Shown: positions 1-64,000 of the stretch, piece by piece
How the letters are laid out: each line of letters starts with the position of its first letter
Numbering within the stretch: the stretch's first letter is position 1
DNA from: Modestobacter sp. VKM Ac-2985
Lineage (GTDB): Bacteria; Actinomycetota; Actinomycetes; Mycobacteriales; Geodermatophilaceae
DNA: 64,000 nucleotides
Direction: 5' to 3'
NCBI RefSeq assembly: GCF_026967925.1
Contig: NZ_JAPVBI010000001.1
Coordinates: forward strand, 1,019,513 to 1,083,512
Translations under genes and position numbers: made by a program
The notes under the pieces: model-generated
What the model saw: only the letters and a program-made list of their open reading frames with translations
Databases searched by the model: none
Told to the model about the DNA's origin: nothing

Positions 1-767
1 ATCCGCCGCCGGTCCGCGGCGATGCGGGTGGTGTGCCACGCTCCCTCGTACTCCAGCGCGATCCGGCTCGCCGGCCAGGCGAAGTCGACCCGGGCCAGGA
101 ACACCCCGCCGCGGCGGACCACGTGCTGGGCCACCGGTGGCGGCAGCGACGACCGGGTGAGCAGCAGCCGGAGCCGCGTCTCCTGGGGTGAGGCGGCCAG
201 CCCGTCGGCGAGTGCACACGCCGTCCGGGCTCGGCGGCACCCACGGCCGGTGAGCTCGGCGGCCGTCAGCTGCAGGGTGGCCAGCGTGGTGGCCCGTGCC
301 GCGACGAACCGGTCCAGCAGGACGACGCCGTCATCGAGGGGGAGCCGGCCGGCGAGCTCCAGCGCCGTCGTCTCCGGGGAGGTCGCCCGAACTCCCTCGA
401 TCGGGCGCACCCGCTCTCCGGGGACGGCGCGGCGGTGCACCACCACGCCGGGTGCGGCACCGCGGGGCGCACCCGGCGCGACCGTCACCTCCACGTCGTC
501 CTCCGGGCCGGCGAGGTCGGCCAGCCCCCAGAGCACCGCAGCGCTGACCCCGGAGACGGCGCCGTGCGGGAGCAGCAGCCGGCCCACCGCCCGCGCGCGC
601 ACCGTGTGGGTGACGTCGAGGGCGGCATCGGCGTAGACGTCGGGGAACAGTCGCACCCAGGCGCGACTGCGCAGGTCGTCCCGGGTCAGCAGGCCGTCGC
701 GGACGGCCGCCGTGCCGCGGAAGACGCGGCCGCGGAGTGGATCGGGACGGCGGGTGGGGCGGGGCAC
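1..767 (-). CDS. DUF559 domain-containing protein (3' end beyond window)
   Basis: A GTG at 767 opens a frame that stays open to the left edge, giving about 255 residues and no stop, so the C-terminus is missing. The N-terminus (RGRVFRGTAAVRDGLLTRDDL, then RLFPDVYAD) is the AbiEi-like winged-helix start of the actinobacterial DUF559 family. The last visible part (VDFAWPASRIALEYEGAWH) is the beginning of the Vsr/PD-(D/E)xK-like DUF559 domain, with the Glu-Tyr-Glu-Gly stretch where the nuclease acidic residues lie. AGGGTG lies 5 nt upstream of the GTG. These genes occur in many paralogues in high-GC actinobacteria and their biological role is not established. Strand and family are firm; activity is inferred. 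Confidence 0.8.
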   Translation of the reverse strand, partial: MPRPTRRPDPLRGRVFRGTAAVRDGLLTRDDLRSRAWVRLFPDVYADAALDVTHTVRARAVGRLLLPHGAVSGVSAAVLWGLADLAGPEDDVEVTVAPGAPRGAAPGVVVHRRAVPGERVRPIEGVRATSPETTALELAGRLPLDDGVVLLDRFVAARATTLATLQLTAAELTGRGCRRARTACALADGLAASPQETRLRLLLTRSSLPPPVAQHVVRRGGVFLARVDFAWPASRIALEYEGAWHTTRIAADRRR

Positions 768-832
768 GCCGCACCCTGGCGCAGCGGGGCAGGTCGCCGC
801 TGGCGTCGTCCACAGCCGGTGAGTGGCAGCTC

Positions 833-862
833 AGCGGGCTTCCCGGGGCAGGGAAGCCCGCT
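833..862 (-). terminator. Intrinsic terminator-like hairpin after marR-family gene
   Basis: A perfect 12-bp stem (833-844 with 851-862) and a 6-nt loop lie 23 nt past the stop of the MarR-type gene. There is no U-tract, as is common in very GC-rich actinobacteria. It separates that gene from the DUF559 gene. Confidence 0.65.
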
Positions 863-884
863 GGGTCGTCACTCGGTGCGCGGG

Positions 885-1403
885 CTACGCCTCGTCGTGG
901 AGGTGGCGCAGCAGGGTCTCGCCGATGTCGCGCATCGCGGCGACCTGCTCCGGGCTGAGCTGGTCGAACAGGTGGCTGCGCACGCTCTCCACGTGCACCG
1001 GAGCCGCCCCCTCGAGTGCGGCGAACCCCTCGTCGGTGAGGACGGCGAGCTGTCCACGGCCGTCGTCGGGGCAGACCTGCCGGCGCACCCACCCGCGTTC
1101 CTCGAGCCGGGAGACCGCGTGGGACAGTCGACTGCGCGAGGACAGGCACCGCTCGGCGAGCTCGCTCATCCGCAGCTGTCGGCCCTCGGTCTCCGAGAGC
1201 TGGACGAGGATCTCGTAGTAGGCGTGCGAGATGCCCGTCTCCCTGGTGAGCTCGCGGTCGAGCCGGTCGTCGAGCAGCATCCAGCTGTACAGCCAGGCGC
1301 GCCAGGCGCGCTGCTCGTCGGGGTCCAGCCAGCGCGTCGCGGCGGGCGGAACCGCGGCGGGTGCGGCCGCCGTCCGCGCCACGGGGGACACGTCACTCGT
1401 CAT
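885..1403 (-). CDS. MarR-family transcriptional regulator
   Basis: A 172-aa winged-helix regulator. The core runs from WRAWLYSWMLLDDRL (dimerisation helix) through HAYYEILVQLSETEGRQLRMSELAERC to the recognition helix SSRSRLSHAVSRLEERGWVRRQ and the wing with DDGRG. The C-terminal helix ends FDQLSPEQVAAMRDIGETLLRHL. A longer reading from 1436 is open, but its start codon would sit inside the palindrome at 1423-1438, so I chose ATG 1403 (MTSDVSP). No Shine-Dalgarno is visible there. It is divergent from the YceI gene, with the palindrome between them, so it probably represses yceI and itself. Effector unknown. Confidence 0.85.
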   Translation of the reverse strand: MTSDVSPVARTAAAPAAVPPAATRWLDPDEQRAWRAWLYSWMLLDDRLDRELTRETGISHAYYEILVQLSETEGRQLRMSELAERCLSSRSRLSHAVSRLEERGWVRRQVCPDDGRGQLAVLTDEGFAALEGAAPVHVESVRSHLFDQLSPEQVAAMRDIGETLLRHLHDEA

Positions 1404-1422
1404 GGGGGCGAGGGTACTGGCG

Positions 1423-1438
1423 GAATGCTCAAGCATTC
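1423..1438. promoter_or_regulatory. Probable MarR operator
   Basis: A perfect 16-bp palindrome, GAATGCT-CA-AGCATTC, lies between the divergent marR-type and yceI genes. It is AT-rich in a very GC-rich region and has MarR-site size and symmetry. A related half (ACGCTCAACCACTT) lies at 1469-1482, nearer the yceI start. Confidence 0.6.
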
Positions 1439-1492
1439 AACTACGCTACGCCCCAAGCAACCGGTCAAACGCTCAACCACTTGGAGAACACC

Positions 1493-2050
1493 ATGGCCAG
1501 CATCACCCAGATCCCCGGCTACGTCGTCGGCACGTGGGACATCGACGCCTCCCACTCCACCGTGGGCTTCGCCGTCCGCCACATGATGGTCAGCAAGGTC
1601 CGCGGCTACTTCCGCGAGTTCTCCGGCGAGATCGTCACCGCCGAGGACCCGGCCCTCTCCACGGTGCACGCGACGGTCGACATGGACTCGATCGACACCC
1701 GCCAGGAGCAGCGCGACGCGCACATCAAGTCCGCGGACTTCTTCGACGTCGGCAACCACACGGTCATGGAGTTCCGCTCCACCAGCGTGCGCAACAAGGG
1801 CGAGGACTGGGTCGTCGAGGGCAACCTGACGATCAAGGGCATCACCAAGCCGGTCACCATGGCCCTGGAGCTCAACGGCTTCGGCCCCGACGCCTACGGC
1901 GGCACGCGGGCCGGCTTCTCCGGCAAGACCTCCATCTCCCGCAAGGAGTTCGGCGTGGACATCGACATGCCGATGGACGGCGGCGGCGTCGTCGTCGGCG
2001 ACAAGATCGAGGTCGAGCTCGAGATCGAGGGCGTGCTCCGCACCGCCTGA
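1493..2050 (+). CDS. YceI family protein
   Basis: A 185-aa lipocalin-fold YceI protein. It opens GTWDIDASHSTVGFAVRHMMVSKVRGYFREFSGEI, the family hallmark, and continues with HIKSADFFDV and GNLTIKGITKPV to an end in KIEVELEIEGV. YceI proteins bind isoprenoid-like lipids; several are induced by base or osmotic stress. There is no signal peptide, so this copy is probably cytoplasmic, as usual in actinobacteria. ATG 1493 follows GGAG at 1483-1486; longer upstream readings would cross the operator region. The MarR-type gene next door is the likely regulator. Confidence 0.9.
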   Translation: MASITQIPGYVVGTWDIDASHSTVGFAVRHMMVSKVRGYFREFSGEIVTAEDPALSTVHATVDMDSIDTRQEQRDAHIKSADFFDVGNHTVMEFRSTSVRNKGEDWVVEGNLTIKGITKPVTMALELNGFGPDAYGGTRAGFSGKTSISRKEFGVDIDMPMDGGGVVVGDKIEVELEIEGVLRTA

Positions 2051-2068
2051 TCAGGCACCCGTCACGCA

Positions 2069-2100
2069 CAGGGCCTCCACCCGCTCGGGTGGGGGCCCTG
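2069..2100. terminator. Bidirectional terminator between yceI and the GGDEF-EAL gene
   Basis: A 14-bp stem (2069-2082 with 2087-2100, one G-T wobble) with loop GCTC lies between two converging genes, 18 nt after the YceI stop and 7 nt after the GGDEF-EAL stop. Confidence 0.75.
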
Positions 2101-2107
2101 CTGCGTG

Positions 2108-4210
2108 TCAGGGCAGGCGCTGCTGACCGGTCTGCCGCCGTCCCTCCGTGAGCAGTGCGCCCAGCCGGTCGCCGGTCACCGGCGGGGAGAGGTGGTGGCC
2201 CTGTGCGTAGGTGCACCCCACCCGGCGGGCCAGCTCGAGCTGCGCCGCGGTCTCCACCCCCTCGGCGAGCACCGCCATGTCCAGCGCCGCACCGAGCGCC
2301 GCGACTGCGCCGAGGAGCGCCTCGGGGGCCGTGGCGGCAGCCGGCAGGGGCCCGGCGACGAGGGCGCGGTCCACCTTCAGCACGTCGGCGGGCAACGAGG
2401 CCACCGCCGCCAGCGAGCTGTACCCGGCCCCGAAGTCGTCCAGGGCGATCCGGACGCCGTGGGTGCGCAGCTCGCGGAACTGGGCCACGGCGTGCTCCGG
2501 GTCGCGGGCCAGCGCCGTCTCGGTCAGCTCCAGCACGAGGTCCCCAGGGTCCAGGTCCCGCTCGGCCAGCGCCTGGCGGACGTCGTCGACCAGCGTCCCC
2601 GAGGACAGGTGGACGGCGCTCACGTTCACCGCGACGGCCAGGTCGTGCCCGTCGGCCCGCCACGCCTCGGCCTGGGCGATCGCCGTCCGCAACAGCCAGC
2701 GGGTGATCGGCACGATCATCCCGGTCTCCTCCGCGATCGGGATGAACTCGGCCGGCTCGAGCCAGCCCCGGTGCGGGTGCTCCCACCGCACCAGTGCCTC
2801 GCACCCGGTCACCGTGCCGCTGGGCAGGTGCACCACCGGCTGCCAGCGCACGGTCAGCTGGTCCAGCGCCGCCGCGTCCCGCAGGTGGGTGACGACCTGA
2901 CGCCTGTCCTCCAGGGCGCTGCGCAGGGTCGGGGTGAAGTGCAGGTGCTGGTCCCGGCCGTCGGACTTCGCGGCGTACATCGCGGCGTCCGCGTCCCGGA
3001 GCAGGTCCTCGGGCCCGGTGTGCGCCGGGTCGGAGGTGGCCGTCCCGATGCTGGCGGTCAACGACAGCCGCGTCCCGGCCAGCTCGAACGGCTCGTCGAA
3101 GACGGCCCGGAACCGGTGGGCCAGCAGCTCCCCGGCCGGGGCGTCGCAGTCGCGGGCGACCACCACGAACTCGTCCCCGCCCAAGCGGCCGACCACGTCG
3201 CTCGTGCGGGTCCGCTGCGACAGCCGGGTCGCCAGCTCCTGCAGCAGCAGGTCGCCGGTGGAGTGCCCGAGCGAGTCGTTGACCTGCTTGAAGCCGTCGA
3301 CGTCCAGGTAGAGGACGGTCACCGGGCCACCGTCCTCGGCCAGGGCCCCGGTGATCGTCTCGTGCAGGGCGGCGCGGTTGGGCAGCTCGGTGAGGTGGTC
3401 GTGCCGGGCCTGCCAGGCGGCCCGCTGCTCGGCCCGCACCCGGTCGGTGATGTCGGTGTGGGTGACGACGACGCCCGGTCCGCCGTCCACCGGGAACGCC
3501 TGCAGGTGCCACCAGGTGCCGACGGCTCCGCTGCCCGCGTCGGTCGGCGGGGAGTAGTCGAGGGAGAAGGACGGCGCCCGCCTCTCGAGCACCGCCTGAA
3601 GCCCCTCGACCGCCCGCTGCGCGTCGGGGTCGCCGGTCGCGGCCAGCGCGCGGCAGGCGGCCAGGTAGTCGTCGCCGGTCCGGCTGGCGGCCGGCCGACC
3701 GGCCGTCGTCCCCTGTGCCCAGGCGGTGTTGGTGGTCAGGATCGTGCCGTCGTCGCCGAGGATCGCGGTGCGGGCCGGCAGCGCGTTGAGCACCCCGCGG
3801 ATGAGGGAGGACTCCGCGGCACGCTCCTCGTCGAGCGTGCGCCGTTCGTGCACGTCCCGGAAGAAGACGACCAGGTCGTCCAGGACGGGGTAGGCGCGCA
3901 CCTCGAACCACCGGTCCAGCGGTTCGTAGAAGAACTCCAGGTGCTGGGTCGACCCGGTCGACCGGGCCCGCCGGACCGACTCCTGCCAGGGCGCGCCGGG
4001 CCGGTCCGGGAACTGCGTCCAGAGCACCTCGCCGACGAGCTCGGCGGCCGGCCGCTCGAGCAGCCGTTCGGCGGCGCCGTTGACCCAGGTGTAGCGGTAC
4101 TCGGCGTCCAGGAAGCAGACCGCCTCGCTGATCGGCGTCAGCGCCTCGGTGGCCCTGGCGCGCCAGGACCCGTCGGCCACCCACGGTGGTGGGTCGGTGT
4201 GCTGGGTCAT
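2108..4210 (-). CDS. PAS-PAS-GGDEF-EAL bifunctional cyclic di-GMP enzyme
   Basis: A 700-aa cytoplasmic protein with two PAS-type sensor domains (about residues 20-125 and 145-255), a GGDEF diguanylate cyclase domain (about 265-430) and an EAL phosphodiesterase domain (about 445-690). The active-site GGDEF is intact near residue 343. It is preceded by an RxxD inhibitory site (RTSD, then five residues, then GGDEF), implying product feedback. The EAL part keeps EALVRW, AVNVSA, LELTET, DDFGAGYSS, LKVDR and AEGVET, so it looks catalytically complete. Both activities may exist, with the PAS domains setting the balance. ATG 4210 is preceded by GGAG. No transmembrane segment is seen. Confidence 0.93.
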   Translation of the reverse strand: MTQHTDPPPWVADGSWRARATEALTPISEAVCFLDAEYRYTWVNGAAERLLERPAAELVGEVLWTQFPDRPGAPWQESVRRARSTGSTQHLEFFYEPLDRWFEVRAYPVLDDLVVFFRDVHERRTLDEERAAESSLIRGVLNALPARTAILGDDGTILTTNTAWAQGTTAGRPAASRTGDDYLAACRALAATGDPDAQRAVEGLQAVLERRAPSFSLDYSPPTDAGSGAVGTWWHLQAFPVDGGPGVVVTHTDITDRVRAEQRAAWQARHDHLTELPNRAALHETITGALAEDGGPVTVLYLDVDGFKQVNDSLGHSTGDLLLQELATRLSQRTRTSDVVGRLGGDEFVVVARDCDAPAGELLAHRFRAVFDEPFELAGTRLSLTASIGTATSDPAHTGPEDLLRDADAAMYAAKSDGRDQHLHFTPTLRSALEDRRQVVTHLRDAAALDQLTVRWQPVVHLPSGTVTGCEALVRWEHPHRGWLEPAEFIPIAEETGMIVPITRWLLRTAIAQAEAWRADGHDLAVAVNVSAVHLSSGTLVDDVRQALAERDLDPGDLVLELTETALARDPEHAVAQFRELRTHGVRIALDDFGAGYSSLAAVASLPADVLKVDRALVAGPLPAAATAPEALLGAVAALGAALDMAVLAEGVETAAQLELARRVGCTYAQGHHLSPPVTGDRLGALLTEGRRQTGQQRLP

Positions 4211-4330
4211 CGGGCTCCTCGCACGGTCCGGACGGACTCGGGCGGCGAACCGTACCGCTCAGGGTCACCGCTCACCCTCCCGTGCACAGGCCCGGCCCGC
4301 CGGGTCGGGGACGCTGGGACACTCGAGGAC

Positions 4331-4669
4331 ATGTCGACCTCGACCCTCAGTCGCGTGCAGGCCCGCTTCCCCTCGGCCGTCGCGGTGGCCGTCGGGCTGG
4401 CCGCCGGTTTCGGCGTCGCCCAGGGCACCGGGGTGCGGGCGCTCGGCGGCGTCGTGTTCGCCGCGGGCGGCCTGGCCGCCGGCTGGCTCTGGTACCGCCG
4501 TCGCGGGGCGGCGGTGGCCGCGGCGCTGGCGGCGGGCTACGTGGCCGCCTTCGTCGGTGCGCACGTGCTGGCCCTCGGTGTCGGCTGGCCGTCCTGGCTG
4601 GCGGTCGGGGTGGTCACGGTGGTCGCCGCGGCGGTCTCCTGGGTGGTGGCCGACCGCCCGTCGTCGTGA
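4331..4669 (+). CDS. Small integral membrane protein, unknown function
   Basis: A 112-aa protein, almost entirely hydrophobic after the first 14 residues (MSTSTLSRVQARFP). It has about four predicted helices, broken by a basic WYRRRG loop near residue 57 and ending VADRPSS. The ATG at 4331 follows a GAGG at only 2 nt spacing, so translation may depend little on a Shine-Dalgarno. It is divergent from the GGDEF-EAL gene, 120 bp away. I do not recognise the family; a small transporter-like or envelope protein is all that can be said. Confidence 0.7.
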   Translation: MSTSTLSRVQARFPSAVAVAVGLAAGFGVAQGTGVRALGGVVFAAGGLAAGWLWYRRRGAAVAAALAAGYVAAFVGAHVLALGVGWPSWLAVGVVTVVAAAVSWVVADRPSS

Positions 4670-4682
4670 GGCCCCGGTCCAG

Positions 4683-4728
4683 AGGCTCGTCCCGAGCCTG
4701 CGAGGGATGAGGGGGGGGCGAGGCCCTT
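4683..4728. repeat. Dispersed intergenic repeat, copy 1
   Basis: This stretch begins with a 7-bp hairpin (AGGCTCG-TCC-CGAGCCT) and continues with CGAGCCTGCGAGGG, a run of G and a CCCTT end. A clearly related copy is at 59892-59931 (CGAGCTTGCGAGGGG, G-run, TCCTT). Both lie in short gaps next to gene ends, consistent with a small dispersed element that may act as a terminator. Confidence 0.5.
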
Positions 4729-4870
4729 CACGAGTGGTAGACCGGTCACAGCCGCTCGGAGGGGGCCTGTCGTCCCCTACCATGGGAAGGTCTCGGCCGC
4801 CCGTGCCGTTACACCTGTCGCGCGCCGCTGCGCGCAGACCCCCACGCGATCCCCCGAGGTGCCTCTCCGC

Positions 4871-6760
<1,890 letters not shown>

Positions 6761-6786
6761 GCACGGACCCTCCGGGGTCGTGATCG

Positions 6787-6818
6787 AACGCCGTCGTCCC
6801 TCCGGGGACGGCGGCGTT
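6787..6818 (+). terminator. Intrinsic terminator of typA
   Basis: A 14-bp stem (6787-6800 with 6805-6818, one wobble) with a 4-nt loop is followed by T; it starts 26 nt after the typA stop. Confidence 0.8.
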
Positions 6819-7064
6819 TCGTCGTCCGGTGGGGACGACGCGCGGACGAGGACTGCTGGCACGGGTGAGTCCAGTGGGTAGAGAGTTGTCAGTCGATCAC
6901 GGTTCGTGATGGCTGGCCGCGTGGGTCAGGCGCGTTCGCCGGCTCTCCTCGTGGCGCGCCGGGGTGTCGCAGCCTCGGTCGTAGGTTCCGGTCCGGAGAG
7001 GTGGGTCCGGCGGGGAAGGCCGGGCGCACCTGGGGGAACGGTGTGAGAGGTGGTCGGGAAGCCG

Positions 7065-7544
7065 ATGACGGTCCAGCGGGCAGCAGGTTTCCGGAACGGG
7101 ATCGACGTGCGGGTGCGCTTGCGCCCGGCGACGGCAGCGACCGACGGCACGTTCGACGGGGCGTGGTGGCCGCGCAGCCGGCTGCTCTCCGTCGAGCTGC
7201 CCGAGCTGGCGGCGGCGCTGCAGAGCCTCGGCGTGCGGATCGACCGTTTCACCTACGCCGTGGGCGCCTGGGACGAGCCCCCGGCCCGCAAGGCGCTGAT
7301 CGGCGGCCGCACTGTGCGCACCGGCGGGTTCGCCAGCATGGACCAGCAGCTGGTCTGCCTCACCGTCGACGGTGACCGGCGGGTCGACCTGCTGGTGGTC
7401 CCGCCGGAGGCCGACGCGCTCACCGGCGTGCGGGCGCTCCGGCTGGCCGGCCTGCGCGAGGACGCCGGCAACCCGCAGCGCGGGCTGCTCACCGCCCCGT
7501 CCCGCTCCCAGGTCGTCCCGCTGACCGGAGTCCGCGCCGGCTGA
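7065..7544 (+). CDS. DUF5994 family protein
   Basis: A 159-aa protein with the DUF5994 pattern: RVRLRPATA, then DGAWWPRSRLLSVELPELAAAL, RIDRFTYAVGAWDEPPARK, GGFASMDQQLVCL and LLVVPPEAD. The family is small, soluble and confined to actinobacteria, without known function. ATG 7065 has GGGAA 4 nt upstream; a GTG at 7050 is also in frame but has poorer spacing. The 245-bp gap behind typA holds only a short dyad (6896-6910) that might be a regulatory site. Confidence 0.8.
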   Translation: MTVQRAAGFRNGIDVRVRLRPATAATDGTFDGAWWPRSRLLSVELPELAAALQSLGVRIDRFTYAVGAWDEPPARKALIGGRTVRTGGFASMDQQLVCLTVDGDRRVDLLVVPPEADALTGVRALRLAGLREDAGNPQRGLLTAPSRSQVVPLTGVRAG

Positions 7545-7578
7545 GGCCCGCCCCGGCTCGTGCCTGAGCCGGTCCGGC

Positions 7579-7652
7579 GGGGTTGAGCCGGTCGGGCTGG
7601 GGTTGAGCCGCGTCAGCACGCGGCTCGACCCGCGCCCAGGCGGCTCAACCCC
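7579..7652. terminator. Long bidirectional hairpin built from GGTTGAGCCG units
   Basis: GGTTGAGCCG occurs at 7581 and 7601, and the inverted forms CGGCTCGACC and CGGCTCAACC at 7621 and 7641, all spaced exactly 20 bp. Together they fold into an arm of about 32 bp with a perfect apical stem (7607-7613 with 7618-7624). It lies between the converging DUF5994 gene and the truncated ATPase. A similar element is at 9071-9115. Confidence 0.6.
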
Positions 7653-7999
7653 GCCGGGGCTCGCGCGTTGCCGCCAGTGGCCCGGTGACCCACCGGAACA
7701 CCGGGCAGGTCCAACCAGACGAGCAGGTCGGCCCGCTCCGTCAGCAGTGGGCGCACCGGTTCGTACTGCCACTCGGTGACCCAGGTCGGCTCCGCGGCGA
7801 AGCGCCGGGCGTCGTCCTCGAAGCTGGGGCGGGCTTCCCACCCCGGGCCGTGGAAGAGGGCGTCGATCTCCACGTGCGGCAGGTCCAGCAGCGCGCCGAT
7901 CCGGGCAGCCAGCGTGGTCCTCCCCGCTCCGGAGGTACCCACGACCAGCACTCGGGACGGACGCCGGGGGAGCGGGTCGTCCGGTCCCAGCAGCGTCAC
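7613..7999 (-). pseudogene. Truncated P-loop ATPase (adenylate-kinase-like), C-terminus lost
   Basis: The N-terminal 95 residues match small AAA/adenylate-kinase-like ATPases: RVLVVGTSGAGRTTLAARIG (Walker A; GRTT for the usual GKTT, so the catalytic Lys is Arg), LPHVEIDALFHGPGWE, WVTEWQY and DLLVWLDLP. Such proteins normally continue for another 70-90 residues. Here, after WLDLPG (near 7710), the frame continues as unrelated low-complexity sequence, straight into the terminator hairpin, and ends at 7613. Start shown is GTG 7999; an in-frame GTG at 8023 is also possible. Both the Walker A change and the lost C-terminus suggest a decaying gene. Confidence 0.6.
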
Positions 8000-8100
8000 C
8001 GGGCCACGGTGGCCACCACCCACCCGCGCGGCGGAGAGTGGCGACTACGCCGGGAGTGAACCGGCTGGACGGCGGCCTGCGGCTGCGCTGAGGTCGGGGC

Positions 8101-9078
8101 ATGCGACTCCTGGTCCTCGGCGGCACGCACTTCCTCGGCCGGCACGTCGTCACCGCTGCGCTGGAGCACGGCCACGAGGTGGCCACGTTCACCCGCGGCG
8201 TCTCCGGGGCGCCCGCGGCCGGGGCCCAGATGCTGATCGGTGACCGCGACGACCCGGTCGCCCTGCCGACGGCGCTGGACGGCTGGGTGCCGGAGCTGGT
8301 CGTCGACACCTCCTGCCAGACCCGCGCGGCGGCGGAGCACGCGGCGGCCGCGCTCGCCGACGTCGCCGGCTACGCCTTCGTCAGCAGCCTGAACGCCTAC
8401 CGGGGCTGGCCGCCCGGGCCGATCGCCGGTGAGCACGAGCCGACCTGGGACTCCGACGAGGACTCCTACGGGCCGGACAAGGCGCACGCCGAGCGGGTGC
8501 TGGGTGCGGCGCTGGGGGAGCGGTTCCTCACCGCGCGGGCCGGGCTGATCGTCGGGCCGCACGACCCGCTGTACCGGCTGGGCTGGTGGCTGGACCGGAT
8601 CGCCACCGGCGGCCGGGTCGTCGTCCCGGCGGAGGGGTTGGACCAGCCCATCGCCCTGGTCGACGCCCGGGACCTGGCGGGCTGGCTGGTCGAGTCAGTC
8701 GAGCAGGGCCGGTCCGGTGCGGTGAACGCCACCGGCCCGGCCGGGATGACGACCTTCGGTGGGCTGCTGGACACCTGCCGGGACGTGACCGGCGGCGACG
8801 CGGAGTGGCTGCCGGTGCCCGAGGCGGGGCTGCTGGCGGCCGGCGTCCAGGAGTGGAGCCACCTCCCGCTGTGGCTGGCAGCGAGCACCGCCCGCACCGC
8901 CTGGGACGTCGACACGACGCGTGCCCGGGAGCTCGGCCTGCCCTCCCGTCCGGTGTGCGACTCGATCGCCGACACCTGGACCTGGATGCAGACCGGCGAA
9001 CGTCCGGAGCCCCCGGCCGGCCGGCCACTGCCTGGCCTCCCTCTCGACCTGGAGCGGACCCTGCTGACTCGGGGTTGA
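8101..9078 (+). CDS. NAD-dependent epimerase/dehydratase family protein
   Basis: A 325-aa extended-SDR-like enzyme. It opens MRLLVLGGTHFLGRHVV, a Rossmann glycine motif of the GGTxFLGRH type, followed by FVSSLNAYRGW, the YGPDK sequence (YxxxK catalytic pair) and LTARAGLIVGPHD. The C-terminal half (INALVDARDL-like segment IALVDARDLAGWLV, then NATGPAGMTTFGGLL) resembles isoflavone-reductase-like or plastid mRNA-binding homologues in actinobacteria. Substrate unknown. It stands alone between the truncated ATPase and a converging methyltransferase; its stop lies within a hairpin. Confidence 0.85.
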   Translation: MRLLVLGGTHFLGRHVVTAALEHGHEVATFTRGVSGAPAAGAQMLIGDRDDPVALPTALDGWVPELVVDTSCQTRAAAEHAAAALADVAGYAFVSSLNAYRGWPPGPIAGEHEPTWDSDEDSYGPDKAHAERVLGAALGERFLTARAGLIVGPHDPLYRLGWWLDRIATGGRVVVPAEGLDQPIALVDARDLAGWLVESVEQGRSGAVNATGPAGMTTFGGLLDTCRDVTGGDAEWLPVPEAGLLAAGVQEWSHLPLWLAASTARTAWDVDTTRARELGLPSRPVCDSIADTWTWMQTGERPEPPAGRPLPGLPLDLERTLLTRG

Positions 9079-9115
9079 GCCGCACCGGCTGTGGGTCGAC
9101 CCGGGTGGCTCACTC
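9071..9115. terminator. Hairpin overlapping two converging stop codons
   Basis: GGGGTTGAGCCGC at 9071-9083 pairs imperfectly with GTGGCTCACTCC at 9105-9116; the centre holds GGTCGACC. Both flanking stop codons lie in the arms. The left arm has the same GGTTGAGCC motif as the element at 7579-7652. Confidence 0.45.
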
Positions 9116-9745
9116 CAGCCGGCGGAGCCGCACCACCTCGTCGGCGTCGTGGTGGTCGTGCTCGCCGGCCGGCCGAGCCTGGGCGCCGGCCAGGACGACG
9201 TCCCACTCCCGCAGGTCCAGGTCGGCGAGCACGTCGGCGGCGGTGGCGAAGCGGTCCGCGCCCCACACGGCGGCGCGCTGCTCGTCGTACCCGTGGCCGA
9301 CCCACAACAGCGTGCCGCCCGGGGCGACGGCGGCGGCCAGCCGGGGCACCAGCGCGTGGCGCACCGCGGCCTCCGGGTGCAGGAAGTGTGCGGTGACCAG
9401 GTCGAACGCCGCAGCGGCCGGCTGCCAGGTGGCGACGTCGCCCTGCACCCACGTGACCTGGTCACCGAGCCCGGCGGCCGCCGCCTGGGTGGCACCCCGG
9501 TCCAGGGCCGTCTGCGACCAGTCCAGGCCGGTCACCTGCCAGCCGCGGGAGGCGAGCCACAGCGTGTCGCCGCCCTCGCCGCAGCCGACGTCCAGGGCTC
9601 GCCCCAGCGGCAGGTCGGCGGCCTGCGCGGCGAGGGTCGGGTTGACCCGGCCGCTCCAGAGGGCCTCCTGGGCGGCGTAGCGCTCCTCCCAGGAGGCGTG
9701 GTCGGAGCCGGTGTCGGTGAGCTGTTGCTGCTGGTGGTCGTGCAC
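9110..9745 (-). CDS. Class I SAM-dependent methyltransferase
   Basis: A 211-aa soluble enzyme. Motif I is ALDVGCGEGGDTLWLA, the acidic motif II is GLDWS, and motif IV/post-I is WVQGDVATW followed by FDLVTAHFLHP. The N-terminus (SWEERYAAQEALWSGRVNPTL) is typical of the Tellurite-resistance/thiopurine-type small methyltransferases of actinobacteria. It starts 9 nt after the stop of the thioredoxin-reductase-like gene, so the two are almost surely co-transcribed. Substrate unknown; a role in detoxifying small thiol- or metalloid-type compounds would fit the partner but is inference. Confidence 0.9.
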   Translation of the reverse strand: MHDHQQQQLTDTGSDHASWEERYAAQEALWSGRVNPTLAAQAADLPLGRALDVGCGEGGDTLWLASRGWQVTGLDWSQTALDRGATQAAAAGLGDQVTWVQGDVATWQPAAAAFDLVTAHFLHPEAAVRHALVPRLAAAVAPGGTLLWVGHGYDEQRAAVWGADRFATAADVLADLDLREWDVVLAGAQARPAGEHDHHDADEVVRLRRLE

Positions 9746-9754
9746 CGTTCCCCC

Positions 9755-10768
9755 TCAGATCCCGTGCCGGCGGTCGCCGAGCACCTGGTCGCACAGCTCC
9801 CGCTCGACGGCGGGTGAGAAGACCCGGCGTCCGGCCACGGCCCGGCGGGTGTCCTCCATGATCAGGTCGGCGTTGACCGCCGCACCGGCGGTCAGCCCGG
9901 CCGCGGCCGAGCTGATCACCTGGGCCTTGATGTCGGTGACGTTCCCGGCCGCCCACACCCCCGGGACGGCGGTCGCCCCGGTCGCGTCCACCGGCACCCC
10001 GCTGCCCATCACCAGCTCGCCCATCCGCTGCTCGACCACCTCGAGCCCGAGGGACTCCAGGACGCCGGCCCGCGCGGTGAACCGCGGGGCCACCACCAGG
10101 GCGTCGCGGGCGATCACCGTGCCGTCGGCCAGCCGGACCCCGGTGAGCCTCCCGTCGGCGGTCTCCAGGCCGACGACCTCGCCGACGACCACGCTGATGC
10201 CCCGCGCGGCGAGCTGCTCCCACTCCTCCTCGGTCGGCTGCGGGCCGGTGTGCAGGAAGAGGGTGAGGTCGGCGGTCCACTGCCGCCACATCAGCACCTG
10301 GTGCACGCCGAGGGGGCTGGTCGCCAGGACGCCGACCGCCTGGTCGCGCACCTCCCAGCCGTGGCAGTACGGGCAGTGCAGGACGTCGCTGCCCCACAGC
10401 TCGCGCACCCCCGGGACGTCGGGCAGCTCGTCGACCAGCCCGGTGGTCACCAGCAGCCGACGGGCGTGCACCGACCGCCCGTCGGCCAGCCGCACCTCGA
10501 AGCCGCCCTCGGCCGGGGCGGCGGAGGTGACGTCGCCGTCGGTGAACTCCCCGCCGTAGCCGGTCACCTCGCTGCGCCCGATCGCCAGCAGCTCGCGCGG
10601 CGGGATGCCCTCCCGCCCCAGGTAGTTGTGCGCGTGCGTGGCGGGGGCGTTGCGGGGCGCTCCGCCGTCCACCACCAGCACCGATCGGCGGGCCCGGCTG
10701 AGCGCCAGTGCACCGCTCAGGCCGGCGGCGCCACCGCCGACGACCACCACGTCGTACTCCGTCTCCAC
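9755..10768 (-). CDS. FAD-dependent pyridine nucleotide-disulphide oxidoreductase, thioredoxin reductase-like
   Basis: A 337-aa flavoprotein. The FAD site is VVVGGGAAGLSGALAL at residues 8-23, the redox pair is HCPYCHGWE (CxxC), and the second FAD motif is GVWAAGNVTDIKAQVISSAAAG. This is the low-molecular-weight thioredoxin-reductase fold, but the NADPH-binding region (GVLATSPLGVHQVLMWRQW) lacks a clear GxGxxA, so the reductant or partner may differ from canonical TrxB. No thioredoxin gene is adjacent; a methyltransferase follows in the same operon. Confidence 0.88.
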   Translation of the reverse strand: METEYDVVVVGGGAAGLSGALALSRARRSVLVVDGGAPRNAPATHAHNYLGREGIPPRELLAIGRSEVTGYGGEFTDGDVTSAAPAEGGFEVRLADGRSVHARRLLVTTGLVDELPDVPGVRELWGSDVLHCPYCHGWEVRDQAVGVLATSPLGVHQVLMWRQWTADLTLFLHTGPQPTEEEWEQLAARGISVVVGEVVGLETADGRLTGVRLADGTVIARDALVVAPRFTARAGVLESLGLEVVEQRMGELVMGSGVPVDATGATAVPGVWAAGNVTDIKAQVISSAAAGLTAGAAVNADLIMEDTRRAVAGRRVFSPAVERELCDQVLGDRRHGI

Positions 10769-10787
10769 CGTGCGCTCCTCTGCTCGG

Positions 10788-10816
10788 ACGGCGGGTCACC
10801 GGGATGGTGACCCGCC
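10788..10816 (-). terminator. Hairpin between tauE-type gene and the oxidoreductase
   Basis: A perfect 12-bp stem (10788-10799 with 10805-10816) and 5-nt loop lie 20-48 nt upstream of the oxidoreductase start and about 64 nt past the exporter stop. It could end exporter transcription or, being close to the next gene, act as an operator. Confidence 0.5.
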
Positions 10817-10859
10817 GGGTCCGACAGTGCGCCGGGAGAACGTCTCGCGGCAAGAATCG

Positions 10860-10874
10860 TTGCCGCTACGGCAA
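10860..10874 (-). terminator. Short hairpin after tauE-type gene
   Basis: A perfect 6-bp stem, TTGCCG-CTA-CGGCAA, starts 5 nt after the stop of the exporter gene on the minus strand. Confidence 0.4.
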
Positions 10875-10879
10875 AGAGG

Positions 10880-11890
10880 TCAGGAGTGCAGGCGGCCCAC
10901 CGGCACGCCGTCGGCGTCGACCGGCGCCACCTGGTTCGGGTGCGCGGTGCGTTGCGCCCGGGCTGCCCGCTCCTGCTCGGCCAGCTGCTCCGCCTCGGCG
11001 GCCAGCGCCTCGGCCGCCTCCGCCGCGCGCTCCCTGCGGTACTCGCGGAAGGACCAGACCACCGCCGCCGCCCAGGTCGCGTAGACGACCGCCAGGACGA
11101 CGTACCGGACCGGGTCGCTGGCGCCGACCCAGTCGCTGCTGAGCAGGCTCGTCGCGTTGGTGGAGACGATCATGCCGCCGACCCCGGCGCCGAGCAGCCG
11201 CGGCGGGACGAAGCGGACCAGCCAGGCGGCCAGCGGCGCGGCGACCAGGCCGCCGGCCAGCAGGCCGAGCACCCAGAAGGCGTTGATCCCCTGGCTGCCG
11301 AGGGCGAAGAGGAAGCCCGCGCTCGCAGCGAGGGAGACCAGGAACTCCGAGGTGTCGATCGAGCCGATCGTCTTGCGCGGCTCCATCCGGCCGCTGGCCA
11401 GGATGGCCGGGGTGCTGACCGGGCCCCAGCCGCCACCGCCGGTGGCGTCGATGAAGCCGGCGGTCAGGCCGAGGGGGGCGAGGAACCGGGCGCGCATCGG
11501 CTTGCCCAGCTGGCGCTTGTCGATGCCGCGCAGGGTGAAGCGGGCCAGCAGGTAGAGGCCCAGGCCGAGCAGGATCAGTGACATCACCGGCCCGGCGACG
11601 GCGGTGGAGATGTTCGACAGCACGGTCGCCCCGGCGAAGGCGCCGATCGCGCCCGGGACACCGATCTTGGCGACGACCTTCCAGTCGACGTTGCCGAACT
11701 TCCAGTGCGAGAGACCCGAGGCGAGGTTGGTGCCGATCTCGGCCAGGTGCACCGTGGCCGAGGCGGCGGCCGGGTTGGTGCCGATGGCGAGCAGCAGCGT
11801 CGTGGAGGTGACGCCGTAGCCCATGCCCAGGCTGCCGTCGACGAGCTGGGCGCCGAGGCCCGCGAGGGCGAGCAGGATCAGGGTCTTCAC
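10880..11890 (-). CDS. TauE/SafE-family sulfite/anion exporter
   Basis: A 336-aa polytopic membrane protein with about eight helices, a duplicated TauE/SafE domain and the family pattern LGMGYGVTSTTLLLAIG (first repeat) and DATGGGGWGPVSTPAILASG (second repeat). A charged C-terminal tail (REYRRERAAEAAEALAAEAEQLAEQ) is probably a coiled-coil in the cytosol. These proteins export sulfite, sulfoacetate or related anions. The Cys-containing leader peptide 90 nt upstream supports a sulfur-related job and cysteine-dependent control. Confidence 0.9.
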   Translation of the reverse strand: MKTLILLALAGLGAQLVDGSLGMGYGVTSTTLLLAIGTNPAAASATVHLAEIGTNLASGLSHWKFGNVDWKVVAKIGVPGAIGAFAGATVLSNISTAVAGPVMSLILLGLGLYLLARFTLRGIDKRQLGKPMRARFLAPLGLTAGFIDATGGGGWGPVSTPAILASGRMEPRKTIGSIDTSEFLVSLAASAGFLFALGSQGINAFWVLGLLAGGLVAAPLAAWLVRFVPPRLLGAGVGGMIVSTNATSLLSSDWVGASDPVRYVVLAVVYATWAAAVVWSFREYRRERAAEAAEALAAEAEQLAEQERAARAQRTAHPNQVAPVDADGVPVGRLHS

Positions 11891-11980
11891 GGGGGATGTG
11901 CTCCGGGTTCGAGGGTGCGGGCGCGCCGGGTGAGGGCGCAGCAGACCGCGTGAACGAGGGGCGCCGGACGGCGCGGGAGG

Positions 11981-12040
11981 TCAGCGGCCGAGACAGACGG
12001 CGGTGCTGACCCGGAGCAGGTCGACGTGCAGACGGCTCAC
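11981..12040 (-). CDS. Cysteine-type regulatory leader peptide upstream of tauE-type gene
   Basis: A 19-codon ORF starting GTG encodes MSRLHVDLLRVSTAVCLGR. This is the recognised actinobacterial putative leader peptide that precedes sulfur-metabolism genes; its single Cys codon near the end is thought to sense cysteinyl-tRNA supply through ribosome pausing. The downstream 90 nt hold a GC-rich stem (11961-11965 with 11970-11974) that could be the attenuator. An in-frame ATG at 12097 would give a 38-residue form, but conservation is limited to the last 17 or so residues, so I took the GTG. Confidence 0.75.
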   Translation of the reverse strand: MSRLHVDLLRVSTAVCLGR

Positions 12041-12169
12041 CAGGAACGCACCGGGGAGGGCCGACGGGAGGCGGGTGGGGTGCCCACCGGTCGCCATCGC
12101 CGTCGTCGTCACGGCGACATTCCTACCATGTTGGTGGGGATTGTGCGGAAGGGGGCCGGGAGTGCCCGG

Positions 12170-13693
12170 TCACGTCCGCAGGACGTCGTTGCGCACCGTC
12201 GCCCAGGCGACTGCCGAGCCCAGCACCATCGCCGCCGCGCAGAGCACGAGGGCGAGGGAGTAGCCGGAGCTGAACGACGCCGGGTCGGTGTGGTCGTCGC
12301 CGGAGAGCCCGACCGCCACCGGCAGCGCCGCGACGGCGAGCAGGTTGGCCGCCCGGGCGACGGCGTTGTTCACCCCGCTGGCCACGCCGGCCAGGTGGTC
12401 GGGCGCGGCGCCGAGGACGGTCGCGGTCAACGGGGCCACCACCAGCGCCATGCCCAGCCCCAGGGCCAGTGAGCCGGGCAGCACGTCGACCCAGTAGGAG
12501 CTGCCGGACCCGACCCGGGTCAGCCACAGCAGGCCCCCGGCGGACACCAGCGGGCCGACCGTCATCGGCAGTCGCGGCCCGATCCGCTGGGCGAGGGCGC
12601 CGGCCCGCGCCGACAGCACCGTGATCACCAGGATCGTGGGCAGCAGCGCGGCGCCGGCCGCGGTGGCGTCGTAGCCGAGCACGGTCTGCAGCTGCAGGAC
12701 GAGGAAGAACATGACCCCGCCCAGCGCCCCGTAGACGGCCAGGGTGCTCAGGTTGGCGCCGGTGAACTGCCGGTCGGCGAAGACGCCCAGCGGCAGCATC
12801 GGCTGCGCCGCCCGGCGCTCCCGGACGACGAACGCCGCCCCGGCCAGCACGCCGACCGCCGCGGCGACCACCACCTCCGGGCTCCCGGGGTCGCTGCCCG
12901 CGGAGATCAGCGCGTCGGTGACCCCGGCCAGTGCCAGCGCGCCGAGGACGGCGCCGAGCACGTCGAACCGCCCGGTGCGCTCGGGGTCCCGGCTCTCCGG
13001 CAGGTGCCGGACGGCGACCAGGACGACGACCACCGCGAACGGCACGTTGATCCCGAACACCCAGCGCCAGCCGATCGAGTCGACGAGGAACCCGGCCAGG
13101 AACGGGCCGACCAGCCCGGCCAGGCCGCCCAGCGCCGACCACAGGCCGATGGCCCGGGGGCGGTCCCGGTGCCGGAAGGAGGACTGGATGATCGCCAGGC
13201 TGCCGGGGGTCAGCAGGGCACCGCCGATGCCCTGCAGCACCCGGGCGGCGACGAGCTGACCGGTCGTCTGTGCCAGCCCGCAGGCCAGCGAGGCGATCGC
13301 GAACCAGACGACGCCGAGCACGAAGACCCGGCGGCGTCCGTACCGGTCGCCGAGCGCGCCACCGAGCAGGACGAGCGAGGCCAGCGCCAGCGTGTACCCG
13401 GTCACCGTCCACTGCAGCCCGGACAGGGAGGACCCGAGGTCGCGGCTGATCGAGGGGAGCGCGACGTTGACCGCGGTGGCGTCCAGCAGCGCCATGGCCG
13501 AGGCGAGCACGGTGGCCAGCAGCACCCAGCGGCCCGGGGCGGTGCCCAGCGCGACGGGCTCGCCGGCGTCCGGCGGTGACCCCCCGGCCGCCGCGGACGG
13601 GGACGCGGCCACGGGCTCATCCTGGTCGATCGACCGACCGTCCGGGGAGCAGGGGCCGTCGGTGTGGGCCGGCTCTCCTCCGAGGGCGTGCAC
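12170..13693 (-). CDS. MFS drug-efflux transporter, DHA2 type
   Basis: A 507-aa inner-membrane antiporter. After a 50-residue disordered, acidic N-terminus it has LDATAVNVALPSISRDLG (motif D1 region), LGGALGDRYGRRRVFVLG (motif A, GxLaDrxGrkr), RVLQGIGGALLTPGSLAII (motif B/C region) and GWRWVFGINVPFA, typical of 14-helix DHA2 exporters such as EmrB/QacA types. It is divergent from the copper operon, 40 bp away, so the two may share control, but no regulator gene is adjacent. Substrate unknown. Confidence 0.92.
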   Translation of the reverse strand: MHALGGEPAHTDGPCSPDGRSIDQDEPVAASPSAAAGGSPPDAGEPVALGTAPGRWVLLATVLASAMALLDATAVNVALPSISRDLGSSLSGLQWTVTGYTLALASLVLLGGALGDRYGRRRVFVLGVVWFAIASLACGLAQTTGQLVAARVLQGIGGALLTPGSLAIIQSSFRHRDRPRAIGLWSALGGLAGLVGPFLAGFLVDSIGWRWVFGINVPFAVVVVLVAVRHLPESRDPERTGRFDVLGAVLGALALAGVTDALISAGSDPGSPEVVVAAAVGVLAGAAFVVRERRAAQPMLPLGVFADRQFTGANLSTLAVYGALGGVMFFLVLQLQTVLGYDATAAGAALLPTILVITVLSARAGALAQRIGPRLPMTVGPLVSAGGLLWLTRVGSGSSYWVDVLPGSLALGLGMALVVAPLTATVLGAAPDHLAGVASGVNNAVARAANLLAVAALPVAVGLSGDDHTDPASFSSGYSLALVLCAAAMVLGSAVAWATVRNDVLRT

Positions 13694-13733
13694 CGCCGGG
13701 AACTGGACGGCCCGCAGCGACGACTGTGCAACC

Positions 13734-15548
13734 GTGCAGCAGCAGGAGTGGCCCCGGCGAGCAGGTCACCGCCGTCCCGGGTCGTGGGCGCAGCGGCTGT
13801 CCGCCGCCGTCCTGCTGGGCGCGCTGCTGGTGCTCGGGGTGCTCGTCGACGTGGGGACCGCCCGCCCGGCCGCCGCGCACGCCACGGTGGTGACGACGAC
13901 GCCGGCCGACGGCGCCCGGCTGGACTTCGCGCCGGCCGAGGTGGTCATCGAGTTCGACGAGGCGGTCTCCCTGGGCGCCGGCTACGCCCGGGTCCTGGAC
14001 GGCGACGGGGAGCGCGTCGACACCGGCGCCGCCGAGGTGCGGAACACCACCCTCACGGTGCCGCTGCGCGAGAACCTGCCCGATGCCGGCTACGTGGCCA
14101 CCTACCGGGTCGTCTCGGCGGACTCCCACCCCATCTCCGGCGCCTTCTCCTTCGCGGTCGGGAACGGCGAGCTGGTGCCGGCCGGCTCCGTCGGCGAGGG
14201 GGACGGCGCGGACCCGGCCGTGGCCACGGCGCTCCCGGCCGCCCGGTGGCTGGGCTACCTGGGCCTGGCCCTCGGGCTCGGGGTGCCGCTGGTGCTGGCC
14301 ACCTGCTGGCCGGGTGGCTGGGCGGTGCCGCGGCTGCGCCGGCTGGCCGGCGCCGGGCTGGCCGCCGTCGTCGTCGGCGGGCTGCTCTCGCTGCTGCTGC
14401 AGGGCCCCTACGCCGCCGGGAGCGGACTCGGTCAGCTGCTGGACCCGCAGCTGCTGGGCACCACGCTGGAGTCGACCTTCGGCCGCACGTTGCTGCTGCG
14501 GGTGGTGCTCGCCGGGGTGCTGGCCGCCGTCCTGCTGCGGGGCTGGCGGCGGGGGAGCGCGCCGGGCGCCGGCTGGCTGGTCGCCGCCGGGGTGCTCGGC
14601 ACCGCACTGGTGCTCTCCGTCGCCGCGATCGGCCACCCGGTCGCCGGGCCGCTGCCCGTGCTGGCCGTGACCGTGGCCGCCGTGCACGTCGCGGCGATGA
14701 GCGTCTGGCTGGGCGGGCTGGTCGTGCTGCTGGCCGGCGCCCTCCGCGGGCCGACGCCGGCGGGGGAGCTGCTCGCCGCGCTGCCCCGCTGGTCGGGCCT
14801 GGCCGCCGGCTGCATCGGCGCCCTGGTCGTCACCGGGGTGCTGCAGTCGGTGCGAGAGGTCGGGTCGCTGTCGGCGCTGTTCGCCACCACGTACGGCTGG
14901 GTGCTGGTGGCCAAGGTCGGGCTCGTGCTGCTGGTGCTGGCCGCCGCCCTGGTGAGCCGGGACTGGGTGCAGCAGCGGGTGGGCACCCGCCGCCGCCCCT
15001 CGCGCCGGGTGGTCGCGCACGCGTTCGCCGCCGGGTCGGCCCCCACCGCCGAGGACCTCCCCGCCGAGGACCCCGCTGCCCCCGCGCCGCCGGCGACGAT
15101 CGGCGTGCTGCGCCGGGCGGTGCTGCTCGAGTGCATCGGCGCTGCCGTCGTCCTGGCGCTGTCCGCGGTGCTGGTCGGCACCCCGCCGGCGAAGGCGGCC
15201 GTCGCCCAGCCGGTCGAGGTGACCCTGCCGCTCCAGTCGGCCGGCGGCACCGGTGACGCCGGCTCGGTGCAGGTCACCCTGGACCCGGCCACGCCCGGCC
15301 CGACCACGCTGCACGTCTACCTCTTCGACGCCGTCGGGCAGCTGACCCAGCCCCAGCAGATCGGGGTCGCCCTCACCGAGGTGGAGCAGCAGATCGGCCC
15401 GCTGGACGTCGAGCTCGCCCCGGCCGGGCCGGGGCACTACGTCGCCGACCCGACGCTGCCGACCACCGGCACCTGGACCTTGACGGTGACCGTCCGGCTG
15501 GACGAGTTCACCGCGGTCACCGCCAGCACCGTCTTCCCGGTGCGCTGA
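13734..15548 (+). CDS. CopC-CopD fusion copper-resistance protein
   Basis: A 604-aa exported membrane protein with an N-terminal signal ending RPAAAHA (the His after cleavage is the usual first copper ligand of CopC). A CopC beta-sandwich follows (HATVVTTTPADGARLDFAP to HPISGAFSFAVG, residues 47-145), then about eight transmembrane helices with the CopD pattern (VHVAAMSVWLGGLVVLL), and a C-terminal periplasmic beta domain (about 490-604). The GTG at 13734 gives this form; no Shine-Dalgarno is visible, so the mRNA may be leaderless. It is the first gene of the copper operon and probably binds and imports or buffers copper. Confidence 0.92.
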   Translation: MQQQEWPRRAGHRRPGSWAQRLSAAVLLGALLVLGVLVDVGTARPAAAHATVVTTTPADGARLDFAPAEVVIEFDEAVSLGAGYARVLDGDGERVDTGAAEVRNTTLTVPLRENLPDAGYVATYRVVSADSHPISGAFSFAVGNGELVPAGSVGEGDGADPAVATALPAARWLGYLGLALGLGVPLVLATCWPGGWAVPRLRRLAGAGLAAVVVGGLLSLLLQGPYAAGSGLGQLLDPQLLGTTLESTFGRTLLLRVVLAGVLAAVLLRGWRRGSAPGAGWLVAAGVLGTALVLSVAAIGHPVAGPLPVLAVTVAAVHVAAMSVWLGGLVVLLAGALRGPTPAGELLAALPRWSGLAAGCIGALVVTGVLQSVREVGSLSALFATTYGWVLVAKVGLVLLVLAAALVSRDWVQQRVGTRRRPSRRVVAHAFAAGSAPTAEDLPAEDPAAPAPPATIGVLRRAVLLECIGAAVVLALSAVLVGTPPAKAAVAQPVEVTLPLQSAGGTGDAGSVQVTLDPATPGPTTLHVYLFDAVGQLTQPQQIGVALTEVEQQIGPLDVELAPAGPGHYVADPTLPTTGTWTLTVTVRLDEFTAVTASTVFPVR

Positions 15549-15583
15549 AACCCCTGCACGTCCTGAGATCCGAGGAGAACACG

Positions 15584-16315
15584 TTGTCCCTGTCCCTGCT
15601 CCGTCCCGTGCGCCGTCCGGCCGTCGTCCTGCTGGCCGCGCTGCTCGCCTGGGCCGGGCTGCTCGTCGCCGGCACCGGCGTCGCCTCCGCGCACGTCACC
15701 GTCTCCTCCGGTGACGCTGCTCCGGGTGGCTACGGCAAGCTCACCTTCCGGGTGCCGAACGAGAGCGACACCGCCAGCACGGTCGGGCTGCGGGTCCAGG
15801 TCCCCACCGACACCCCGCTGACCTCGCTCCGCGCGCAGCCGGTGCCCGGCTGGACCGTCTCGCTGACCGAGGCGCAGCTCCCCGAGCCGGTCGAGGTGCA
15901 CGGCGAGCAGGTGGACCAGGCCGTCTCGGTCGTGGAGTTCCGGGCCGAGGACGGGCAGGGCATCGCCCCCGGCCAGTTCCAGGAGTTCGCCCTCTCCGGC
16001 GGGCCCTTCCCGGAGACCGACGAGCTGGTCTTCAACGCCGTGCAGATCTACAGCGACGGCACCGAGGCCGCGTGGATCGAGCCGACCGTCGACGGCCAGC
16101 CCGAGCCGCGGTACCCGGCGCCGGCGCTGTCCCTGGCCGCGGAGGACGCCGGGACCTCGACCGACACGGTCGCGACGTCGACCGACACGGCAGCGGACGA
16201 GGGCGGCAACGGCACGGCCGTCACCGCGCTGGTGGTCGCGGTGCTCGGGCTGCTCGCCGGGCTCGGTGGTCTCTTCCTCGGTCTGACCGCGCGCCGACGT
16301 ACCGTGGCTCCGTGA
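15584..16315 (+). CDS. YcnI/DUF1775 copper-binding membrane-anchored protein
   Basis: A 243-aa exported protein, starting at TTG 15584 with GAGGAG 6-7 nt upstream. The signal peptide ends GVASAHVTVSS, which leaves an N-terminal His after cleavage: the histidine-brace ligand of YcnI, with the partner Trp in WTVSLTE. The domain runs to about residue 165; a Thr/Ser-rich linker with two ATSTDT-type units and a C-terminal helix (TALVVAVLGLLAGLGGLFLGL) anchor it. YcnI proteins bind Cu(II) and are encoded next to CopCD. It overlaps the SCO gene by 4 bp. Confidence 0.92.
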   Translation: MSLSLLRPVRRPAVVLLAALLAWAGLLVAGTGVASAHVTVSSGDAAPGGYGKLTFRVPNESDTASTVGLRVQVPTDTPLTSLRAQPVPGWTVSLTEAQLPEPVEVHGEQVDQAVSVVEFRAEDGQGIAPGQFQEFALSGGPFPETDELVFNAVQIYSDGTEAAWIEPTVDGQPEPRYPAPALSLAAEDAGTSTDTVATSTDTAADEGGNGTAVTALVVAVLGLLAGLGGLFLGLTARRRTVAP

Positions 16316-16986
16316 GCGCTGTGACCCACCCGGCCCGTACCGGGCTGACTGCCCTGACCCTAGCGACCGGGCTGCTGCTGGCCGGCTGCGGCGGGGACGC
16401 CGACGCCGACGCCAGTGCCGAGGCCACCGGCCACGACCACGGATCGGCGGAGGCCCCGGCCACGCTCGAGGGCGGTGTCCGGGAGGGCGGCATCCAGCTG
16501 GCCGACCCGTACCAGAAGCCGGACTTCACGCTCACCGACACCTCCGGTGCGCCGTTCGACTTCGCCGAGCAGACCGCGGCGGGGCCGACCCTGCTGTTCT
16601 TCGGCTTCACCAACTGCCCCGACATCTGCCCGACCACCATGGCCGACGTCATGCTGGCGCTCGGTGAGGTCGACCCGGCGGTGGCCGAGCAGACGTCGGT
16701 GGTGTTCGTGACCACCGACCCGGCGCGGGACACCCCCGAGGTCCTGCGGGAGTACCTGGACCGGTTCGACGCCGGCCTGCCGTACGACTTCATCGGCCTC
16801 ACCGGTGACCAGGAGCAGATCGACCAGGCGCAGCTGGCCGCCGGCATCCCGGTGGCGCAGAACGGTGGCGAGAGCCACTCCGCGCTGCTGCTGCTCTACG
16901 GCACCGACGGGGAGGCCGACGTCGCCTTCGACTCGGCCAACACCCCTCGCGACATCGCCCTCGAGCTGGCTGCCACCGCCGGGTGA
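16312..16986 (+). CDS. SCO1/SenC-family copper chaperone lipoprotein
   Basis: A 224-aa lipoprotein. Lipobox LLLAGC is at about residues 18-23, followed by a His/Asp-rich linker (GHDHGSAE) that may bind metal. The thioredoxin-like domain has the copper motif NCPDICPTT (two Cys, about 103 and 107) and the conserved His in GESHSALLLLY near residue 190. SCO proteins deliver copper to the CuA site of cytochrome oxidase. GTG 16312 overlaps the YcnI stop (GTGA), showing translational coupling. Confidence 0.93.
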   Translation: MSAVTHPARTGLTALTLATGLLLAGCGGDADADASAEATGHDHGSAEAPATLEGGVREGGIQLADPYQKPDFTLTDTSGAPFDFAEQTAAGPTLLFFGFTNCPDICPTTMADVMLALGEVDPAVAEQTSVVFVTTDPARDTPEVLREYLDRFDAGLPYDFIGLTGDQEQIDQAQLAAGIPVAQNGGESHSALLLLYGTDGEADVAFDSANTPRDIALELAATAG

Positions 16987-18140
16987 GCCCGGGCGGCGTG
17001 CGTCCGGAGGCGGGGCGGGTCCTCGTGGTCCTGCTCGGGGTGCTGGCGGTCCTCGCCCTCGCCGCGCCGGCGTCGGCGCACGTCGGCGGCGGCGCGGCGG
17101 GCAGCGACTTCTCCGCCGCCGTCCGGGCGGTCTCCCCGCAGTTGCCGGGGGTGACCGTCCGGGTGCTGCAGTTCGGCGACGAGCTCGAGGTGGTCAACGA
17201 GACCGACACCGAGCTGACCGTGCCGGGGTACTCCGGCGAGCCCTACCTGCGGGTCGGGCCGGACGGCGTCTGGCGCAACGCCGCCAGCCCGGCCACCTAC
17301 CTGAACCTGGACCGGTACGGGCGGGTGCCGATGCCCGACGGCGTCGACATCACCGCGGCGCCCCGCTGGGAGCAGGTGTCCACCCAGTCGCAGTACGTGT
17401 GGCACGACCACCGGACCCACTGGATGACCGAGGACCAGCTGCCCCCGGTGGTCGCGGCAGATCCGTCCCGGCCGCACACGGTGATCGAGTGGACCGTGCC
17501 GATGGCCCACGGCGGGACCGACGTCCTCGTCGAGGGGGTGCTCACCTGGACCCCGCCGCCACCGGGCTGGTTGGTCTGGCCCGGCCACCTGCTGCTGCTG
17601 GCCGGCACGGTGGCCGCCGGCTGGCTCGCCCGGGGTCCTCGGCCGCTGGCCGCGGTGCTCGTGCTGGGGGCGCTGGCGTCGCTGTACCACGCGCTGGCCA
17701 CCCCCGAGCCGCCGAGCAGCGTCTCCTCGCACGCCGGTGCGATCGTCTCGGCCCTGCTCCCGGCGCTGCTGGTGCTGCTGGTGGCGGCGATCGGCGTGCG
17801 GGCGGCCGGGCGCGGTCGCGGCGTGCTCGCCGGCCTGATGGCCGTGGTGGCCGGTTGGCTGCTGCTGGTGCAGGGCCTGCCCGACGTCGACGTGCTCTGG
17901 ACGGCGAACGCGCTGACCGCGGGGCCGCAGCCGCTGGCCCGGATCGCGGTCGCGGTGCTCGTCGCCGGCGGGCTGGGGCTGCTCCTCGGCGGGGTCGGTG
18001 CTGTCCGCCGCTTCCGGGACGACGCACCGACGGACGACGCACCGACGGACGGCGCACCGACGGGCGCGGCACCGACGGGCGGGGCGACCCCGGGTGTGCC
18101 CGGCCCCGATGCCCCGGTCGGCGAACCCGCCCTGAGGTGA
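16983..18140 (+). CDS. Predicted membrane protein of copper operon, unknown function
   Basis: A 385-aa exported protein starting with a GTG that overlaps the SCO stop by 4 bp. The signal peptide ends APASAHVGGGAAG, again leaving a His. A soluble domain follows (ELEVVNETDTELTVPGYSGEPYLRVGPDGVWRNAASPATYLNLDRYG, then YVWHDHRTHWM with three His), then about six helices. The C-terminal tail carries a 15-bp tandem repeat encoding DDAPT/DGAPT units (about 18016-18060). Such genes accompany YcnI/CopCD in actinobacteria, but the function is unnamed; the WHDHRTHW cluster suggests metal binding (inference). Confidence 0.8.
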   Translation: MSPGGVRPEAGRVLVVLLGVLAVLALAAPASAHVGGGAAGSDFSAAVRAVSPQLPGVTVRVLQFGDELEVVNETDTELTVPGYSGEPYLRVGPDGVWRNAASPATYLNLDRYGRVPMPDGVDITAAPRWEQVSTQSQYVWHDHRTHWMTEDQLPPVVAADPSRPHTVIEWTVPMAHGGTDVLVEGVLTWTPPPPGWLVWPGHLLLLAGTVAAGWLARGPRPLAAVLVLGALASLYHALATPEPPSSVSSHAGAIVSALLPALLVLLVAAIGVRAAGRGRGVLAGLMAVVAGWLLLVQGLPDVDVLWTANALTAGPQPLARIAVAVLVAGGLGLLLGGVGAVRRFRDDAPTDDAPTDGAPTGAAPTGGATPGVPGPDAPVGEPALR

Positions 18141-18159
18141 CCCGTCGACGTGTCGAGAC

Positions 18160-18181
18160 GTCGACTCGGCGCCGAGTCGAC
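18160..18181. terminator. 22-bp perfect palindrome after copper operon
   Basis: Two exact 11-bp arms meet without a spacer (left arm GTCGACTCGGC). It lies 20 nt past the last stop of the copper operon. A terminator is likely, though a loopless perfect palindrome could also be a protein-binding site. The remaining gap to 18353 holds a 6-bp ACTTCC...GGAAGT inverted repeat (18204-18230) and an AT-richer stretch at 18265-18300 that may hold the promoter of the next gene. Confidence 0.5.
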
Positions 18182-18353
18182 TCGGCGACGGGTTGTCACC
18201 AGTCACTTCCGCACCGTCGCGAGGAAGTCACGCGGCGTGTCCTGGCGAACACGCCGGGCAGCGAATTACAACAGTGTCACTAGATGTTTCGATGTCTGCC
18301 AGACCGATCCGGAGCCGTAGGAGGACGCCGGGGGTTCCAGGAGAGGCAGGCGC

Positions 18354-19232
18354 ATGGGTTCGAGGCACGCCGGCGCGACCGTCCGCCCCCGCGGACGTCG
18401 GGTCGCACCGTCCTCGGGCGCTCAGCCCTCGGTCTCCCCGTTGTCTGGCGCGGAGCCCTCGGTCTTCCCGTCGTCCGGCTCCCCGTCGTCTGGCTCGTGG
18501 CCGGCCGCTCTCCCGGCTGCCCCGGCGGCGGTCGCCCGCCGGCGTCCGGCCGCGCTGCTGGCGGCGCTCGTCGTGGGGGCCACGGTCGCCCTGATCGGCA
18601 CCCAGACGCTGCCCGCCGCCGATGCCCGGGAGTCGGTCGAGGTGGCCGAGCTGCTCGGCTCGGACGCCGAGGGGCTGCTGGAGACCGAGCTGACGCCGCA
18701 GCTGGCGATCACCGAGGTCGAGGCGCGCGCCCGGCTGGAGGAGGTCGCCGCCTCGCGGGCCGAGCGGGCCGACCGGGTGGCGAAGGAGCAGGCCGCCGCA
18801 GCCGAGGCCGCCGAGGCGGCGGCGGAGGCAGCTCGGCCCAAGGCATCGCCGCCGGTGAAGGGCGCCCGGCTGACCAGCTGCTTCTGCCCGCGCTGGGGGA
18901 CGATGCACTGGGGGATCGACCTGGCGGCGCCGATGCTCACCCCGGAGTACGCGGTCGAGGACGGCGTCGTCCTGCGGGCCGGTGCGGCCAGCGGCTACGG
19001 CCTGGTCGTCTACATCCTGGGCGTCAGCGGTGACGTGACCGTCTACGGGCACATGGAGAAGATCCAGGTCGAAGCCGGTGACGTGGTCAGCGCCGGCCAG
19101 CAGATCGCCCTGCTGGGCAGCCGCGGCCAGTCGACCGGCCCGCACCTGCACTTCGAGGTCCACCAGGGTGGGCTGGACGGCAAGCGCGTCGACCCGGTGG
19201 TCTGGCTGCGCGCCCGCGGCGTCGAGCTGTAG
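18354..19232 (+). CDS. M23-family peptidoglycan endopeptidase (LytM-like)
   Basis: A 292-aa protein. A long basic/Ser-Pro N-terminus precedes one hydrophobic segment (PAALLAALVVGATVALIGTQTL, about residues 64-85), so it is exported or anchored as a type II membrane protein. An Ala/Glu-rich coiled-coil (about 115-160) comes next, then the M23 domain with HWGIDLAAP (HxxxD zinc ligands) and GPHLHFEV (HxH). It should cut peptide cross-bridges in the wall. ATG 18354 follows AGGAG. Its last codons are part of a tandem repeat (see 19211-19276). Confidence 0.92.
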   Translation: MGSRHAGATVRPRGRRVAPSSGAQPSVSPLSGAEPSVFPSSGSPSSGSWPAALPAAPAAVARRRPAALLAALVVGATVALIGTQTLPAADARESVEVAELLGSDAEGLLETELTPQLAITEVEARARLEEVAASRAERADRVAKEQAAAAEAAEAAAEAARPKASPPVKGARLTSCFCPRWGTMHWGIDLAAPMLTPEYAVEDGVVLRAGAASGYGLVVYILGVSGDVTVYGHMEKIQVEAGDVVSAGQQIALLGSRGQSTGPHLHFEVHQGGLDGKRVDPVVWLRARGVEL

Positions 19233-19276
19233 CGCCCGCGGCGTCGAGCTGTAGCGCCCGCGGCGTCGAGCTGTAG
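19211..19276 (+). repeat. Three perfect 22-bp tandem copies over the M23 gene stop
   Basis: The 22-bp unit (CGCCCGCGGCGTCGAGCT plus GTAG) is repeated exactly three times, at 19211, 19233 and 19255, and begins a fourth. The first copy encodes the last seven residues (RARGVEL) and the TAG stop; the others lie beyond the stop. The repeat abuts the stop of the converging membrane protein gene at 19284. Confidence 0.85.
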
Positions 19277-19283
19277 CGCCCGC

Positions 19284-19766
19284 TCAGACCTGGCGATGCC
19301 AGGCGGTGACCAGGGTGGGCAGCACGATCCCGATGTGGAACGGCAGCAGGATCGCGCCGAGGAGGATGTTCGTGCCCGGCGCCGGCCAGTCGGCGACCAG
19401 CCAGACGGCGACGGCGGCGAGCTCCAGGGTCAGCAGGGCGAAGCCGATCCGGTAGGCACGTGCGTAGGCCTCGCCGCGCAGCTGCCACTGACGCTCGTCC
19501 AGTGCGTGAGCCGGCAGTTCCTCCACCCCGCGGGTGCTGCCCTTGAGGGCGCCCAGGCACAGGGTGAACGCGACCAGCAGGACCGCCATGCCGACGGCGA
19601 AGGGCACGGGCGCCCGCTCGGCGATGAGGAAGAGACCCGCCTCCACGACCAGCAGCCCGCACATCGCCACCACCAGCCGGCGTCGGACGCGTGGGGTGCG
19701 GGTGGACTCGAAGCGCGGGTCGTCGAGACGGGCGGCGCGCCGCTGGGTGCGGGTGGGGCTGCTCAT
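19284..19766 (-). CDS. Integral membrane protein paired with XRE regulator
   Basis: A 160-aa protein with a basic N-terminus (TRTQRRAARLDDPRFESTRTPRVRRR) and four hydrophobic helices in two hairpins, split by a hydrophilic loop (GSTRGVEELPAHALDERQWQLRGEAYARAYR). This is the layout of small membrane proteins encoded next to short XRE regulators (DUF2178-like). Its ATG overlaps the regulator's stop by 4 bp, so the pair is one transcription unit. Function unknown. Confidence 0.8.
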   Translation of the reverse strand: MSSPTRTQRRAARLDDPRFESTRTPRVRRRLVVAMCGLLVVEAGLFLIAERAPVPFAVGMAVLLVAFTLCLGALKGSTRGVEELPAHALDERQWQLRGEAYARAYRIGFALLTLELAAVAVWLVADWPAPGTNILLGAILLPFHIGIVLPTLVTAWHRQV

Positions 19767-20035
19767 GAGGACTCCTGGGTGCCGTAGACCTGCTCGGACA
19801 GGGTGCGGAACGGGGTGAGGGAGAAGACCGCCTCCATCGGGAGGCCGAAGACGGCGGCCAGCCGCAGCGCGAGGGTGGCGCTGGGGCTGTACTCGCCGCG
19901 TTCGAGGTAGCCGATCGTCTGGTAGTGCACGCCGACGGCGTCGGCCAGCTCCTGGCGGGACATGCCGCGCTCGGTGCGCAGCAGGGTGAGCCGGTTGTAC
20001 AGCTGTGGCTCCTCGGAGCGCTTACGCGGCGGCAT
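19763..20035 (-). CDS. Short XRE-family helix-turn-helix regulator
   Basis: A 90-aa protein that is nearly all HTH_3: NRLTLLRTERGMSRQELADAVGVHYQTIGYLERGEYSPSATLALRLAAVFG. It lacks a sensor domain; the membrane protein encoded downstream with a 4-bp overlap may provide the signal, as in other regulator-membrane pairs. The basic N-terminus (PPRKRSEEPQ) is short. It probably controls its own operon. Confidence 0.88.
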   Translation of the reverse strand: MPPRKRSEEPQLYNRLTLLRTERGMSRQELADAVGVHYQTIGYLERGEYSPSATLALRLAAVFGLPMEAVFSLTPFRTLSEQVYGTQESS

Positions 20036-20068
20036 GTAGCAAAGTTACTACGTCTGATCGCTGACGCG

Positions 20069-20761
20069 CTATCCCGGGAGGGGAGGGTCTTTCAGGAAGC
20101 GGTAGCCCATGCCGGGCTCGGTGTGCAGGTACCGCGGGTGCGCCGGGTCGGGTTCGAGCTTGCGGCGCAGCTGGGCCAGGTAGACCCGCAGGTAGTTGGT
20201 CTCCCGTTCGTACGCCGGGCCCCACACCGACTGCAGCAGCTCGCGCTGGCCGACCAGCCGGCCGGGGTTGCGCACCAGCTCCGACAGCAGCGCCCACTCG
20301 GTGGGGGTCAGCCGCACCGCGACGCCGTCCACCGTCACCTGCTTGGCGGCGAGGTCGACGGTGAAGTGGTCGGTGACCACCTGCGCCTGCCCGGGGTCGG
20401 CGGTGCCCCGGCGGAGGGCGGCGCGCAGCCGGGCGAGCAGTTCGGCCATGTCGAAGGGCTTGGTCACGTAGTCGTCGGCGCCGGCGTCCAGGGCGCCGAC
20501 CTTGTCCGAGCTGTCGCCGCGGGCCGAGAGCACCACGATCGGGCCGGTGAACCACGGGCGCAGCCCGGCGAGCACCTCGGTGCCGTCGAGGTCGGGGAGC
20601 CCCAGGTCCAGCACGACGAGGTCGGGGTGGGCGGCCGCCGCCTCGGCGAGCGCGGTGCGCCCGTCCTCGGCGGTGACCACGTCGAAGCCGGCGGCGCGCA
20701 GGGTGATCCGCAGGGCACGGCGCAGCTGCGGGTCGTCGTCGACGACGAGCACCCGGCTCAC
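20069..20761 (-). CDS. kdpE: KdpE response regulator
   Basis: A 230-aa OmpR/PhoB-type regulator. The receiver opens MSRVLVVDDDPQLRRALRITL, with phospho-acceptor Asp in VVLDLGLPDLDG (near residue 52) and Lys in VTKPFDMAELLARL. The winged-helix domain follows (LTPTEWALLSELVRNPGRLVGQRELLQSVWG, then YLRVYLAQLRRKLEPDP). Its ATG overlaps the kdpD stop by 4 bp. It should activate kdpFABC; candidate binding repeats are at 23329-23345 and 26622-26671. Confidence 0.95.
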   Translation of the reverse strand: MSRVLVVDDDPQLRRALRITLRAAGFDVVTAEDGRTALAEAAAAHPDLVVLDLGLPDLDGTEVLAGLRPWFTGPIVVLSARGDSSDKVGALDAGADDYVTKPFDMAELLARLRAALRRGTADPGQAQVVTDHFTVDLAAKQVTVDGVAVRLTPTEWALLSELVRNPGRLVGQRELLQSVWGPAYERETNYLRVYLAQLRRKLEPDPAHPRYLHTEPGMGYRFLKDPPLPG

Positions 20762-23283
20762 GCCTCGGCCGCCGTCAGTCGGGTCCCGGGCGCGTGGTCG
20801 ACGGGGGCGGCCGGCAGTGACACCAGCATGGTCAGCCCGCCACCCGGGGTCTCCTCAGCGGTGAGGGTGCCGCCCATCGCCTCGGTCAGGCCGCGGGCGA
20901 CGGCCAGGCCCAGGCCGACGCCCTGCCCGGCGGGGGAGTCGCCCAGCCGCTGGAACGGCGCGAACATCCGGTCCCGGTCCCGCGCCGGCACGCCGGGGCC
21001 ACGGTCGACCACGCGCACCTCGACCCGGCCGTCGACGCGGGAGACGTCGACCTGCAGGCCGCCGGGCGCGTGGCCGGCGGCGTTCAGCAGCAGGTTGGCC
21101 ACCACTCGCTCCAGGAGCCCGGGGTCGGCCAGCGCCGGCGGCACGTCGGTGGCGTCGGGGCGGGTCACCCGCCGCCGCTGGGTGGGGTCCAGCCAGGTGA
21201 GCGCCCGGCCGACCACCGCGGCGACGTCGACCGGGTCCGCGGCCGGGGTGACCACACCGGCCTGCAGCCGGCTCATGTCCAGCAGGTTGTCGACCAGGCC
21301 GGTGAGCCGGTCGGCCGACTCGTCGACGGTGGCGACCAGCTCGGCGCGGTCCTCCTCGCTCAGCGCGAGCTCCTCGGTGCGCAGCGCGGACGCGGCGGCC
21401 TTGATCCCGGCCAGCGGGGTGCGTAGGTCGTGGCTCACCGCGGCGAGCAGGGCGTTGCGCATGCTGTTGCCCGCGGCGAGCCGGGAGGCCTCCGCGGCCT
21501 GGGCGGCGAGCCGGCCCTGCTGCAGGGCGACGGCGGCCTGCTCGGCGACGGAGACCAGCACCTTCCGGTCACCGGCCGGCAGCGCGCGCCCGCACAGCCG
21601 CAGGGTGAGGGTGTCGGTGACCGCGACGTCGTCGACTTGGTCGTCAGCGCCGGGTTCGCCGCAGGTGCCGACGGTGTGCTCGCGACCCTCGGCGTGCTCC
21701 ACCATCGTGACCGCGCGCAGGCCGAACGCCTCTCGGATCTGCTCCAGCAGGCTGGGCAGGGCCCGGTCGCCGGCGAGCACCGAGCGGGACAGCGAGGCGA
21801 GCATGGCCGTCTCGGCGCGGGAGCGGGCCGCTGCGGTGGCCCGGCGGGCGGACCGGTCGACGACGGCGGCCACCGCCACGGCCACGACCACCCCGCCGAA
21901 CAGCGAGACGACGTCGTCGACCTGGCTGACCGTGAGCCGGCCGGTGGGGGCGGTGAAGAACCAGTTGGCGACCAGCCCGCCGGCGACGGCGGCGGCCAGT
22001 GCGGGCCCCAGCCCACCGACGATCGCCACCGCCGTGACGAGCAGGACGAAGGCCAGCAGCACGCTGGCCAGCGACAGCGCCGCCTGCGCGGCGATGCAGC
22101 CCAGCGCCAGGACCGGCACGCCGACCACCGCGAGCAGCCAGCCCAGCCAGCGGCGCCGCGCGGTCAGGGCGCCGTGGCTGCGGGGCAGCCGCCAGCCCTG
22201 CGATCCGGCGGCGGAGTGGGTGACGATGTGCACGTCGATCTCGCCGGAGCCGGCGATCACCCGCCCGCCGATGCCGCCGCGCAGCGCCCGTGCCCACCGG
22301 GTGCGGCGGCTGGTGCCGATGACCAGCTGGGTGGCGTCGACGCCGCGGGCGAACTCCAGCAGCGCGTCGGCGACGTCGTCCCCGACCACCTGGTGGTAGC
22401 TGCCGCCCAGGCTCTCCACCAGGACCCGCTGGGCGCGCAGCGCGCCGGAGGAGGCGCCGGCCAGGCCGTCGCCGGAGAGCACGTGCACGGCGAGCAGCAC
22501 GCCGTTGCCGCTGCGCCGGGCCACCCGGGAGGCACGGCGGATCAGCGTCTCGCCCTCTGGGCCGCCGGTGAGGGTGACGACCACCCGCTCGCGGGCCTCC
22601 CAGACGTGGTCGATGGCGTGGTCGTGCTTGTACGTGCGCAGCCCCTCGTCGACCCGGTCGGCGAGCCACAGCAGCGCCAGCTCCCGCAGCGCGGTCAGGT
22701 TGCCGACCCGGAACCAGTGGCCCATGGCGGCGTCGACCCGCTCGGCGGGGTAGACGTTGCCGTGCGCCAGGCGGCGGCGCAGTGCCTCGGGGCTCATGTC
22801 GACCAGCTCGATCTGGTCGGCCCGGCGGACCGCCGCGTCGGGCACGGTCTCCTGCTGCGGGACGCCGGTGATCTGCTCGACCACGTCGTTGAGGCTCTCC
22901 AGGTGCTGCACGTTGACTGTGGTGAGCACGCTGATGCCGGCGTCCAGCACCTGCTCGACGTCCTGCCAGCGCTTCTCGTGCCGGCTGCCGGGCACGTTGG
23001 TGTGCGCCAGCTCGTCGATGACGACGACGTCCGGGCGGCGGGCGAGGACGGCGTCGACGTCCAGCTCGTCGAGGGTGACGCCGCGGTGGGTGACCTGGGC
23101 GCGGGGGAGCACCTCCAGCCCGTCGAGGGCGGAGGCGGTGCGCGGCCGGCCGTGCGTCTCGACCAGGCCGACGACGACGTCGCAGCCCCGCTCGCGGCGC
23201 CGGTGGGCCTCGCCGAGCACGGCGAAGGTCTTCCCGACGCCGGGGGCGGCGCCCAGGTAGATGCGCAGCGTGCCGCGGGCCAT
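20758..23283 (-). CDS. kdpD: KdpD potassium/turgor sensor histidine kinase
   Basis: An 841-aa membrane kinase with the full KdpD architecture: KdpD domain with Walker A (GAAPGVGKTF, residues 11-20), a UspA-like domain with GTSRRTRWARALRGGIGG, four transmembrane helices (about 385-480), a GAF-like domain, then HisKA with AVSHDLRTPLAGIKAAAS (phospho-His near 614) and HATPase_c (NLLLNAAGHAPGG, DRGPGVPARDRDRMF, GVGLGLAVARGL). It phosphorylates KdpE when potassium is low. It is transcribed away from kdpFABC, which lies 3.5 kb off on the other strand. Confidence 0.96.
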   Translation of the reverse strand: MARGTLRIYLGAAPGVGKTFAVLGEAHRRRERGCDVVVGLVETHGRPRTASALDGLEVLPRAQVTHRGVTLDELDVDAVLARRPDVVVIDELAHTNVPGSRHEKRWQDVEQVLDAGISVLTTVNVQHLESLNDVVEQITGVPQQETVPDAAVRRADQIELVDMSPEALRRRLAHGNVYPAERVDAAMGHWFRVGNLTALRELALLWLADRVDEGLRTYKHDHAIDHVWEARERVVVTLTGGPEGETLIRRASRVARRSGNGVLLAVHVLSGDGLAGASSGALRAQRVLVESLGGSYHQVVGDDVADALLEFARGVDATQLVIGTSRRTRWARALRGGIGGRVIAGSGEIDVHIVTHSAAGSQGWRLPRSHGALTARRRWLGWLLAVVGVPVLALGCIAAQAALSLASVLLAFVLLVTAVAIVGGLGPALAAAVAGGLVANWFFTAPTGRLTVSQVDDVVSLFGGVVVAVAVAAVVDRSARRATAAARSRAETAMLASLSRSVLAGDRALPSLLEQIREAFGLRAVTMVEHAEGREHTVGTCGEPGADDQVDDVAVTDTLTLRLCGRALPAGDRKVLVSVAEQAAVALQQGRLAAQAAEASRLAAGNSMRNALLAAVSHDLRTPLAGIKAAASALRTEELALSEEDRAELVATVDESADRLTGLVDNLLDMSRLQAGVVTPAADPVDVAAVVGRALTWLDPTQRRRVTRPDATDVPPALADPGLLERVVANLLLNAAGHAPGGLQVDVSRVDGRVEVRVVDRGPGVPARDRDRMFAPFQRLGDSPAGQGVGLGLAVARGLTEAMGGTLTAEETPGGGLTMLVSLPAAPVDHAPGTRLTAAEA

Positions 23284-23328
23284 GCCGCCATGATCACCCC
23301 GGGTACCGACAGTCCGGTGCCGCCGCGC

Positions 23329-23345
23329 GTCAGGATCCCGTCAAG
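23329..23345. promoter_or_regulatory. Candidate KdpE-binding direct repeat at kdpDE promoter
   Basis: GTCAGG at 23329 and GTCAAG at 23340, 11 bp apart, are followed by ACCACCCCT. The same arrangement, spacing and right flank recur upstream of kdpF (26655-26671, also 26622-26638). OmpR-type regulators bind such one-helical-turn direct repeats. It lies 46 bp upstream of the kdpD start. Confidence 0.6.
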
Positions 23346-23379
23346 ACCACCCCTGCCGGGTGACCCGGGGTCGGCCGGC

Positions 23380-24015
23380 TCAGCTGGCCTGGCGGTGCGG
23401 CCGGCAGGCCAGGGACCCGTGCCGCAGCCGGCGGCGGGCCAGCAGCGCCCCGACCAGGACGGCGACCGCGGCGGCCGGCACCCAGGCGGCGTCGTCGGCG
23501 ACCTGCTGCCCGAGCTCCCGGGACAGCAGGACGACGGTGGTCGCCCACGCGGTGCTGCTGGCGACGACGACCGGCGCCAGCAGCCGCAGCGGCACCCCGC
23601 CGCCGCCGGCGACGCGGGGCGTCAGCGTCCGGGTGACCGCGGCCCAGTGGGCGGCGGCGAGCACCAGCGCCGTGTGCCCGGGCGACGTGCTGGTCAGCCA
23701 CGCCTCCGCCTGCCGCACCGCGGGTTCGACCCGGGTCCGCAATCGGCCCTGCGGTGGGCCGGTCGTCCGGCGGTGGTGGCCGCGCAGCCAGCCGTGCACC
23801 GCCCCACCGCCGCTTGCGGTCGCGGCGACGGCGATGGGCAGCGCCGGGTGCGTGCCGGTGGTCGCCGACCACAGCCCCAGGACGACGAGCGTGGTCGACC
23901 CGGGCAGCAGCACCCCGGCGATCACCCCGCTCTCCAGGGCCAGGACCAGCGCGGCGACCCCGAGCACCAGCACCGCCGGCCACCCGCCGACCTGGTCGAG
24001 CGCGGTGGTCACCAC
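23380..24015 (-). CDS. DedA-family membrane protein
   Basis: A 211-aa protein from GTG 24015 (an open reading extends to 24180, and ATG 24135 is a rival start, but that extra N-terminus is low-complexity). It has the DedA/VTT features: LALESGVIAGVLLPGSTTLVVLGLW (the conserved Glu and Pro-Gly re-entrant segment), then HTALVLAAAHWAAVTRTLTPRVAGGGG, with R and the Gly-rich turn, and two more helices. It is short and lacks some usual charged residues. DedA proteins act in membrane homeostasis and lipid flipping. It lies just upstream of kdpD. Confidence 0.7.
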   Translation of the reverse strand: MVTTALDQVGGWPAVLVLGVAALVLALESGVIAGVLLPGSTTLVVLGLWSATTGTHPALPIAVAATASGGGAVHGWLRGHHRRTTGPPQGRLRTRVEPAVRQAEAWLTSTSPGHTALVLAAAHWAAVTRTLTPRVAGGGGVPLRLLAPVVVASSTAWATTVVLLSRELGQQVADDAAWVPAAAVAVLVGALLARRRLRHGSLACRPHRQAS

Positions 24016-24204
24016 GGACGTGCCCGCACCGTCGTCCGCATCTGCTGCCCCCCTGGTCGCCGTCGTCCCGACGGTGGTCGGTGCCGCTGGCGATCGGCTG
24101 GGCTCAGCCTGTCGGGAACCGGTGCCCCGGCACATCAGGGATCCCCCTGATCCCTTGACCACGGGGCCCGGCGACGCCACGGTCGACCCTCAGGAGGAGA
24201 CGCC

Positions 24205-24234
24205 GTGAGCAGCAGGTCAGGACCGGTCCGATGA
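24205..24234 (+). CDS. Possible 9-codon leader ORF coupled to AraC-type gene
   Basis: AGGAGG at 24192-24197 ideally serves a GTG at 24205, which begins a 9-codon frame (MSSRSGPVR) that stops at TGA 24232-24234, overlapping the ATG of the AraC-type gene (ATGA). The AraC gene itself has only a weak AGGA. Termination-reinitiation coupling is a plausible reading. Confidence 0.35.
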   Translation: MSSRSGPVR

Positions 24235-24665
24235 GCCGCGCGAGCGAGGACTCCAACCGGCGGATGCTGCGCGCCCGGGACGCGATGGACCGCTCCTACG
24301 CCGAGCCGCTCGACGTCCCGGCGCTGGCCCGGATCGCCTTCGTGTCGGAGGCGCACTTCATCCGCACCTTCCGGGCCACGTTCGGCGAGACGCCGCACCG
24401 GTACCTGCAGCGGCGTCGGGTGGAGCGGGCGATGTGGCTGCTGCGCAGCACGGACCGGTCGGTGACCGAGATCTGCATGGCCGTGGGCTTCAGCAGCCTC
24501 GGCACGTTCAGCCGGGTCTTCGCCGAGATCGTGGGGGAGCCGCCGAGCGTCTACCGCCGCCGTGGGCCGCTGGCGCCGGTGCCGTCCTGCTTCGGCATGC
24601 GCTGGTTGCGGCCGAGCACGGACAGCGCAGTTTCGGAGAAGCCCGGGGACGACGCTCGCCCCTAG
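24231..24665 (+). CDS. AraC-family DNA-binding protein (HTH domain only)
   Basis: A 144-aa protein that is essentially one AraC/XylS DNA-binding domain: LDVPALARIAFVSEAHFIRTFRATFGETPHRYLQRRRVERAMWLLR and the second helix-turn-helix SVTEICMAVGFSSLGTFSRVFAEIVGEPPSVYRRR. There is no effector domain. It is 10 nt upstream of a VOC (glyoxalase-like) gene, a common actinobacterial pair in which the short regulator controls the VOC gene. Confidence 0.9.
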   Translation: MSRASEDSNRRMLRARDAMDRSYAEPLDVPALARIAFVSEAHFIRTFRATFGETPHRYLQRRRVERAMWLLRSTDRSVTEICMAVGFSSLGTFSRVFAEIVGEPPSVYRRRGPLAPVPSCFGMRWLRPSTDSAVSEKPGDDARP

Positions 24666-24668
24666 CGT
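24663..24668 (+). promoter_or_regulatory. TAGCGT -10 element of VOC gene (leaderless)
   Basis: CTAGCGT lies 7 nt before ATG 24676, so transcription would start at or near the A of the start codon. The same hexamer is placed likewise at 48310 and further upstream of other genes in this window. Confidence 0.4.
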
Positions 24669-24675
24669 CCTGACC

Positions 24676-25098
24676 ATGTTGAACACCATCACGATCAGTC
24701 AGGTCTTCGTCCCCGACCAGGACGCCGCGCTCGACTTCTACGTCGGCAAGCTCGGCTTCGAGGTGCAGACCGACATGCAGTTCGGCCCGATGCGCTTCCT
24801 CACCGTCGCGTTGCCCACCGACCCCGGGCACGCCGTCCTGCTGGAGCGGCCGGGCCCGCCCGGCTACAGCGAGGAGATCGCCGCCCAGGTGCGTGACCTC
24901 ATCTCCAAGGGCGCCGCCGGCGGGCACCTGTTCTTCAGCACCGACGACGCGCACAAGACCCATGCCGAGCTCAAGGAGCGGGGCGTGGAGATCCCCGAGG
25001 AGCCGGTCGTGCAGCCCTACGGCATCGACTTCGGCTTCCGCGACCCGTTCGGCAACCACGTCCGCGTCGCCCAGCTCACCCCGCCGCCGTCCACCTGA
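24676..25098 (+). CDS. VOC (glyoxalase/bleomycin-resistance) family protein
   Basis: A 140-aa protein with two beta-alpha-beta-beta-beta modules: TISQVFVPDQDAALDFYVGKLGFEVQTD at the start, and GGHLFFSTDDAHKTHAELKERGVEIPEEPVVQPYGIDFGFRDPFGNHVRVAQL at the end. The His/Glu metal pattern is only partly evident, so the chemistry cannot be named. It probably forms a unit with the AraC-type gene, though it has its own promoter-like CTAGCGT. Confidence 0.9.
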   Translation: MLNTITISQVFVPDQDAALDFYVGKLGFEVQTDMQFGPMRFLTVALPTDPGHAVLLERPGPPGYSEEIAAQVRDLISKGAAGGHLFFSTDDAHKTHAELKERGVEIPEEPVVQPYGIDFGFRDPFGNHVRVAQLTPPPST

Positions 25099-25102
25099 CT
25101 CG

Positions 25103-25117
25103 CCCGCGCGACGCGGG
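25103..25117 (+). terminator. Hairpin after VOC gene
   Basis: CCCGCG-CGA-CGCGGG, a perfect 6-bp stem with a 3-nt loop, begins 4 nt past the VOC stop. Confidence 0.5.
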
Positions 25118-25271
25118 TGATGGAAAGGCGCTTCGCGCGTGTCGCCCTGGCTGGTGGCACGCGTCGTGCGCGACTCAGCGACGGCAGGCGATCAGATCGA
25201 GACCAGTCCGACGACTGCCGGCGGAACGCTGTTGCCTCAACGCGGCACGCCGTCGGACTGGTTCACGTGCT

Positions 25272-26045
25272 TCAGCCCAAGACCCAGAACACGATCCCCA
25301 CCGCAAGGTAATAGGTGGGGACCATCAGGGCCGGCACCAAGGTGATCCAGCCTGATCGCTGGGCTGCCCTGTTCGCTCGCGGCTCAGGGGCGAGAGGGGA
25401 GGTGACGAGATCGTCGGCGGAGTCGCCAGTCAGCTCGCGGTACTCGAGCCAGGACAGGGCGAGCACCACCATGAAGAGCCCGATCGCGATCACTGCCGGT
25501 GACACCGGAACAACGGTCGCTGACGAGATTCCACTGGCTGCTGCGGCTCCCACACCAGCCGCGGTGACCACGGCGAAGAGGGCGGTGCCCACCACCCAAG
25601 GGTGCGCCAACAGCGGGCGCAGCACTCGAGGCAGGCACAGCAGCGCGGCCGCGACCACGGCGAGACAGCCGAGCTGCACCAGGTTGTAGGTCAGTGGCTC
25701 ACCACTGGCCCAGTTCCGGATCGCAGCGGTGCCCACGAGCATGGCCAGCACCTGACCGGCGCCGAGGGCGGCGATGGTCCACACCCCGGACACGCGCTCG
25801 GGTGAGCTCTCCGCATCGATCTCCCGGGCGTAGTCGGTGGGATCACCGAACGCTGCCGATGGGGGTTCACCGGTCTCCGTGCAGTGGCCCTCCACCTCGC
25901 CCAGGCGCTCCCCGATCACCGGGCCGGGGACGTCTCGCAGCCGCAGCTCGAGCACGAACGCGCTGCACCACTCCTGGTGGGCCCGGACGAACGGACGCTC
26001 CCAGACCTCCTGCGGTGCGGCCTGCACGCCGGGGGACTCGCTCAT
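25272..26045 (-). CDS. HAAS-type membrane protein paired with PadR regulator
   Basis: A 257-aa protein starting at ATG 26045 with GAGGAG 6 nt upstream. The N-terminal soluble part (WCSAFVLELRLRDVPGPVIGERLGEVEGHCTETGEPPSAAFGDPTDYAREI) fits the HAAS signalling domain; after it come about six helices. HAAS proteins are nearly always encoded next to PadR regulators, which they are thought to modulate. Its start overlaps the PadR stop by 4 bp. Confidence 0.78.
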   Translation of the reverse strand: MSESPGVQAAPQEVWERPFVRAHQEWCSAFVLELRLRDVPGPVIGERLGEVEGHCTETGEPPSAAFGDPTDYAREIDAESSPERVSGVWTIAALGAGQVLAMLVGTAAIRNWASGEPLTYNLVQLGCLAVVAAALLCLPRVLRPLLAHPWVVGTALFAVVTAAGVGAAAASGISSATVVPVSPAVIAIGLFMVVLALSWLEYRELTGDSADDLVTSPLAPEPRANRAAQRSGWITLVPALMVPTYYLAVGIVFWVLG

Positions 26046-26419
26046 GCTGAACTCCTCGAGGAGTGGGTGGAGTGGACAAAGGCGTCGCCGCCCGCGGCAA
26101 GGTGGACGCCGACCCGGGCCGAGAACGCCTCCCACCGGGTGAGGCCGTGCTCCAGCTCGGCGCGGCCGGCGTCGGTGAGGGTGAAGTACTTGCGCCCCGG
26201 ACCGGTGCCACCGGTCCGCCAGTCGACGATGACCAGCTCGTTCTTCTCGAGCCGGGCCAGCAGCGGGTAGAGCGTGCCGCCCTTGATGTCGCCGAAGCCC
26301 GCGTCGGCCAGCCGACCGGCGATGGCATAGCCGTAGGTGGGCCCATCAGCCATGACCCGCAAGACGCACAGCTCGAGGACCCCGCGGAGCCACTCGCTGG
26401 GCTGCGGTCCGGTCGGCAC
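26042..26419 (-). CDS. PadR-family transcriptional regulator
   Basis: A 125-aa winged-helix protein: EWLRGVLELCVLRVMADGPTYGYAIAGRLADAGFGDIKGGTLYPLLARLEKNELVIVDW, then the wing GPGRKYFTLTDAGRAEL. It belongs to the short PadR class with a compact C-terminal dimerisation helix. GTG 26419 follows AAGG. An inverted repeat just upstream is the likely autoregulatory operator; the partner gene downstream overlaps by 4 bp. Confidence 0.92.
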   Translation of the reverse strand: MPTGPQPSEWLRGVLELCVLRVMADGPTYGYAIAGRLADAGFGDIKGGTLYPLLARLEKNELVIVDWRTGGTGPGRKYFTLTDAGRAELEHGLTRWEAFSARVGVHLAAGGDAFVHSTHSSRSSA

Positions 26420-26434
26420 ACCTTGATAGTCCCT

Positions 26435-26458
26435 CTACTTAGACCGCCTGTCTAGTAG
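26435..26458. promoter_or_regulatory. Candidate PadR operator
   Basis: An inverted repeat, CTACTTAGAC and GTCTAGTAG, with a 5-nt spacer and one extra T in the left arm, lies 16 bp upstream of the padR-type start. It is AT-rich compared with its flanks. Confidence 0.45.
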
Positions 26459-26621
26459 CTGCTGTCCGGACTTCCCGGCGTGTCTCAGGCCGGGACCGTC
26501 CGCCCGTCCGAACGACTTCACGCCAACCGCCTCCCAGACCACGAGCTCGTCATCATCCGCAGCGGCTGTTGCACGCACCCGTTGAGACCGCCGCCATTTC
26601 TGTCGCACTCGGGCGATGTCC

Positions 26622-26671
26622 GTCAGGACGGCGTCAAGGTCGCCACCCCCCGCCGTCAAGGACTCGTCAAG
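26622..26671 (+). promoter_or_regulatory. Candidate KdpE box array upstream of kdpF
   Basis: GTCAGG at 26622, GTCAAG at 26633, GTCAAG at 26655 and GTCAAG at 26666 all fall on one 11-bp grid, with only the 26644 slot empty. A CTAGCGT -10 element is at 26698-26704, so the last pair is centred roughly 45-50 bp upstream of the inferred start, the usual place for an OmpR-type activator. The kdpDE promoter has the same pair. Confidence 0.6.
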
Positions 26672-26698
26672 ACACCCCTCAGCACCGCTGAGCGCTCC

Positions 26699-26704
26699 TA
26701 GCGT
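26699..26704 (+). promoter_or_regulatory. TAGCGT -10 element of kdp operon
   Basis: TAGCGT lies 28 nt after the last GTCAAG box and about 63 nt before the first small ORF. The same hexamer serves other genes in the window. Confidence 0.4.
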
Positions 26705-26766
26705 CGCCGCCCGGACGTGGACGACGTCAGGTCGTCCACCCGGATGCGGATGAAGGTGCTCTCGAC

Positions 26767-26850
26767 GTGACCGACGTGGTCTACGTGCTCCTGACGCTGG
26801 TGGTCTTCGGGCTGCTCGCGCTGGCGGTGCGGGGGGTGGAACGGCTGTGA
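26767..26850 (+). CDS. 27-aa membrane peptide at head of kdp operon
   Basis: The GTG at 26767 opens [27 protein letters not shown], one hydrophobic helix followed by a basic-acidic tail. It overlaps the kdpF start by 4 bp (GTGA), so it is part of the operon. Similar peptides precede kdpF in other actinobacteria. It resembles KdpF in build and may be a second small regulatory subunit; that is inference. Confidence 0.65.
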
Positions 26851-26927
26851 CCTGGGTTGCGTTGGCCGTGGCCGCCGGGCTGGTGCTCTACCTGCTCGCG
26901 AGCCTGCTGTTCCCGGAGCGGTTCTGA
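26847..26927 (+). CDS. kdpF: KdpF, small subunit of the potassium ATPase
   Basis: A 26-aa peptide, [20 protein letters not shown] then LFPERF, with the single helix and LxxPERF ending typical of KdpF. KdpF stabilises the KdpABC complex in the membrane. It starts at a GTG overlapping the preceding peptide and its stop overlaps the kdpA ATG (TGATG). Confidence 0.85.
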
Positions 26928-28636
26928 TGAGCGCCACGGCAGCCGGCTGGCTGCAGGTGGCGCTGCTGGTGATCGCGCTCGTCGCCGTCCACAAGCCGCT
27001 GGGCGACTGGATGGCCCGGGTGTTCACCACCGACGCCACACCCCCTCTGGGGCAGAAATGGCCATTTCTGCCCCAGGGCTCGAGGCACTGGCGGGTCGAG
27101 CGGCTGGTCTACCGGGCCGTGGGGGTGGACGCCGACGCCGAGCAGCGGTGGCCGGTCTACCTGCGCAGCGTGCTGGCCTTCTCGCTGGTGTCGGTGCTCT
27201 TCCTCTACCTGCTCCAGCGCGTGCAGCAGTGGCTGCCGCTGGAGAACGACATGGCCGCGGTGGAGCCGGGCTCGGCCTGGAACACCGCGATCAGCTTCGT
27301 GACCAACACGAACTGGCAGGGCTACAGCGGCGAGTCGACGATGGGCCACCTGGTCCAGATGGCCGGGCTCGCGGTGCAGAACTTCGTCTCCGCCGCCGTC
27401 GGCATCGCGGTGGCGATCGCGCTGGTGCGCGGCTTCGCCCGCAGCGGCACCGACCGGCTGGGCAACTTCTGGGTCGACGTGACCCGGGCGATCACCCGGG
27501 TGCTGCTGCCGTTGGCCACGGTCGCCGCCGTCGTCCTGGTGCTCGGTGGCGTGGTGCAGAACCTGTCGTCGGGCACCGACGCGACGACGTTGGCCGGGGC
27601 GACCCAATTCCTGCCCGGCGGGCCGGTCGCCTCGCAGGAGGCGATCAAGGAGCTGGGCACCAACGGCGGTGGCTTCTACAACGCCAACTCCGCGCACCCC
27701 TTCGAGGGCCCGAGCGCCTGGATCTCGCTGTTCCAGGTGTTCCTGCTGCTGGTCATCCCGTTCTCGCTGCCGCGCACCTTCGGCCGGATGGTCGGTGACC
27801 GCAAGCAGGGCTACGCGATCGTCGGCGTGATGGCCGGCCTGGCCGCCGCGTCGCTGGCGCTGACCAGCTGGGCGCAGGCCCGGGCCGGGGGAGCGGCGCT
27901 GCAGCTCGCGGGGGCCGCGACCGAGGGCCAGGAGGTCCGCTTCGGCGGGCCGCTCTCGGCACTCTTCGGGACGGCGACGACGCTGACCTCGACCGGCGCG
28001 GTCAACTCGATGCACGACAGCTACACGCCCACCGGCGGCCTGCTGGTGATGGCGAACATGATGCTCGGCGAGGTCGCGCCCGGCGGGGTCGGCTCCGGGC
28101 TCTACGGGATGCTCGTGCTCGCCGTCGTCGCAGTCTTCGTCGCCGGGCTGATGGTCGGGCGCACCCCGGAGTACCTGGGCAAGAAGCTCGGCCGCCGGGA
28201 GATGACGCTGGCGTCGCTGTACGTGCTGGTCACCCCGGTGCTCGTGCTCACCGGGACGGCGGTCGCCGTCGCCACCGACAGCGGGCTCGGCTCGCTGCTG
28301 AACAGCGGGTCGCACGGGCTGAGCGAGGTGCTCTACGCCTTCACGTCGGCGTCGAACAACAACGGCTCGGCGTTCGCCGGGCTGAGCGCGAACACGCCCT
28401 TCTACAACACCGCGCTGGGCCTGTCGATGGCCTTCGGCCGCTTCCTGCCCATCGTGCTGGTGGTCGCGCTGGCCGGCCGGCTTGCCGCACAGGGCAGGGC
28501 GCCGGTGACCGCCGGGACGTTGCCCACCCACCAGCCGCTGTTCGTCGGCCTGCTGGGCGCCGTCGTCCTGGTCGTCGTCGGCCTCACGTACTTCCCGGCG
28601 CTCGCCCTTGGCCCCCTCGCCGAGGCCCTCGCATGA
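26927..28636 (+). CDS. kdpA: KdpA, potassium-binding subunit of the Kdp ATPase
   Basis: A 569-aa ten-helix membrane protein with four selectivity-filter repeats: [47 protein letters not shown] and [14 protein letters not shown]. It binds K+ and passes it to the pump. The loop after the first helix has an unusual insertion ([14 protein letters not shown]) made by a 30-bp perfect palindrome at 27047-27076; without it the sequence joins [17 protein letters not shown], as in relatives. The frame is kept, so the pump is probably functional. Confidence 0.96.
27047..27076. repeat. 30-bp perfect palindrome inserted within kdpA
   Basis: Two exact 15-bp arms (left arm CTGGGGCAGAAATGG) meet without spacer. 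Read in the kdpA frame it gives GQKWPFLPQ. The 24-bp centre is identical to the palindrome at 28649-28672. A half-like GCCATTTCTG occurs at 26593. It has the marks of a small mobile palindromic element that can insert in frame. Confidence 0.8.
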
Positions 28637-28648
28637 CCGCCACCCCTA

Positions 28649-28672
28649 GGGCAGAAATGGCCATTTCTGCCC
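28649..28672. repeat. Second copy of the kdp palindrome, in the kdpA-kdpB gap
   Basis: Two exact 12-bp arms (left arm GGGCAGAAATGG) lie 12 nt after the kdpA stop and 23 nt before the kdpB start; the core is identical to that in kdpA. It could form a hairpin in the mRNA between the two genes. Confidence 0.8.
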
Positions 28673-28694
28673 CCCTGACGACTGAAGGACTGTC

Positions 28695-30749
28695 ATGACA
28701 ACGGCGCTCGATCGTCGTCCCGTCTCCACCGCACCCACCGATCCACGTCCCCGCGCGGCGATCGAGTGGGGGCCGGCGCTGGCCGGCGCCGTCCGCAAGC
28801 TCGACCCGCGCGGGCTGGTCCGCCAGCCGGTGGTGTTCGTGGTGTGGGTCGGCTCGGTGTTCTCCACCGTGCTGGCGCTCACCGACCCGTCGGTGTTCGG
28901 CTGGCTGATCGCCGGCTGGCTGTGGCTGACCGTGCTGTTCGCCAATGCCGCCGAGGCCGTGGCCGAGGGGCGCGGCAAGGCGCAGGCCGACACCCTGCGC
29001 AAGGCCCGGCAGACCACCGTCGCCTACCTGCTCGACGGCACCGAGGTGCCCGCCGCCGACCTGCGGCCGGGCATGCGGGTGGTCGTCGTCGCCGGGCAGG
29101 TGATCCCGGGGGACGGCGACGTCGTCGAGGGGATCGCCAGCGTCGACGAGTCGGCGATCACCGGGGAGTCGGCGCCGGTGATCCGCGAGTCCGGCGGTGA
29201 CCGCTCGGCGGTGACCGGTGGGACGACGGTGCTGAGCGACCGGATCGTCGTGGAGATCACCAGCAAGCCGGGGGAGACGTTCGTCGACCGGATGATCGCC
29301 CTGGTCGAGGGCGCCTCCCGGCAGCGGACGCCGAACGAGATCGCGTTGAACATCCTGCTCAGCTCGCTGACCATCGTGTTCCTGGTCGTGGTCATCACAC
29401 TGCAGCCGCTGGCGATCTACTCCGGCGCGGAGCAGTCGTTGACCACGCTGATCGCGCTGGTGGTCTGCCTGATCCCGACCACGATCGGCGCGCTGCTGTC
29501 GGCGATCGGCATCGCCGGGATGGACCGGCTGGTGCAGCGCAACGTGCTGGCGATGAGCGGCCGCGCGGTCGAGGCCGCCGGCGACGTGAACACCCTGCTG
29601 CTGGACAAGACCGGCACGATCACCCTCGGCAACCGGCAGGCGTCGGAGTTCGTCGCCGTCGGCGGGTGTTCAGACGACGAGGTCGCCGACGCCGCGCAGC
29701 TCGCGTCGCTGGCCGACGAGACGCCGGAGGGGCGCAGCATCGTCGTCCTGGCGAAGGAGCGGTACGGCCTGCGCGGGCGGGACGACCTGCCGGGTGCGGA
29801 GTTCGTGCCGTTCACCGCGCAGACCCGCATGAGCGGGGTCGACCTGCCTGACGGCCGGCAGTTGCGCAAGGGCGCCGCGGGTGCGGTGCTGGCGTGGGTG
29901 CGGGCGCAGGACGGCCCGGTGCCGCCGGAGGTCGGGGACGTCGTCGACGGCATCTCCGCCGCCGGCGGGACGCCGCTGCTGTTGGCGTCCACCACGGCGG
30001 ACGGCGCCCGAGTGTTGGGCGTCATCCACCTGAAGGACGTCGTCAAGGCGGGGATGGCCGAGCGGTTCGCGGAGCTGCGCCGGATGGGCATCCGCACGGT
30101 GATGATCACCGGCGACAACGAGCGGACCGCCCGGGCGATCGCCGCGGAGGCCGGGATCGACGACGTGTTGGCCGAGGCGACGCCGGAGGACAAGCTGGCG
30201 CTGATCCAGCGCGAGCAGGCCGGCGGCCGGCTGGTGGCGATGACCGGCGACGGGACGAACGACGCCCCGGCGCTGGCGCAGGCCGACGTCGGGGTGGCGA
30301 TGAACACTGGGACGACCGCGGCCAAGGAGGCCGGCAACATGGTCGACCTGGACTCCGACCCGACGAAGCTGATCGAGATCGTGGAGATCGGCAAGCAGCT
30401 GCTGATCACGCGGGGGTCGCTGACCACGTTCTCCATCGCCAACGACCTGGCGAAGTACTTCGCGATCCTGCCGGCGATGTTCGCTTCTGCGTTCCCGGGG
30501 CTGGACGCGCTGAACGTGATGCGGCTGTCCTCGCCGGAGTCGGCGATCCTCTCCGCGGTCGTGTTCAACGCGCTGATCATCGTGGCGCTGGTGCCGCTGG
30601 CCCTGCGCGGCGTGAAGTACCGGCCGGCGTCCGCGTCGGCGATGTTGCGCCGCAACCTGCTGCTCTACGGCGTCGGTGGCGTGGTGCTCCCGTTCGTCGG
30701 GATCAAGCTCATCGACCTGCTCGTCTCTCTCATCCCCGGGATCGCGTGA
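28695..30749 (+). CDS. kdpB: KdpB, catalytic P-type ATPase subunit
   Basis: A 684-aa P-type ATPase. It has TGES ([10 protein letters not shown]), the phosphorylation site [16 protein letters not shown] (Asp near residue 305), the nucleotide-binding segment [19 protein letters not shown] and [20 protein letters not shown]. It hydrolyses ATP to drive K+ uptake through KdpA. Its stop overlaps the kdpC ATG by one base pair (TGATG). It is separated from kdpA by the palindromic element. Confidence 0.97.
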
Positions 30750-31357
30750 TGTCCGCTCTGCGTTCGGGCCGCCAACTGGTGGCCGCTGTTCGTGCCCTGC
30801 TCGTGGCCACTGTGGTGCTCGGGCTGGCGTACCCGCTGCTGATGACGGGCGTCGCCCAGCTGATCGCGCCGGCTCGGGCCGATGGCTCACTGGCGTCGGT
30901 GGACGGTTCCGTCGTGGGGTCGTCGCTGATCGGCCAGTCGTTCACCGACGAGGACGGCGACCCGCTGTCGGAGTACTTCCAGTCGCGGCCGTCGGCCTTG
31001 GACTACGACGGAGCGGCGTCGGGTGGGTCGAACCTGGGGCCGAACTCGGACGAGCTGGTGGCCGCGGTGGGAGAGCGGCGGGCTGACGTGGCCGCCTTTA
31101 ACGGCGTCTCGGAGTCCGAAGTCCCGGCCGACGCGGTGACGGCGTCGGGGTCCGGGCTGGACCCGGACATCTCCCCGGAGTACGCGGCAATCCAGGTGTC
31201 TCGCGTCGCCGAGGCGCGCGGGGTGCCGGTGGACGACGTCCAGGCCCTGGTGGACGAGCACACCGACGGGCGAGACCTCGGCTTCATCGGGGCGCCGCAC
31301 GTGCGGGTGCTGGAGCTCAACCTGGCGCTCGACCAGCGCCTCGGCGCAAGCGGCTGA
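30749..31357 (+). CDS. kdpC: KdpC, accessory subunit of the potassium ATPase
   Basis: A 202-aa protein with one N-terminal helix (AAVRALLVATVVLGLAYPLLMTGVAQ) and an extracytoplasmic domain with the family signature SLIGQSFTDEDGDPLSEYFQSRPSALDYDGAASGGSNLGPNS, ending in VRVLELNLALDQRLG. It stabilises the complex and aids ATP binding. A strong terminator follows. Confidence 0.95.
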   Translation: MSALRSGRQLVAAVRALLVATVVLGLAYPLLMTGVAQLIAPARADGSLASVDGSVVGSSLIGQSFTDEDGDPLSEYFQSRPSALDYDGAASGGSNLGPNSDELVAAVGERRADVAAFNGVSESEVPADAVTASGSGLDPDISPEYAAIQVSRVAEARGVPVDDVQALVDEHTDGRDLGFIGAPHVRVLELNLALDQRLGASG

Positions 31358-31362
31358 CAGAT

Positions 31363-31401
31363 GTCCACCAGCACTGGACACGCCACACAGTGCTGGTGGA
31401 C
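31363..31401 (+). terminator. Terminator of kdp operon
   Basis: A perfect 14-bp stem (31363-31376 with 31388-31401) with an 11-nt loop starts 6 nt after the kdpC stop. Confidence 0.75.
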
Positions 31402-31473
31402 CCCCTCACCGAGACCTCCTCGGTGGGCATGTATCGTTCTCCACGGCTCGGACACACCAGACCGGGTCGGCAA

Positions 31474-31546
31474 GGGGCTGTGGCGCAGCTGGTAGCGCAC
31501 CACACTGGCAGTGTGGGGGTCAGGGGTTCGAGTCCCCTCAGCTCCA
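31474..31546 (+). tRNA. tRNA-Ala (anticodon GGC)
   Basis: A 73-nt cloverleaf. The acceptor arm GGGGCTG pairs with CAGCTCC and includes the G3-U70 identity pair; the D-arm is GCGC...GCGC; the anticodon arm CCACA-CTGGCAG-TGTGG has anticodon GGC; the T-arm is AGGGG-TTCGAGT-CCCCT. The discriminator is A and CCA is not encoded. It is the left edge of the island and the likely integration site of the element whose broken integrase follows. Confidence 0.95.
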
Positions 31547-31557
31547 CCCCGATCACC

Positions 31558-31584
31558 AGGCCGTTCCCCTTCGGGGAGCGGCCT
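31558..31584 (+). terminator. Terminator after tRNA-Ala
   Basis: A 12-bp stem (31558-31569 with 31573-31584, one G-U) closed by a C-TTC-G type loop lies 11 nt after the tRNA. Confidence 0.65.
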
Positions 31585-31589
31585 GAGTC

Positions 31590-32190
31590 GTCTCTGGTTG
31601 CAATTTGCCCACCCTCACCTGGCAGCAGCAGCAGGGCGCCCATGCGGTCGGCAGCCTCGCGCGCGAGCGCCGGCATGACGTGGCTGTAGATGTCCATCGT
31701 GGTGCGCATCTGGGTGTGGCCGAGCAGCTCCATGACCACCCGCGGGGTGGACGTGCTCGGCGAGCAACAGCGTCGCGGCGGTGTGCCGGCCGTCGTGCAG
31801 CCGAACGTGTCGGACACCGGCCGTCTGCAGGAGCCGGGTCCAGTCGTCGTAGTCGGTCTTCCTGTGGATCGGCCTGCCGTTGGGCTGGGCGAAGACCAGG
31901 TCCTCGTCGTGCCACTCGGAGCCGGCCAGCATCCGCTCGCCGAGCTGTGCGGCTTTATGCCGGTGCAGCTCGGCGACGAGAGGTAGCGGGAGCGCCACGG
32001 TGCGCTGGCTCTTGGGCTCCTCGTAGATCAGTCCGCCACCGCGGACGCGATGGATGCTCTGCCGGACCGAGAGCGTGTTGTTCAGCAGGTTGACGTCCTT
32101 CCACTTCAGCGCCGGGGCCTCGGAGTGCCGTAGCCCGAGGGCAAAAGCCATAGTCCAGCGGGCGGAATTGCGGACGGAAGTGCTGCACGG
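31590..32190 (-). pseudogene. Tyrosine recombinase/integrase, 5'-truncated and frameshifted
   Basis: The catalytic domain is recognisable in two frames. Frame one starts near 32190 (RNSARWTMAFALGLRHSE, first catalytic Arg) and reaches RHVRLHDGRHTAATLLLAEHVHP (HxxR). The frame then shifts near 31740-31750 and continues RVVMELLGHTQMRTTMDIYSHVMPAL (His and Tyr nucleophile). Every catalytic residue is still encoded, but the N-terminal DNA-binding half is missing at the IS3 junction and no own stop is found before the tRNA. The element can no longer move with this enzyme. Confidence 0.8.
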
Positions 32191-32211
32191 ATCGGTGACA
32201 GGTTCGATCAG

Positions 32212-32430
32212 GCGGCCTGAGCGGCCTGAGCGGCCTGAGCGTGGGTGCGATGGTCTCGTACTCGATGAGCGCGAGTCGATCGAGGGCGTTCTGGCGGCGC
32301 CGGCGGTGGTAAGTCAGTTCGATCGAGGTGACGATCGCGATCCGCAGCTCTTGTCGAGTGCGCCAGTGTCAGCGGTCGAGGACGCTTCTCTGCGACAGTG
32401 AAAAGGTGTTCTCATGACGGCGTTGTCCCC
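32212..32430 (-). pseudogene. IS3-family transposase (OrfB) C-terminal relic
   Basis: On the minus strand the sequence reads DNAVM, then in another frame NTFSLSQRSVLDR-stop-HWRTRQELRIAIVTSIELTYHRRRRQNALDRLALIEYETIAPTL, the C-terminal end of IS3-type OrfB (DDE domain and basic tail). It carries a frame change and an in-frame TGA. The end is padded by three copies of GCGGCCTGA (32212-32238). It abuts the truncated integrase, so insertion of this IS probably removed the integrase N-terminus. Confidence 0.7.
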
Positions 32431-33031
32431 GGCTGCGCCTACTCGGCCAGCTGGTGCCGGTCGAGGACGTGGACAAATCATCGGCTATGGAATTGCGGCC
32501 CTCGATCTGAATGCACGGCGCAGCCAGCCACATCGGCACCGTGAGCGTGGTGTCGGGAGACGGGTTGTCGAGGGCTGCGACCGCGAGCCGGGACTTGCGG
32601 AGCTCGCCGTCGGGACGCCTGAGGACCCCGACGATGAGCTTGTCGACAGCTTCGAGAATGCGGTCGGCTCGCCGACCTGGTTCGCCCAGCAAGGCTGAAG
32701 GGAGATGCGGCGACTCGTAGCAGTTTGACGCGATGCCTGACCGTGCTCCCGGGTGCCGGCGTCTGGTTCATGGGCCGATGCCACCTCCGGATCATGGCGC
32801 CCTTGGAGTCGCAGCGCTTAGACGGCGGTGTCGGCAAGGCGATGAAGCGCCGTGCGTTTGGCCTGGACGGCGCGTACCGGTACTGCCAAGCTGCTGTCCT
32901 CGCCTGCGGGGAACGGAGGAGGTCACGCTGTTGCGCCCGACAGCCAGAAGCGCTGACCGTAAGACGGTCCGGCGGCTCTGCATGACGGTTCTGCGGGCGC
33001 TAATCAACCAGTACGGAGCGGGGGCGATAGC
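32431..33031. other. 600-bp gap with no supportable gene
   Basis: Open frames here are short, overlapping and show no family pattern. The stretch looks like decayed sequence between the IS relic and the 718-aa gene. The promoter of the latter must lie in its right part; GGGGGCG at 33019-33025 may serve as its ribosome-binding site. Confidence 0.5.
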
Positions 33032-35188
33032 GTGACGGATCGGGCTCTGATCGTGCACGATGGCCGGCTGCCGGGAGGCGCGGGCGCCGTGGTTCTTGCA
33101 CGCTTGCTCGAGCGAGCGGACAGTCGCGTGGTGACCGTCCAGCACCTGGTGACCGGGCAGGATGCGCGTTACTTCTGGACAACAGAGATCGGCCGCCTGC
33201 TCGAAGAAGCGGACAAGCACACGAAGCTCATCCTGTTCGGCGTAACGTATTACGATCTTGAGGACCACCTGGCGAGCGAGGCGCTGGCGGAACTCGACAG
33301 GGCCTACGGCGAGCTGGAGATTTGGTCGCATCGCTGGCCGGACGGCTATTCGCGACCATCGCGGAACGTCAATATTCCGCCGCAGGACATCGTCTACGGG
33401 CCACTCGGATACGAGCTTACGCCGCCTGAGAAGCGCCTGCTTCGGCTGTCGCTGGTGGCCGCCCGCGCAGTGCCGACGGAGGGACGCGATGACGACGTCG
33501 CACTGGTCAGTGCCTTGACTCAGTGGCTTGAGGTGGATCCCACAAACTGGGACCGACTAGTGCGCGAGCCAGACCTCGCCGCGCTGCTTGCCGAAGCGCG
33601 GGCCGCCCACACGCGGGCTAGTCGGGTCGCCGACGCCACGGTGATCGAAGAGCACACCGACTTCATAGACTTGAATATTGCGGGTCGACACGTCAGCCAC
33701 GAGATTGCCATCATCGATGACGTTTTGGCCGATCGCCGGGCGGCCAAAAACACTGTCGTCGTCGCCTGGCTTGGGACCGATCGCGTCCTGCTGTGTCGCC
33801 GCGATCCGCAGCAAGAGTTGCCGTCGCTGCGCTGGCTCATCGACAACCGCCTCCAGGGTGCCGTTCCGGTGGCGCTGCGCGGCGAGGCGTATGGCCCCCA
33901 GGACTCCGTCTACTTTCGGCTGACTGACGTCGGGGTGAAGTCGGCGCTACGACCCGAGATGCGTGAGCTCGCAAAGCAGCTCGCCGCGGCCTCGACCGGT
34001 GGCCGATATCTGACCGCAGCGGTCGCCCGCGACGTTGCGGGCATTGCGAACCGGGTCTTCCGGTCGATTGACCTGACCGGCCAGTTCACCCGGAGTCATG
34101 ATCCGCAGATCGAGGTCGTGGCGGCCGACCTCTACGACTTGATCCACACCAGCAGTCGAACCGGCGAGCGGCGCCATACGCTGACCATGCCGATTCGGGT
34201 CTATGGGCCAGCGGCTATCGCCTTCCTCTACATGGACGGCGGCTACAACTCGGATAAAGCCGAGCGTCTGCTCGAGGGGGCCATGGTTGGTCTCAGTGGT
34301 CGGGGGGTGGCCTGGCTCGGGCTGCCGCCGCAGTCCGGACGCCTGCGCCTGGACATCCGGCCAATTCTACAAGCGGATGAAGATATCGCCGCAGTCCGGG
34401 AAGCGCTCCGTGCACCCCGGATAAAGTCGATCGCCTCGGAAGGGCTGGTGGCGACCGACTCCGTCATCGGCAAGGTGCTGTCGAATGTCCGGCTCGACCG
34501 TCTGGTGACCATTGCCGACTCGGAAACGATTGGGCCGTCCGTTGCCCATGCACTGACCCTCCTGGCGGCAGGCGCTGCCCTGCGCGAGGGAGCAGCTAAG
34601 GCTTCGATCTTGGACTTGTTCGCCGGTAGTGGCGTCGCGAACCGGCTGCTTTCGAACGCCGGCTTTGATGTCACCTCAGTCGACCTGTATGTGTCCGCCA
34701 GCTCTGTGGGTCTCGACTTTTCAAGTTCACCCAGTCTCTGGCTACGGGCCGACGCTCGAGCTGTGGTACATCAGAGCCACCCACTGATCGAGCAGCAGTT
34801 CGATGTGATTGGACTAGACCCGCCACATTCCGAACTGGTGGAGCTGTTGTTCGGAGCGGAGCAGGGCGAATCGCTCGTCCGTCTGTGTGCTCGCCGGTCT
34901 GATCTGCTGGTCTTGTACCAGGGACATAGCACCCAGCGTGGCCGGCTCGACTTGGTAATGAACGGGCTCGCCGAGGCCGGATGGTGTCACCGGTCGATTT
35001 TGCTTGTCGAGGAGGAATTGATTGTCGTTGCCACCACGGAGCGGACAAAGGCGGATGACTTCCAGCTGCTGGTCCAGCGCATCGTCGACGATGTGCAGGT
35101 GTGGTTCATTCGGCATCAGATGCCAGACGTGCACGCCGTTGAGCTTGCCATAGGTCACGACCCTGTTGGTAAGTTCGAGCTGGCGTGA
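33032..35188 (+). CDS. Island protein with C-terminal SAM-methyltransferase-like domain, unknown function
   Basis: A 718-aa soluble protein starting at GTG. The C-terminal third has a class I methyltransferase outline: motif I ILDLFAGSGVANRLLSNAGF (about residue 527), acidic VDLYVS, and motif IV-like GLDPPHS (about 594), akin to DPPY/DPPF of nucleic-acid methyltransferases. The N-terminus (ALIVHDGRLPGGAGAVVLARLL, then LILFGVTYYD and LEIWSHRW) resembles the order of strands in DHH phosphoesterases, but the metal-binding Asp/His motifs are not evident, so that link is weak. The middle is unassigned. A kinase-like gene follows after 52 bp. I cannot name the family. Confidence 0.7.
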   Translation: MTDRALIVHDGRLPGGAGAVVLARLLERADSRVVTVQHLVTGQDARYFWTTEIGRLLEEADKHTKLILFGVTYYDLEDHLASEALAELDRAYGELEIWSHRWPDGYSRPSRNVNIPPQDIVYGPLGYELTPPEKRLLRLSLVAARAVPTEGRDDDVALVSALTQWLEVDPTNWDRLVREPDLAALLAEARAAHTRASRVADATVIEEHTDFIDLNIAGRHVSHEIAIIDDVLADRRAAKNTVVVAWLGTDRVLLCRRDPQQELPSLRWLIDNRLQGAVPVALRGEAYGPQDSVYFRLTDVGVKSALRPEMRELAKQLAAASTGGRYLTAAVARDVAGIANRVFRSIDLTGQFTRSHDPQIEVVAADLYDLIHTSSRTGERRHTLTMPIRVYGPAAIAFLYMDGGYNSDKAERLLEGAMVGLSGRGVAWLGLPPQSGRLRLDIRPILQADEDIAAVREALRAPRIKSIASEGLVATDSVIGKVLSNVRLDRLVTIADSETIGPSVAHALTLLAAGAALREGAAKASILDLFAGSGVANRLLSNAGFDVTSVDLYVSASSVGLDFSSSPSLWLRADARAVVHQSHPLIEQQFDVIGLDPPHSELVELLFGAEQGESLVRLCARRSDLLVLYQGHSTQRGRLDLVMNGLAEAGWCHRSILLVEEELIVVATTERTKADDFQLLVQRIVDDVQVWFIRHQMPDVHAVELAIGHDPVGKFELA

Positions 35189-35240
35189 TCACCATATGTG
35201 ATGAGTCATTCGCAATCTCCGGGCTAGAAGGCGCGACCAG

Positions 35241-36104
35241 ATGACCGCGATTCGGCACGTGGCAGCGGTCGATGCCCTCGGTGAGTTCCTGCCTTTGGGT
35301 GGCGCCGTCGGATCCCAGCACGCTGACCTGCTGATTGGGTACACGGGACAGGATCTAGCATCGGCCGGGCCGCCCGCCTGCTGGCCTGGAGAGTCGCTTC
35401 TGAAACGGGTGGGTGTCAGGCGCGGCCTGAGCCGAGCGGAGTGCCTGGCCATAGGCGACGGGTACCTCGAGTACCGGCACGCATTGGCGCGGCAAACGAC
35501 TTGGCAGATGCCTCGCCTCGCCGAGGTGGTCGCCCATGGCGGTGACCAGGAGTGGCACCTGCTGCTGATCGAGCAGTACGTTCGGGGTGAGTCGCTGTCG
35601 GCGTTTCTGGGGAGTACGCGTCACTCCGCCGAGTACCGACAGGCAGCGCTAGCAGCGGTGCTGCGCAACGTGCTGAGTCATCCAGAGACGAACCGGGCCA
35701 TCTCGGTGAACGGCCATCGGCTCCGGCTGGTCGGACAGGGCGTCGACCTGAAGCCATCTAATGTGGTCGTCGCCACGATCGGCTCGCCGTACTTGGTCGA
35801 CCAGTTCCCGCCACTGCTCTTGGACGGCAGCGGCGCGGTGCGGTTCCGGTGGGAGCGGCTGCACACGTTCAGTGAGGAGAAGCTCAAGATCCTGTGCTTT
35901 ACCAAGGCAGGAGCCATGCTCCGCCTGCTCCGACTGCTGCAACTCAGTGCGCGGAGCGTGGAGGAGGCGGCACGGCTGACGCGTGGATTCCTCGCCACCG
36001 TCCAAGCCGTCGGCCCACGACAGACCGACTGGCGTTTCTTGTGGCAGGAGGTCCAGGCCAATTTCCCGACGCTGCGGCGGTTGTATGCCGGGGCAACAAG
36101 TTGA
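35241..36104 (+). CDS. Protein-kinase-like island protein, unknown function
   Basis: A 287-aa soluble protein. EWHLLLIEQYVRGESLSAFL (about residues 104-122) looks like the hinge of a protein kinase, and GQGVDLKPSNVVV (about 166-178) matches the catalytic-loop pattern D-x-K-P-x-N, with HR of HRD lost. A clear DFG is missing (VDQFPPLLLDGSG is the nearest) and the glycine-rich loop is unclear (LPLGGAVGSQHADLL?). It may be a degenerate kinase or another member of that fold. It follows the 718-aa gene by 52 bp on the same strand and is probably co-transcribed. Confidence 0.6.
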   Translation: MTAIRHVAAVDALGEFLPLGGAVGSQHADLLIGYTGQDLASAGPPACWPGESLLKRVGVRRGLSRAECLAIGDGYLEYRHALARQTTWQMPRLAEVVAHGGDQEWHLLLIEQYVRGESLSAFLGSTRHSAEYRQAALAAVLRNVLSHPETNRAISVNGHRLRLVGQGVDLKPSNVVVATIGSPYLVDQFPPLLLDGSGAVRFRWERLHTFSEEKLKILCFTKAGAMLRLLRLLQLSARSVEEAARLTRGFLATVQAVGPRQTDWRFLWQEVQANFPTLRRLYAGATS

Positions 36105-36564
36105 CTGGATCGTTTAAAGTGGGTCAATGGCTGTCATGCCCGTACCGTTCGAACTCCACGCCGAACAGGCGAAGGGCTCGACAGTGCCGACTGTCGGGCC
36201 CGTCGTCGTTCCCACGTGATGCAGCCCGTCCACCCCGCTCCGGAGTAGGTTCCTCGGAACCTGCGGAGGTGTGGTCGAGCTCTGGGCGCCGCTGCGCGAC
36301 GTGATGGCGATGCAGCCCCTGGCGGGGGAACCTAAGGGCGCCGGGAAGTCCCGCTGCGCTGGCTGGTCAAAAAGGCGCTGAAGATGCGCCTTTCCCGCTT
36401 GGCGGTGGGGGAGGCGCGCCAAAGGAGTGCCGGTCCCGACGCGTCAGCCTGGACGGACACGGTCTGACTAGACTCGGACCGGCGAACCGCGCCCGACATC
36501 GAACGGGGACGGGTCGTGACAACTGCAGTATTGACCACCCCTGGGCCATCGCACCGGAGACTCC
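36105..36564. other. 460-bp gap with a terminator-like hairpin
   Basis: AAAGGCGC-TGAAGAT-GCGCCTTT (36371-36393) is a perfect 8-bp stem with an A-tract on one side and a T-tract on the other, fit for termination in either direction. A 30-codon frame at 36127-36219 (MAVMPVPFELHAEQAKGSTV...) is open but has no support. The promoter of the next gene should lie in 36400-36560. Confidence 0.55.
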
Positions 36565-37635
36565 TTGCTTACGCCGGACCACAGCCACCTGCGCAAGTAC
36601 TTGGCGACCCTGGGCGTGGCCATCGTTGCCGGCACGCTATCTCTAGCTGGCTTATTCTTCAGGCTTCAGCAAGACCTTCTAATTTCACAATCGCGTTTGG
36701 ACGAGACGACCAGCGTGGCACGGGAGGCCATCTTGGCGCGGCAGCGATACCTCGCGGTCGCCACCGACTGGCTTCCTTGGGTCGCGCTCATCGGAGTAGT
36801 GGTCGGCCTGGCACTGGCCGCCTACGGGCTTCTCGGATGGAATAAGCGTCAGCGGGTGGCGGATGAAGTGGAGGATCAGACTCGGGAGAGGGGGCGCCTA
36901 GAGCTCAAGGCCTTGACTGACGCTGAGAAGATGGACAAGATCGCGAAGGATGCCCAAGAGAGCGCTCAGGATGCCCGTCTGAGTGCGGGGAGTGTTGGGG
37001 ACGACGGAAGTAGTTCGGCTGGTGACGAGGCATCTCCTGATCCTAAGTCGGGCAAGGGGGAAGAGTCCCAGTTGGATGAGCCCCCCGCCTCTTCGGTCGT
37101 GATCGAGCAGTATTCTGAGCCGCGAATGTCTACTTCGTCGCGGCCAACAGCCGTATCGCTCACGATGAACGATCAAGATATTGATCGAGCGTCCCTGCAC
37201 CTTCGCATCGCCGAGATTGAACGCCGAATGGTCGATCGCCTTGTCCGGGCAGTCCCTGCCAAGATGAAGTTGGTGCCGAATATCAGTGTGCGATCTCAAG
37301 GTCGAGTTGCAGCGTTCGACGCGGTGGCCGTAGACGCGAAAACTATTCCTAGGTATCTGTTTGACGTTAAGTATGCGAGCAGTTCCAGGCACGCGCGCAA
37401 CGCCTTAATCAGCTCGGTGCGGCGATCGGCCGACTGGCCGCACTTGGATGATGCGACTCCCATGATCCTGCTGGTTGTGGAAGAGCTCGATCCAAAGTCA
37501 ATGAATTCACTGCAGGGCATCGCCCATGACTATCTTTCGAACCTGAACAGGCAAATTGGGCTGGTCATCTTCAGTGCCGATGAGGTGGAGTCCATGAGTG
37601 ACGATGAATTCGCCGAGCGACTGGGTCTTCGCTGA
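36565..37635 (+). CDS. Membrane-anchored protein with PD-(D/E)xK-like C-terminus
   Basis: A 356-aa protein starting at TTG with GGAG about 5 nt upstream. It has two helices (YLATLGVAIVAGTLSLAGLFF, about 12-32; WLPWVALIGVVVGLALAAYGLLGW, about 69-92), a charged linker with coiled-coil potential (about 93-135) and a disordered acidic segment (about 140-195). The C-terminal domain has IAEIERRMVDRLVRAVP, then AAFDAVAVDAKTIPRYLFDVKYASSS, where Asp of FDAV and DVK could form a PD-(D/E)xK nuclease site, plus ILLVVEEL and GLVIFSADE strands. I do not know the family; a membrane-bound effector nuclease is an inference from motif and neighbourhood. Confidence 0.6.
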   Translation: MLTPDHSHLRKYLATLGVAIVAGTLSLAGLFFRLQQDLLISQSRLDETTSVAREAILARQRYLAVATDWLPWVALIGVVVGLALAAYGLLGWNKRQRVADEVEDQTRERGRLELKALTDAEKMDKIAKDAQESAQDARLSAGSVGDDGSSSAGDEASPDPKSGKGEESQLDEPPASSVVIEQYSEPRMSTSSRPTAVSLTMNDQDIDRASLHLRIAEIERRMVDRLVRAVPAKMKLVPNISVRSQGRVAAFDAVAVDAKTIPRYLFDVKYASSSRHARNALISSVRRSADWPHLDDATPMILLVVEELDPKSMNSLQGIAHDYLSNLNRQIGLVIFSADEVESMSDDEFAERLGLR

Positions 37636-37955
37636 CTAGGATTGACGATCCAAAAGGCTTGGGGGCTGGCTCGCCAGCAACGATCTCCGCACTATGCAGC
37701 GAGTCAACCCTCAAGGCTCCTGGTTGTGGGCGGATGCCCCCCGGCCCCGAGGACTTCGAGCCGACCTGAACATCGATCTCGCGGAGGCGCTGGACCAGTG
37801 GGTTCGCGTCAAGGCCGAGCCTCGGCCGGCCCGGCGCAGACCCGAGAGTGCGTCCAAGTGCGTTCAGCACAGGTCACGCTGGTGCGGAGCACACGCGCGC
37901 TCGGCGCAGACTGGGTGGCGGCCTTCGATTGGCAACAGCGAAGCGCCAGTTGAGC
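37636..37955. other. 320-bp convergent gap, no gene seen
   Basis: Between the converging membrane gene and qatD. A small stem, GCTGGC-TC-GCCAGC (37665-37678), is a weak terminator candidate. Two open frames here are overlapping and show no family pattern. Confidence 0.5.
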
Positions 37956-38726
37956 CTAGTGCACCGGGAGAGTCGCGAGTAGGTCCGCGATGCGCTTCGG
38001 CAGTCGAGCGACAGCCCCTGACTTCGTCGAGATGTCCCGCAGGTTGCGATACGCGCGCTGCCTGACGACGGGTGGTGTCATCGCGCGAATGTGACTGATC
38101 CGGTCTTCCAGCGGATAAGTGTTCCCGGGCAGGCGCGCTTTGGTGCGCGCACGGGAACTCGGAAAATCGGTCTCAGGTAGCCAGCGGTCCTCGGGAATGC
38201 GTTCCAGGGCCTCGTCTGTCATCGCTGCGTTGACAGAGAAGTAGCAACCGGCCCCAGCGGCCCGCTCCACCTGATCCGGGTTGCCGCTGAACCAATGAAG
38301 GATGAGGCCGGGGTGAGGCCGTTTCTCGATTGCGTCCAACACTGGATCGATGCGCCCTGTGCTGTGCACGCTGATCAAGACCGGCTGATCCTGCAACTCG
38401 TCCAGAATCGACTCGAAGACCGCCTGCTGAGTCTTAATGCTTCCTCGTCGGTCCATCCCGACTTCGCCGACAACGGCAAAGTATGGATGAGCGCGACGAA
38501 AGGTTTCCGCCGAGTACTCTTCCAGGGCTGCCGGGAGGCCCGGATGTACTCCTAGCCCCCATGTGAGAGGGCGGTCTTGGCGCTGAACTACTTGGCGTGC
38601 CTCTTGCAGTGAGCGTGTCATCGCAAATATCACTGAGTCGCCGAGCGGGCGAATCTGTGCAGGTGTGACGTCATGCGCGATGTGTGCATGACAGTCGAGA
38701 GGTGGGAGGTCAAGGGAGTGGGACAT
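37956..38726 (-). CDS. qatD: QatD, TatD-like metal-dependent hydrolase
   Basis: A 256-aa TatD/amidohydrolase-fold enzyme with all metal-site segments: DCHAHI (HxH), GLGVHPG, VVGEVGMD (Glu), SVHSTG (His), LHWFSG (His) and ETDFP (Asp). TatD proteins are Mg2+-dependent DNases; in the QatABCD anti-phage system the TatD-like protein is an essential component. It is the last gene of the operon and its start overlaps the qatC stop by 17 bp. Confidence 0.88.
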   Translation of the reverse strand: MSHSLDLPPLDCHAHIAHDVTPAQIRPLGDSVIFAMTRSLQEARQVVQRQDRPLTWGLGVHPGLPAALEEYSAETFRRAHPYFAVVGEVGMDRRGSIKTQQAVFESILDELQDQPVLISVHSTGRIDPVLDAIEKRPHPGLILHWFSGNPDQVERAAGAGCYFSVNAAMTDEALERIPEDRWLPETDFPSSRARTKARLPGNTYPLEDRISHIRAMTPPVVRQRAYRNLRDISTKSGAVARLPKRIADLLATLPVH

Positions 38727-39972
38727 CGCTCAACTCCTTCCGTCCTCTCTCGCACAGACTGAGAACCTCATCGAGATCGATATCCGCGGGCCAAGCGGCG
38801 GAGGCGATGAGATCAACTTCGTCAACCGGTGAGGCCAGGGCTTCCTTGAGAGCGATCAGGTCCGACCGGCGTCGTGCGATCAGGGTTGTCCGTGCCTCGC
38901 CTGTGACTTCGTTGATCAAATAGGGCGTGTCATCCGCGACGCCAGCGGCGATAAAGGCGCCGCGTCGAACGATGCACGCGATGCAGAGTCCGCAGTTATG
39001 CGTAGCGTTCCCGCCAGTGAGTCGTCCACCGTCGAGTTTGCTGCATGACAGCGTCCGCGCGGCGCCCTCTTGGATGCCGGGCAGGTCGCTGTCGGCAGCC
39101 TTGCGGACGAGTTCCCCCTTGGTCAGCATGGCGTACGGATTGTGGATGGCGATGTTCAGGGAGAGTTCGTTAGTGAGGCGCTGAACTTGATAGAACGTCC
39201 ACGGGTGCGTTGACTTGGTTGACAGTGCTCCGCCGCGTGAGGCCTGCAGGGGCAGGTTGATGCTGGTGAAGCCGTTCTCGGGGACGATGACTTCACGAGC
39301 GCTCGTCCCGCTTGCTGCGGCGATAGCGAGAGCCATGAAAAGCAGTGACCTTGTTCGAGTGGAGGGCTCGCGCTTGGCGGCGGTCTGCGTGATCTGAAGC
39401 CGCGTCCAGGAGAACATCGGGACTCTGTGGCAGAACCACGCTTCGGCCAGGTTCTGGGCGTGCCGGACAGCGGTGGATGCATCTCGGTGCCCTACGTGGA
39501 GTCGGTGCGCCGCCGAAGCCGCATGGTCCACGGCGCCGGAGAATGAATCTAGCCCGCCGGACAGAAGCATGACGTCGCGCCGCTCGACCGGTACTTGTAC
39601 CTGACCAGGGGGGTCGACGCTTTGAACGGGCGTTAGTTCCCAGGTGTCTCCCGTAAGCCAAGCCAAGATGTCCATCACGGTGCGGCCTGGGTCGGACAGC
39701 CAGAGATCGGGTCGTCGCAAGTGCACCGTGAGGTGCAAGTCGCGGGAGAAATGGGTCGGCCTCGGGGCCAGGCGGTCGGTGACGTACGCCGCGACGGCGA
39801 TTCGCAGTAGATCGACCGCCTCGTCGGCTACGGCGCCGAAGCCATCGACGTACCAGCCGATGTCCGACTTCAGCGTGTCCGTTGATCCTGGATCGGGGGA
39901 CCAGGCGATCTGTTGTGCTGCCGGGTTGGCGGTGGTGGCACCCGAGGGCAGCAGTTCGACGGCGGTCATCAT
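38710..39972 (-). CDS. qatC: QatC, QueC-like enzyme of the Qat system
   Basis: A 420-aa protein with the PP-loop ATP pyrophosphatase signature MLLSGGLDSFSGAVD (about residues 134-148) and a QueC-type zinc site in NCGLCIACIVRRGAF (with CSKLDGG upstream). QueC makes preQ0, a 7-deazaguanine; whether QatC modifies protein, nucleotide or DNA is not settled here. The N-terminal 130 residues are Qat-specific. Start ATG 39972 overlaps the qatB stop (ATGA). Confidence 0.88.
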   Translation of the reverse strand: MMTAVELLPSGATTANPAAQQIAWSPDPGSTDTLKSDIGWYVDGFGAVADEAVDLLRIAVAAYVTDRLAPRPTHFSRDLHLTVHLRRPDLWLSDPGRTVMDILAWLTGDTWELTPVQSVDPPGQVQVPVERRDVMLLSGGLDSFSGAVDHAASAAHRLHVGHRDASTAVRHAQNLAEAWFCHRVPMFSWTRLQITQTAAKREPSTRTRSLLFMALAIAAASGTSAREVIVPENGFTSINLPLQASRGGALSTKSTHPWTFYQVQRLTNELSLNIAIHNPYAMLTKGELVRKAADSDLPGIQEGAARTLSCSKLDGGRLTGGNATHNCGLCIACIVRRGAFIAAGVADDTPYLINEVTGEARTTLIARRRSDLIALKEALASPVDEVDLIASAAWPADIDLDEVLSLCERGRKELSDVPLP

Positions 39973-40799
39973 GTCGTGCCCTTCAGTAGGCTGACGGCAT
40001 CTGCCGTCAGCCTGGTTGCCTTCTCGATGAAGGTCCTAGGCGAAAAGCGCCCCATTACTGCGAGGCGCGCCCCCTTGATCCGTCGCGCGATGTAGGGCTT
40101 CACGAACTGCTCGAACTTTCGTGTCGCTTGTGCGGAGAGTCCGTCGCGAGCCCGCTTCGACCTCAGTTCGACCAGGGCCGACCGGTAGACGAAGGCACTC
40201 AGGAACGTGCGCAGCACTTCCTCCTCGCTCAGGGGCGACTTAGCAGCCAGGACTTCCTTCATCGTCTCGTAGGCCGCCTTGCGGAGGGCCTCGTCATCCG
40301 GGTGCCCGGGAGCGCCGATGACGTCGTCCAGAATCCGCATGCACTGCTCTCGCACCGGAAGTGCCGAGAGTTCACGCAGGTTGAGGCCAAGATCATCGAG
40401 TGCGCTGGCATTGCCTTCTCGAAGGGCATACGCCCCAGCGATGGCGGCGGCTCCTCGGGCGGCCTGCTTCTGAAGCGATCTCGGCGAGCGACTTCGGCCC
40501 GTACTGCCGGATGAGCCACTGCGAACCGACCCGCTCCCGCCGCCGCGCTCATGGCGCTTGGAGGCGAGCAGGTCATTGAGGTTGAAGGAGGGACTCTGCC
40601 GTGGGCGGCGAAGCGCTGTGTCCTGCTTCAGGAAGGCGTTAGCGATGGCCTGAGCCACGGCTTGGGCATGGTCGTTTGGTCGGGAGCCGTCGTCGGATGC
40701 GGGGCTGGATTTACCGCTGCTGTCAAGGTCAGCGAACGCATCATGGGCGTCTGCCCAAGAAGCCGATCCACTACCTCCGTACGCCCCCGACGTGCCCAT
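39969..40799 (-). CDS. qatB: QatB, Qat system protein of unknown function
   Basis: A 276-aa protein opening MGTSGAYGGSGSASWADAHDAF, the glycine/serine-rich start typical of QatB, with a low-complexity linker (GSGSVRSGSSGSTGRSRS, about 88-105) and a helical C-terminal half (NLRELSALPVREQCMRILDDVIG to GRFSPRTFIEKATRLTADAV). Only its position and this pattern support the name. It overlaps qatA by one base (TAATG) and qatC by 4. Confidence 0.82.
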   Translation of the reverse strand: MGTSGAYGGSGSASWADAHDAFADLDSSGKSSPASDDGSRPNDHAQAVAQAIANAFLKQDTALRRPRQSPSFNLNDLLASKRHERGGGSGSVRSGSSGSTGRSRSPRSLQKQAARGAAAIAGAYALREGNASALDDLGLNLRELSALPVREQCMRILDDVIGAPGHPDDEALRKAAYETMKEVLAAKSPLSEEEVLRTFLSAFVYRSALVELRSKRARDGLSAQATRKFEQFVKPYIARRIKGARLAVMGRFSPRTFIEKATRLTADAVSLLKGTT

Positions 40800-42565
40800 T
40801 ACCGGTCGCTGAGCATCTGCTCGGCAGCCGTCCGCACCATCGGGGACAGGTGTTGGTCGCGCTGGATCTCACGGAGCAGACCCTTCACCTCCGGATGCGG
40901 GCTGTCACCGAGGGCGGCGACATCCACAGGCTGAAGATGCGACCAGGCGTGGTTCCGCACCCCAGCGACGACATCGGCCACGACAGAGGGGACCTTGTTC
41001 GCTACCTGCACTGCTGCTTCGACGGCCCACTCAGGCGACGAAAGCCTTGGCACTCTGACCAGAAGGGTCTGTACGAGCGCTCGCTGTTCCGACAGGTCCC
41101 GCTGCACGGCCTTCTCGATCGCTTCTTCCCTGACCACGTCCGAGTCGCTGAGCAACTCATCGAGGAGACGCAGAACCTCATCTGGCAACGACCCACCTGC
41201 GCTGAAGGCCGTGAAGGTAGCGGCCAGGCTGAGGTAGGCATCGAAGCCCCTTGCGAGTCCATCAAGCGACGGTTCCGACCCAGCCCACTCGCGGGACTCC
41301 GTACTCACGCCGTCCGGTTGGGGCGCGTCTTCCTCCTGGCGACCCCACGCCTCCCATCGAGGCAGCAGGTCCAGTCGCTCCTGCGTCGAGAGGCCAACCA
41401 AGACCTCGAAGTCTGCTGGGTAGCGATCCTCCAAGATGTACAACTTGAGGACGGCCCCAGGGCTGATCTCCACGCCACGGCTCTTGGCGATGGCCTCTCT
41501 CACGCCCCAGGCATTGAGGAACCTCTTGATGGCGCGGGGACTACTCCACTTGTCCCCAGCCAGGCCGCGCGCCAGTTGCGAAGCCAGTTGCAGGTCCTCA
41601 GAAGTCGGCTGATGGCAACCCATCGCGTACGGGCCTACAAGGTAGGGGCTCTCATTACGAATCCGGCGCGCCTGCACGTGGTCAACGAGCGCGCTGTACT
41701 CGCCGCGCGATGGTGCGCTGCGTGCCGACAACAGTAGGGCGATGTAGGTCTCCGCGTCGTCCGGTGACAGCCGAGGCAGCGTGACCGGCAACTGGACGAT
41801 CTTCTCCAGGTACCGCTCAGCGAACCCACCTCGTCCTGCGGCGTCCACGCTGGCGGCGATCGCGTTCCGGACCATCTCCTGGTCAGCCGCCAAGACGAAG
41901 GCCATCTTGGGGACTGACAGGAACAACTTGATTGCTTCCAGGGTGGCCATGACCGCAGGCGGCAGGCAGCGATCCAAGTCATCGACCAGCACGACGACCT
42001 TCTCGACGTCCTCCAACTCTTCCATGAGTTCCTCGAAGGCCGCCTTGAACCCGGCCATGGTGCGTGGTTGCTCGTCCTCTGGTCCCGGGGTGAGCGCCTC
42101 TACCCACGCCTGCGGGTCGGGCTGCATGGTGAGGGCAGTGTTGGCGACGACTGTGCCGACCTTGACCCATGCAATCCGCTTGAGGAGGCCACGAATCTTC
42201 GTCACGTGCCCCTCGGCCGGGCGCCCTTGGGCGATCTCGCTCAGGATCTGGCCGATCAACGTGCCTCGAACGTCACCTTCTTCGTCGTACTCCCACGGGT
42301 CGGCGCGGACCACGATGACCCCGGGAGTGTCGTCAAGCCGCTGGCCGATCAATTCAAGCGCCGTCGACTTGCCGCCGCCCCAAGGGGACTGGATGGCGAT
42401 GGTGACGGGATCGAGGTCGTCTGCCGATAGGGCCGTGATCACCGCCTCGGCGACCGAGTGGAAGCCCAAGAGGTCCAGCGTGGCTGGGTTGTCGTTCCAC
42501 AGTCGGACAGTTCCGCTTGTAGACACCTGATGCACCCCGTTCACTCGCTCGAACGATCCCGACAC
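40799..42565 (-). CDS. qatA: QatA, KAP-family P-loop ATPase of the Qat system
   Basis: A 588-aa KAP NTPase. Walker A is SPWGGGKSTALELI (about residues 60-73), Walker B and the KAP signature are VVVLVDDLDRCLP (about 193-205), with the AIKLFLSVPKMAFVLAADQE sensor strand after. Most KAP proteins have membrane helices in the insert; the segment IAWVKVGTVVANTALTM here is only weakly hydrophobic. It is the first gene of the qatABCD operon and likely supplies the ATP-driven sensing or assembly step. Confidence 0.9.
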   Translation of the reverse strand: MSGSFERVNGVHQVSTSGTVRLWNDNPATLDLLGFHSVAEAVITALSADDLDPVTIAIQSPWGGGKSTALELIGQRLDDTPGVIVVRADPWEYDEEGDVRGTLIGQILSEIAQGRPAEGHVTKIRGLLKRIAWVKVGTVVANTALTMQPDPQAWVEALTPGPEDEQPRTMAGFKAAFEELMEELEDVEKVVVLVDDLDRCLPPAVMATLEAIKLFLSVPKMAFVLAADQEMVRNAIAASVDAAGRGGFAERYLEKIVQLPVTLPRLSPDDAETYIALLLSARSAPSRGEYSALVDHVQARRIRNESPYLVGPYAMGCHQPTSEDLQLASQLARGLAGDKWSSPRAIKRFLNAWGVREAIAKSRGVEISPGAVLKLYILEDRYPADFEVLVGLSTQERLDLLPRWEAWGRQEEDAPQPDGVSTESREWAGSEPSLDGLARGFDAYLSLAATFTAFSAGGSLPDEVLRLLDELLSDSDVVREEAIEKAVQRDLSEQRALVQTLLVRVPRLSSPEWAVEAAVQVANKVPSVVADVVAGVRNHAWSHLQPVDVAALGDSPHPEVKGLLREIQRDQHLSPMVRTAAEQMLSDR

Positions 42566-42703
42566 GCACGGTAGGGCACCCGTCTGACGCTTCTAGGGGA
42601 AGAGGAGTCGTGTGACACGTATACCGGCCGCTGCCACTAACCCTGGTCGTCTGCTCCGGACGCCAGCGCGGTCCTTTCCCCTCGGCAAAGGTCCGGCGGC
42701 CGG

Positions 42704-44095
42704 TCAATATGCCGTGGCCGCGAACCGCACGGTGCGGGCTGCCGCGTCGGCGGTCACGAGCCGGACACGGACCCGCTGGCCCGGGGTCAACCGACCGTCG
42801 CAGCGGGCCTGGACGGCCAGGTCGCTGAGCACAACAGTCGACCGCTTGTCGTCCGCGTCGAGCACGACGGCGTCGAACACCTCACCGACCCGGCCGGCCA
42901 GCACGGTGGCCTCGACCAGGTCGATGACGGCGCGCTCGACCTCGCGCGTGCGCCGGTCCGAGGCGGCCATCAGCCCGGGCAGCTCCGGCAGTGCCGCGCG
43001 CAGTTCGGCGGAGGGCTGCTCGCCGGCGGCCAGCGCCAGGCAGACCTCGGTGCCGAACCGGTCGACGAGCCGGCGCAGCGGCGCGGTCACGTGCGCATAG
43101 GGCGCGCCGACGCCACCGTGTCCGGGCTGGTCGGGCGGCGGGCCGTCGAACGCGGTGTAGGCGGCGCCGCGCAGCAGTGAGGCGGCGGCGTCGAGGAAGG
43201 CCGCGTGCCGGGGCCGCGACGGGTCCAGTCCGGCGATGACGTCACCGGGACCGGCGCCGTTCGGCCAGTCGACGCCGAGCCCGGGCGCGAGCCGGCGGAG
43301 CGTGTCGACCGCGCCCGGGTCGGGCGGCGGCAGCGTGCGCAGCACACCGACCCCGCCGTCCATCATCAGCTGGGCCGCGCAGCGGCCGGTGAGGAGCGAG
43401 ATCTGCGCGTTCCACCCCTCGACGTCGGACTGGCCGCGGAAGGCGATCGTCCAGCCGCCGTCGGGTCCGGGCTCCACCTCCTGGGACGGCGTGCCCAGCT
43501 CGATTGCACCTCGGTCCCGGGCGCGAGCCTGCAGGAGTCGGCCGATCTCGGGCAGCAGCTCCAACTCGGCGGGGACGTCAGCGCCCACCGACTCGTAGTC
43601 CAGCTGGGCCCGGCTGCGCACCCGAGCGCGGCGCAGGTCCACGGCGGTGATCTCGCCGTCGGCGTCCAGATCGATGGTCCACAGCGCGGCCGGCCGGAGC
43701 TGGTCGGGCAGCAGGCTGGCCGCGCCCTCGGACAGCTGGGGCGGGTGCAGCGGCGTCCGGCCGTCGGGGGAGTAGACGGTATGTCCGCGGCGCCGGGCCT
43801 CGGCGTCGATCGCGCTGCCGAGCGGCACGAAGGCGCCGACGTCGGCGATCGCGTAGGACACCCGGTAGCCACCCCCGGTGCGAGCCAGGTGCACGGCCTG
43901 GTCCAGGTCGCGGGCGCCGGGCGGGTCGATGGTCACCAGGGGCAGGTCGGTGGCGTCGTGGTCGGGCAGCGGTGGGGCGGCGGCGACCCGGTCGGCCTCG
44001 GCCAGCACGTCGGCCGGGAACTCGTCGGGCACCCCGGCCTCGGCCCGGATCGCGGCGAAGTCGAGCGGTCCGGACACCCTCAGCACGCGAGCCAC
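42704..44095 (-). CDS. RNB-domain (RNase II/R-type) ribonuclease
   Basis: A 463-aa enzyme from GTG 44095. The catalytic core is DLPLVTIDPPGARDLDQAVHLARTGGGYRVSYAIADVGAFVPLGSAIDAEARRRG, with the Asp cluster that binds Mg2+, followed by SPDGRTPLHPPQLSEGAASLLP and the conserved end YAHVTAPLRRLVDRFGTEV. It is short because it lacks the cold-shock and S1 domains of RNase R, as is usual in the actinobacterial paralogue. It degrades RNA 3' to 5'. It marks the return to core genes after the island. Confidence 0.93.
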   Translation of the reverse strand: MARVLRVSGPLDFAAIRAEAGVPDEFPADVLAEADRVAAAPPLPDHDATDLPLVTIDPPGARDLDQAVHLARTGGGYRVSYAIADVGAFVPLGSAIDAEARRRGHTVYSPDGRTPLHPPQLSEGAASLLPDQLRPAALWTIDLDADGEITAVDLRRARVRSRAQLDYESVGADVPAELELLPEIGRLLQARARDRGAIELGTPSQEVEPGPDGGWTIAFRGQSDVEGWNAQISLLTGRCAAQLMMDGGVGVLRTLPPPDPGAVDTLRRLAPGLGVDWPNGAGPGDVIAGLDPSRPRHAAFLDAAASLLRGAAYTAFDGPPPDQPGHGGVGAPYAHVTAPLRRLVDRFGTEVCLALAAGEQPSAELRAALPELPGLMAASDRRTREVERAVIDLVEATVLAGRVGEVFDAVVLDADDKRSTVVLSDLAVQARCDGRLTPGQRVRVRLVTADAAARTVRFAATAY

Positions 44096-44227
44096 GCCGC
44101 CACCCTGGCATGAGCGGTCAGGTACTGCGATCTGCGTAGTCGGAGCCTGCGTCTGCACGACGACGGGACCCCTGCCTGGACGAAACGCTGCTCGGGACAA
44201 CCACCACGACCACTGGGGTGTACCGAC

Positions 44228-46414
44228 ATGGCAGGTCTGCTCGATCGTCTCGGCCGCTTCTCCTTCCGCCGGCGGTGGTCGGTCGCTGTGATCTGGCTGC
44301 TCGTCCTCGCCGGGGCGGTGACGGCCGCCGTCACGTCTGAGGGCCCGGTGAACACCCGGGCGACCATCCCGGGCATCGAGTCGCAGGACGCCTTCGACCT
44401 CCTCGCCGAGCGCTTCCCGGACACCCCCTCGGACAGCGCGTCGGCGACCCTCGTCTTCGTCGCCCCGGACGGCGGGCAGCTCGAGGCGCCGGCGAACCAG
44501 GCGGCCGTCCAGGCGGCGCTGGCCACCGTTGCCGACAGCCCGCAGGTGATGCGGGTGGTACTGCCCTCGGCGGGCGCGAGCATCAGCGCCGACGGCAGGA
44601 CCGGCTTCGCGTCGGTGAGCTACGACGTGCCCTCGGCGGAGGTGACCGACGACTCGCGGGCACTGCTCGAGGAGGCGGTGGAGCAGGCACGGGACGACGG
44701 GCTGACCGCGGAGATGCGCGGCTCGGCGCTCAATAGCCCCACCGCCATGAGCGCCACCGAGCTCCTCGGCGTCGCGATCGCGGCCGTCGTCCTGCTGATG
44801 ACCTTCGGGTCGCTGGTCGCCGCGGGGCTGCCGCTGCTCACCGCGATCGTCGGCGTCGCCATCTCGTTCCTCGGCGTCTGGGCCGTCGCCGGCCCGCTGG
44901 GCATGGCCATCACCAGCGGGATGCTCGCGCTCATGCTCGGGCTCGCCGTCGGCATCGACTACGCGATGTTCGTCGTCTCCCGGTACCAGGAGGAACGGCT
45001 CAGCCACGACGACGCCGAGACGGCCGCCGGGCGCGCCGTCGGCACCGCCGGCTCGGCGGTGGTCTTCGCCGGGACAACGGTGGTGATCGCGCTCGCCGGG
45101 CTGGTCGTGGTCGGCATCCCGTCGCTGATGAAGATGGGGCTGGCCGCCGCCGGCGCCGTCGTGATTGCCGTGCTGGTCGCGCTGACCCTCGTCCCGGCGC
45201 TGCTGGGCATGGCCCCGAACCGGGTCCGGTCGCGGGCGCAGCGGCGGGGCGGGCGCAGCACGCCGCGCGTCCCGGTGGCCCGGACGTGGATGCGGATGGT
45301 GCGGCGCCGTCCGCTGCTGGTCACGGTGGCCGGGGTCGCGGTGCTCGCCGCCGTCGCCGTCCCGGCGCTGTCGTTGCAGCTGGGCACCCCCGGCGACGCC
45401 TCGCTGCCGGACACGGCCACCGAGCGCCGGGCCTACGACCTGCGGGCCGAGGCGTTCGGCCCCGGCTCCAACGGTCCGCTGACCGTGGTGGTCGACGCCC
45501 GCGGTGCGAGCGACCCGGAGACCGCGGTGACGGCCGTCGCGGACGACCTCGCAGCGACCGACGGGGTGGCCTCCGTGTCGACCCCGACCTTCAACGAGCA
45601 GGGGGACACCGCCGTCCTCACCGCCGTCCCGACCACCGGGCCGACCGACGAGCGCACCGAGGCGCTGGTGGAGTCGCTGCGCGACGCCCGCCCGGCCGTG
45701 GAACGCGACCAGGGCGTGAGCTACGAGATCACCGGGACGACGGCGCTCGACATCGACATGGCGCAGAAGACCCAGTCGGCCCTGGTGCCCTACGTGGCGC
45801 TCGTCGTCGGTCTCGCGGTGCTGCTCCTGCTGGTGGTGTTCCGCTCGATCTGGGTGCCGGTCAAGGCCGCGGTCGGCTTCCTGCTCTCGCTGTTCGCCTC
45901 GATCGGGGTGATCGTCGCGGTCTTCCAGTGGGGCTGGGCAGGTGATCTGCTCGGTGTCGAGCAGACTGGCCCGGTCATGAGCCTGATGCCGATCCTGCTG
46001 GTGGGGATCGTGTTCGGGCTGGCCATGGACTACGAGGTGTTCCTGGTGTCGCGGATGCGGGAGGCGCACGTGCACGGTGTGCCGGCCCGCCAGGCGGTCG
46101 GCACCGGCTTCGCGCAGAGCTCGAAGGTCGTGGTCGCCGCCGCGGTGATCATGATCGCGGTCTTCGGCGGGTTCGCGGCGGCCTCCGAGCCGCTGATCAA
46201 GATGGTCGGTCTCGGGCTCGCCGCCGCGGTCTTCTTCGACGCCTTCGTCGTCCGGCTGACGCTGGTGCCCGCCGTCCTGCAGCTGCTCGGCGAGCGGGCG
46301 TGGTGGCTGCCGCGCTGGCTCGATCGGCTGCTGCCGCGCGTCGACGTGGAGGGCGCGTCGCTGGCCCCTGCACCGGCCCAGGCGCAGCCTGACCTGGCGC
46401 TGAGCAACCGCTGA
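44228..46414 (+). CDS. MMPL-family RND transporter
   Basis: A 728-aa inner-membrane transporter with two similar halves, each a large extracytoplasmic loop and a bundle of helices. The proton-relay Asp-Tyr pairs are in GIDYAMFVVSRYQEE (about 242) and AMDYEVFLVSRMRE (about 600). It probably exports a lipid or drug using the proton gradient. A histidine kinase and regulator follow with overlaps, so it is likely controlled by, or signals to, that pair. Confidence 0.94.
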   Translation: MAGLLDRLGRFSFRRRWSVAVIWLLVLAGAVTAAVTSEGPVNTRATIPGIESQDAFDLLAERFPDTPSDSASATLVFVAPDGGQLEAPANQAAVQAALATVADSPQVMRVVLPSAGASISADGRTGFASVSYDVPSAEVTDDSRALLEEAVEQARDDGLTAEMRGSALNSPTAMSATELLGVAIAAVVLLMTFGSLVAAGLPLLTAIVGVAISFLGVWAVAGPLGMAITSGMLALMLGLAVGIDYAMFVVSRYQEERLSHDDAETAAGRAVGTAGSAVVFAGTTVVIALAGLVVVGIPSLMKMGLAAAGAVVIAVLVALTLVPALLGMAPNRVRSRAQRRGGRSTPRVPVARTWMRMVRRRPLLVTVAGVAVLAAVAVPALSLQLGTPGDASLPDTATERRAYDLRAEAFGPGSNGPLTVVVDARGASDPETAVTAVADDLAATDGVASVSTPTFNEQGDTAVLTAVPTTGPTDERTEALVESLRDARPAVERDQGVSYEITGTTALDIDMAQKTQSALVPYVALVVGLAVLLLLVVFRSIWVPVKAAVGFLLSLFASIGVIVAVFQWGWAGDLLGVEQTGPVMSLMPILLVGIVFGLAMDYEVFLVSRMREAHVHGVPARQAVGTGFAQSSKVVVAAAVIMIAVFGGFAAASEPLIKMVGLGLAAAVFFDAFVVRLTLVPAVLQLLGERAWWLPRWLDRLLPRVDVEGASLAPAPAQAQPDLALSNR

Positions 46415-47577
46415 TGAGCACCGGCCGGATCGGGGGGCGGGACGCGGCGGCCGCGCTCGTGGCGTTCCTCTTCGCAGCCCTCGGAGCCAGCATCGGCACC
46501 CAGGGGATCGTCGGTCCGGCCGTGCTCGTCCCCGGCGTGCTGCTCAGCCTGGTCGCGAGCGTCGCCCTGTTCGGCGCCCCTCGGTGGCCGCGCGCCGCGA
46601 CGGCCGTCGCGATCTACTGCGAGACCGCCGCGTGCGCGCTCGGCTACCTGCCCACGCCGCTGCTGCTGGCCCCGCTGATCGGCTGCCTGTACTGGCTCGC
46701 GGTCGTCGGGTCGGTGCGGGCGGTCGCCTGGTGGACCGGGGCCGCGGTGGCCGCGGTGATCGTGGGCGGCCTGATAGACACCCCCACCGGCGGCTCGCTG
46801 GTGCTGCGCACCGTCGGCGTCGCGCTGTGGCTGCTGCCGGCGGTCTTCGCCGGCCGGACGACGCAGGCCCACCGCTCCTACCTCGACGTCGTCCGAGCCC
46901 GTGCCGAGGACGCCGAGCGCAGCCGGGACGACGAGGTCCGGCACCGGGTGGGGGAGGAGCGGCTGCGCATCGCCCGCGAGCTGCACGACGTCGTCGCCCA
47001 CCACCTCACCGTGGCCCACGCGCAGGCCGGCACCGCGGAGCACCTGCTGGAGAAGCGTCCCGAGCAGGCCCGGGAGCTGCTGGCCGGGCTCAGCGTGTCC
47101 ACGTCTGCGGCGCTCCAGGAGCTCAAGGCGACCGTCGCCGTACTGCGCACCTCCGACGACGACCCGCCGGTGGACACCGTGCCGGCACCGGGGCTCGACC
47201 AGCTCGACGAGCTGGTCGAGCCCTGCCGGGCGGCCGGGATCGAGGTCACGGTGGTCCGCGAGGGGGCGCTCGAGTGCCTGCCCCGGCTGGTCGACGTCAC
47301 CGCGTACCGGGTCGTCCAGGAGGCGCTCACCAACGTCACCAAGCACGCGGACCGGCCGTCCGTGACGATCACTGCGAGCCGCACCGAGGACGCCTTCTGC
47401 GTCCACGTGGTGAACACCGGCGTCCGGCCCGGTCCGGTCGGATCTGGCTACGGGCTGATCGGGATGCGCGAGCGCGCGCTCGCCCTCGGCGGCACGGTGG
47501 TGGCCGGCCCGGCGGGGGAGGACCGGTACGCCGTCACCCTCGCCGTCCCGCTGACGCACTGGGAGGGACCCCGATGA
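46414..47577 (+). CDS. Sensor histidine kinase, NarL/DesK type
   Basis: A 387-aa membrane kinase with about five N-terminal helices (residues 10-145), HisKA_3 with RIARELHDVVAHHLTVAHAQAG (phospho-His in ELHD), and HATPase_c with VVQEALTNVTKHA and GSGYGLIGMRERALALGG. Its ATG overlaps the transporter stop (TGATG) and its stop overlaps the regulator start by 4 bp. The stimulus is unknown; the transporter upstream suggests a membrane or envelope signal. Confidence 0.94.
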   Translation: MSTGRIGGRDAAAALVAFLFAALGASIGTQGIVGPAVLVPGVLLSLVASVALFGAPRWPRAATAVAIYCETAACALGYLPTPLLLAPLIGCLYWLAVVGSVRAVAWWTGAAVAAVIVGGLIDTPTGGSLVLRTVGVALWLLPAVFAGRTTQAHRSYLDVVRARAEDAERSRDDEVRHRVGEERLRIARELHDVVAHHLTVAHAQAGTAEHLLEKRPEQARELLAGLSVSTSAALQELKATVAVLRTSDDDPPVDTVPAPGLDQLDELVEPCRAAGIEVTVVREGALECLPRLVDVTAYRVVQEALTNVTKHADRPSVTITASRTEDAFCVHVVNTGVRPGPVGSGYGLIGMRERALALGGTVVAGPAGEDRYAVTLAVPLTHWEGPR

Positions 47578-48236
47578 TCCGGGTGCTGCTGGCGGACGAC
47601 CAGGCGCTGCTGCGCTCGACGTTCCGCATGCTGATCGACTCCGAGGACGACCTGACGGTCGTCGCCGAGGCCGCCAATGGCGCGGAGGCGGTCGACCTCG
47701 CCCACCAGCACCAACCCGACCTGGTGCTGATGGACGTCCGGATGCCGGTCCTCGACGGGCTCGCCGCCACCCGGCAGATCTGCTCGGACGCCGACCTGGC
47801 GGGCACGCGGGTGCTGATCCTGACCACCTTCGAGTCCGACGAGCACGTGGCGCACGCGCTCCGCGCCGGGGCGAGCGGCTTCCTGGGCAAGGACGTCACG
47901 CCCGCCGAGCTGCTCGCCGGGATCCGGACGGTCGTGGACGGCGAGGCGCTGCTCTCGCCGGTCGCCACCCGGGTGCTGGTGGACCGCTTCCTCGCGAGTG
48001 CGGACGGCATCGGCGACCTGCCGCGCGGGCTGCTCCCGAGGCTGACCGACCGGGAGCGCGAGATCACCGGTCTGGCCGCGCTCGGGCTGTCCAACCAGGA
48101 GATCGCCGACCGGCTGGTGGTGAGCCCGCTGACCGTACGCACGCACGTGCACCGGGCGATGACGAAGCTGGGCGCCCGCGACCGGGCCCAGCTGGTCGTC
48201 ATCGCCTACCAGGAAGGGCTGGTCCGGGCGCCCTGA
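47574..48236 (+). CDS. LuxR/NarL-family response regulator
   Basis: A 220-aa regulator. The receiver is MIRVLLADDQALLRSTFRMLID with Asp in VLMDVRMPVLDG (about residue 54); the HTH is LTDREREITGLAALGLSNQEIADRLVVSPLTVRTHVHRAMTKLGARDRAQLVV. It is the partner of the kinase before it. Its target is probably the transporter operon. Confidence 0.95.
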   Translation: MIRVLLADDQALLRSTFRMLIDSEDDLTVVAEAANGAEAVDLAHQHQPDLVLMDVRMPVLDGLAATRQICSDADLAGTRVLILTTFESDEHVAHALRAGASGFLGKDVTPAELLAGIRTVVDGEALLSPVATRVLVDRFLASADGIGDLPRGLLPRLTDREREITGLAALGLSNQEIADRLVVSPLTVRTHVHRAMTKLGARDRAQLVVIAYQEGLVRAP

Positions 48237-48309
48237 CCGGCTGCCGCACCACCGACAGCGCGACGTCCCGCCTCGCCGGTGACCGCTACCTCGGCGGTGG
48301 ACCGCTCAC

Positions 48310-48315
48310 TAGCGT
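48310..48315 (+). promoter_or_regulatory. TAGCGT -10 element of hydrolase gene (leaderless)
   Basis: CTAGCGT lies 6 nt before ATG 48322, so transcription would start at the start codon, as at 24663. No ribosome-binding site is present between them. Confidence 0.4.
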
Positions 48316-48321
48316 GCCGGC

Positions 48322-49104
48322 ATGGACAGTCAGGTCGGCGAGGTGTCGGTCCACTTCGTCGAGCACGGGACCGGCCCGCCGCTCGTCGCCCTGCACGGTG
48401 CCGGCGTCGACCACCGGGAGATCGAGGCGGCGGTCGAGGCCGTCCTCCCGGACGTCGGACTGCGTCGCGTCTACCCGGACCTGCCCGGGATGGGGCGCTC
48501 GACGGCCGACGGGCTGACCAGCAACGACGACGTCGTCACGCTGCTCGCCGGCTTCCTCGAGCAGCTGGCCGGCGAACCGGTGCTGCTGCTCGGGCACTCC
48601 TACGGCGCCTACCTGGCCCGGGGTCTGGCCGCCCGCCGTCCGGACCTGGTGCGCGGCCTCGCGCTGGTGTGCCCGCTCGGCGAGCGGACCGGACAGGTGC
48701 CCGAGCACGAGGTGGTCCGCCAGGACGACGACGCCCACGACGAGCTCGCGCCGGAGCAGCGGGCGGGGTTCGACGAGTACGTCGTCAACCGGACCCGGGC
48801 GACCGCCCGCCGCTACCGGGACCACGTCGTCCCGGGCACGACGCTGGTCGACGAGGCCGCGCTGGAGCGGGTCTTCGCGGGGTGGTCGATCGCCCTGAGC
48901 GGCTACGACGGGCCCACCCTCATCGTCGCCGGCCGCCGCGACTCCACCGTCGGGTACGCCGACGCGATCGAACTGCTCGACGTCCACCCGAGGGCCACCC
49001 TGGCGATCGTGGACGACGCCGGCCACGCCCTCGTGCACGAACGGCCCGAGGTGTTCGGCGCGCTGCTGCAGGAGTGGATCGACCGCGCCCGCCTCAGTCC
49101 CTGA
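48322..49104 (+). CDS. Alpha/beta hydrolase
   Basis: A 260-aa enzyme. The oxyanion segment is LVALHGAGVDH, the nucleophile elbow GHSYG (Ser about 94), the acid is in VAGRRDSTVGY (Asp) and the base in DDAGHALVHERPE (His). A short lid (about 135-165) is Arg-rich. Substrate unknown. It ends by overlapping the VOC gene on the other strand by 11 bp. Confidence 0.92.
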   Translation: MDSQVGEVSVHFVEHGTGPPLVALHGAGVDHREIEAAVEAVLPDVGLRRVYPDLPGMGRSTADGLTSNDDVVTLLAGFLEQLAGEPVLLLGHSYGAYLARGLAARRPDLVRGLALVCPLGERTGQVPEHEVVRQDDDAHDELAPEQRAGFDEYVVNRTRATARRYRDHVVPGTTLVDEAALERVFAGWSIALSGYDGPTLIVAGRRDSTVGYADAIELLDVHPRATLAIVDDAGHALVHERPEVFGALLQEWIDRARLSP

Positions 49105-49462
49105 CGGGGCACTGGAGGTTGATCGGGTTGCCGTCCGGGTCGCTCACGTGGGCGACGCGCATGCCCCACGCCATGTCCGTCGGGCCGCCGGTGACCGAGC
49201 CGCCGTGCGAGCGCACGGAGTCCAGGAGCGCGTCCACGTCGGTGACGTCGATCCCCAGCAGGATGCGGTTACCGGCGGGCGGCTCGGCCTCCCGGACGAG
49301 CCCCAGCACCGAGTCACCGATGCGCAGGCTGAGGAAGAACGGCGGGGCGCCGTCGTCCTCCGGTGGGGTCCGCTCGACCACCTGCGCCCCCAGGGCGCCG
49401 ACGTAGAAGTCCCGCAGGCGCTCCGGGGCAGCGGTGAGGATCATGGGCAGGATCGTGGGCAC
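49094..49462 (-). CDS. VOC-family protein
   Basis: A 122-aa single-domain glyoxalase-fold protein: LPMILTAAPERLRDFYVGALGAQVVERTP, then IDVTDVDALLDSVRSHGGSVTGGPTDMAWGMRVAHVSDPDGNPINLQCPV. Starts at GTG with GGAG upstream. It is encoded downstream of the sigma factor on the same strand, possibly in its regulon. Chemistry unknown. Confidence 0.88.
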   Translation of the reverse strand: MPTILPMILTAAPERLRDFYVGALGAQVVERTPPEDDGAPPFFLSLRIGDSVLGLVREAEPPAGNRILLGIDVTDVDALLDSVRSHGGSVTGGPTDMAWGMRVAHVSDPDGNPINLQCPVRD

Positions 49463-49528
49463 GGGATCTCCTCCGGGTCGTCTCGCAGCACTGACTCCGG
49501 GACGACGAGGAACTCATCGCCCCCGTCG

Positions 49529-50665
49529 TCAGCGGGAGTTGAGCCGGGCCGCCTGGCGGGTCAGGTGGTCGCGCTCGGCTGCGTTGCCCGCTCGGGTGGC
49601 CGCCTCGGCGTAGAGCCGCGCCGCCGTCGTCCGGTCGCCGTCCTTCTCGTGCAGGTACGCCTGGACGGCGGCGAAGCGGGGGACCGAGGCGTCCACCGAC
49701 GCGAGCGCTGCCAGGCCGGCGCGCGGACCGTCGGCCTCACCGACGGCGACCGCGCGGTTGAGCTGCACCACCGGGCTGCCGGTCAGCCGGAGCAGCTCGT
49801 CGTACCACTCCACGACCTGCACCCAGTCGGTCTCCGCCGCCGACCGTGCGTCGGCGTGCAACGCCGCGATCGCGGCCTGGGCCTGGTACTCGCCCAGCCG
49901 GTCGCGGGCCAGGGCGGCCTGCAGCACCTGGACTCCCTCGCTGATCAGCGCGGTGTCCCACCGGCTGCGGTCCTGTTCGGCGAGGGGCACCAGGCTGCCG
50001 TCGGGGGCGGTCCGCGCGGCGCGCCGGGCGTGGTGCAGCAGCATCAGGGCGAGCAGCCCGGCCACCTCCGGGTGGTCGACGGCGGCGGCGAGCTGGCGGG
50101 TGAGCCGGATCGCCTCGGCGGCCAGGTCGACGTCACCGGAGTAGCCCTCGTTGAACACCAGGTAGAGCACGCGCAGCACGGTGGCGACGTCGCCGGGCTC
50201 GTCGAACCGGACGTCGGAGACCGTCCGCTTCGCCCGGCTGATCCGCTGCGCCATGGTCGCCTCGGGCACCAGGTAGGCCGCAGCGATCTGGCGGGTGGTC
50301 AGCCCGCCGACGGCGCGCAGCGTGAGTGCGACCGCCGACGCGGGTGTCAACGACGGGTGGGCGCACAGGAAGTACAGCTGCAGCGTGTCGTCCGCCTCGG
50401 GCACGGGGCCGGACGGCGGCTCGTCGGCGACGGTCTCCTCCCGGCGACGGCGGGTGGCCTCCGCCCGGGTCGCGTCGAGGAACTTGCGCCAGGCCACGGT
50501 GACCAGCCAGCCGGTCGGGTCCCGTGGCGGGCTGGCCGGCCAGCTGCGGACCGCCTCGACCAGCGCCTCCTGGACGGCGTCCTCGGCCGCCGCGAAGTCG
50601 GCTCCGCGACGGACGAGGACGCCGATCACGCCCGGGACCAGGCTCCGGGGCAGCGCCTCGTCCAC
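49529..50665 (-). CDS. ECF-type sigma factor with C-terminal extension (DUF6596)
   Basis: A 378-aa sigma factor. It begins at GTG 50665, one base after the YCII stop, with GGAG upstream. Sigma-2 is ADFAAAEDAVQEALVEAVRSWP and DPTGWLVTVAWRKFLDATRAEATRR; sigma-4 is RAVGGLTTRQIAAAYLVPEATMAQRISRAKR. The C-terminal 200 residues (EGYSGDVDLAAEAIRLTRQLA to AERDHLTRQAARLN) are the helical ECF42-type regulatory domain. The group has no anti-sigma and works with YCII-related proteins encoded beside it, as here. Confidence 0.92.
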   Translation of the reverse strand: MDEALPRSLVPGVIGVLVRRGADFAAAEDAVQEALVEAVRSWPASPPRDPTGWLVTVAWRKFLDATRAEATRRRREETVADEPPSGPVPEADDTLQLYFLCAHPSLTPASAVALTLRAVGGLTTRQIAAAYLVPEATMAQRISRAKRTVSDVRFDEPGDVATVLRVLYLVFNEGYSGDVDLAAEAIRLTRQLAAAVDHPEVAGLLALMLLHHARRAARTAPDGSLVPLAEQDRSRWDTALISEGVQVLQAALARDRLGEYQAQAAIAALHADARSAAETDWVQVVEWYDELLRLTGSPVVQLNRAVAVGEADGPRAGLAALASVDASVPRFAAVQAYLHEKDGDRTTAARLYAEAATRAGNAAERDHLTRQAARLNSR

Positions 50666-50666
50666 G

Positions 50667-51074
50667 TCACTCCGTGACGGTGGGTGGCGCGCCCAGGAAC
50701 GGGCGCAGCTCCAGCCACTCGCGGATCGGCTGACCACCTGGGCCGGGGGCCGCCGAGAGCTCCCCGGCCAGCTCGACGGCCCGGTCGTGGCTGTCGACGT
50801 CGATCACCATCCACCCGGCGATCAGGTCCTTGGTCTCGGCGAACGGCCCGTCGGTGACCGGCGGACGGCCCTCGCCGTCGTAGCGGACCCAGGTGCCCTC
50901 GGGCGAGAGCGCCTGGCCGTCGACGAACTCGCCCGTCTCGGTCAGCTTCGCCGCGAAGTCGTCCATGTACTGGATGTGGGCGGAGACCTCGTCGGGCGTC
51001 CACTGGTCCATCGGCGCGCAGTCGAGCGACTTCGAGGTGCTCCGGTAGTGCTTGAGCATCAGGTACTTCGCCAT
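50667..51074 (-). CDS. YCII-related (DGPF) protein
   Basis: A 135-aa protein of the YCII/DGPF class: MAKYLMLKHYRSTSKSLDCAPMDQWTPDEVSAHIQYMDDFAAKL, then VTDGPFAETKDLIAGWMVIDVDSHDRAVELAGEL, which includes the DGPF motif. Such proteins accompany ECF42 sigma factors and may modulate them. The two genes are 1 bp apart. Confidence 0.9.
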   Translation of the reverse strand: MAKYLMLKHYRSTSKSLDCAPMDQWTPDEVSAHIQYMDDFAAKLTETGEFVDGQALSPEGTWVRYDGEGRPPVTDGPFAETKDLIAGWMVIDVDSHDRAVELAGELSAAPGPGGQPIREWLELRPFLGAPPTVTE

Positions 51075-51297
51075 CGTGGCTCTCCTCGGTGCTGGTGCGG
51101 CCCATCGTGGCCGCGGACACCCCAGGGACGGAACTGGTCGCGGGTTCTCGACATCGGGCGGTCACTCGGGGGCATCTGGCTTTTCGGTGTGGGCTGACCA
51201 CTGCCTTCAAGGAGCTTGTCAAGGCCGTCGACCAATCTGTGGACATGCGGCTGACCTGCGGATTCGCGTTGTGGCAGCTCTTCTTCGGCGGTAGTAT

Positions 51298-51313
51298 TCG
51301 TACACACGTTCGA
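51298..51313 (+). promoter_or_regulatory. LexA-type SOS box upstream of HNH gene
   Basis: TCGTAC-ACAC-GTTCGA matches the actinobacterial SOS consensus TCGAAC-N4-GTTCGA with a single mismatch in the left half. It ends 17 bp before the start codon of the DUF222/HNH gene, over the expected promoter. GGGAGG follows as ribosome-binding site. Confidence 0.65.
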
Positions 51314-51330
51314 ACCGGTCGGGAGGTGTC

Positions 51331-52533
51331 ATGAGCGAGTTGCAGTCGGCTCTGGACTCCCTTGCGGCCGATGATCTGCACCAGCTGTCCGATGCCCAGG
51401 TGCTGGACCGGACGGCGATGCTGGTGCAGCTCGGCAATCGGGTCGCGGCGGAGTTGACCCGCACGGTGCGCCGGGCGGAGGTCACGCAGGCCGCCGAGCG
51501 CGACGGGCTCAAGAGCATGCGGTCGTGGTTGATCGGGCATGCGCGGTTGTCGCAGACGGAGGCGTCGCGGGTCGTTCGGTCGGGGCGGGTGCTGGGGCAC
51601 TTCCCGGTGCTGGCCTCCGGGTTCGCCGACGGGCAGGTCACTGCGGCGCAGGTGAACGTGGTGGCGGAGAAGATCGGGGCCGGTGAGGTGGCCCGGGCCG
51701 CCGAGCAGGGCATCGACCTGGGCGGGTTCGACCAGGTGTGGGCGCGCGTGGCCGAGGAGTCCCCGCACGAGTCGCTGACCGCCGCGGTGCAGGCCTTCGA
51801 GGACGCCCTCGATCCCGATGGACCGGAGCCGGATCCGACCGAGGGCCGCCGGTTGACGATCGTCAAGCACGCCGACGGGTCGATCAGCCTCCGGGCCGAC
51901 CTCGATGTCGTGGGTGGGGAGAAGGTGCAGGCGGCGATCGAGTCGATTGTGCAGGCCGACCGGCCGAAGGGTGATGAGCGGACGCGGTCGCAGCAGAACG
52001 GCGATGCGTTCGTGCAGCTGTGTGACAACCAGTTGGCGTCAGGGAACCTACCGGTGCTGCGGACGGTGAAGCCGCACGTGGTGGTGGGCATCGACATGGA
52101 CGGTCTGGTCGACCCGGCGACCGGTCACGGTGTCGGGGAGATGGGCTTCGGGGCGACGATCTCCGCGGCGCGGGCCCGTTACCTGGCGTGTGACGGCAGC
52201 ATCTCCCGGATCGTGATGGGCCCCGACGGGGTCCCGCTCGATCTCGGCCGGGACCACCGGGTGGTCACCCCGGGCCTGCGCAAGGCAGTCGAGCGGCGGG
52301 ACAAGTCGTGTGTGTTCGCCGGCTGCGGCGCCCCGAGCTGGTGGTGCGACGTCCACCACTTGATCCACTGGCTGCACGGCGGCGAGACCTCACTGCAGAA
52401 CTCCGCCCTGTTGTGCGAACGGCACCACACCAAGGTCCACCACGGCTTCCGGGTGCAGCGAGATCCCGGCGGGCGATGGCGCACCTACCGGCCCGACGAC
52501 ACCGAGATCCTCATCGGAGCACTCCTGCACTGA
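51331..52533 (+). CDS. DUF222 / HNH endonuclease (13E12 repeat type)
   Basis: A 400-aa protein with a helical DUF222 N-terminus (about 1-275: SRVVRSGRVLGHFPVLASGFADGQVTAAQVNVVAEKI) and a C-terminal HNH: RRDKSCVFAGCGAPSWWCDVHHLIHWLHGGETSLQNSALLCERHHTKVHHG, with CxxC zinc cysteines, the DVHHL His pair, Asn and ERHH His. Such genes are numerous in actinobacteria; their roles are unclear, but several are SOS-induced, matching the SOS box just upstream. Confidence 0.95.
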   Translation: MSELQSALDSLAADDLHQLSDAQVLDRTAMLVQLGNRVAAELTRTVRRAEVTQAAERDGLKSMRSWLIGHARLSQTEASRVVRSGRVLGHFPVLASGFADGQVTAAQVNVVAEKIGAGEVARAAEQGIDLGGFDQVWARVAEESPHESLTAAVQAFEDALDPDGPEPDPTEGRRLTIVKHADGSISLRADLDVVGGEKVQAAIESIVQADRPKGDERTRSQQNGDAFVQLCDNQLASGNLPVLRTVKPHVVVGIDMDGLVDPATGHGVGEMGFGATISAARARYLACDGSISRIVMGPDGVPLDLGRDHRVVTPGLRKAVERRDKSCVFAGCGAPSWWCDVHHLIHWLHGGETSLQNSALLCERHHTKVHHGFRVQRDPGGRWRTYRPDDTEILIGALLH

Positions 52534-52549
52534 TCGGCTCGGTCCCGGC

Positions 52550-52578
52550 AGCCGGCCACGGGTCCACCGTGGCCGGCT
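52550..52578 (+). terminator. Terminator of the HNH gene
   Basis: A perfect 12-bp stem (52550-52561 with 52567-52578) and a 5-nt loop, starting 17 nt past the stop. Confidence 0.75.
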
Positions 52579-52601
52579 ACCGGCGCGCACGTCGCACTGC
52601 T

Positions 52602-52652
52602 TGGCCGCTGGCAGCGAGTGGCGGTTGGCAGCGCGTGGCCGCTGGCACCGCG
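52602..52652. repeat. Three imperfect 17-bp tandem repeats
   Basis: TGGCCGCTGGCAGCGAG, TGGCGGTTGGCAGCGCG and TGGCCGCTGGCACCGCG follow each other exactly, between the HNH and the Ltp genes. Confidence 0.6.
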
Positions 52653-52678
52653 CGACCACCGGGTCCAGCGGCTCCGGA

Positions 52679-53374
52679 TCAGAGGCCGGTCTGGCTGACT
52701 CCGTACTCGGCCTGCTCCGGGGTGTAGCCCTCGAACTGCAACTGGTCGATGAGGCCGGAGCGCGAGAAGGAGCTGTAGTCGAGGTAGTCCTGGGCGGTCC
52801 GGGCTGCCTGCTCGTTCCAGTTCGCACTCGTGTTGTCGACAGCCCACGTGGCGTCGGCGGTCGAGTAACCCTCGAACTCGAGCTGCTCGATGAGCCCAGT
52901 GCGCGAGAACGCCGTGTACTCGAGGTAGTCGCGAGCAGATCCTAGAGCGTTCTGCTGCCCGAGCGTTCCCCCGGGCGCTGCCGCGGGCGCAGGGGCCGGA
53001 GCGGGGGCCGGCGACGGTGTGGGGGCGGGTTGGGCTGCTCTGGTCGTGGCAGCGGGGGCCGCAGCCGCTGGCGGTGTCGCGGTCACGGTCACGGTCGCGG
53101 GGGCGGGAGCCGGTGCGGTCGCCGTCACCGTGGCGGTCGCGCGGGCGGTCGCGGTGACGGGGGCGACATCGGCCACCGCGCTGGTCGGCGTGCTGCTGCC
53201 GGCACCGCCGATCGCGATGCCGATCAGCAGCACCACGACGCCGGCCACGGCGAGGAACCAGGTGCGCCGGTAGAACGGACCCGCCGGCTCCGATCTGATC
53301 TCCGCAGCATCAGGGGTGCCAGACCCGACGGGCGGCCCCCACGGAGGTGGCTGCTGGAAGGGCGGCTGGCTCAT
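52679..53374 (-). CDS. Exported protein with two Ltp repeats (PF07553 type)
   Basis: A 231-aa protein. A Pro/Gln-rich cytoplasmic start (SQPPFQQPPPWGPPVG) precedes one helix (FLAVAGVVVLLIGIAIGGAG, about residues 40-59), then a long Ala/Pro/Thr linker (about 70-140), and two Ltp repeats: ALGSARDYLEYTAFSRTGLIEQLEFEGYSTADATWAVDNT and RTAQDYLDYSSFSRSGLIDQLQFEGYTPEQAEYGVSQ. It is anchored with the repeats outside. Ltp proteins in other species act in phage superinfection exclusion or as surface lipoproteins; there is no lipobox here. Confidence 0.88.
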   Translation of the reverse strand: MSQPPFQQPPPWGPPVGSGTPDAAEIRSEPAGPFYRRTWFLAVAGVVVLLIGIAIGGAGSSTPTSAVADVAPVTATARATATVTATAPAPAPATVTVTATPPAAAAPAATTRAAQPAPTPSPAPAPAPAPAAAPGGTLGQQNALGSARDYLEYTAFSRTGLIEQLEFEGYSTADATWAVDNTSANWNEQAARTAQDYLDYSSFSRSGLIDQLQFEGYTPEQAEYGVSQTGL

Positions 53375-53584
53375 GTGGTTCCCGTCTGTGCGTCGGCGGT
53401 GGCTGCTGCACAGTAGGGCGGCCGCACGGCAAGTGGAACAACCTCGTCCGGATGGCGGGCGCAGGCACCCGATGAGGTGAACGCCCGCGCCGCTGCCCTG
53501 CTCGCTCCGGCGTCCCTCGTACGGACGTGACAGAGGAGGTCCACGCCAGGGCCACGATGGAGGGCGGATCGCGAGCCGCGGTGC

Positions 53585-53613
53585 TGCCGGCGGCCCCTCT
53601 AGAGCCGCCGGCA
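53585..53613. terminator. Terminator of SDR gene
   Basis: A perfect 10-bp stem (53585-53594 with 53604-53613) and 9-nt loop, 14 nt after the SDR stop on the minus strand. The rest of the 250-bp gap to the Ltp gene holds its promoter. Confidence 0.6.
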
Positions 53614-53627
53614 TCAGCCCGCGGACG

Positions 53628-54323
53628 TCACCAGGCGACGGGACCGTGCCGGTCGGTGAAGGTGCCCGTCGGGCCGTCGGCGCCGATCGACGCCATCGCG
53701 ACGATCGCGTCCGTGCCCTCGGTGACGGTCTGCGGGCCGGCATGGCCGTTGAAGTCGGTGGCCGTGTAGCCCGGGTCCACCGTGTTGATCCGCAGATCCG
53801 GGAGGAACTGGGCGTAGACGGAGGTGAGCATGTTGACCGCCGCCTTGCTGGCCGAGTACCCCAGCGAGGGGAGGGAGTGCTCGATCCGGGACTCGTCGGC
53901 GCGCACGGCGAACGAGCCGAGCCCGCTGGTCACGTTCACGATGACCGGCGCCGCCGACTCCCGCAGCAGCGGCAGGAAGGCGTGCGTCGTCCGGACGATC
54001 CCCACCGCGTTGGTGTCCAGCACCGCCGTCAGGTCGGCGGCGGTGTACTCGTCGACCGCACCGATCGGCCCGGAGATGCCGGCGTTGTTGACCAGCACGT
54101 CCAGCCCGCCGAAGCGCTCGCGCACCTCGGCCGCCGCGGACGCCACCGACTCGTCGGAGCTCACGTCGAGGCGCACCCACTCCACACCCAGCTCCCCGGC
54201 CGCGCGCTGCCCGCGCTCGGCGTCGCGGGCGCCGATGACCACCCGGTGCCCGAGCTCCGTCAGCCGCCGGGCCGCCTCGAAGCCGAGGCTCTTGTTGCCG
54301 CCAGTGATCAATGTCGTCGTCAT
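53628..54323 (-). CDS. Short-chain dehydrogenase/reductase
   Basis: A 231-aa classical SDR: TTTLITGGNKSLGFEAARRL (TGxxxGxG), DVLVNNAGISGPIG (NNAG), NVTSGLGSF (Ser) and YSASKAAVNML (YxxxK), with the C-terminal INTVDPGYTATDFNGHAG. Start ATG 54323 is upstream of the divergent XRE gene. It is NADP(H)-type by the Asn-Lys-Ser of GGNKSLG. Substrate unknown; the divergent regulator probably controls it. Confidence 0.93.
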   Translation of the reverse strand: MTTTLITGGNKSLGFEAARRLTELGHRVVIGARDAERGQRAAGELGVEWVRLDVSSDESVASAAAEVRERFGGLDVLVNNAGISGPIGAVDEYTAADLTAVLDTNAVGIVRTTHAFLPLLRESAAPVIVNVTSGLGSFAVRADESRIEHSLPSLGYSASKAAVNMLTSVYAQFLPDLRINTVDPGYTATDFNGHAGPQTVTEGTDAIVAMASIGADGPTGTFTDRHGPVAW

Positions 54324-54424
54324 GCCACCGACCGTGCGCCCCTCCGGGCGACGTCGGATGGTCCCGCTCGACCGTATGACCGGCAGTACCACCCAGCGCG
54401 TCCGCGGGGGACCACGATGGGCAC

Positions 54425-55261
54425 ATGACCGATCGAGGAGACGTCGCGGTGCTGCTCCGCGCGTGGCGGGAACGCCTGCAGCCGGCCGCCGTCGGGTTCC
54501 CCACCGGCCAGCGCCGCACCACGGGCCTGCGCCGGGAGGAAGTGGCCCTGCTGGCCGGGGTCTCGGTCGACTACCTGGTCCGGCTGGAGCAGGGGCGGGC
54601 AGCGCGTCCCTCGGCGCAGGTCGTCGCCTCGCTGGCCCGGGTGCTGCAGCTCTCCGACCTCGAACGCGACCAGCTCCACCTCGCCGCCGGCCTGCCGGCC
54701 CCGCTGCCCAGCGCCGTCCCCACGCACATCCCGGCCAGCGTGCAGCGGCTGCTGGCCCGGCTCCCGGACGTCGCCATCGGGGTCTGGACGGCGCACTGGA
54801 CACTGCTCACCGCCAACGCGGCCTGGCGGTCGCTCCTGGGTGAGATGGACCCCGGGCTGAACCTGCTCGTCGCCGAGTTCGCCGGCACCGCACCACAGGT
54901 GGTGTGGAGCGACGGCGACCACGAACGCCACGAGCGCGCCCTCGTCTCCGACCTGCGGACCGCGCTGATCCGCTACCCGGACGACCCCTCCGCGCGGGCC
55001 GTGCTCGCCCAGCTGCTGGCCGACGACCGCTTCGCCCGGCTGTGGGCCGAGGGCACCGTCACCGAGCACCGCGTCCACGCCAAGACGTTCCGGCACCCGC
55101 TCGTCGGCGAGGTGACGCTGGACTGCGACGTGTTCACCGTGACCGGCACCGACCTGCGCATCGTCACCTACACGGCCGAGCCGGAGACCGAGGACGCCTC
55201 CCGGTTCGACCTGATCCGCACGCTGGGCGCTGCCGAGGTCAGCTCCGGTCGGTCAGGCTGA
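54425..55261 (+). CDS. XRE regulator with MmyB-like ligand-binding domain
   Basis: A 278-aa regulator. The HTH is GFPTGQRRTTGLRREEVALLAGVSVDYLVRLEQGRAARPSAQVVASLARVL; the C-terminus is the MmyB/PAS-like ligand domain (WTAHWTLLTANAAWRSLLGEMDPGLNLL to VFTVTGTDLRIVTYTAEPETED). These regulators often control a divergent SDR gene, the arrangement here (101 bp apart). Its last 23 bp overlap the converging HATPase gene. Confidence 0.93.
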   Translation: MTDRGDVAVLLRAWRERLQPAAVGFPTGQRRTTGLRREEVALLAGVSVDYLVRLEQGRAARPSAQVVASLARVLQLSDLERDQLHLAAGLPAPLPSAVPTHIPASVQRLLARLPDVAIGVWTAHWTLLTANAAWRSLLGEMDPGLNLLVAEFAGTAPQVVWSDGDHERHERALVSDLRTALIRYPDDPSARAVLAQLLADDRFARLWAEGTVTEHRVHAKTFRHPLVGEVTLDCDVFTVTGTDLRIVTYTAEPETEDASRFDLIRTLGAAEVSSGRSG

Positions 55262-55688
55262 CGAAGCCCCACACGTGCTTGCGGCCGTCCTCGGGCGCCC
55301 ACCCGTGGGAGGCGCAGAGCCGAGCGATGAGGTGCAGGCCCAGCCCGCCGAAGGCAGGGTCCCGGTCCACCGCCGGCACGGGCTGGTCCTGCGGGTCGGC
55401 GTCGGTGACGTCGATCAACCAGCCGGTCCGCGCGCCGGTGACGGTCGTCCGCACCGGCGGGAGGCCGTGTCGGACGCCGTTGGACGTCAGCTCCTCGAAG
55501 GCGAGCAGCAACCGCTCGACCGCCGACACGTCGGCGTCCCCGGCCCCGCGGCCGGCCGGGAGCGCCTCGTCCCGCAGTCGCCGGCGGTACCGGGTGAGGT
55601 CGGCGGGGTGACGGAGTTCCCAGTGCCACGACGCCCACACCTGCGTCGGGCGCGGTGGTGCGAGCAGCGGCCAGCCGGGGCGGCTCAC
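55239..55688 (-). CDS. RsbW-like serine-kinase ATPase domain protein
   Basis: A 149-aa protein with an HATPase_c domain: LLLAFEELTSNGVRHGLPPVR (N-box), DADPQDQPVPAVDRDP and GGLGLHLIARLC (G-box). It starts at a GTG whose first bases overlap the SpoIIE-type phosphatase stop (GTGA). Such ATPases are the kinase half of partner-switching modules; here it would counter the phosphatase before it. No antagonist or sigma gene is adjacent. Confidence 0.88.
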   Translation of the reverse strand: MSRPGWPLLAPPRPTQVWASWHWELRHPADLTRYRRRLRDEALPAGRGAGDADVSAVERLLLAFEELTSNGVRHGLPPVRTTVTGARTGWLIDVTDADPQDQPVPAVDRDPAFGGLGLHLIARLCASHGWAPEDGRKHVWGFVSLTDRS

Positions 55689-57868
55689 TCGTCCTCCTCC
55701 AGGGACGCGGGCACGACGGTGGGACCGGCGTCGGCCGGGCGGGGGCGGTCCTGGCGGTGCAGCCGGACGGCGACCAGGGCGACGTCGTCGTCGGGGCGAC
55801 CGTGCACCATCTGGTCCAGCACCCCGTCGCAGAGCTCGTCCAGCGGGGCACCGGCCAGGCCGGCGACGGCGTCGACGAGCCGCTCCAGCCCGTCGTCGAG
55901 CGTGGCGTCGCGGCGCTCGATCAGCCCGTCGGTGTAGAGCAGCACGCTGGAGCCCCGCTCCAGGGTGAGCACCCGTTCCCGCCGCTGGGCGCCCGGGTCG
56001 ACGCCCAGCAGGAGGTCGGCGCGACCGTCGTCCAGGACCGTGATCTCGCCGTCCGGGCTGATGACGAGCGGTGGCGGGTGCCCGGCGTTGGCCCACACCA
56101 GCCGGGTCACGCCCTGCTCCACCTCCTCCGGGGTCTGCTCGAACCGGGCGACCGCGGCGGTGGCGATGGTGCGCACCATCAGGGTCTCCATCGACTCGTC
56201 GAGGCCGCGCAGCACCTCGACCGGCCGGGCGTCGCTGTAGGCGGCGATCCCGCGCAGCAGTCCGCGCAGCTGGCCCATGGCGGCCGCCGCAGCCGTGTCG
56301 TGCCCGGCAACGTCGCCGATGACCAGCATGGTGGTGCCGCCGGGCTGCATGAACGCGTCGTACCAGTCGCCGCCCACCTGCGCTGCCTCGGCGGCGGGCA
56401 GGTACCGCACCACGATCTGTGCGTGGTCGGGCTCGGGGGGATCGGTGAGCAGGCTGCGCTGGAGGCTCTCGGCGATCGTGGCCTGCGCGTTCGCCAGCCG
56501 GGCGTTGTCCAGCGCCAGGCCGATCCGGTCGGCGACGTCCTGGGCGGTCGAGCGCCAGTCCCGGGCCAGCGGGCGGGACGCCGAGCAGAGCAGGGTCAAC
56601 GCGCCGAAGACCTTGCCGCGACCGCGCAGCGGCAGCTTCACCGCCCGGGAGTCGCCCAGCAGGTCGAGCTGGCGGCGCGCCTCCCCGGCGGGCAGCAGGC
56701 TCGCCAGCTCGGCGGTCGACAGCGTCTCCGGCCGGCCGGTCTCCAGCACCCGGGTCAGCGGTGAGTGCGGCAGCGTCTCGGCGCGGGCCGAGACGTAGCG
56801 GTCGAGCACCGGGCGCAGCGCCGGGTCGGCGTGCGCCCAGCCGACGTCCCGGGGGCGGCCGTTGCCGTCGACCACGGTGACGATGCAGGCGTCGGCCAGC
56901 CCCGGCACCAGCGTGCTCGGCAGCCCGGCGACGGCGGCGGGCACGTCCACGGCCTCGGCCAGGTCGGCGTTGACCCCGGCCAGCAGGGCGAGCCGGACCG
57001 CGGATCCCTGGGCCTCGGCCTCCGAGCGCTTCCGGTCGGTGACGTCGGAGAAGTAGAGCGACACCCCGTCGGCGGTGGGCCAGCAGAGCACGTCGTACCA
57101 GCCGGCCAGCGGCGGCGGGTACCAGGAGGTGAGCGACTGCGGCTCCCTCGTCTCGACGGCCGTGCGGTAGGCGGCCTCGTACTCGGTGCCCACCGTGTCG
57201 GGGAAGACCTCCCAGATCGTGCGGCCCAGCAGCTCGTCCCGGGAGTGGCCGGTCAGGGCCTCGGCGGCCGGGTTGAGCAGGGTGAACCGCCACTCGGTGT
57301 CCAGGGAGACGAAGCCCGACGGCATCGCCTCGACCGTGCGCGAGGTGCGCCGCTCGACCTCCCGCGCGGCCTCGACCTCCCTGGTGCGTGCGGTGAGCTC
57401 CGCCTGCAGTCGCTGCAGCTGCGCCAGCAGGTCCTCCTGCTGGTCGGCGTCGGACTGCGCCGACTCCCGCTCGCGCACGTAGTCGGTCAGGTCGTCGACC
57501 CGCTGCAGGAACATCGCCAGCTCGCCGTCCTCGTCGAGGACCGGGATCGCGATGATCGCCCACCAGCGGTCCTCGACCAGCCCGGTGTCCGGGTTGACGA
57601 CGGGGTAGCGCTCGATCGGCAGGGCGTCCGACCGGCCGGTGGCGCGGGCGCGCTCGAACGACCGGGCGATGTAGGGGACCCCCTCGGGGTCCAGTGCGTC
57701 GGGCGCCGGCGGGAACGCGTCGAACAACGGCCGGCCGATGATCTGCTCCGGCACGACACCGACCGCCCGCAGGTAGGCCGGGTTCGCGTAGTGCATGACC
57801 AGGTCGGGGGAGAGCACCAGGTGGGCTGAGGGCAGCGCGGCGAACAGCTGCTCGAAGTCAGGAACCAA
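55685..57868 (-). CDS. PAS-PAS-GAF SpoIIE-type PP2C phosphatase
   Basis: A 727-aa cytoplasmic protein from TTG 57868 with GAGAGAAGG upstream. Two PAS domains (about 5-115 and 170-285), a coiled-coil linker (QQEDLLAQLQRLQAELTARTREVEAAREVE), a GAF domain (about 305-470) and a SpoIIE PP2C domain (about 490-705: VGGDWYDAF, VIGDVAGHD, GRPDDDVALVAVRL metal Asp residues). It dephosphorylates an anti-anti-sigma-type protein when its sensors respond. It is coupled by a 4-bp overlap to the RsbW-like gene. Confidence 0.93.
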   Translation of the reverse strand: MVPDFEQLFAALPSAHLVLSPDLVMHYANPAYLRAVGVVPEQIIGRPLFDAFPPAPDALDPEGVPYIARSFERARATGRSDALPIERYPVVNPDTGLVEDRWWAIIAIPVLDEDGELAMFLQRVDDLTDYVRERESAQSDADQQEDLLAQLQRLQAELTARTREVEAAREVERRTSRTVEAMPSGFVSLDTEWRFTLLNPAAEALTGHSRDELLGRTIWEVFPDTVGTEYEAAYRTAVETREPQSLTSWYPPPLAGWYDVLCWPTADGVSLYFSDVTDRKRSEAEAQGSAVRLALLAGVNADLAEAVDVPAAVAGLPSTLVPGLADACIVTVVDGNGRPRDVGWAHADPALRPVLDRYVSARAETLPHSPLTRVLETGRPETLSTAELASLLPAGEARRQLDLLGDSRAVKLPLRGRGKVFGALTLLCSASRPLARDWRSTAQDVADRIGLALDNARLANAQATIAESLQRSLLTDPPEPDHAQIVVRYLPAAEAAQVGGDWYDAFMQPGGTTMLVIGDVAGHDTAAAAAMGQLRGLLRGIAAYSDARPVEVLRGLDESMETLMVRTIATAAVARFEQTPEEVEQGVTRLVWANAGHPPPLVISPDGEITVLDDGRADLLLGVDPGAQRRERVLTLERGSSVLLYTDGLIERRDATLDDGLERLVDAVAGLAGAPLDELCDGVLDQMVHGRPDDDVALVAVRLHRQDRPRPADAGPTVVPASLEEDE

Positions 57869-57980
57869 GACCTTCTCTCTCGTCCGCCCCGGTGCCCGTC
57901 GAGCCCGAGACCGTCGAGTCTCCCAGAGTCCGCCGGTACGGCTCGGTGGACCGGGTGAGGAGGGGTGGCAACCTGGCGGG

Positions 57981-59084
57981 ATGACACAGCCCGGTCGGCA
58001 GGTCGCCGTCGTCGGCGGGGGAGTGCTCGGCGTCTCGGCCGCAGCCCAGCTGGCCGCCCGGGGTGCGCGGGTCACGCTGCTGACCGAGGGCGAGCTCGCC
58101 GGCGGCGCGTCGGGACGGTCGCTGTCCTGGCTGAACTCCGCCGGTGACTTCCCGGCCGAGTACCACCGGCTCCGCGTGCTCGGCCTCGAGCGGTACCGGG
58201 CCTTCGCCGCCCGCCCCGACTCGACCGCGCGCATCGTCGTCGACGGCGGCCTGCGCTGGGGTGGCGGCGTCCGCGCCTCCTTCGAGCACCAGCGTGCCAT
58301 CGGCTACCCGGCCGAGTGGCTGGGTCGCGCCGACGTGGCCGAGCGCGTGCCCGGGGTGGCCGTCGACGCGGTCCCGGACGACGGGGCGCTGTTCAACCCG
58401 GACGAGGGCTGGGTCGACCTGCCGTCGCTGATCGGTCAGCTGGTGCGGGACCTGCAGGCCGCCGGGGGAGCGGTGCGCACCGCGGTCGGCCGGTGCGACG
58501 TCGTCGTGGCGGGCGGCCGGGTCACCGGCGTCCGGACCGGGACCGGCGACGTCCTCGCCGCCGACGCGGTGGTGCTGGCCACCGGAGCCGACGTCCCGCG
58601 GGCCCTCGCCGCTCTCGGCGTGCCCGTCCCGGACGCCACCTCCAACGCGCTGCTGCTCCGCACCCCGCCGTTCGCGCACCGGCTCCGCGCCGTGCTGAAC
58701 ACCCCGCGGGTGGCCCTGCGCCCGGCGCCCGGCGGCGGGATCGTCCTGGACGCCGGCTGGTCGGAGGAGCAGGTGGTCCGCCGGGACGACGGGACCTTCG
58801 ACGTCCCGGACGACACGGTGCAGGGCCTGCTGCACGAGGCCTCGCGGGTGCTGGCCGGTCACCCGGTGCTGACGTGCGTGTCCCGCGGCGTCGGGCGCAA
58901 GCCGATCCCCGGCGACGGGCACCCGGTGCTCGGCGCCGCCCCGGGCATCGACGGCCTCACGGTCGCCTTCACCCACAGCGGCGCGACGCTGGGGCTCATC
59001 GCCGGGGAGCTGCTGGCCGGGGAGGTCCTGGACGGCGCACCGAGCCCCCTGTTGGCCGCTTTCCGGCCCGCCCGGTTCGGCTGA
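57981..59084 (+). CDS. FAD-dependent amine/amino-acid oxidase (DAO family)
   Basis: A 367-aa enzyme: QVAVVGGGVLGVSAAAQLAARGARVTLLTE is the FAD Rossmann start; GGASGRSLSWLNSAG follows; the end has GRKPIPGDGHPVLGAAPGIDGLTVAFTHSGATLGLIAGELLAGE, the DAO C-terminal FAD loop. It resembles glycine/sarcosine/D-amino-acid oxidases. Its neighbours (racemase, NCS1 permease, GntR) suggest it works on a product of hydantoin/allantoin-type or amino-acid substrates; it converges with the racemase. Confidence 0.9.
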   Translation: MTQPGRQVAVVGGGVLGVSAAAQLAARGARVTLLTEGELAGGASGRSLSWLNSAGDFPAEYHRLRVLGLERYRAFAARPDSTARIVVDGGLRWGGGVRASFEHQRAIGYPAEWLGRADVAERVPGVAVDAVPDDGALFNPDEGWVDLPSLIGQLVRDLQAAGGAVRTAVGRCDVVVAGGRVTGVRTGTGDVLAADAVVLATGADVPRALAALGVPVPDATSNALLLRTPPFAHRLRAVLNTPRVALRPAPGGGIVLDAGWSEEQVVRRDDGTFDVPDDTVQGLLHEASRVLAGHPVLTCVSRGVGRKPIPGDGHPVLGAAPGIDGLTVAFTHSGATLGLIAGELLAGEVLDGAPSPLLAAFRPARFG

Positions 59085-59096
59085 CCGCTCCGGGGG

Positions 59097-59846
59097 TCAG
59101 GGGACGGCGACGGGGTCCGGGACGCCGAACTCCGACAGCGCGCCGGTGTACCGCTTCGGCAGGGGAGCGGCGTACTCACCGCGCTTGCCGGTGCGCAGAT
59201 CCAGCCGCACCAGCCCCTCGACCGTCGCGACGGCCGCCGCCACCCCGTCGATCACCGGCACCCCGACCCGCCGGGTCAGCTCCGCGGCGAGGTCGGCCAT
59301 CCCCGCGCAGCCCAGCACGATCGCGTCGACGCCCTCGGTCGCCACGACGTCCGCGCACTCGGCGGCGATCCGCGAGCGCGCCGCCGGGTCGGTCTCCAGC
59401 GCCAGGACGGCGATCTCCACGGCCCGGATCGTGCGGCACTGCTCCCGCACCCCGTACCGGCCGGCGAGCTCCCAGGCCCGGCCGGTCGTCCGCCCCAGCG
59501 TCGTCACCACGCCGAAGGTGCGCCCCAGGTAGGTCGCCGTCCGCATGCCGGCCTCGGCGATGCCCACCACCGGCCCGGTCGCGACCTCCCGTGCGGCGTC
59601 CAGCCCCGGGTCGCCGAAGCAGGCGATCACGTGCCCGGCGGCGCCGGCCTCCTCGCCGACCGCGACCTGGGCGAGCAGCCCCGGCACGGCGAGCGCCTCG
59701 TCGTAGTGGCTCTCGATCGAGGCCGGCCCCATCTCCGGGTGCACCGCGACGACCGCGGTGCCCGGGCCGGCGGCGGCCCGGGCACTGCGCCCGATCAGGT
59801 CGGTCATCGACGCGGTGGTGTTCGGGTTGACGACCTGGATCAGCAA
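59097..59846 (-). CDS. Asp/Glu/hydantoin racemase
   Basis: A 249-aa enzyme with the racemase pattern: VVNPNTTASMTDLI, then ACFGDPGL (first catalytic Cys, about 77), GIAEAG, GVVTTL and VLGCAGMADLA (second Cys, about 182). It begins at TTG with GGGAGAAG upstream. Hydantoin racemases invert 5-substituted hydantoins or allantoin. It lies downstream of the NCS1 permease on the same strand; the gap of about 90 bp holds the repeat at 59892-59931. Confidence 0.9.
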   Translation of the reverse strand: MLIQVVNPNTTASMTDLIGRSARAAAGPGTAVVAVHPEMGPASIESHYDEALAVPGLLAQVAVGEEAGAAGHVIACFGDPGLDAAREVATGPVVGIAEAGMRTATYLGRTFGVVTTLGRTTGRAWELAGRYGVREQCRTIRAVEIAVLALETDPAARSRIAAECADVVATEGVDAIVLGCAGMADLAAELTRRVGVPVIDGVAAAVATVEGLVRLDLRTGKRGEYAAPLPKRYTGALSEFGVPDPVAVP

Positions 59847-59891
59847 GATCTTCTCCCGTTCAGCTGGTCGGTCGGCCCCCTCTCAGGGGCC

Positions 59892-59931
59892 CGCCCCGAG
59901 CTTGCGAGGGGTGGGGGGAGAGGGGGTCCTT
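59892..59931. repeat. Dispersed intergenic repeat, copy 2
   Basis: CCCCGAGCTTGCGAGGGG then a G-run and TCCTT, matching copy 1 at 4683-4728. It starts right at the end of the NCS1 permease gene (stop at 59934), on the side where termination is expected. Confidence 0.5.
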
Positions 59932-59933
59932 GG

Positions 59934-61478
59934 TCAGACCCGGGTGCCGTCGGAGATGCCGGCCTCGGCGGGGTCGAGCTGCGGGATCATCGGCCGCACC
60001 CGCTCCATCCCGGCGAAGAGCACGAAGCTGAGCCCGCAGCCGATGAACCAGCCGTAGTCGCCCACCGAGGTGAACAGCGTCAGCAGGATCGTCGGCACCC
60101 CGGCCCCCAGCACGGCGAGGACGGCGTTCGGGTTGTAGCCGCCGCGGAACCAGTACCGGCCGGTCGGGGACATCGAGTACATGTCGTCGACCGCGACCAG
60201 CTGCTTGCTGGCCAGGTAGTAGCCGGCGATCAGGATGCCGAACAGCGGGCCGATCAGGCTGCCCAGGATGCCGAGGCTGAACCGGATGCCCTCGGCGCTG
60301 TCGTACCAGTTCCACGGGGTGAGGAACACCGAGCCGACGGCGGCGATCATCCCGCCGGCCCGCCAGCTGATCTTCTGCGGCGCCACGTTGGAGAAGTCGA
60401 ACGCCGGGGCGATGAAGTTGGCGACGATGTTGATGCCGACCGTCGCGACGACGAAGGTCAGCCCGCCCAGCAGGATCGCGAACGTGGAGTCGATCGCCTC
60501 CACGGTGGCGATCGGGTCGGTGATCAGCTCACCGAACACCGGCACGGTCGCCGAGGCGCACACCACGGTCAGCAGGGAGAAGAACAGGAAGTTCAGCGGC
60601 AGGCCCAGCAGGTTCCCGCGCTTCACCGCCTCGAAGCTCTTGCCGTACCGGGCGAAGTCGCCGAAGTTGAGCATCGGGCCGGAGAAGTAGGAGACCACCA
60701 GCGCGATCGCGCCGAGCATCGTGGAGATCGTCGCCCAGCCGCTCAGCGTCGGGCCGGTGTTCAGGGACAGGTCGATGTTCGACCAGCCGGCCTCCGAGAC
60801 CAGGTACACCGCCAGGACGATCATGACGACGTAGACGGCCGGGCCGGCGAAGTCGATGAACTTCCGGATCGTCTCCATGCCCCGCCAGAACAGCGCCGCC
60901 TGGGCCACCCAGAGCACCGCGAAGGAGATCCAGCCCAGCGCCTCCAGGCCCAGGAAGGACGGCGTCAGCAGCGCCTCGGCGCCCGGGACGAACTTCAGCC
61001 AGATGATGTTCAGGCTGCTCGCGGCCAGGAACGTCTGCACGCCGTACCAGGCGACCGCGATCAGGCCGCGGATGATCGCCGGGATGTTGGCGCCCTTGAC
61101 GCCGAAGACGGCGCGGTTGATCACCGGGTAGGGCACGCCGGTCTTCTGACTGGGCTTGGCCACCAGGTTCACGAACACCTGCACGATCACGATCCCGACG
61201 ACCAGGGCGATGAGCACCTGCCAGGCCGCGATGCCCAGGGCGAAGAGGCTGCCCGCGGTCACGTACCCGCCGACGCTGTGCACGTCGGACATCCAGAACG
61301 CGAAGATGTTGTAGGAGCCCCAGCGCTGCTGGCGCAGTGGCGCGAGGTCCTCGTTGGTGAGCCGGGGGTCGTAGTCGGCGCCGATCAGCGCGCCGCCGGG
61401 AGCGGCGGCCGAGGGCGCCGTCCCGGTCAGGGGGACGTCGGTCGCGACCGCGACCGGCTCGGGGGACGTGATGGCCAT
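59934..61478 (-). CDS. NCS1 nucleobase:cation symporter (hydantoin/allantoin type)
   Basis: A 514-aa protein with 12 helices: NEDLAPLRQQRWGSYNIFAFWMSDVHSVGGYVTAGSLFALGI is the NCS1 start, followed by PYPVINRAVFGVKGANIPAIIRGLIAVAWYGVQ and PAFDFSNVAPQKISWRAGGMIAA. ATG 61478 follows AGGAG. Sodium- or proton-coupled uptake of allantoin, hydantoin or a nucleobase is expected. It is between the GntR gene (upstream) and the racemase. Confidence 0.94.
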   Translation of the reverse strand: MAITSPEPVAVATDVPLTGTAPSAAAPGGALIGADYDPRLTNEDLAPLRQQRWGSYNIFAFWMSDVHSVGGYVTAGSLFALGIAAWQVLIALVVGIVIVQVFVNLVAKPSQKTGVPYPVINRAVFGVKGANIPAIIRGLIAVAWYGVQTFLAASSLNIIWLKFVPGAEALLTPSFLGLEALGWISFAVLWVAQAALFWRGMETIRKFIDFAGPAVYVVMIVLAVYLVSEAGWSNIDLSLNTGPTLSGWATISTMLGAIALVVSYFSGPMLNFGDFARYGKSFEAVKRGNLLGLPLNFLFFSLLTVVCASATVPVFGELITDPIATVEAIDSTFAILLGGLTFVVATVGINIVANFIAPAFDFSNVAPQKISWRAGGMIAAVGSVFLTPWNWYDSAEGIRFSLGILGSLIGPLFGILIAGYYLASKQLVAVDDMYSMSPTGRYWFRGGYNPNAVLAVLGAGVPTILLTLFTSVGDYGWFIGCGLSFVLFAGMERVRPMIPQLDPAEAGISDGTRV

Positions 61479-61583
61479 GGGGGGCTCCTGCGGGTCGTCG
61501 GCTGGTGCCGGCAGCGGCGGGTCGCGAGCTCGTCGGTGTCCCGGGGGCGGCGGGGGAGCTGCGGTCCGGGAGCGACGGCGCGA

Positions 61584-61589
61584 ACGCTA
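61584..61589 (-). promoter_or_regulatory. TAGCGT -10 element of NCS1 operon
   Basis: Reads TAGCGT on the minus strand, about 105 nt upstream of the permease start, just downstream of the inverted repeat at 61608-61631. Confidence 0.35.
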
Positions 61590-61607
61590 GGGAGCAGGTG
61601 TTGCCCC

Positions 61608-61631
61608 CGGATGTCCGCGCGGGTATATCCG
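61608..61631. promoter_or_regulatory. Candidate GntR operator
   Basis: CGGATGT and ATATCCG, 7-bp arms with one G-T wobble, are separated by 10 nt and include the AT-rich GGTATATCC. It lies between the GntR stop and the NCS1 promoter element. Confidence 0.4.
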
Positions 61632-61637
61632 CCAGGC

Positions 61638-62330
61638 TCAGCCCTCGGCGGGGATGCCGGCGACGATCTCCTGCAGCCGGGCGTAGTGGCCGCCGGTCAC
61701 CTGGGTCAGGGCCGCGGCGTCGCCGGCGGCGAACGCGTCGAGCATCGCGACGTGGTCGGCGGCCAGCGCCGCGGTCGCGGCAGCGGAGGCGTGCGACATG
61801 GGCCGCCCGGGCTCGGTGACGTTCCAGGCCCGCTCGAACATCTGCAGCAGGCGGTGCATCTGGCACGGCGCGATCAGCGCCAGGTGGAAGCGCCGGCTCC
61901 AGCGGTGGTGGTCGGCGGCGCCACCGGCGGCGGTCGCCGCCTCGAGCTCCCGCAGCGCCGCCGCGGCGACGGCGACGTCCTGCGGCGTCGCCAGCGGGAC
62001 CGCGGCGGCCTGTGCCGCGGCCTCCAGCGAGGCCCGGACGACGTAGAGCTCGGCGAGCTCGGCCCGGCTCAGCCGCGCGACGACGTAGGCACCCCGCACC
62101 TCGTGCTCGACCAGCCCCTCGGCCACCAGCGTCTTGAGCGCCTCGCGCACCGGGATCCGGCTGAGGGAGAACCGGGCGGCGACGTCGTCCACCGGGATCG
62201 GCGCGCCGGGCCGGACCAGCCCGGCCAGGATGGCCGTGCGCAGCTCCTCCAGCACGAGCGCCTGGGACGGGGTGTCGCGGGCGCTGGCCAGCGCAGCGAC
62301 CCAGGGCGCGGGCGGGCGCTGTCGCGACAT
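61638..62330 (-). CDS. GntR-family regulator (FadR/FCD type)
   Basis: A 230-aa regulator. The HTH is LEELRTAILAGLVRPGAPIPVDDVAARFSLSRIPVREALKTLVAEGLVEHEVRGAYVV; the FCD domain is helical, with RASLEAAAQAAA and HHRWSRRFHLALI, RLLQMFERAW and DHVAMLDAFAAGD (metal His pattern). ATG 62330 has GGGAGGGAGG upstream. It should control the NCS1 permease and racemase and sense their substrate. Confidence 0.93.
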   Translation of the reverse strand: MSRQRPPAPWVAALASARDTPSQALVLEELRTAILAGLVRPGAPIPVDDVAARFSLSRIPVREALKTLVAEGLVEHEVRGAYVVARLSRAELAELYVVRASLEAAAQAAAVPLATPQDVAVAAAALRELEAATAAGGAADHHRWSRRFHLALIAPCQMHRLLQMFERAWNVTEPGRPMSHASAAATAALAADHVAMLDAFAAGDAAALTQVTGGHYARLQEIVAGIPAEG

Positions 62331-62364
62331 CCCACCGCCTCCCTCCCGCCGACCGGAGGCCGGG

Positions 62365-62370
62365 ACGCTA
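62365..62370 (-). promoter_or_regulatory. TAGCGT -10 element of gntR-type gene
   Basis: TAGCGT on the minus strand, 34 nt upstream of ATG 62330, in the divergent gap. Confidence 0.35.
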
Positions 62371-62503
62371 GTGGAGGCGTGTTTCCGGCGCGTTGACCCG
62401 CCGCCACCTCGCCGCCGCGCGCCGACCACTGTCGGCTCCCGGGAGTTCACCCAACGGGCATGGCGCCATCCCGGGGCCCGGTTTACGGTCGACCTCGTCC
62501 GGA

Positions 62504-62527
62504 GACGGGCATCGCTCGATGCCCGTC
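62504..62527 (+). promoter_or_regulatory. Perfect dyad in the leader of the transglycosylase gene
   Basis: Two exact 11-bp arms (left arm GACGGGCATCG) and a 2-nt spacer, about 80 nt before the start codon. The following stretch has a GGCCG...CGGCC stem and an AGGGGGAACTGG. It may be a transcript hairpin or a regulator site. Confidence 0.45.
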
Positions 62528-62607
62528 CCGGCCGAAGCAGGTTGACGGCCACAGGGGGAACTGGTGCCTGACCTCATTCCGCGCGAGCACGTCCAGGTCC
62601 TCGGCTG

Positions 62608-64000
62608 ATGAGCCGCGCCCGTCCCGGACGACACACGAACACCCGGTCGGGCCGGGGGCGAGGCCCGGGTGTCGTCGCCGGCGCGGGCATCACCACGGCC
62701 CTGGTCGCCTTCCTGCCGGCGGCCAGCTCCGCACCCGGCGAGGTCCCGGCGCTGCCGCAGTTCGCGCGCCTGGTCGCGGTCGAGGCCGATGCGCTCGTGC
62801 CCCGGCCCCCGTCCGCGTCGGGGGACGACGTCGCGCCACCGACCGCGCCACCGACCGCACCGCCGGCCGAGCCGCTGCTCGAGACCGTCGCGGTCGGGAC
62901 GGACGTCGCGACCAGCAGCGCTCCCGCCGCCGCCACCCCGACCGGCGGGGCCTCGCCGCTCGCGGCGGGGGGCATCCCGTCGACCGCGCTGACCGCCTAC
63001 CAGCGCGCCGCTGGGCTCGCTCCCACCGACTGCGGCATCAGCTGGACCCTGATCGCCGCCATCGGCCGGGTCGAGTCCAACCACGGCCGCTTCGCCGGCG
63101 CCACCCTGCACACCGACGGGCTGTCGAGCCCGCCGATCATCGGCATCCCGCTCGACGGCAACAACAACACCGCCCGGATCCTCGACTCCGACGACGGGCG
63201 GCTCGACGGCGACACCGTCTACGACCGTGCCGTCGGCCCGATGCAGTTCATCCCGACCACCTGGGCGATGTACGTCAGCGACGGCAACGGCGACGGGGTG
63301 AGCGACCCCTTCAACATCAACGACGCCGCCGTCGCCACCGGGGAGTACCTCTGCGCCGCGGGCGGTGACCTGTCGACGCCGGCCGGGCAGTCGCGCGCCG
63401 TCTTCGCCTACAACCACTCCGACAGCTACGTCGCCTCGGTGCTCGGGCTGGCCGCCACCTACGCCGGGACGACGCCGGAGCCGGTGCCCACCCCGGCCGG
63501 GCCGGCGCCGACCGTGCCACCGGCCGCCCCCGCCCCGCCGCCGGCCATCGCCTCGCCGCCCGCTGCCCCGCTGCCCGTCGCGCCGCCCGTGGTGGCGCCG
63601 GCTCCCGCCCCGGTCGAGCCGCCGCTGCTGGCTGCGGCACCGCCACCGGTGCTGCCCGAGCCCCCGGCGGAGCCGACGGCTCAGCCCCCGGCGGAGCCGA
63701 CGGCTGAGCCCCCGGCTGAGCCGGCCCCCGCCCCGGTCCCTGAGCCGACCCCGGTCGCGGAGCCCGCCCCGACACCCGAGCCGGAGCCCGCGCCGACACC
63801 CGAGCCGGAGCCGACGCCGACACCCCAGTCGACCCCGGAGCCCGCGCCGACCCCGATCCCAGAGCCGGAGCCGGCGCCGACACCCGAGCCGGCGCCGGTC
63901 CCCGCGCCGAGCCCGGAGCCTGAGCCGAGCCCGGAGCCTGAGCCGAGCCCGGAGCCTGAGCCGAGCCCGGAGCCTGAGCCGAGCCCGGAGCCTGAGCCGA
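62608..64000 (+). CDS. Lytic murein transglycosylase with Pro-rich tail (3' end beyond window)
   Basis: At least 464 residues from ATG 62608. A short signal-like N-terminus (GVVAGAGITTALVAFLPAASSAP) and a Pro-rich linker precede the domain: LTAYQRAAGLAPTDCGISWTLIAAIGRVESNHGRF (catalytic Glu), GPMQFIPTTWAMYVSDGNGDGVSDPFNINDAAVATGEYLC and VFAYNHSDSYVASVLGLAATY. This is the actinobacterial membrane-bound transglycosylase/MltB-like fold. The tail is Pro/Glu-rich and ends with 18-bp repeats encoding PSPEPE. It should cleave wall glycan; the tail probably spans the wall. Confidence 0.9.
   Translation, partial: MSRARPGRHTNTRSGRGRGPGVVAGAGITTALVAFLPAASSAPGEVPALPQFARLVAVEADALVPRPPSASGDDVAPPTAPPTAPPAEPLLETVAVGTDVATSSAPAAATPTGGASPLAAGGIPSTALTAYQRAAGLAPTDCGISWTLIAAIGRVESNHGRFAGATLHTDGLSSPPIIGIPLDGNNNTARILDSDDGRLDGDTVYDRAVGPMQFIPTTWAMYVSDGNGDGVSDPFNINDAAVATGEYLCAAGGDLSTPAGQSRAVFAYNHSDSYVASVLGLAATYAGTTPEPVPTPAGPAPTVPPAAPAPPPAIASPPAAPLPVAPPVVAPAPAPVEPPLLAAAPPPVLPEPPAEPTAQPPAEPTAEPPAEPAPAPVPEPTPVAEPAPTPEPEPAPTPEPEPTPTPQSTPEPAPTPIPEPEPAPTPEPAPVPAPSPEPEPSPEPEPSPEPEPSPEPEPSPEPEP
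63907..64000 (+). repeat. 18-bp tandem repeats encoding PSPEPE, cut by the edge
   Basis: CCGAGCCCGGAGCCTGAG is repeated exactly at 63907, 63925, 63943, 63961 and 63979, with a sixth started at 63997. The array encodes (PSPEPE)n in the transglycosylase tail and continues past the window. Confidence 0.9.

Follow-up and report, generated by a model that had tools for sequence, protein, structure and literature searches.

The gene pair and its island

The window, a stretch of 64,000 nt from the 4.7 Mb genome of Modestobacter sp. VKM Ac-2985 (NZ_JAPVBI010000001.1, nt 1,019,513–1,083,512), carries two closely spaced genes on its plus strand. Gene 1 (nt 33032–35188) specifies a 718 aa protein that combines an N-terminus of predicted DHH/DHHA1 fold with a C-terminal SAM-dependent methyltransferase (MTase) domain, as assessed from the ORF, its homologues, their alignment and an AlphaFold model. 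Gene 2 (nt 35241–36104) specifies a Ser/Thr protein-kinase-like protein of 287 aa, recognised by its ORF, a profile match to Pkinase domains and an alignment. The genes are separated by 52 bp (nt 35189–35240), and no terminator-like site was found within nt 32700–38000. The ORF list agrees in all these sizes with the first-pass annotation, which had described a methyltransferase-like and a kinase-like protein of no known family. That description is supported, as neither protein gave a significant match to a named family in Pfam, NCBIfam or PADLOC. The best sub-cut-off matches of gene 1 were to DUF6218 (E 0.0066), a tRNA methyltransferase model (E 0.013) and MTase_II (E 0.021), and the best weak matches of gene 2 were to a YccS model (E 0.00097, 17 of 471 bits) and to PD-T4-6 (E 0.0059). 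No published description of the pair was found, including in the available portions of PMC12839542 and PMC10853773.

The pair lies in a variable island of low GC (nt 31549–42697; GC 0.62–0.65 compared to about 0.70 or more outside), the left edge of which is marked by a tRNA-Ala (GGC) gene (nt 31474–31548, plus strand; ARAGORN). Next to the tRNA is a fragmentary phage-type (tyrosine) integrase gene (nt 31615–32151, minus strand; PF00589, E 3.2e-13). A segment supposed to be an IS relic (nt 32478–32834) matched no Pfam family. A 356 aa protein, the neighbour first supposed to be nuclease-like, is encoded 460 bp downstream of the pair (nt 36565–37635, plus strand), and its tie to the pair is unproven. 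It shows two hydrophobic stretches (windows near residues 12–34 and 62–93) and a D...DVK pattern at residues 252–269, one of four loose pattern matches within this protein, and has no significant family in Pfam, NCBIfam or PADLOC. The right part of the island is occupied by a neighbouring defence system, qatD, qatC, qatB and qatA (nt 37956–42565, minus strand; PADLOC E 3.8e-29, 3.4e-63, 3.4e-5 and 1e-62, respectively), the presence of which had been noted from the sequence and is borne out by these matches. The Qat proteins are divergent, and all of them score under the NCBIfam cut-offs (QatA 250/600, QatC 245/280, QatD 116/230 and QatB 23/100 bits).

Ten loci from sister species were compared, one of which ends at 2 kb with its contig. 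The left flank is present in all ten, the tRNA-Ala gene is downstream of kdpC in 9/9 scanned, and the conserved right flank (from nt 42697 of the window) falls within the stretch in six of the ten. Neither the pair nor qat was detected in any of the ten loci at E 1e-5. When six of the intervals were searched with PADLOC, one returned SIR2, HerA and PD-Lambda-2_C, one returned PycC and PycTM, two gave weaker matches and two gave none; the input was 10 of the 42 interval ORFs, picked by eye and partly for a defence-like appearance, so that two of six intervals is not an unbiased rate. The SIR2-HerA genes with PD-Lambda-2_C are at L023:2174-7051, and the Pycsar cyclase with its membrane effector is at L028:12925-15079. 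A 4-kb version of the hotspot is filled by a single ORF of 1188 aa (L024:13928-17491) that gave only a short, weak PADLOC match. The results indicate that the hotspot can carry defence genes, which by position only, as guilt by association, supports a defence role for the pair.

Domains of the two proteins

The AlphaFold model of the gene 1 protein (pLDDT 87.8, pTM 0.82) divides it into an N-terminal part (residues 1–320, nt 33032–33991), a linking region and a MTase domain, all on the plus strand. A fold search with the predicted structure identified residues 4–319 as a DHH/DHHA1 phosphoesterase fold. Some 500 residues ahead of the methyltransferase motifs had been regarded as unplaceable at first; this no longer applies to the N-terminal 320 or so, and still holds for residues 345–460. 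The DxD and DHH metal motifs of such enzymes are missing in 13/13 members that have the N-terminus, whereas DHH is present in 28/29 DHH-protein comparators (29 of 30 loci extracted; L060 is a wrong-strand fragment of 107 aa). As the comparators were chosen with the motif-I pattern, their DxD count (also 28/29) is circular, which does not apply to the DHH count. None of the 15 members matched PF01368 at E 0.1 or better, and when the N-terminal part was compared with DHH proteins by hhalign the score was 16.5, with scores of up to 21.3 in 40 column shuffles. Since the profile comparison does not rise above shuffles, DHH is claimed here as a fold and not as demonstrated descent. With both metal motifs absent from all 13 members, the modelled N-terminal part is probably a dead nuclease fold that has been reused as a reader. 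H9 is retained in 13/13 members with the N-terminus, and H100 in all members having that region except three Nocardia proteins. In these three, the old DHH site has N instead of H and the G70 position has D, changes which suggest a dead site that has kept drifting or has taken on another use. On the DHHA1-like side, a conserved GPQDA-like stretch with invariant G288 and Q290, which reads RGEAYGPQDS in the gene 1 protein, seems to take the position of GGGH, going by the same non-significant profile alignment.

The linking region (residues 345–460, nt 34064–34411) could be placed in no fold but contains a conserved GYN..K.E..LEG pattern, with G404, Y405, N406, K409, E411, E415 and G416 invariant in the alignment. 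It is followed by a Rossmann methyltransferase domain (residues 462–672, nt 34415–35047), in which the two motifs recognised in the first-pass annotation are found at residues 528–534 (motif I, DLFAGSG; nt 34613–34633), a SAM-binding site by analogy, and residues 596–599 (motif IV, DPPH; nt 34817–34828). DLF[AS]GSG is kept in 15/15 aligned members, as is DPPH. The domain thus has both SAM motif I and the Rossmann fold, as in SAM-dependent amino-methyltransferases. Motif IV of amino-methyltransferases is [DNS]PP[Y/F/W], and because H stands in the place of the aromatic residue in DPPH, a base amine is uncertain as the target. The fold of the domain matches many Rossmann enzymes, including an archaeal m4(2)C synthase (8vyd), and no single housekeeping enzyme is singled out. 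The RsmD family was matched at E 0.1 or better by 9/15 members, the window protein reaching 11.4 of 24 bits, far under the Pfam cut-off.

In the gene 2 protein, a catalytic loop of the D-x-K-P-x-N type had been pointed out, and it is present as D169-L-K-P-S-N174 (nt 35745–35762, plus strand) in all three members of the family, the others being P0018 of Geodermatophilus sp. DF01-2 (46% identity) and P0017 (79%). The accompanying statement that there is no DFG is literally correct, as the sequence reads DQF (LVDQFPP), but an Asp does stand there: D187 (nt 35799–35801, plus strand; 3/3 members), a candidate metal-binding residue. The spacing between D169 and D187 is 18 residues, the same as between D166 and D184 of PKA, and D187 is accordingly placed, as a candidate, at the DFG position. 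The combination of DxKPxN and D187 arose in 1/200,000 shuffles of the kinase protein, and among the 1,933 ORFs examined it was found in six, all of them copies of the window kinase or its DF01-2 homologue. A gene 2 profile matched 27 Pkinase domains of the same phylum (27 of 30 loci extracted and kept) at 95.1% probability with a score of 60.1, the maximum in 60 shuffles being 24.9. Against 18 APH domains the score was 25.5, with shuffles reaching 22.8; this set began with 30 loci; nine were dropped as weak or partial, 20 of the remaining 21 were extracted and 18 were kept after a motif filter. No Pfam match, including to PF00069, was returned at E 1 or better for the three kinase members. The Pkinase profile alignment begins only at residue 58, and K55 is a candidate for the ATP lysine. 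An AlphaFold model of gene 2 was discarded (pLDDT 42). Judged by profile and motifs, gene 2 likely encodes a divergent Ser/Thr protein kinase.

Distribution of the pair

A second copy of the pair, in the same gene order, is carried by Geodermatophilus sp. DF01-2, a member of the same family (NZ_SPQN01000022.1, locus L008; nt 7800–9932 and 9944–10855). The gap between the genes is 11 bp, and identity to the window proteins is 67% for gene 1 (P0003) and 46% for gene 2. Non-synonymous distances between the two copies are 0.27 for gene 1 and 0.58 for gene 2, with saturated synonymous distances of 2.3 and 2.7, respectively. The 14 further MTase homologues, the shared gene order and the large excess of synonymous over non-synonymous change argue that the pair is not a chance arrangement. 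The DF01-2 pair has a GC content of 0.55–0.60 (nt 8001–11000), below most of its surroundings, and its neighbours include genes for a conjugation coupling protein, a replication-relaxation protein, a DNA N6/N4 methylase, ParB-like proteins and an MzaB-like ATPase, so that the contig resembles a conjugative element. The ATPase is a HATPase protein at L008:16629-18443 that matches the MzaB model at E 1.3e-15. In a stretch of 20.9 kb that includes the DF01-2 pair, neither qat genes (best E 0.23) nor a counterpart of the 356 aa protein (best E 0.046) were found. The element-like setting and the lack of qat in this interval count against a defence module.

The 14 MTase homologues besides the window protein, some of them in Nocardia, Amycolatopsis and Saccharibacteria, came from a protein search that depends on shared 5-residue words and in which about 8000 candidates were scored. 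The genomic neighbourhood was read for one of the 14, that of P0003 in DF01-2, and the two genes are adjacent in both of the genomes that could be read. Of the two conditions named at the outset as refuting a defence pair, neither loss of adjacency between genomes nor a match to one particular housekeeping enzyme was therefore observed. In searches of the same kind only two other homologues of the kinase were found, so that at most two of the 14 could be matched to one; the pairing may therefore be local, and the kinase is possibly a local addition. The MTase was found in 2/112 genomes of the family, namely those of the window and of DF01-2. At full length it was found in its own genome only among 394 genomes of the class, 397 of the order and 59 relatives; the class and order searches, for which two candidates per genome were scored in most of the results shown, returned besides this two and three short matches to the core, respectively. 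The kinase was found in its own genome only among 23 genomes of the genus and 394 of the class. Neither the 72,556 plasmid records nor the 50,697 phage records searched gave a match to the window MTase protein.

Possible function and relation to known systems

The pair may have a role in defence, as inferred from its genomic position. The interpretation offered from the sequence alone, a modification and sensing pair for defence, is plausible in view of the hotspot, the patchy occurrence in the family and the adjacency in a second genus, while the two kinases against 14 MTase homologues speak against an obligate pair. Our preferred reading, to which we give a probability of about one in three (0.35), is that of a kinase-switched nucleic-acid methyltransferase module with Pgl-like logic. 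A bolder version, which we consider doubtful, is that the pair forms a so far undescribed system against phage: a dead DHH/DHHA1 nuclease would serve the MTase as an invader-sensing reader and a dedicated, divergent kinase as its switch, so that Pgl-like logic would have been assembled from unrelated parts. Gene order, MTase motifs, absence of DHH, kinase profile and hotspot are the computed basis, to which predicted folds are added, and the steps deduced from them would run as follows. The pseudo-DHH/DHHA1 part would use its DHHA1-like side to bind a signalling nucleotide or nucleic acid in single-stranded form. The C-terminal domain, as analogy with [DNS]PP[aromatic] enzymes suggests, would transfer methyl to the exocyclic amine of a base. 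After an infection signal the kinase would phosphorylate the MTase or a nearby partner, as is thought for PglW and PglX, and the outcome would be protection from phage or other invading DNA.

Pgl (BREX type 2) likewise has a MTase (PglX) and a protein kinase (PglW) in one module. According to PMC4365076, phage resistance requires the kinase activity of PglW, which has been proposed as the activator of PglX. The gene 2 kinase differs in consisting of 287 aa alone, whereas PglW combines two kinase parts with a nuclease and a DNA-binding part (PMC12839542). Among the seven island proteins scanned with PADLOC there was no match to Pgl/Brx models, and as neither protein of the pair matches them, the pair at most works like Pgl. 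The DHH/DHHA1 phosphoesterases (RecJ, NrnA and PAP phosphatase) share the predicted fold of residues 4–319, but gene 1 lacks their DxD and DHH motifs, shows no profile similarity above shuffles and is fused to a MTase. The RsmD family and the archaeal m4(2)C synthase are similar in the fold of the MTase domain and in motif order, I to IV; gene 1 departs from them in its DPPH, its large N-terminal extension and its island location. The PD-T4-6 defence kinase matches residues 89–187 of gene 2 weakly, but only 88 positions of its 433-position model align. PD-T4-6 is not known to be paired with a methyltransferase.

Several other explanations must be weighed against a kinase-switched module. The MTase could be stand-alone cargo of a mobile element whose DNA it marks, for anti-restriction or as a self-mark, with the kinase as a lineage-specific neighbour. 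The excess of MTase homologues over kinases would fit this, as would the coupling protein, replication-relaxation, ParB and methylase genes around the DF01-2 copy and the integrase piece and low GC of the window, yet two genera share the order and closeness of the pair, with identities of 67% and 46%, and the window protein is unmatched in the plasmid and phage records; we hold this explanation to be possible, if rather doubtful. It is unlikely that the pair provides RNA-modifying self-protection, in which the MTase would mark tRNA or rRNA so as to shield it from an antibiotic or a toxin, and the toxic agent would be modified by the kinase: the MTase domain does resemble rRNA enzymes (the RsmD family and 8vyd), but the kinase is far closer to protein kinases than to aminoglycoside phosphotransferases (60.1 against 25.5). 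We put at a similarly low level a toxin-antitoxin-like pair, with a harmful MTase held in check by the kinase. Such a pair would agree with the close spacing of the genes and has a parallel in PglX, which is toxic in the absence of PglZ (PMC4365076), but no more than two of the 14 other MTase homologues can be assigned a partner from the gene 2 kinase family.

A restriction-modification-like trio would draw in the downstream 356 aa membrane-type protein as the nuclease, given its D...DVK pattern, hydrophobic N-terminus and distance of 460 bp; since that protein has no significant family and no counterpart near the DF01-2 pair, and the loose pattern matches it in four places, we regard the trio as improbable. 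An N-terminal part that is still an active phosphoesterase, with altered ligands, is more improbable still. The retained H9 and H100 and the Asp at the G70 position of the Nocardia members could be taken as signs of a working site, but both aspartates of DxD are missing in every member with the N-terminus, and the metal ligands given for the RecJ-like protein of D. radiodurans are H34, D38, D40, D95, H121 and D171 (PMC11229311).

If the reading of a kinase-switched MTase in defence is true, bacterial immunity has come upon kinase control of a MTase at least twice, and a modification enzyme has taken a pseudo-nuclease fold as its reader. Being compact, with two genes and an obvious choice of point mutations in every part, the pair would also allow a simpler test of the old question of how the Pgl kinase switches its MTase.
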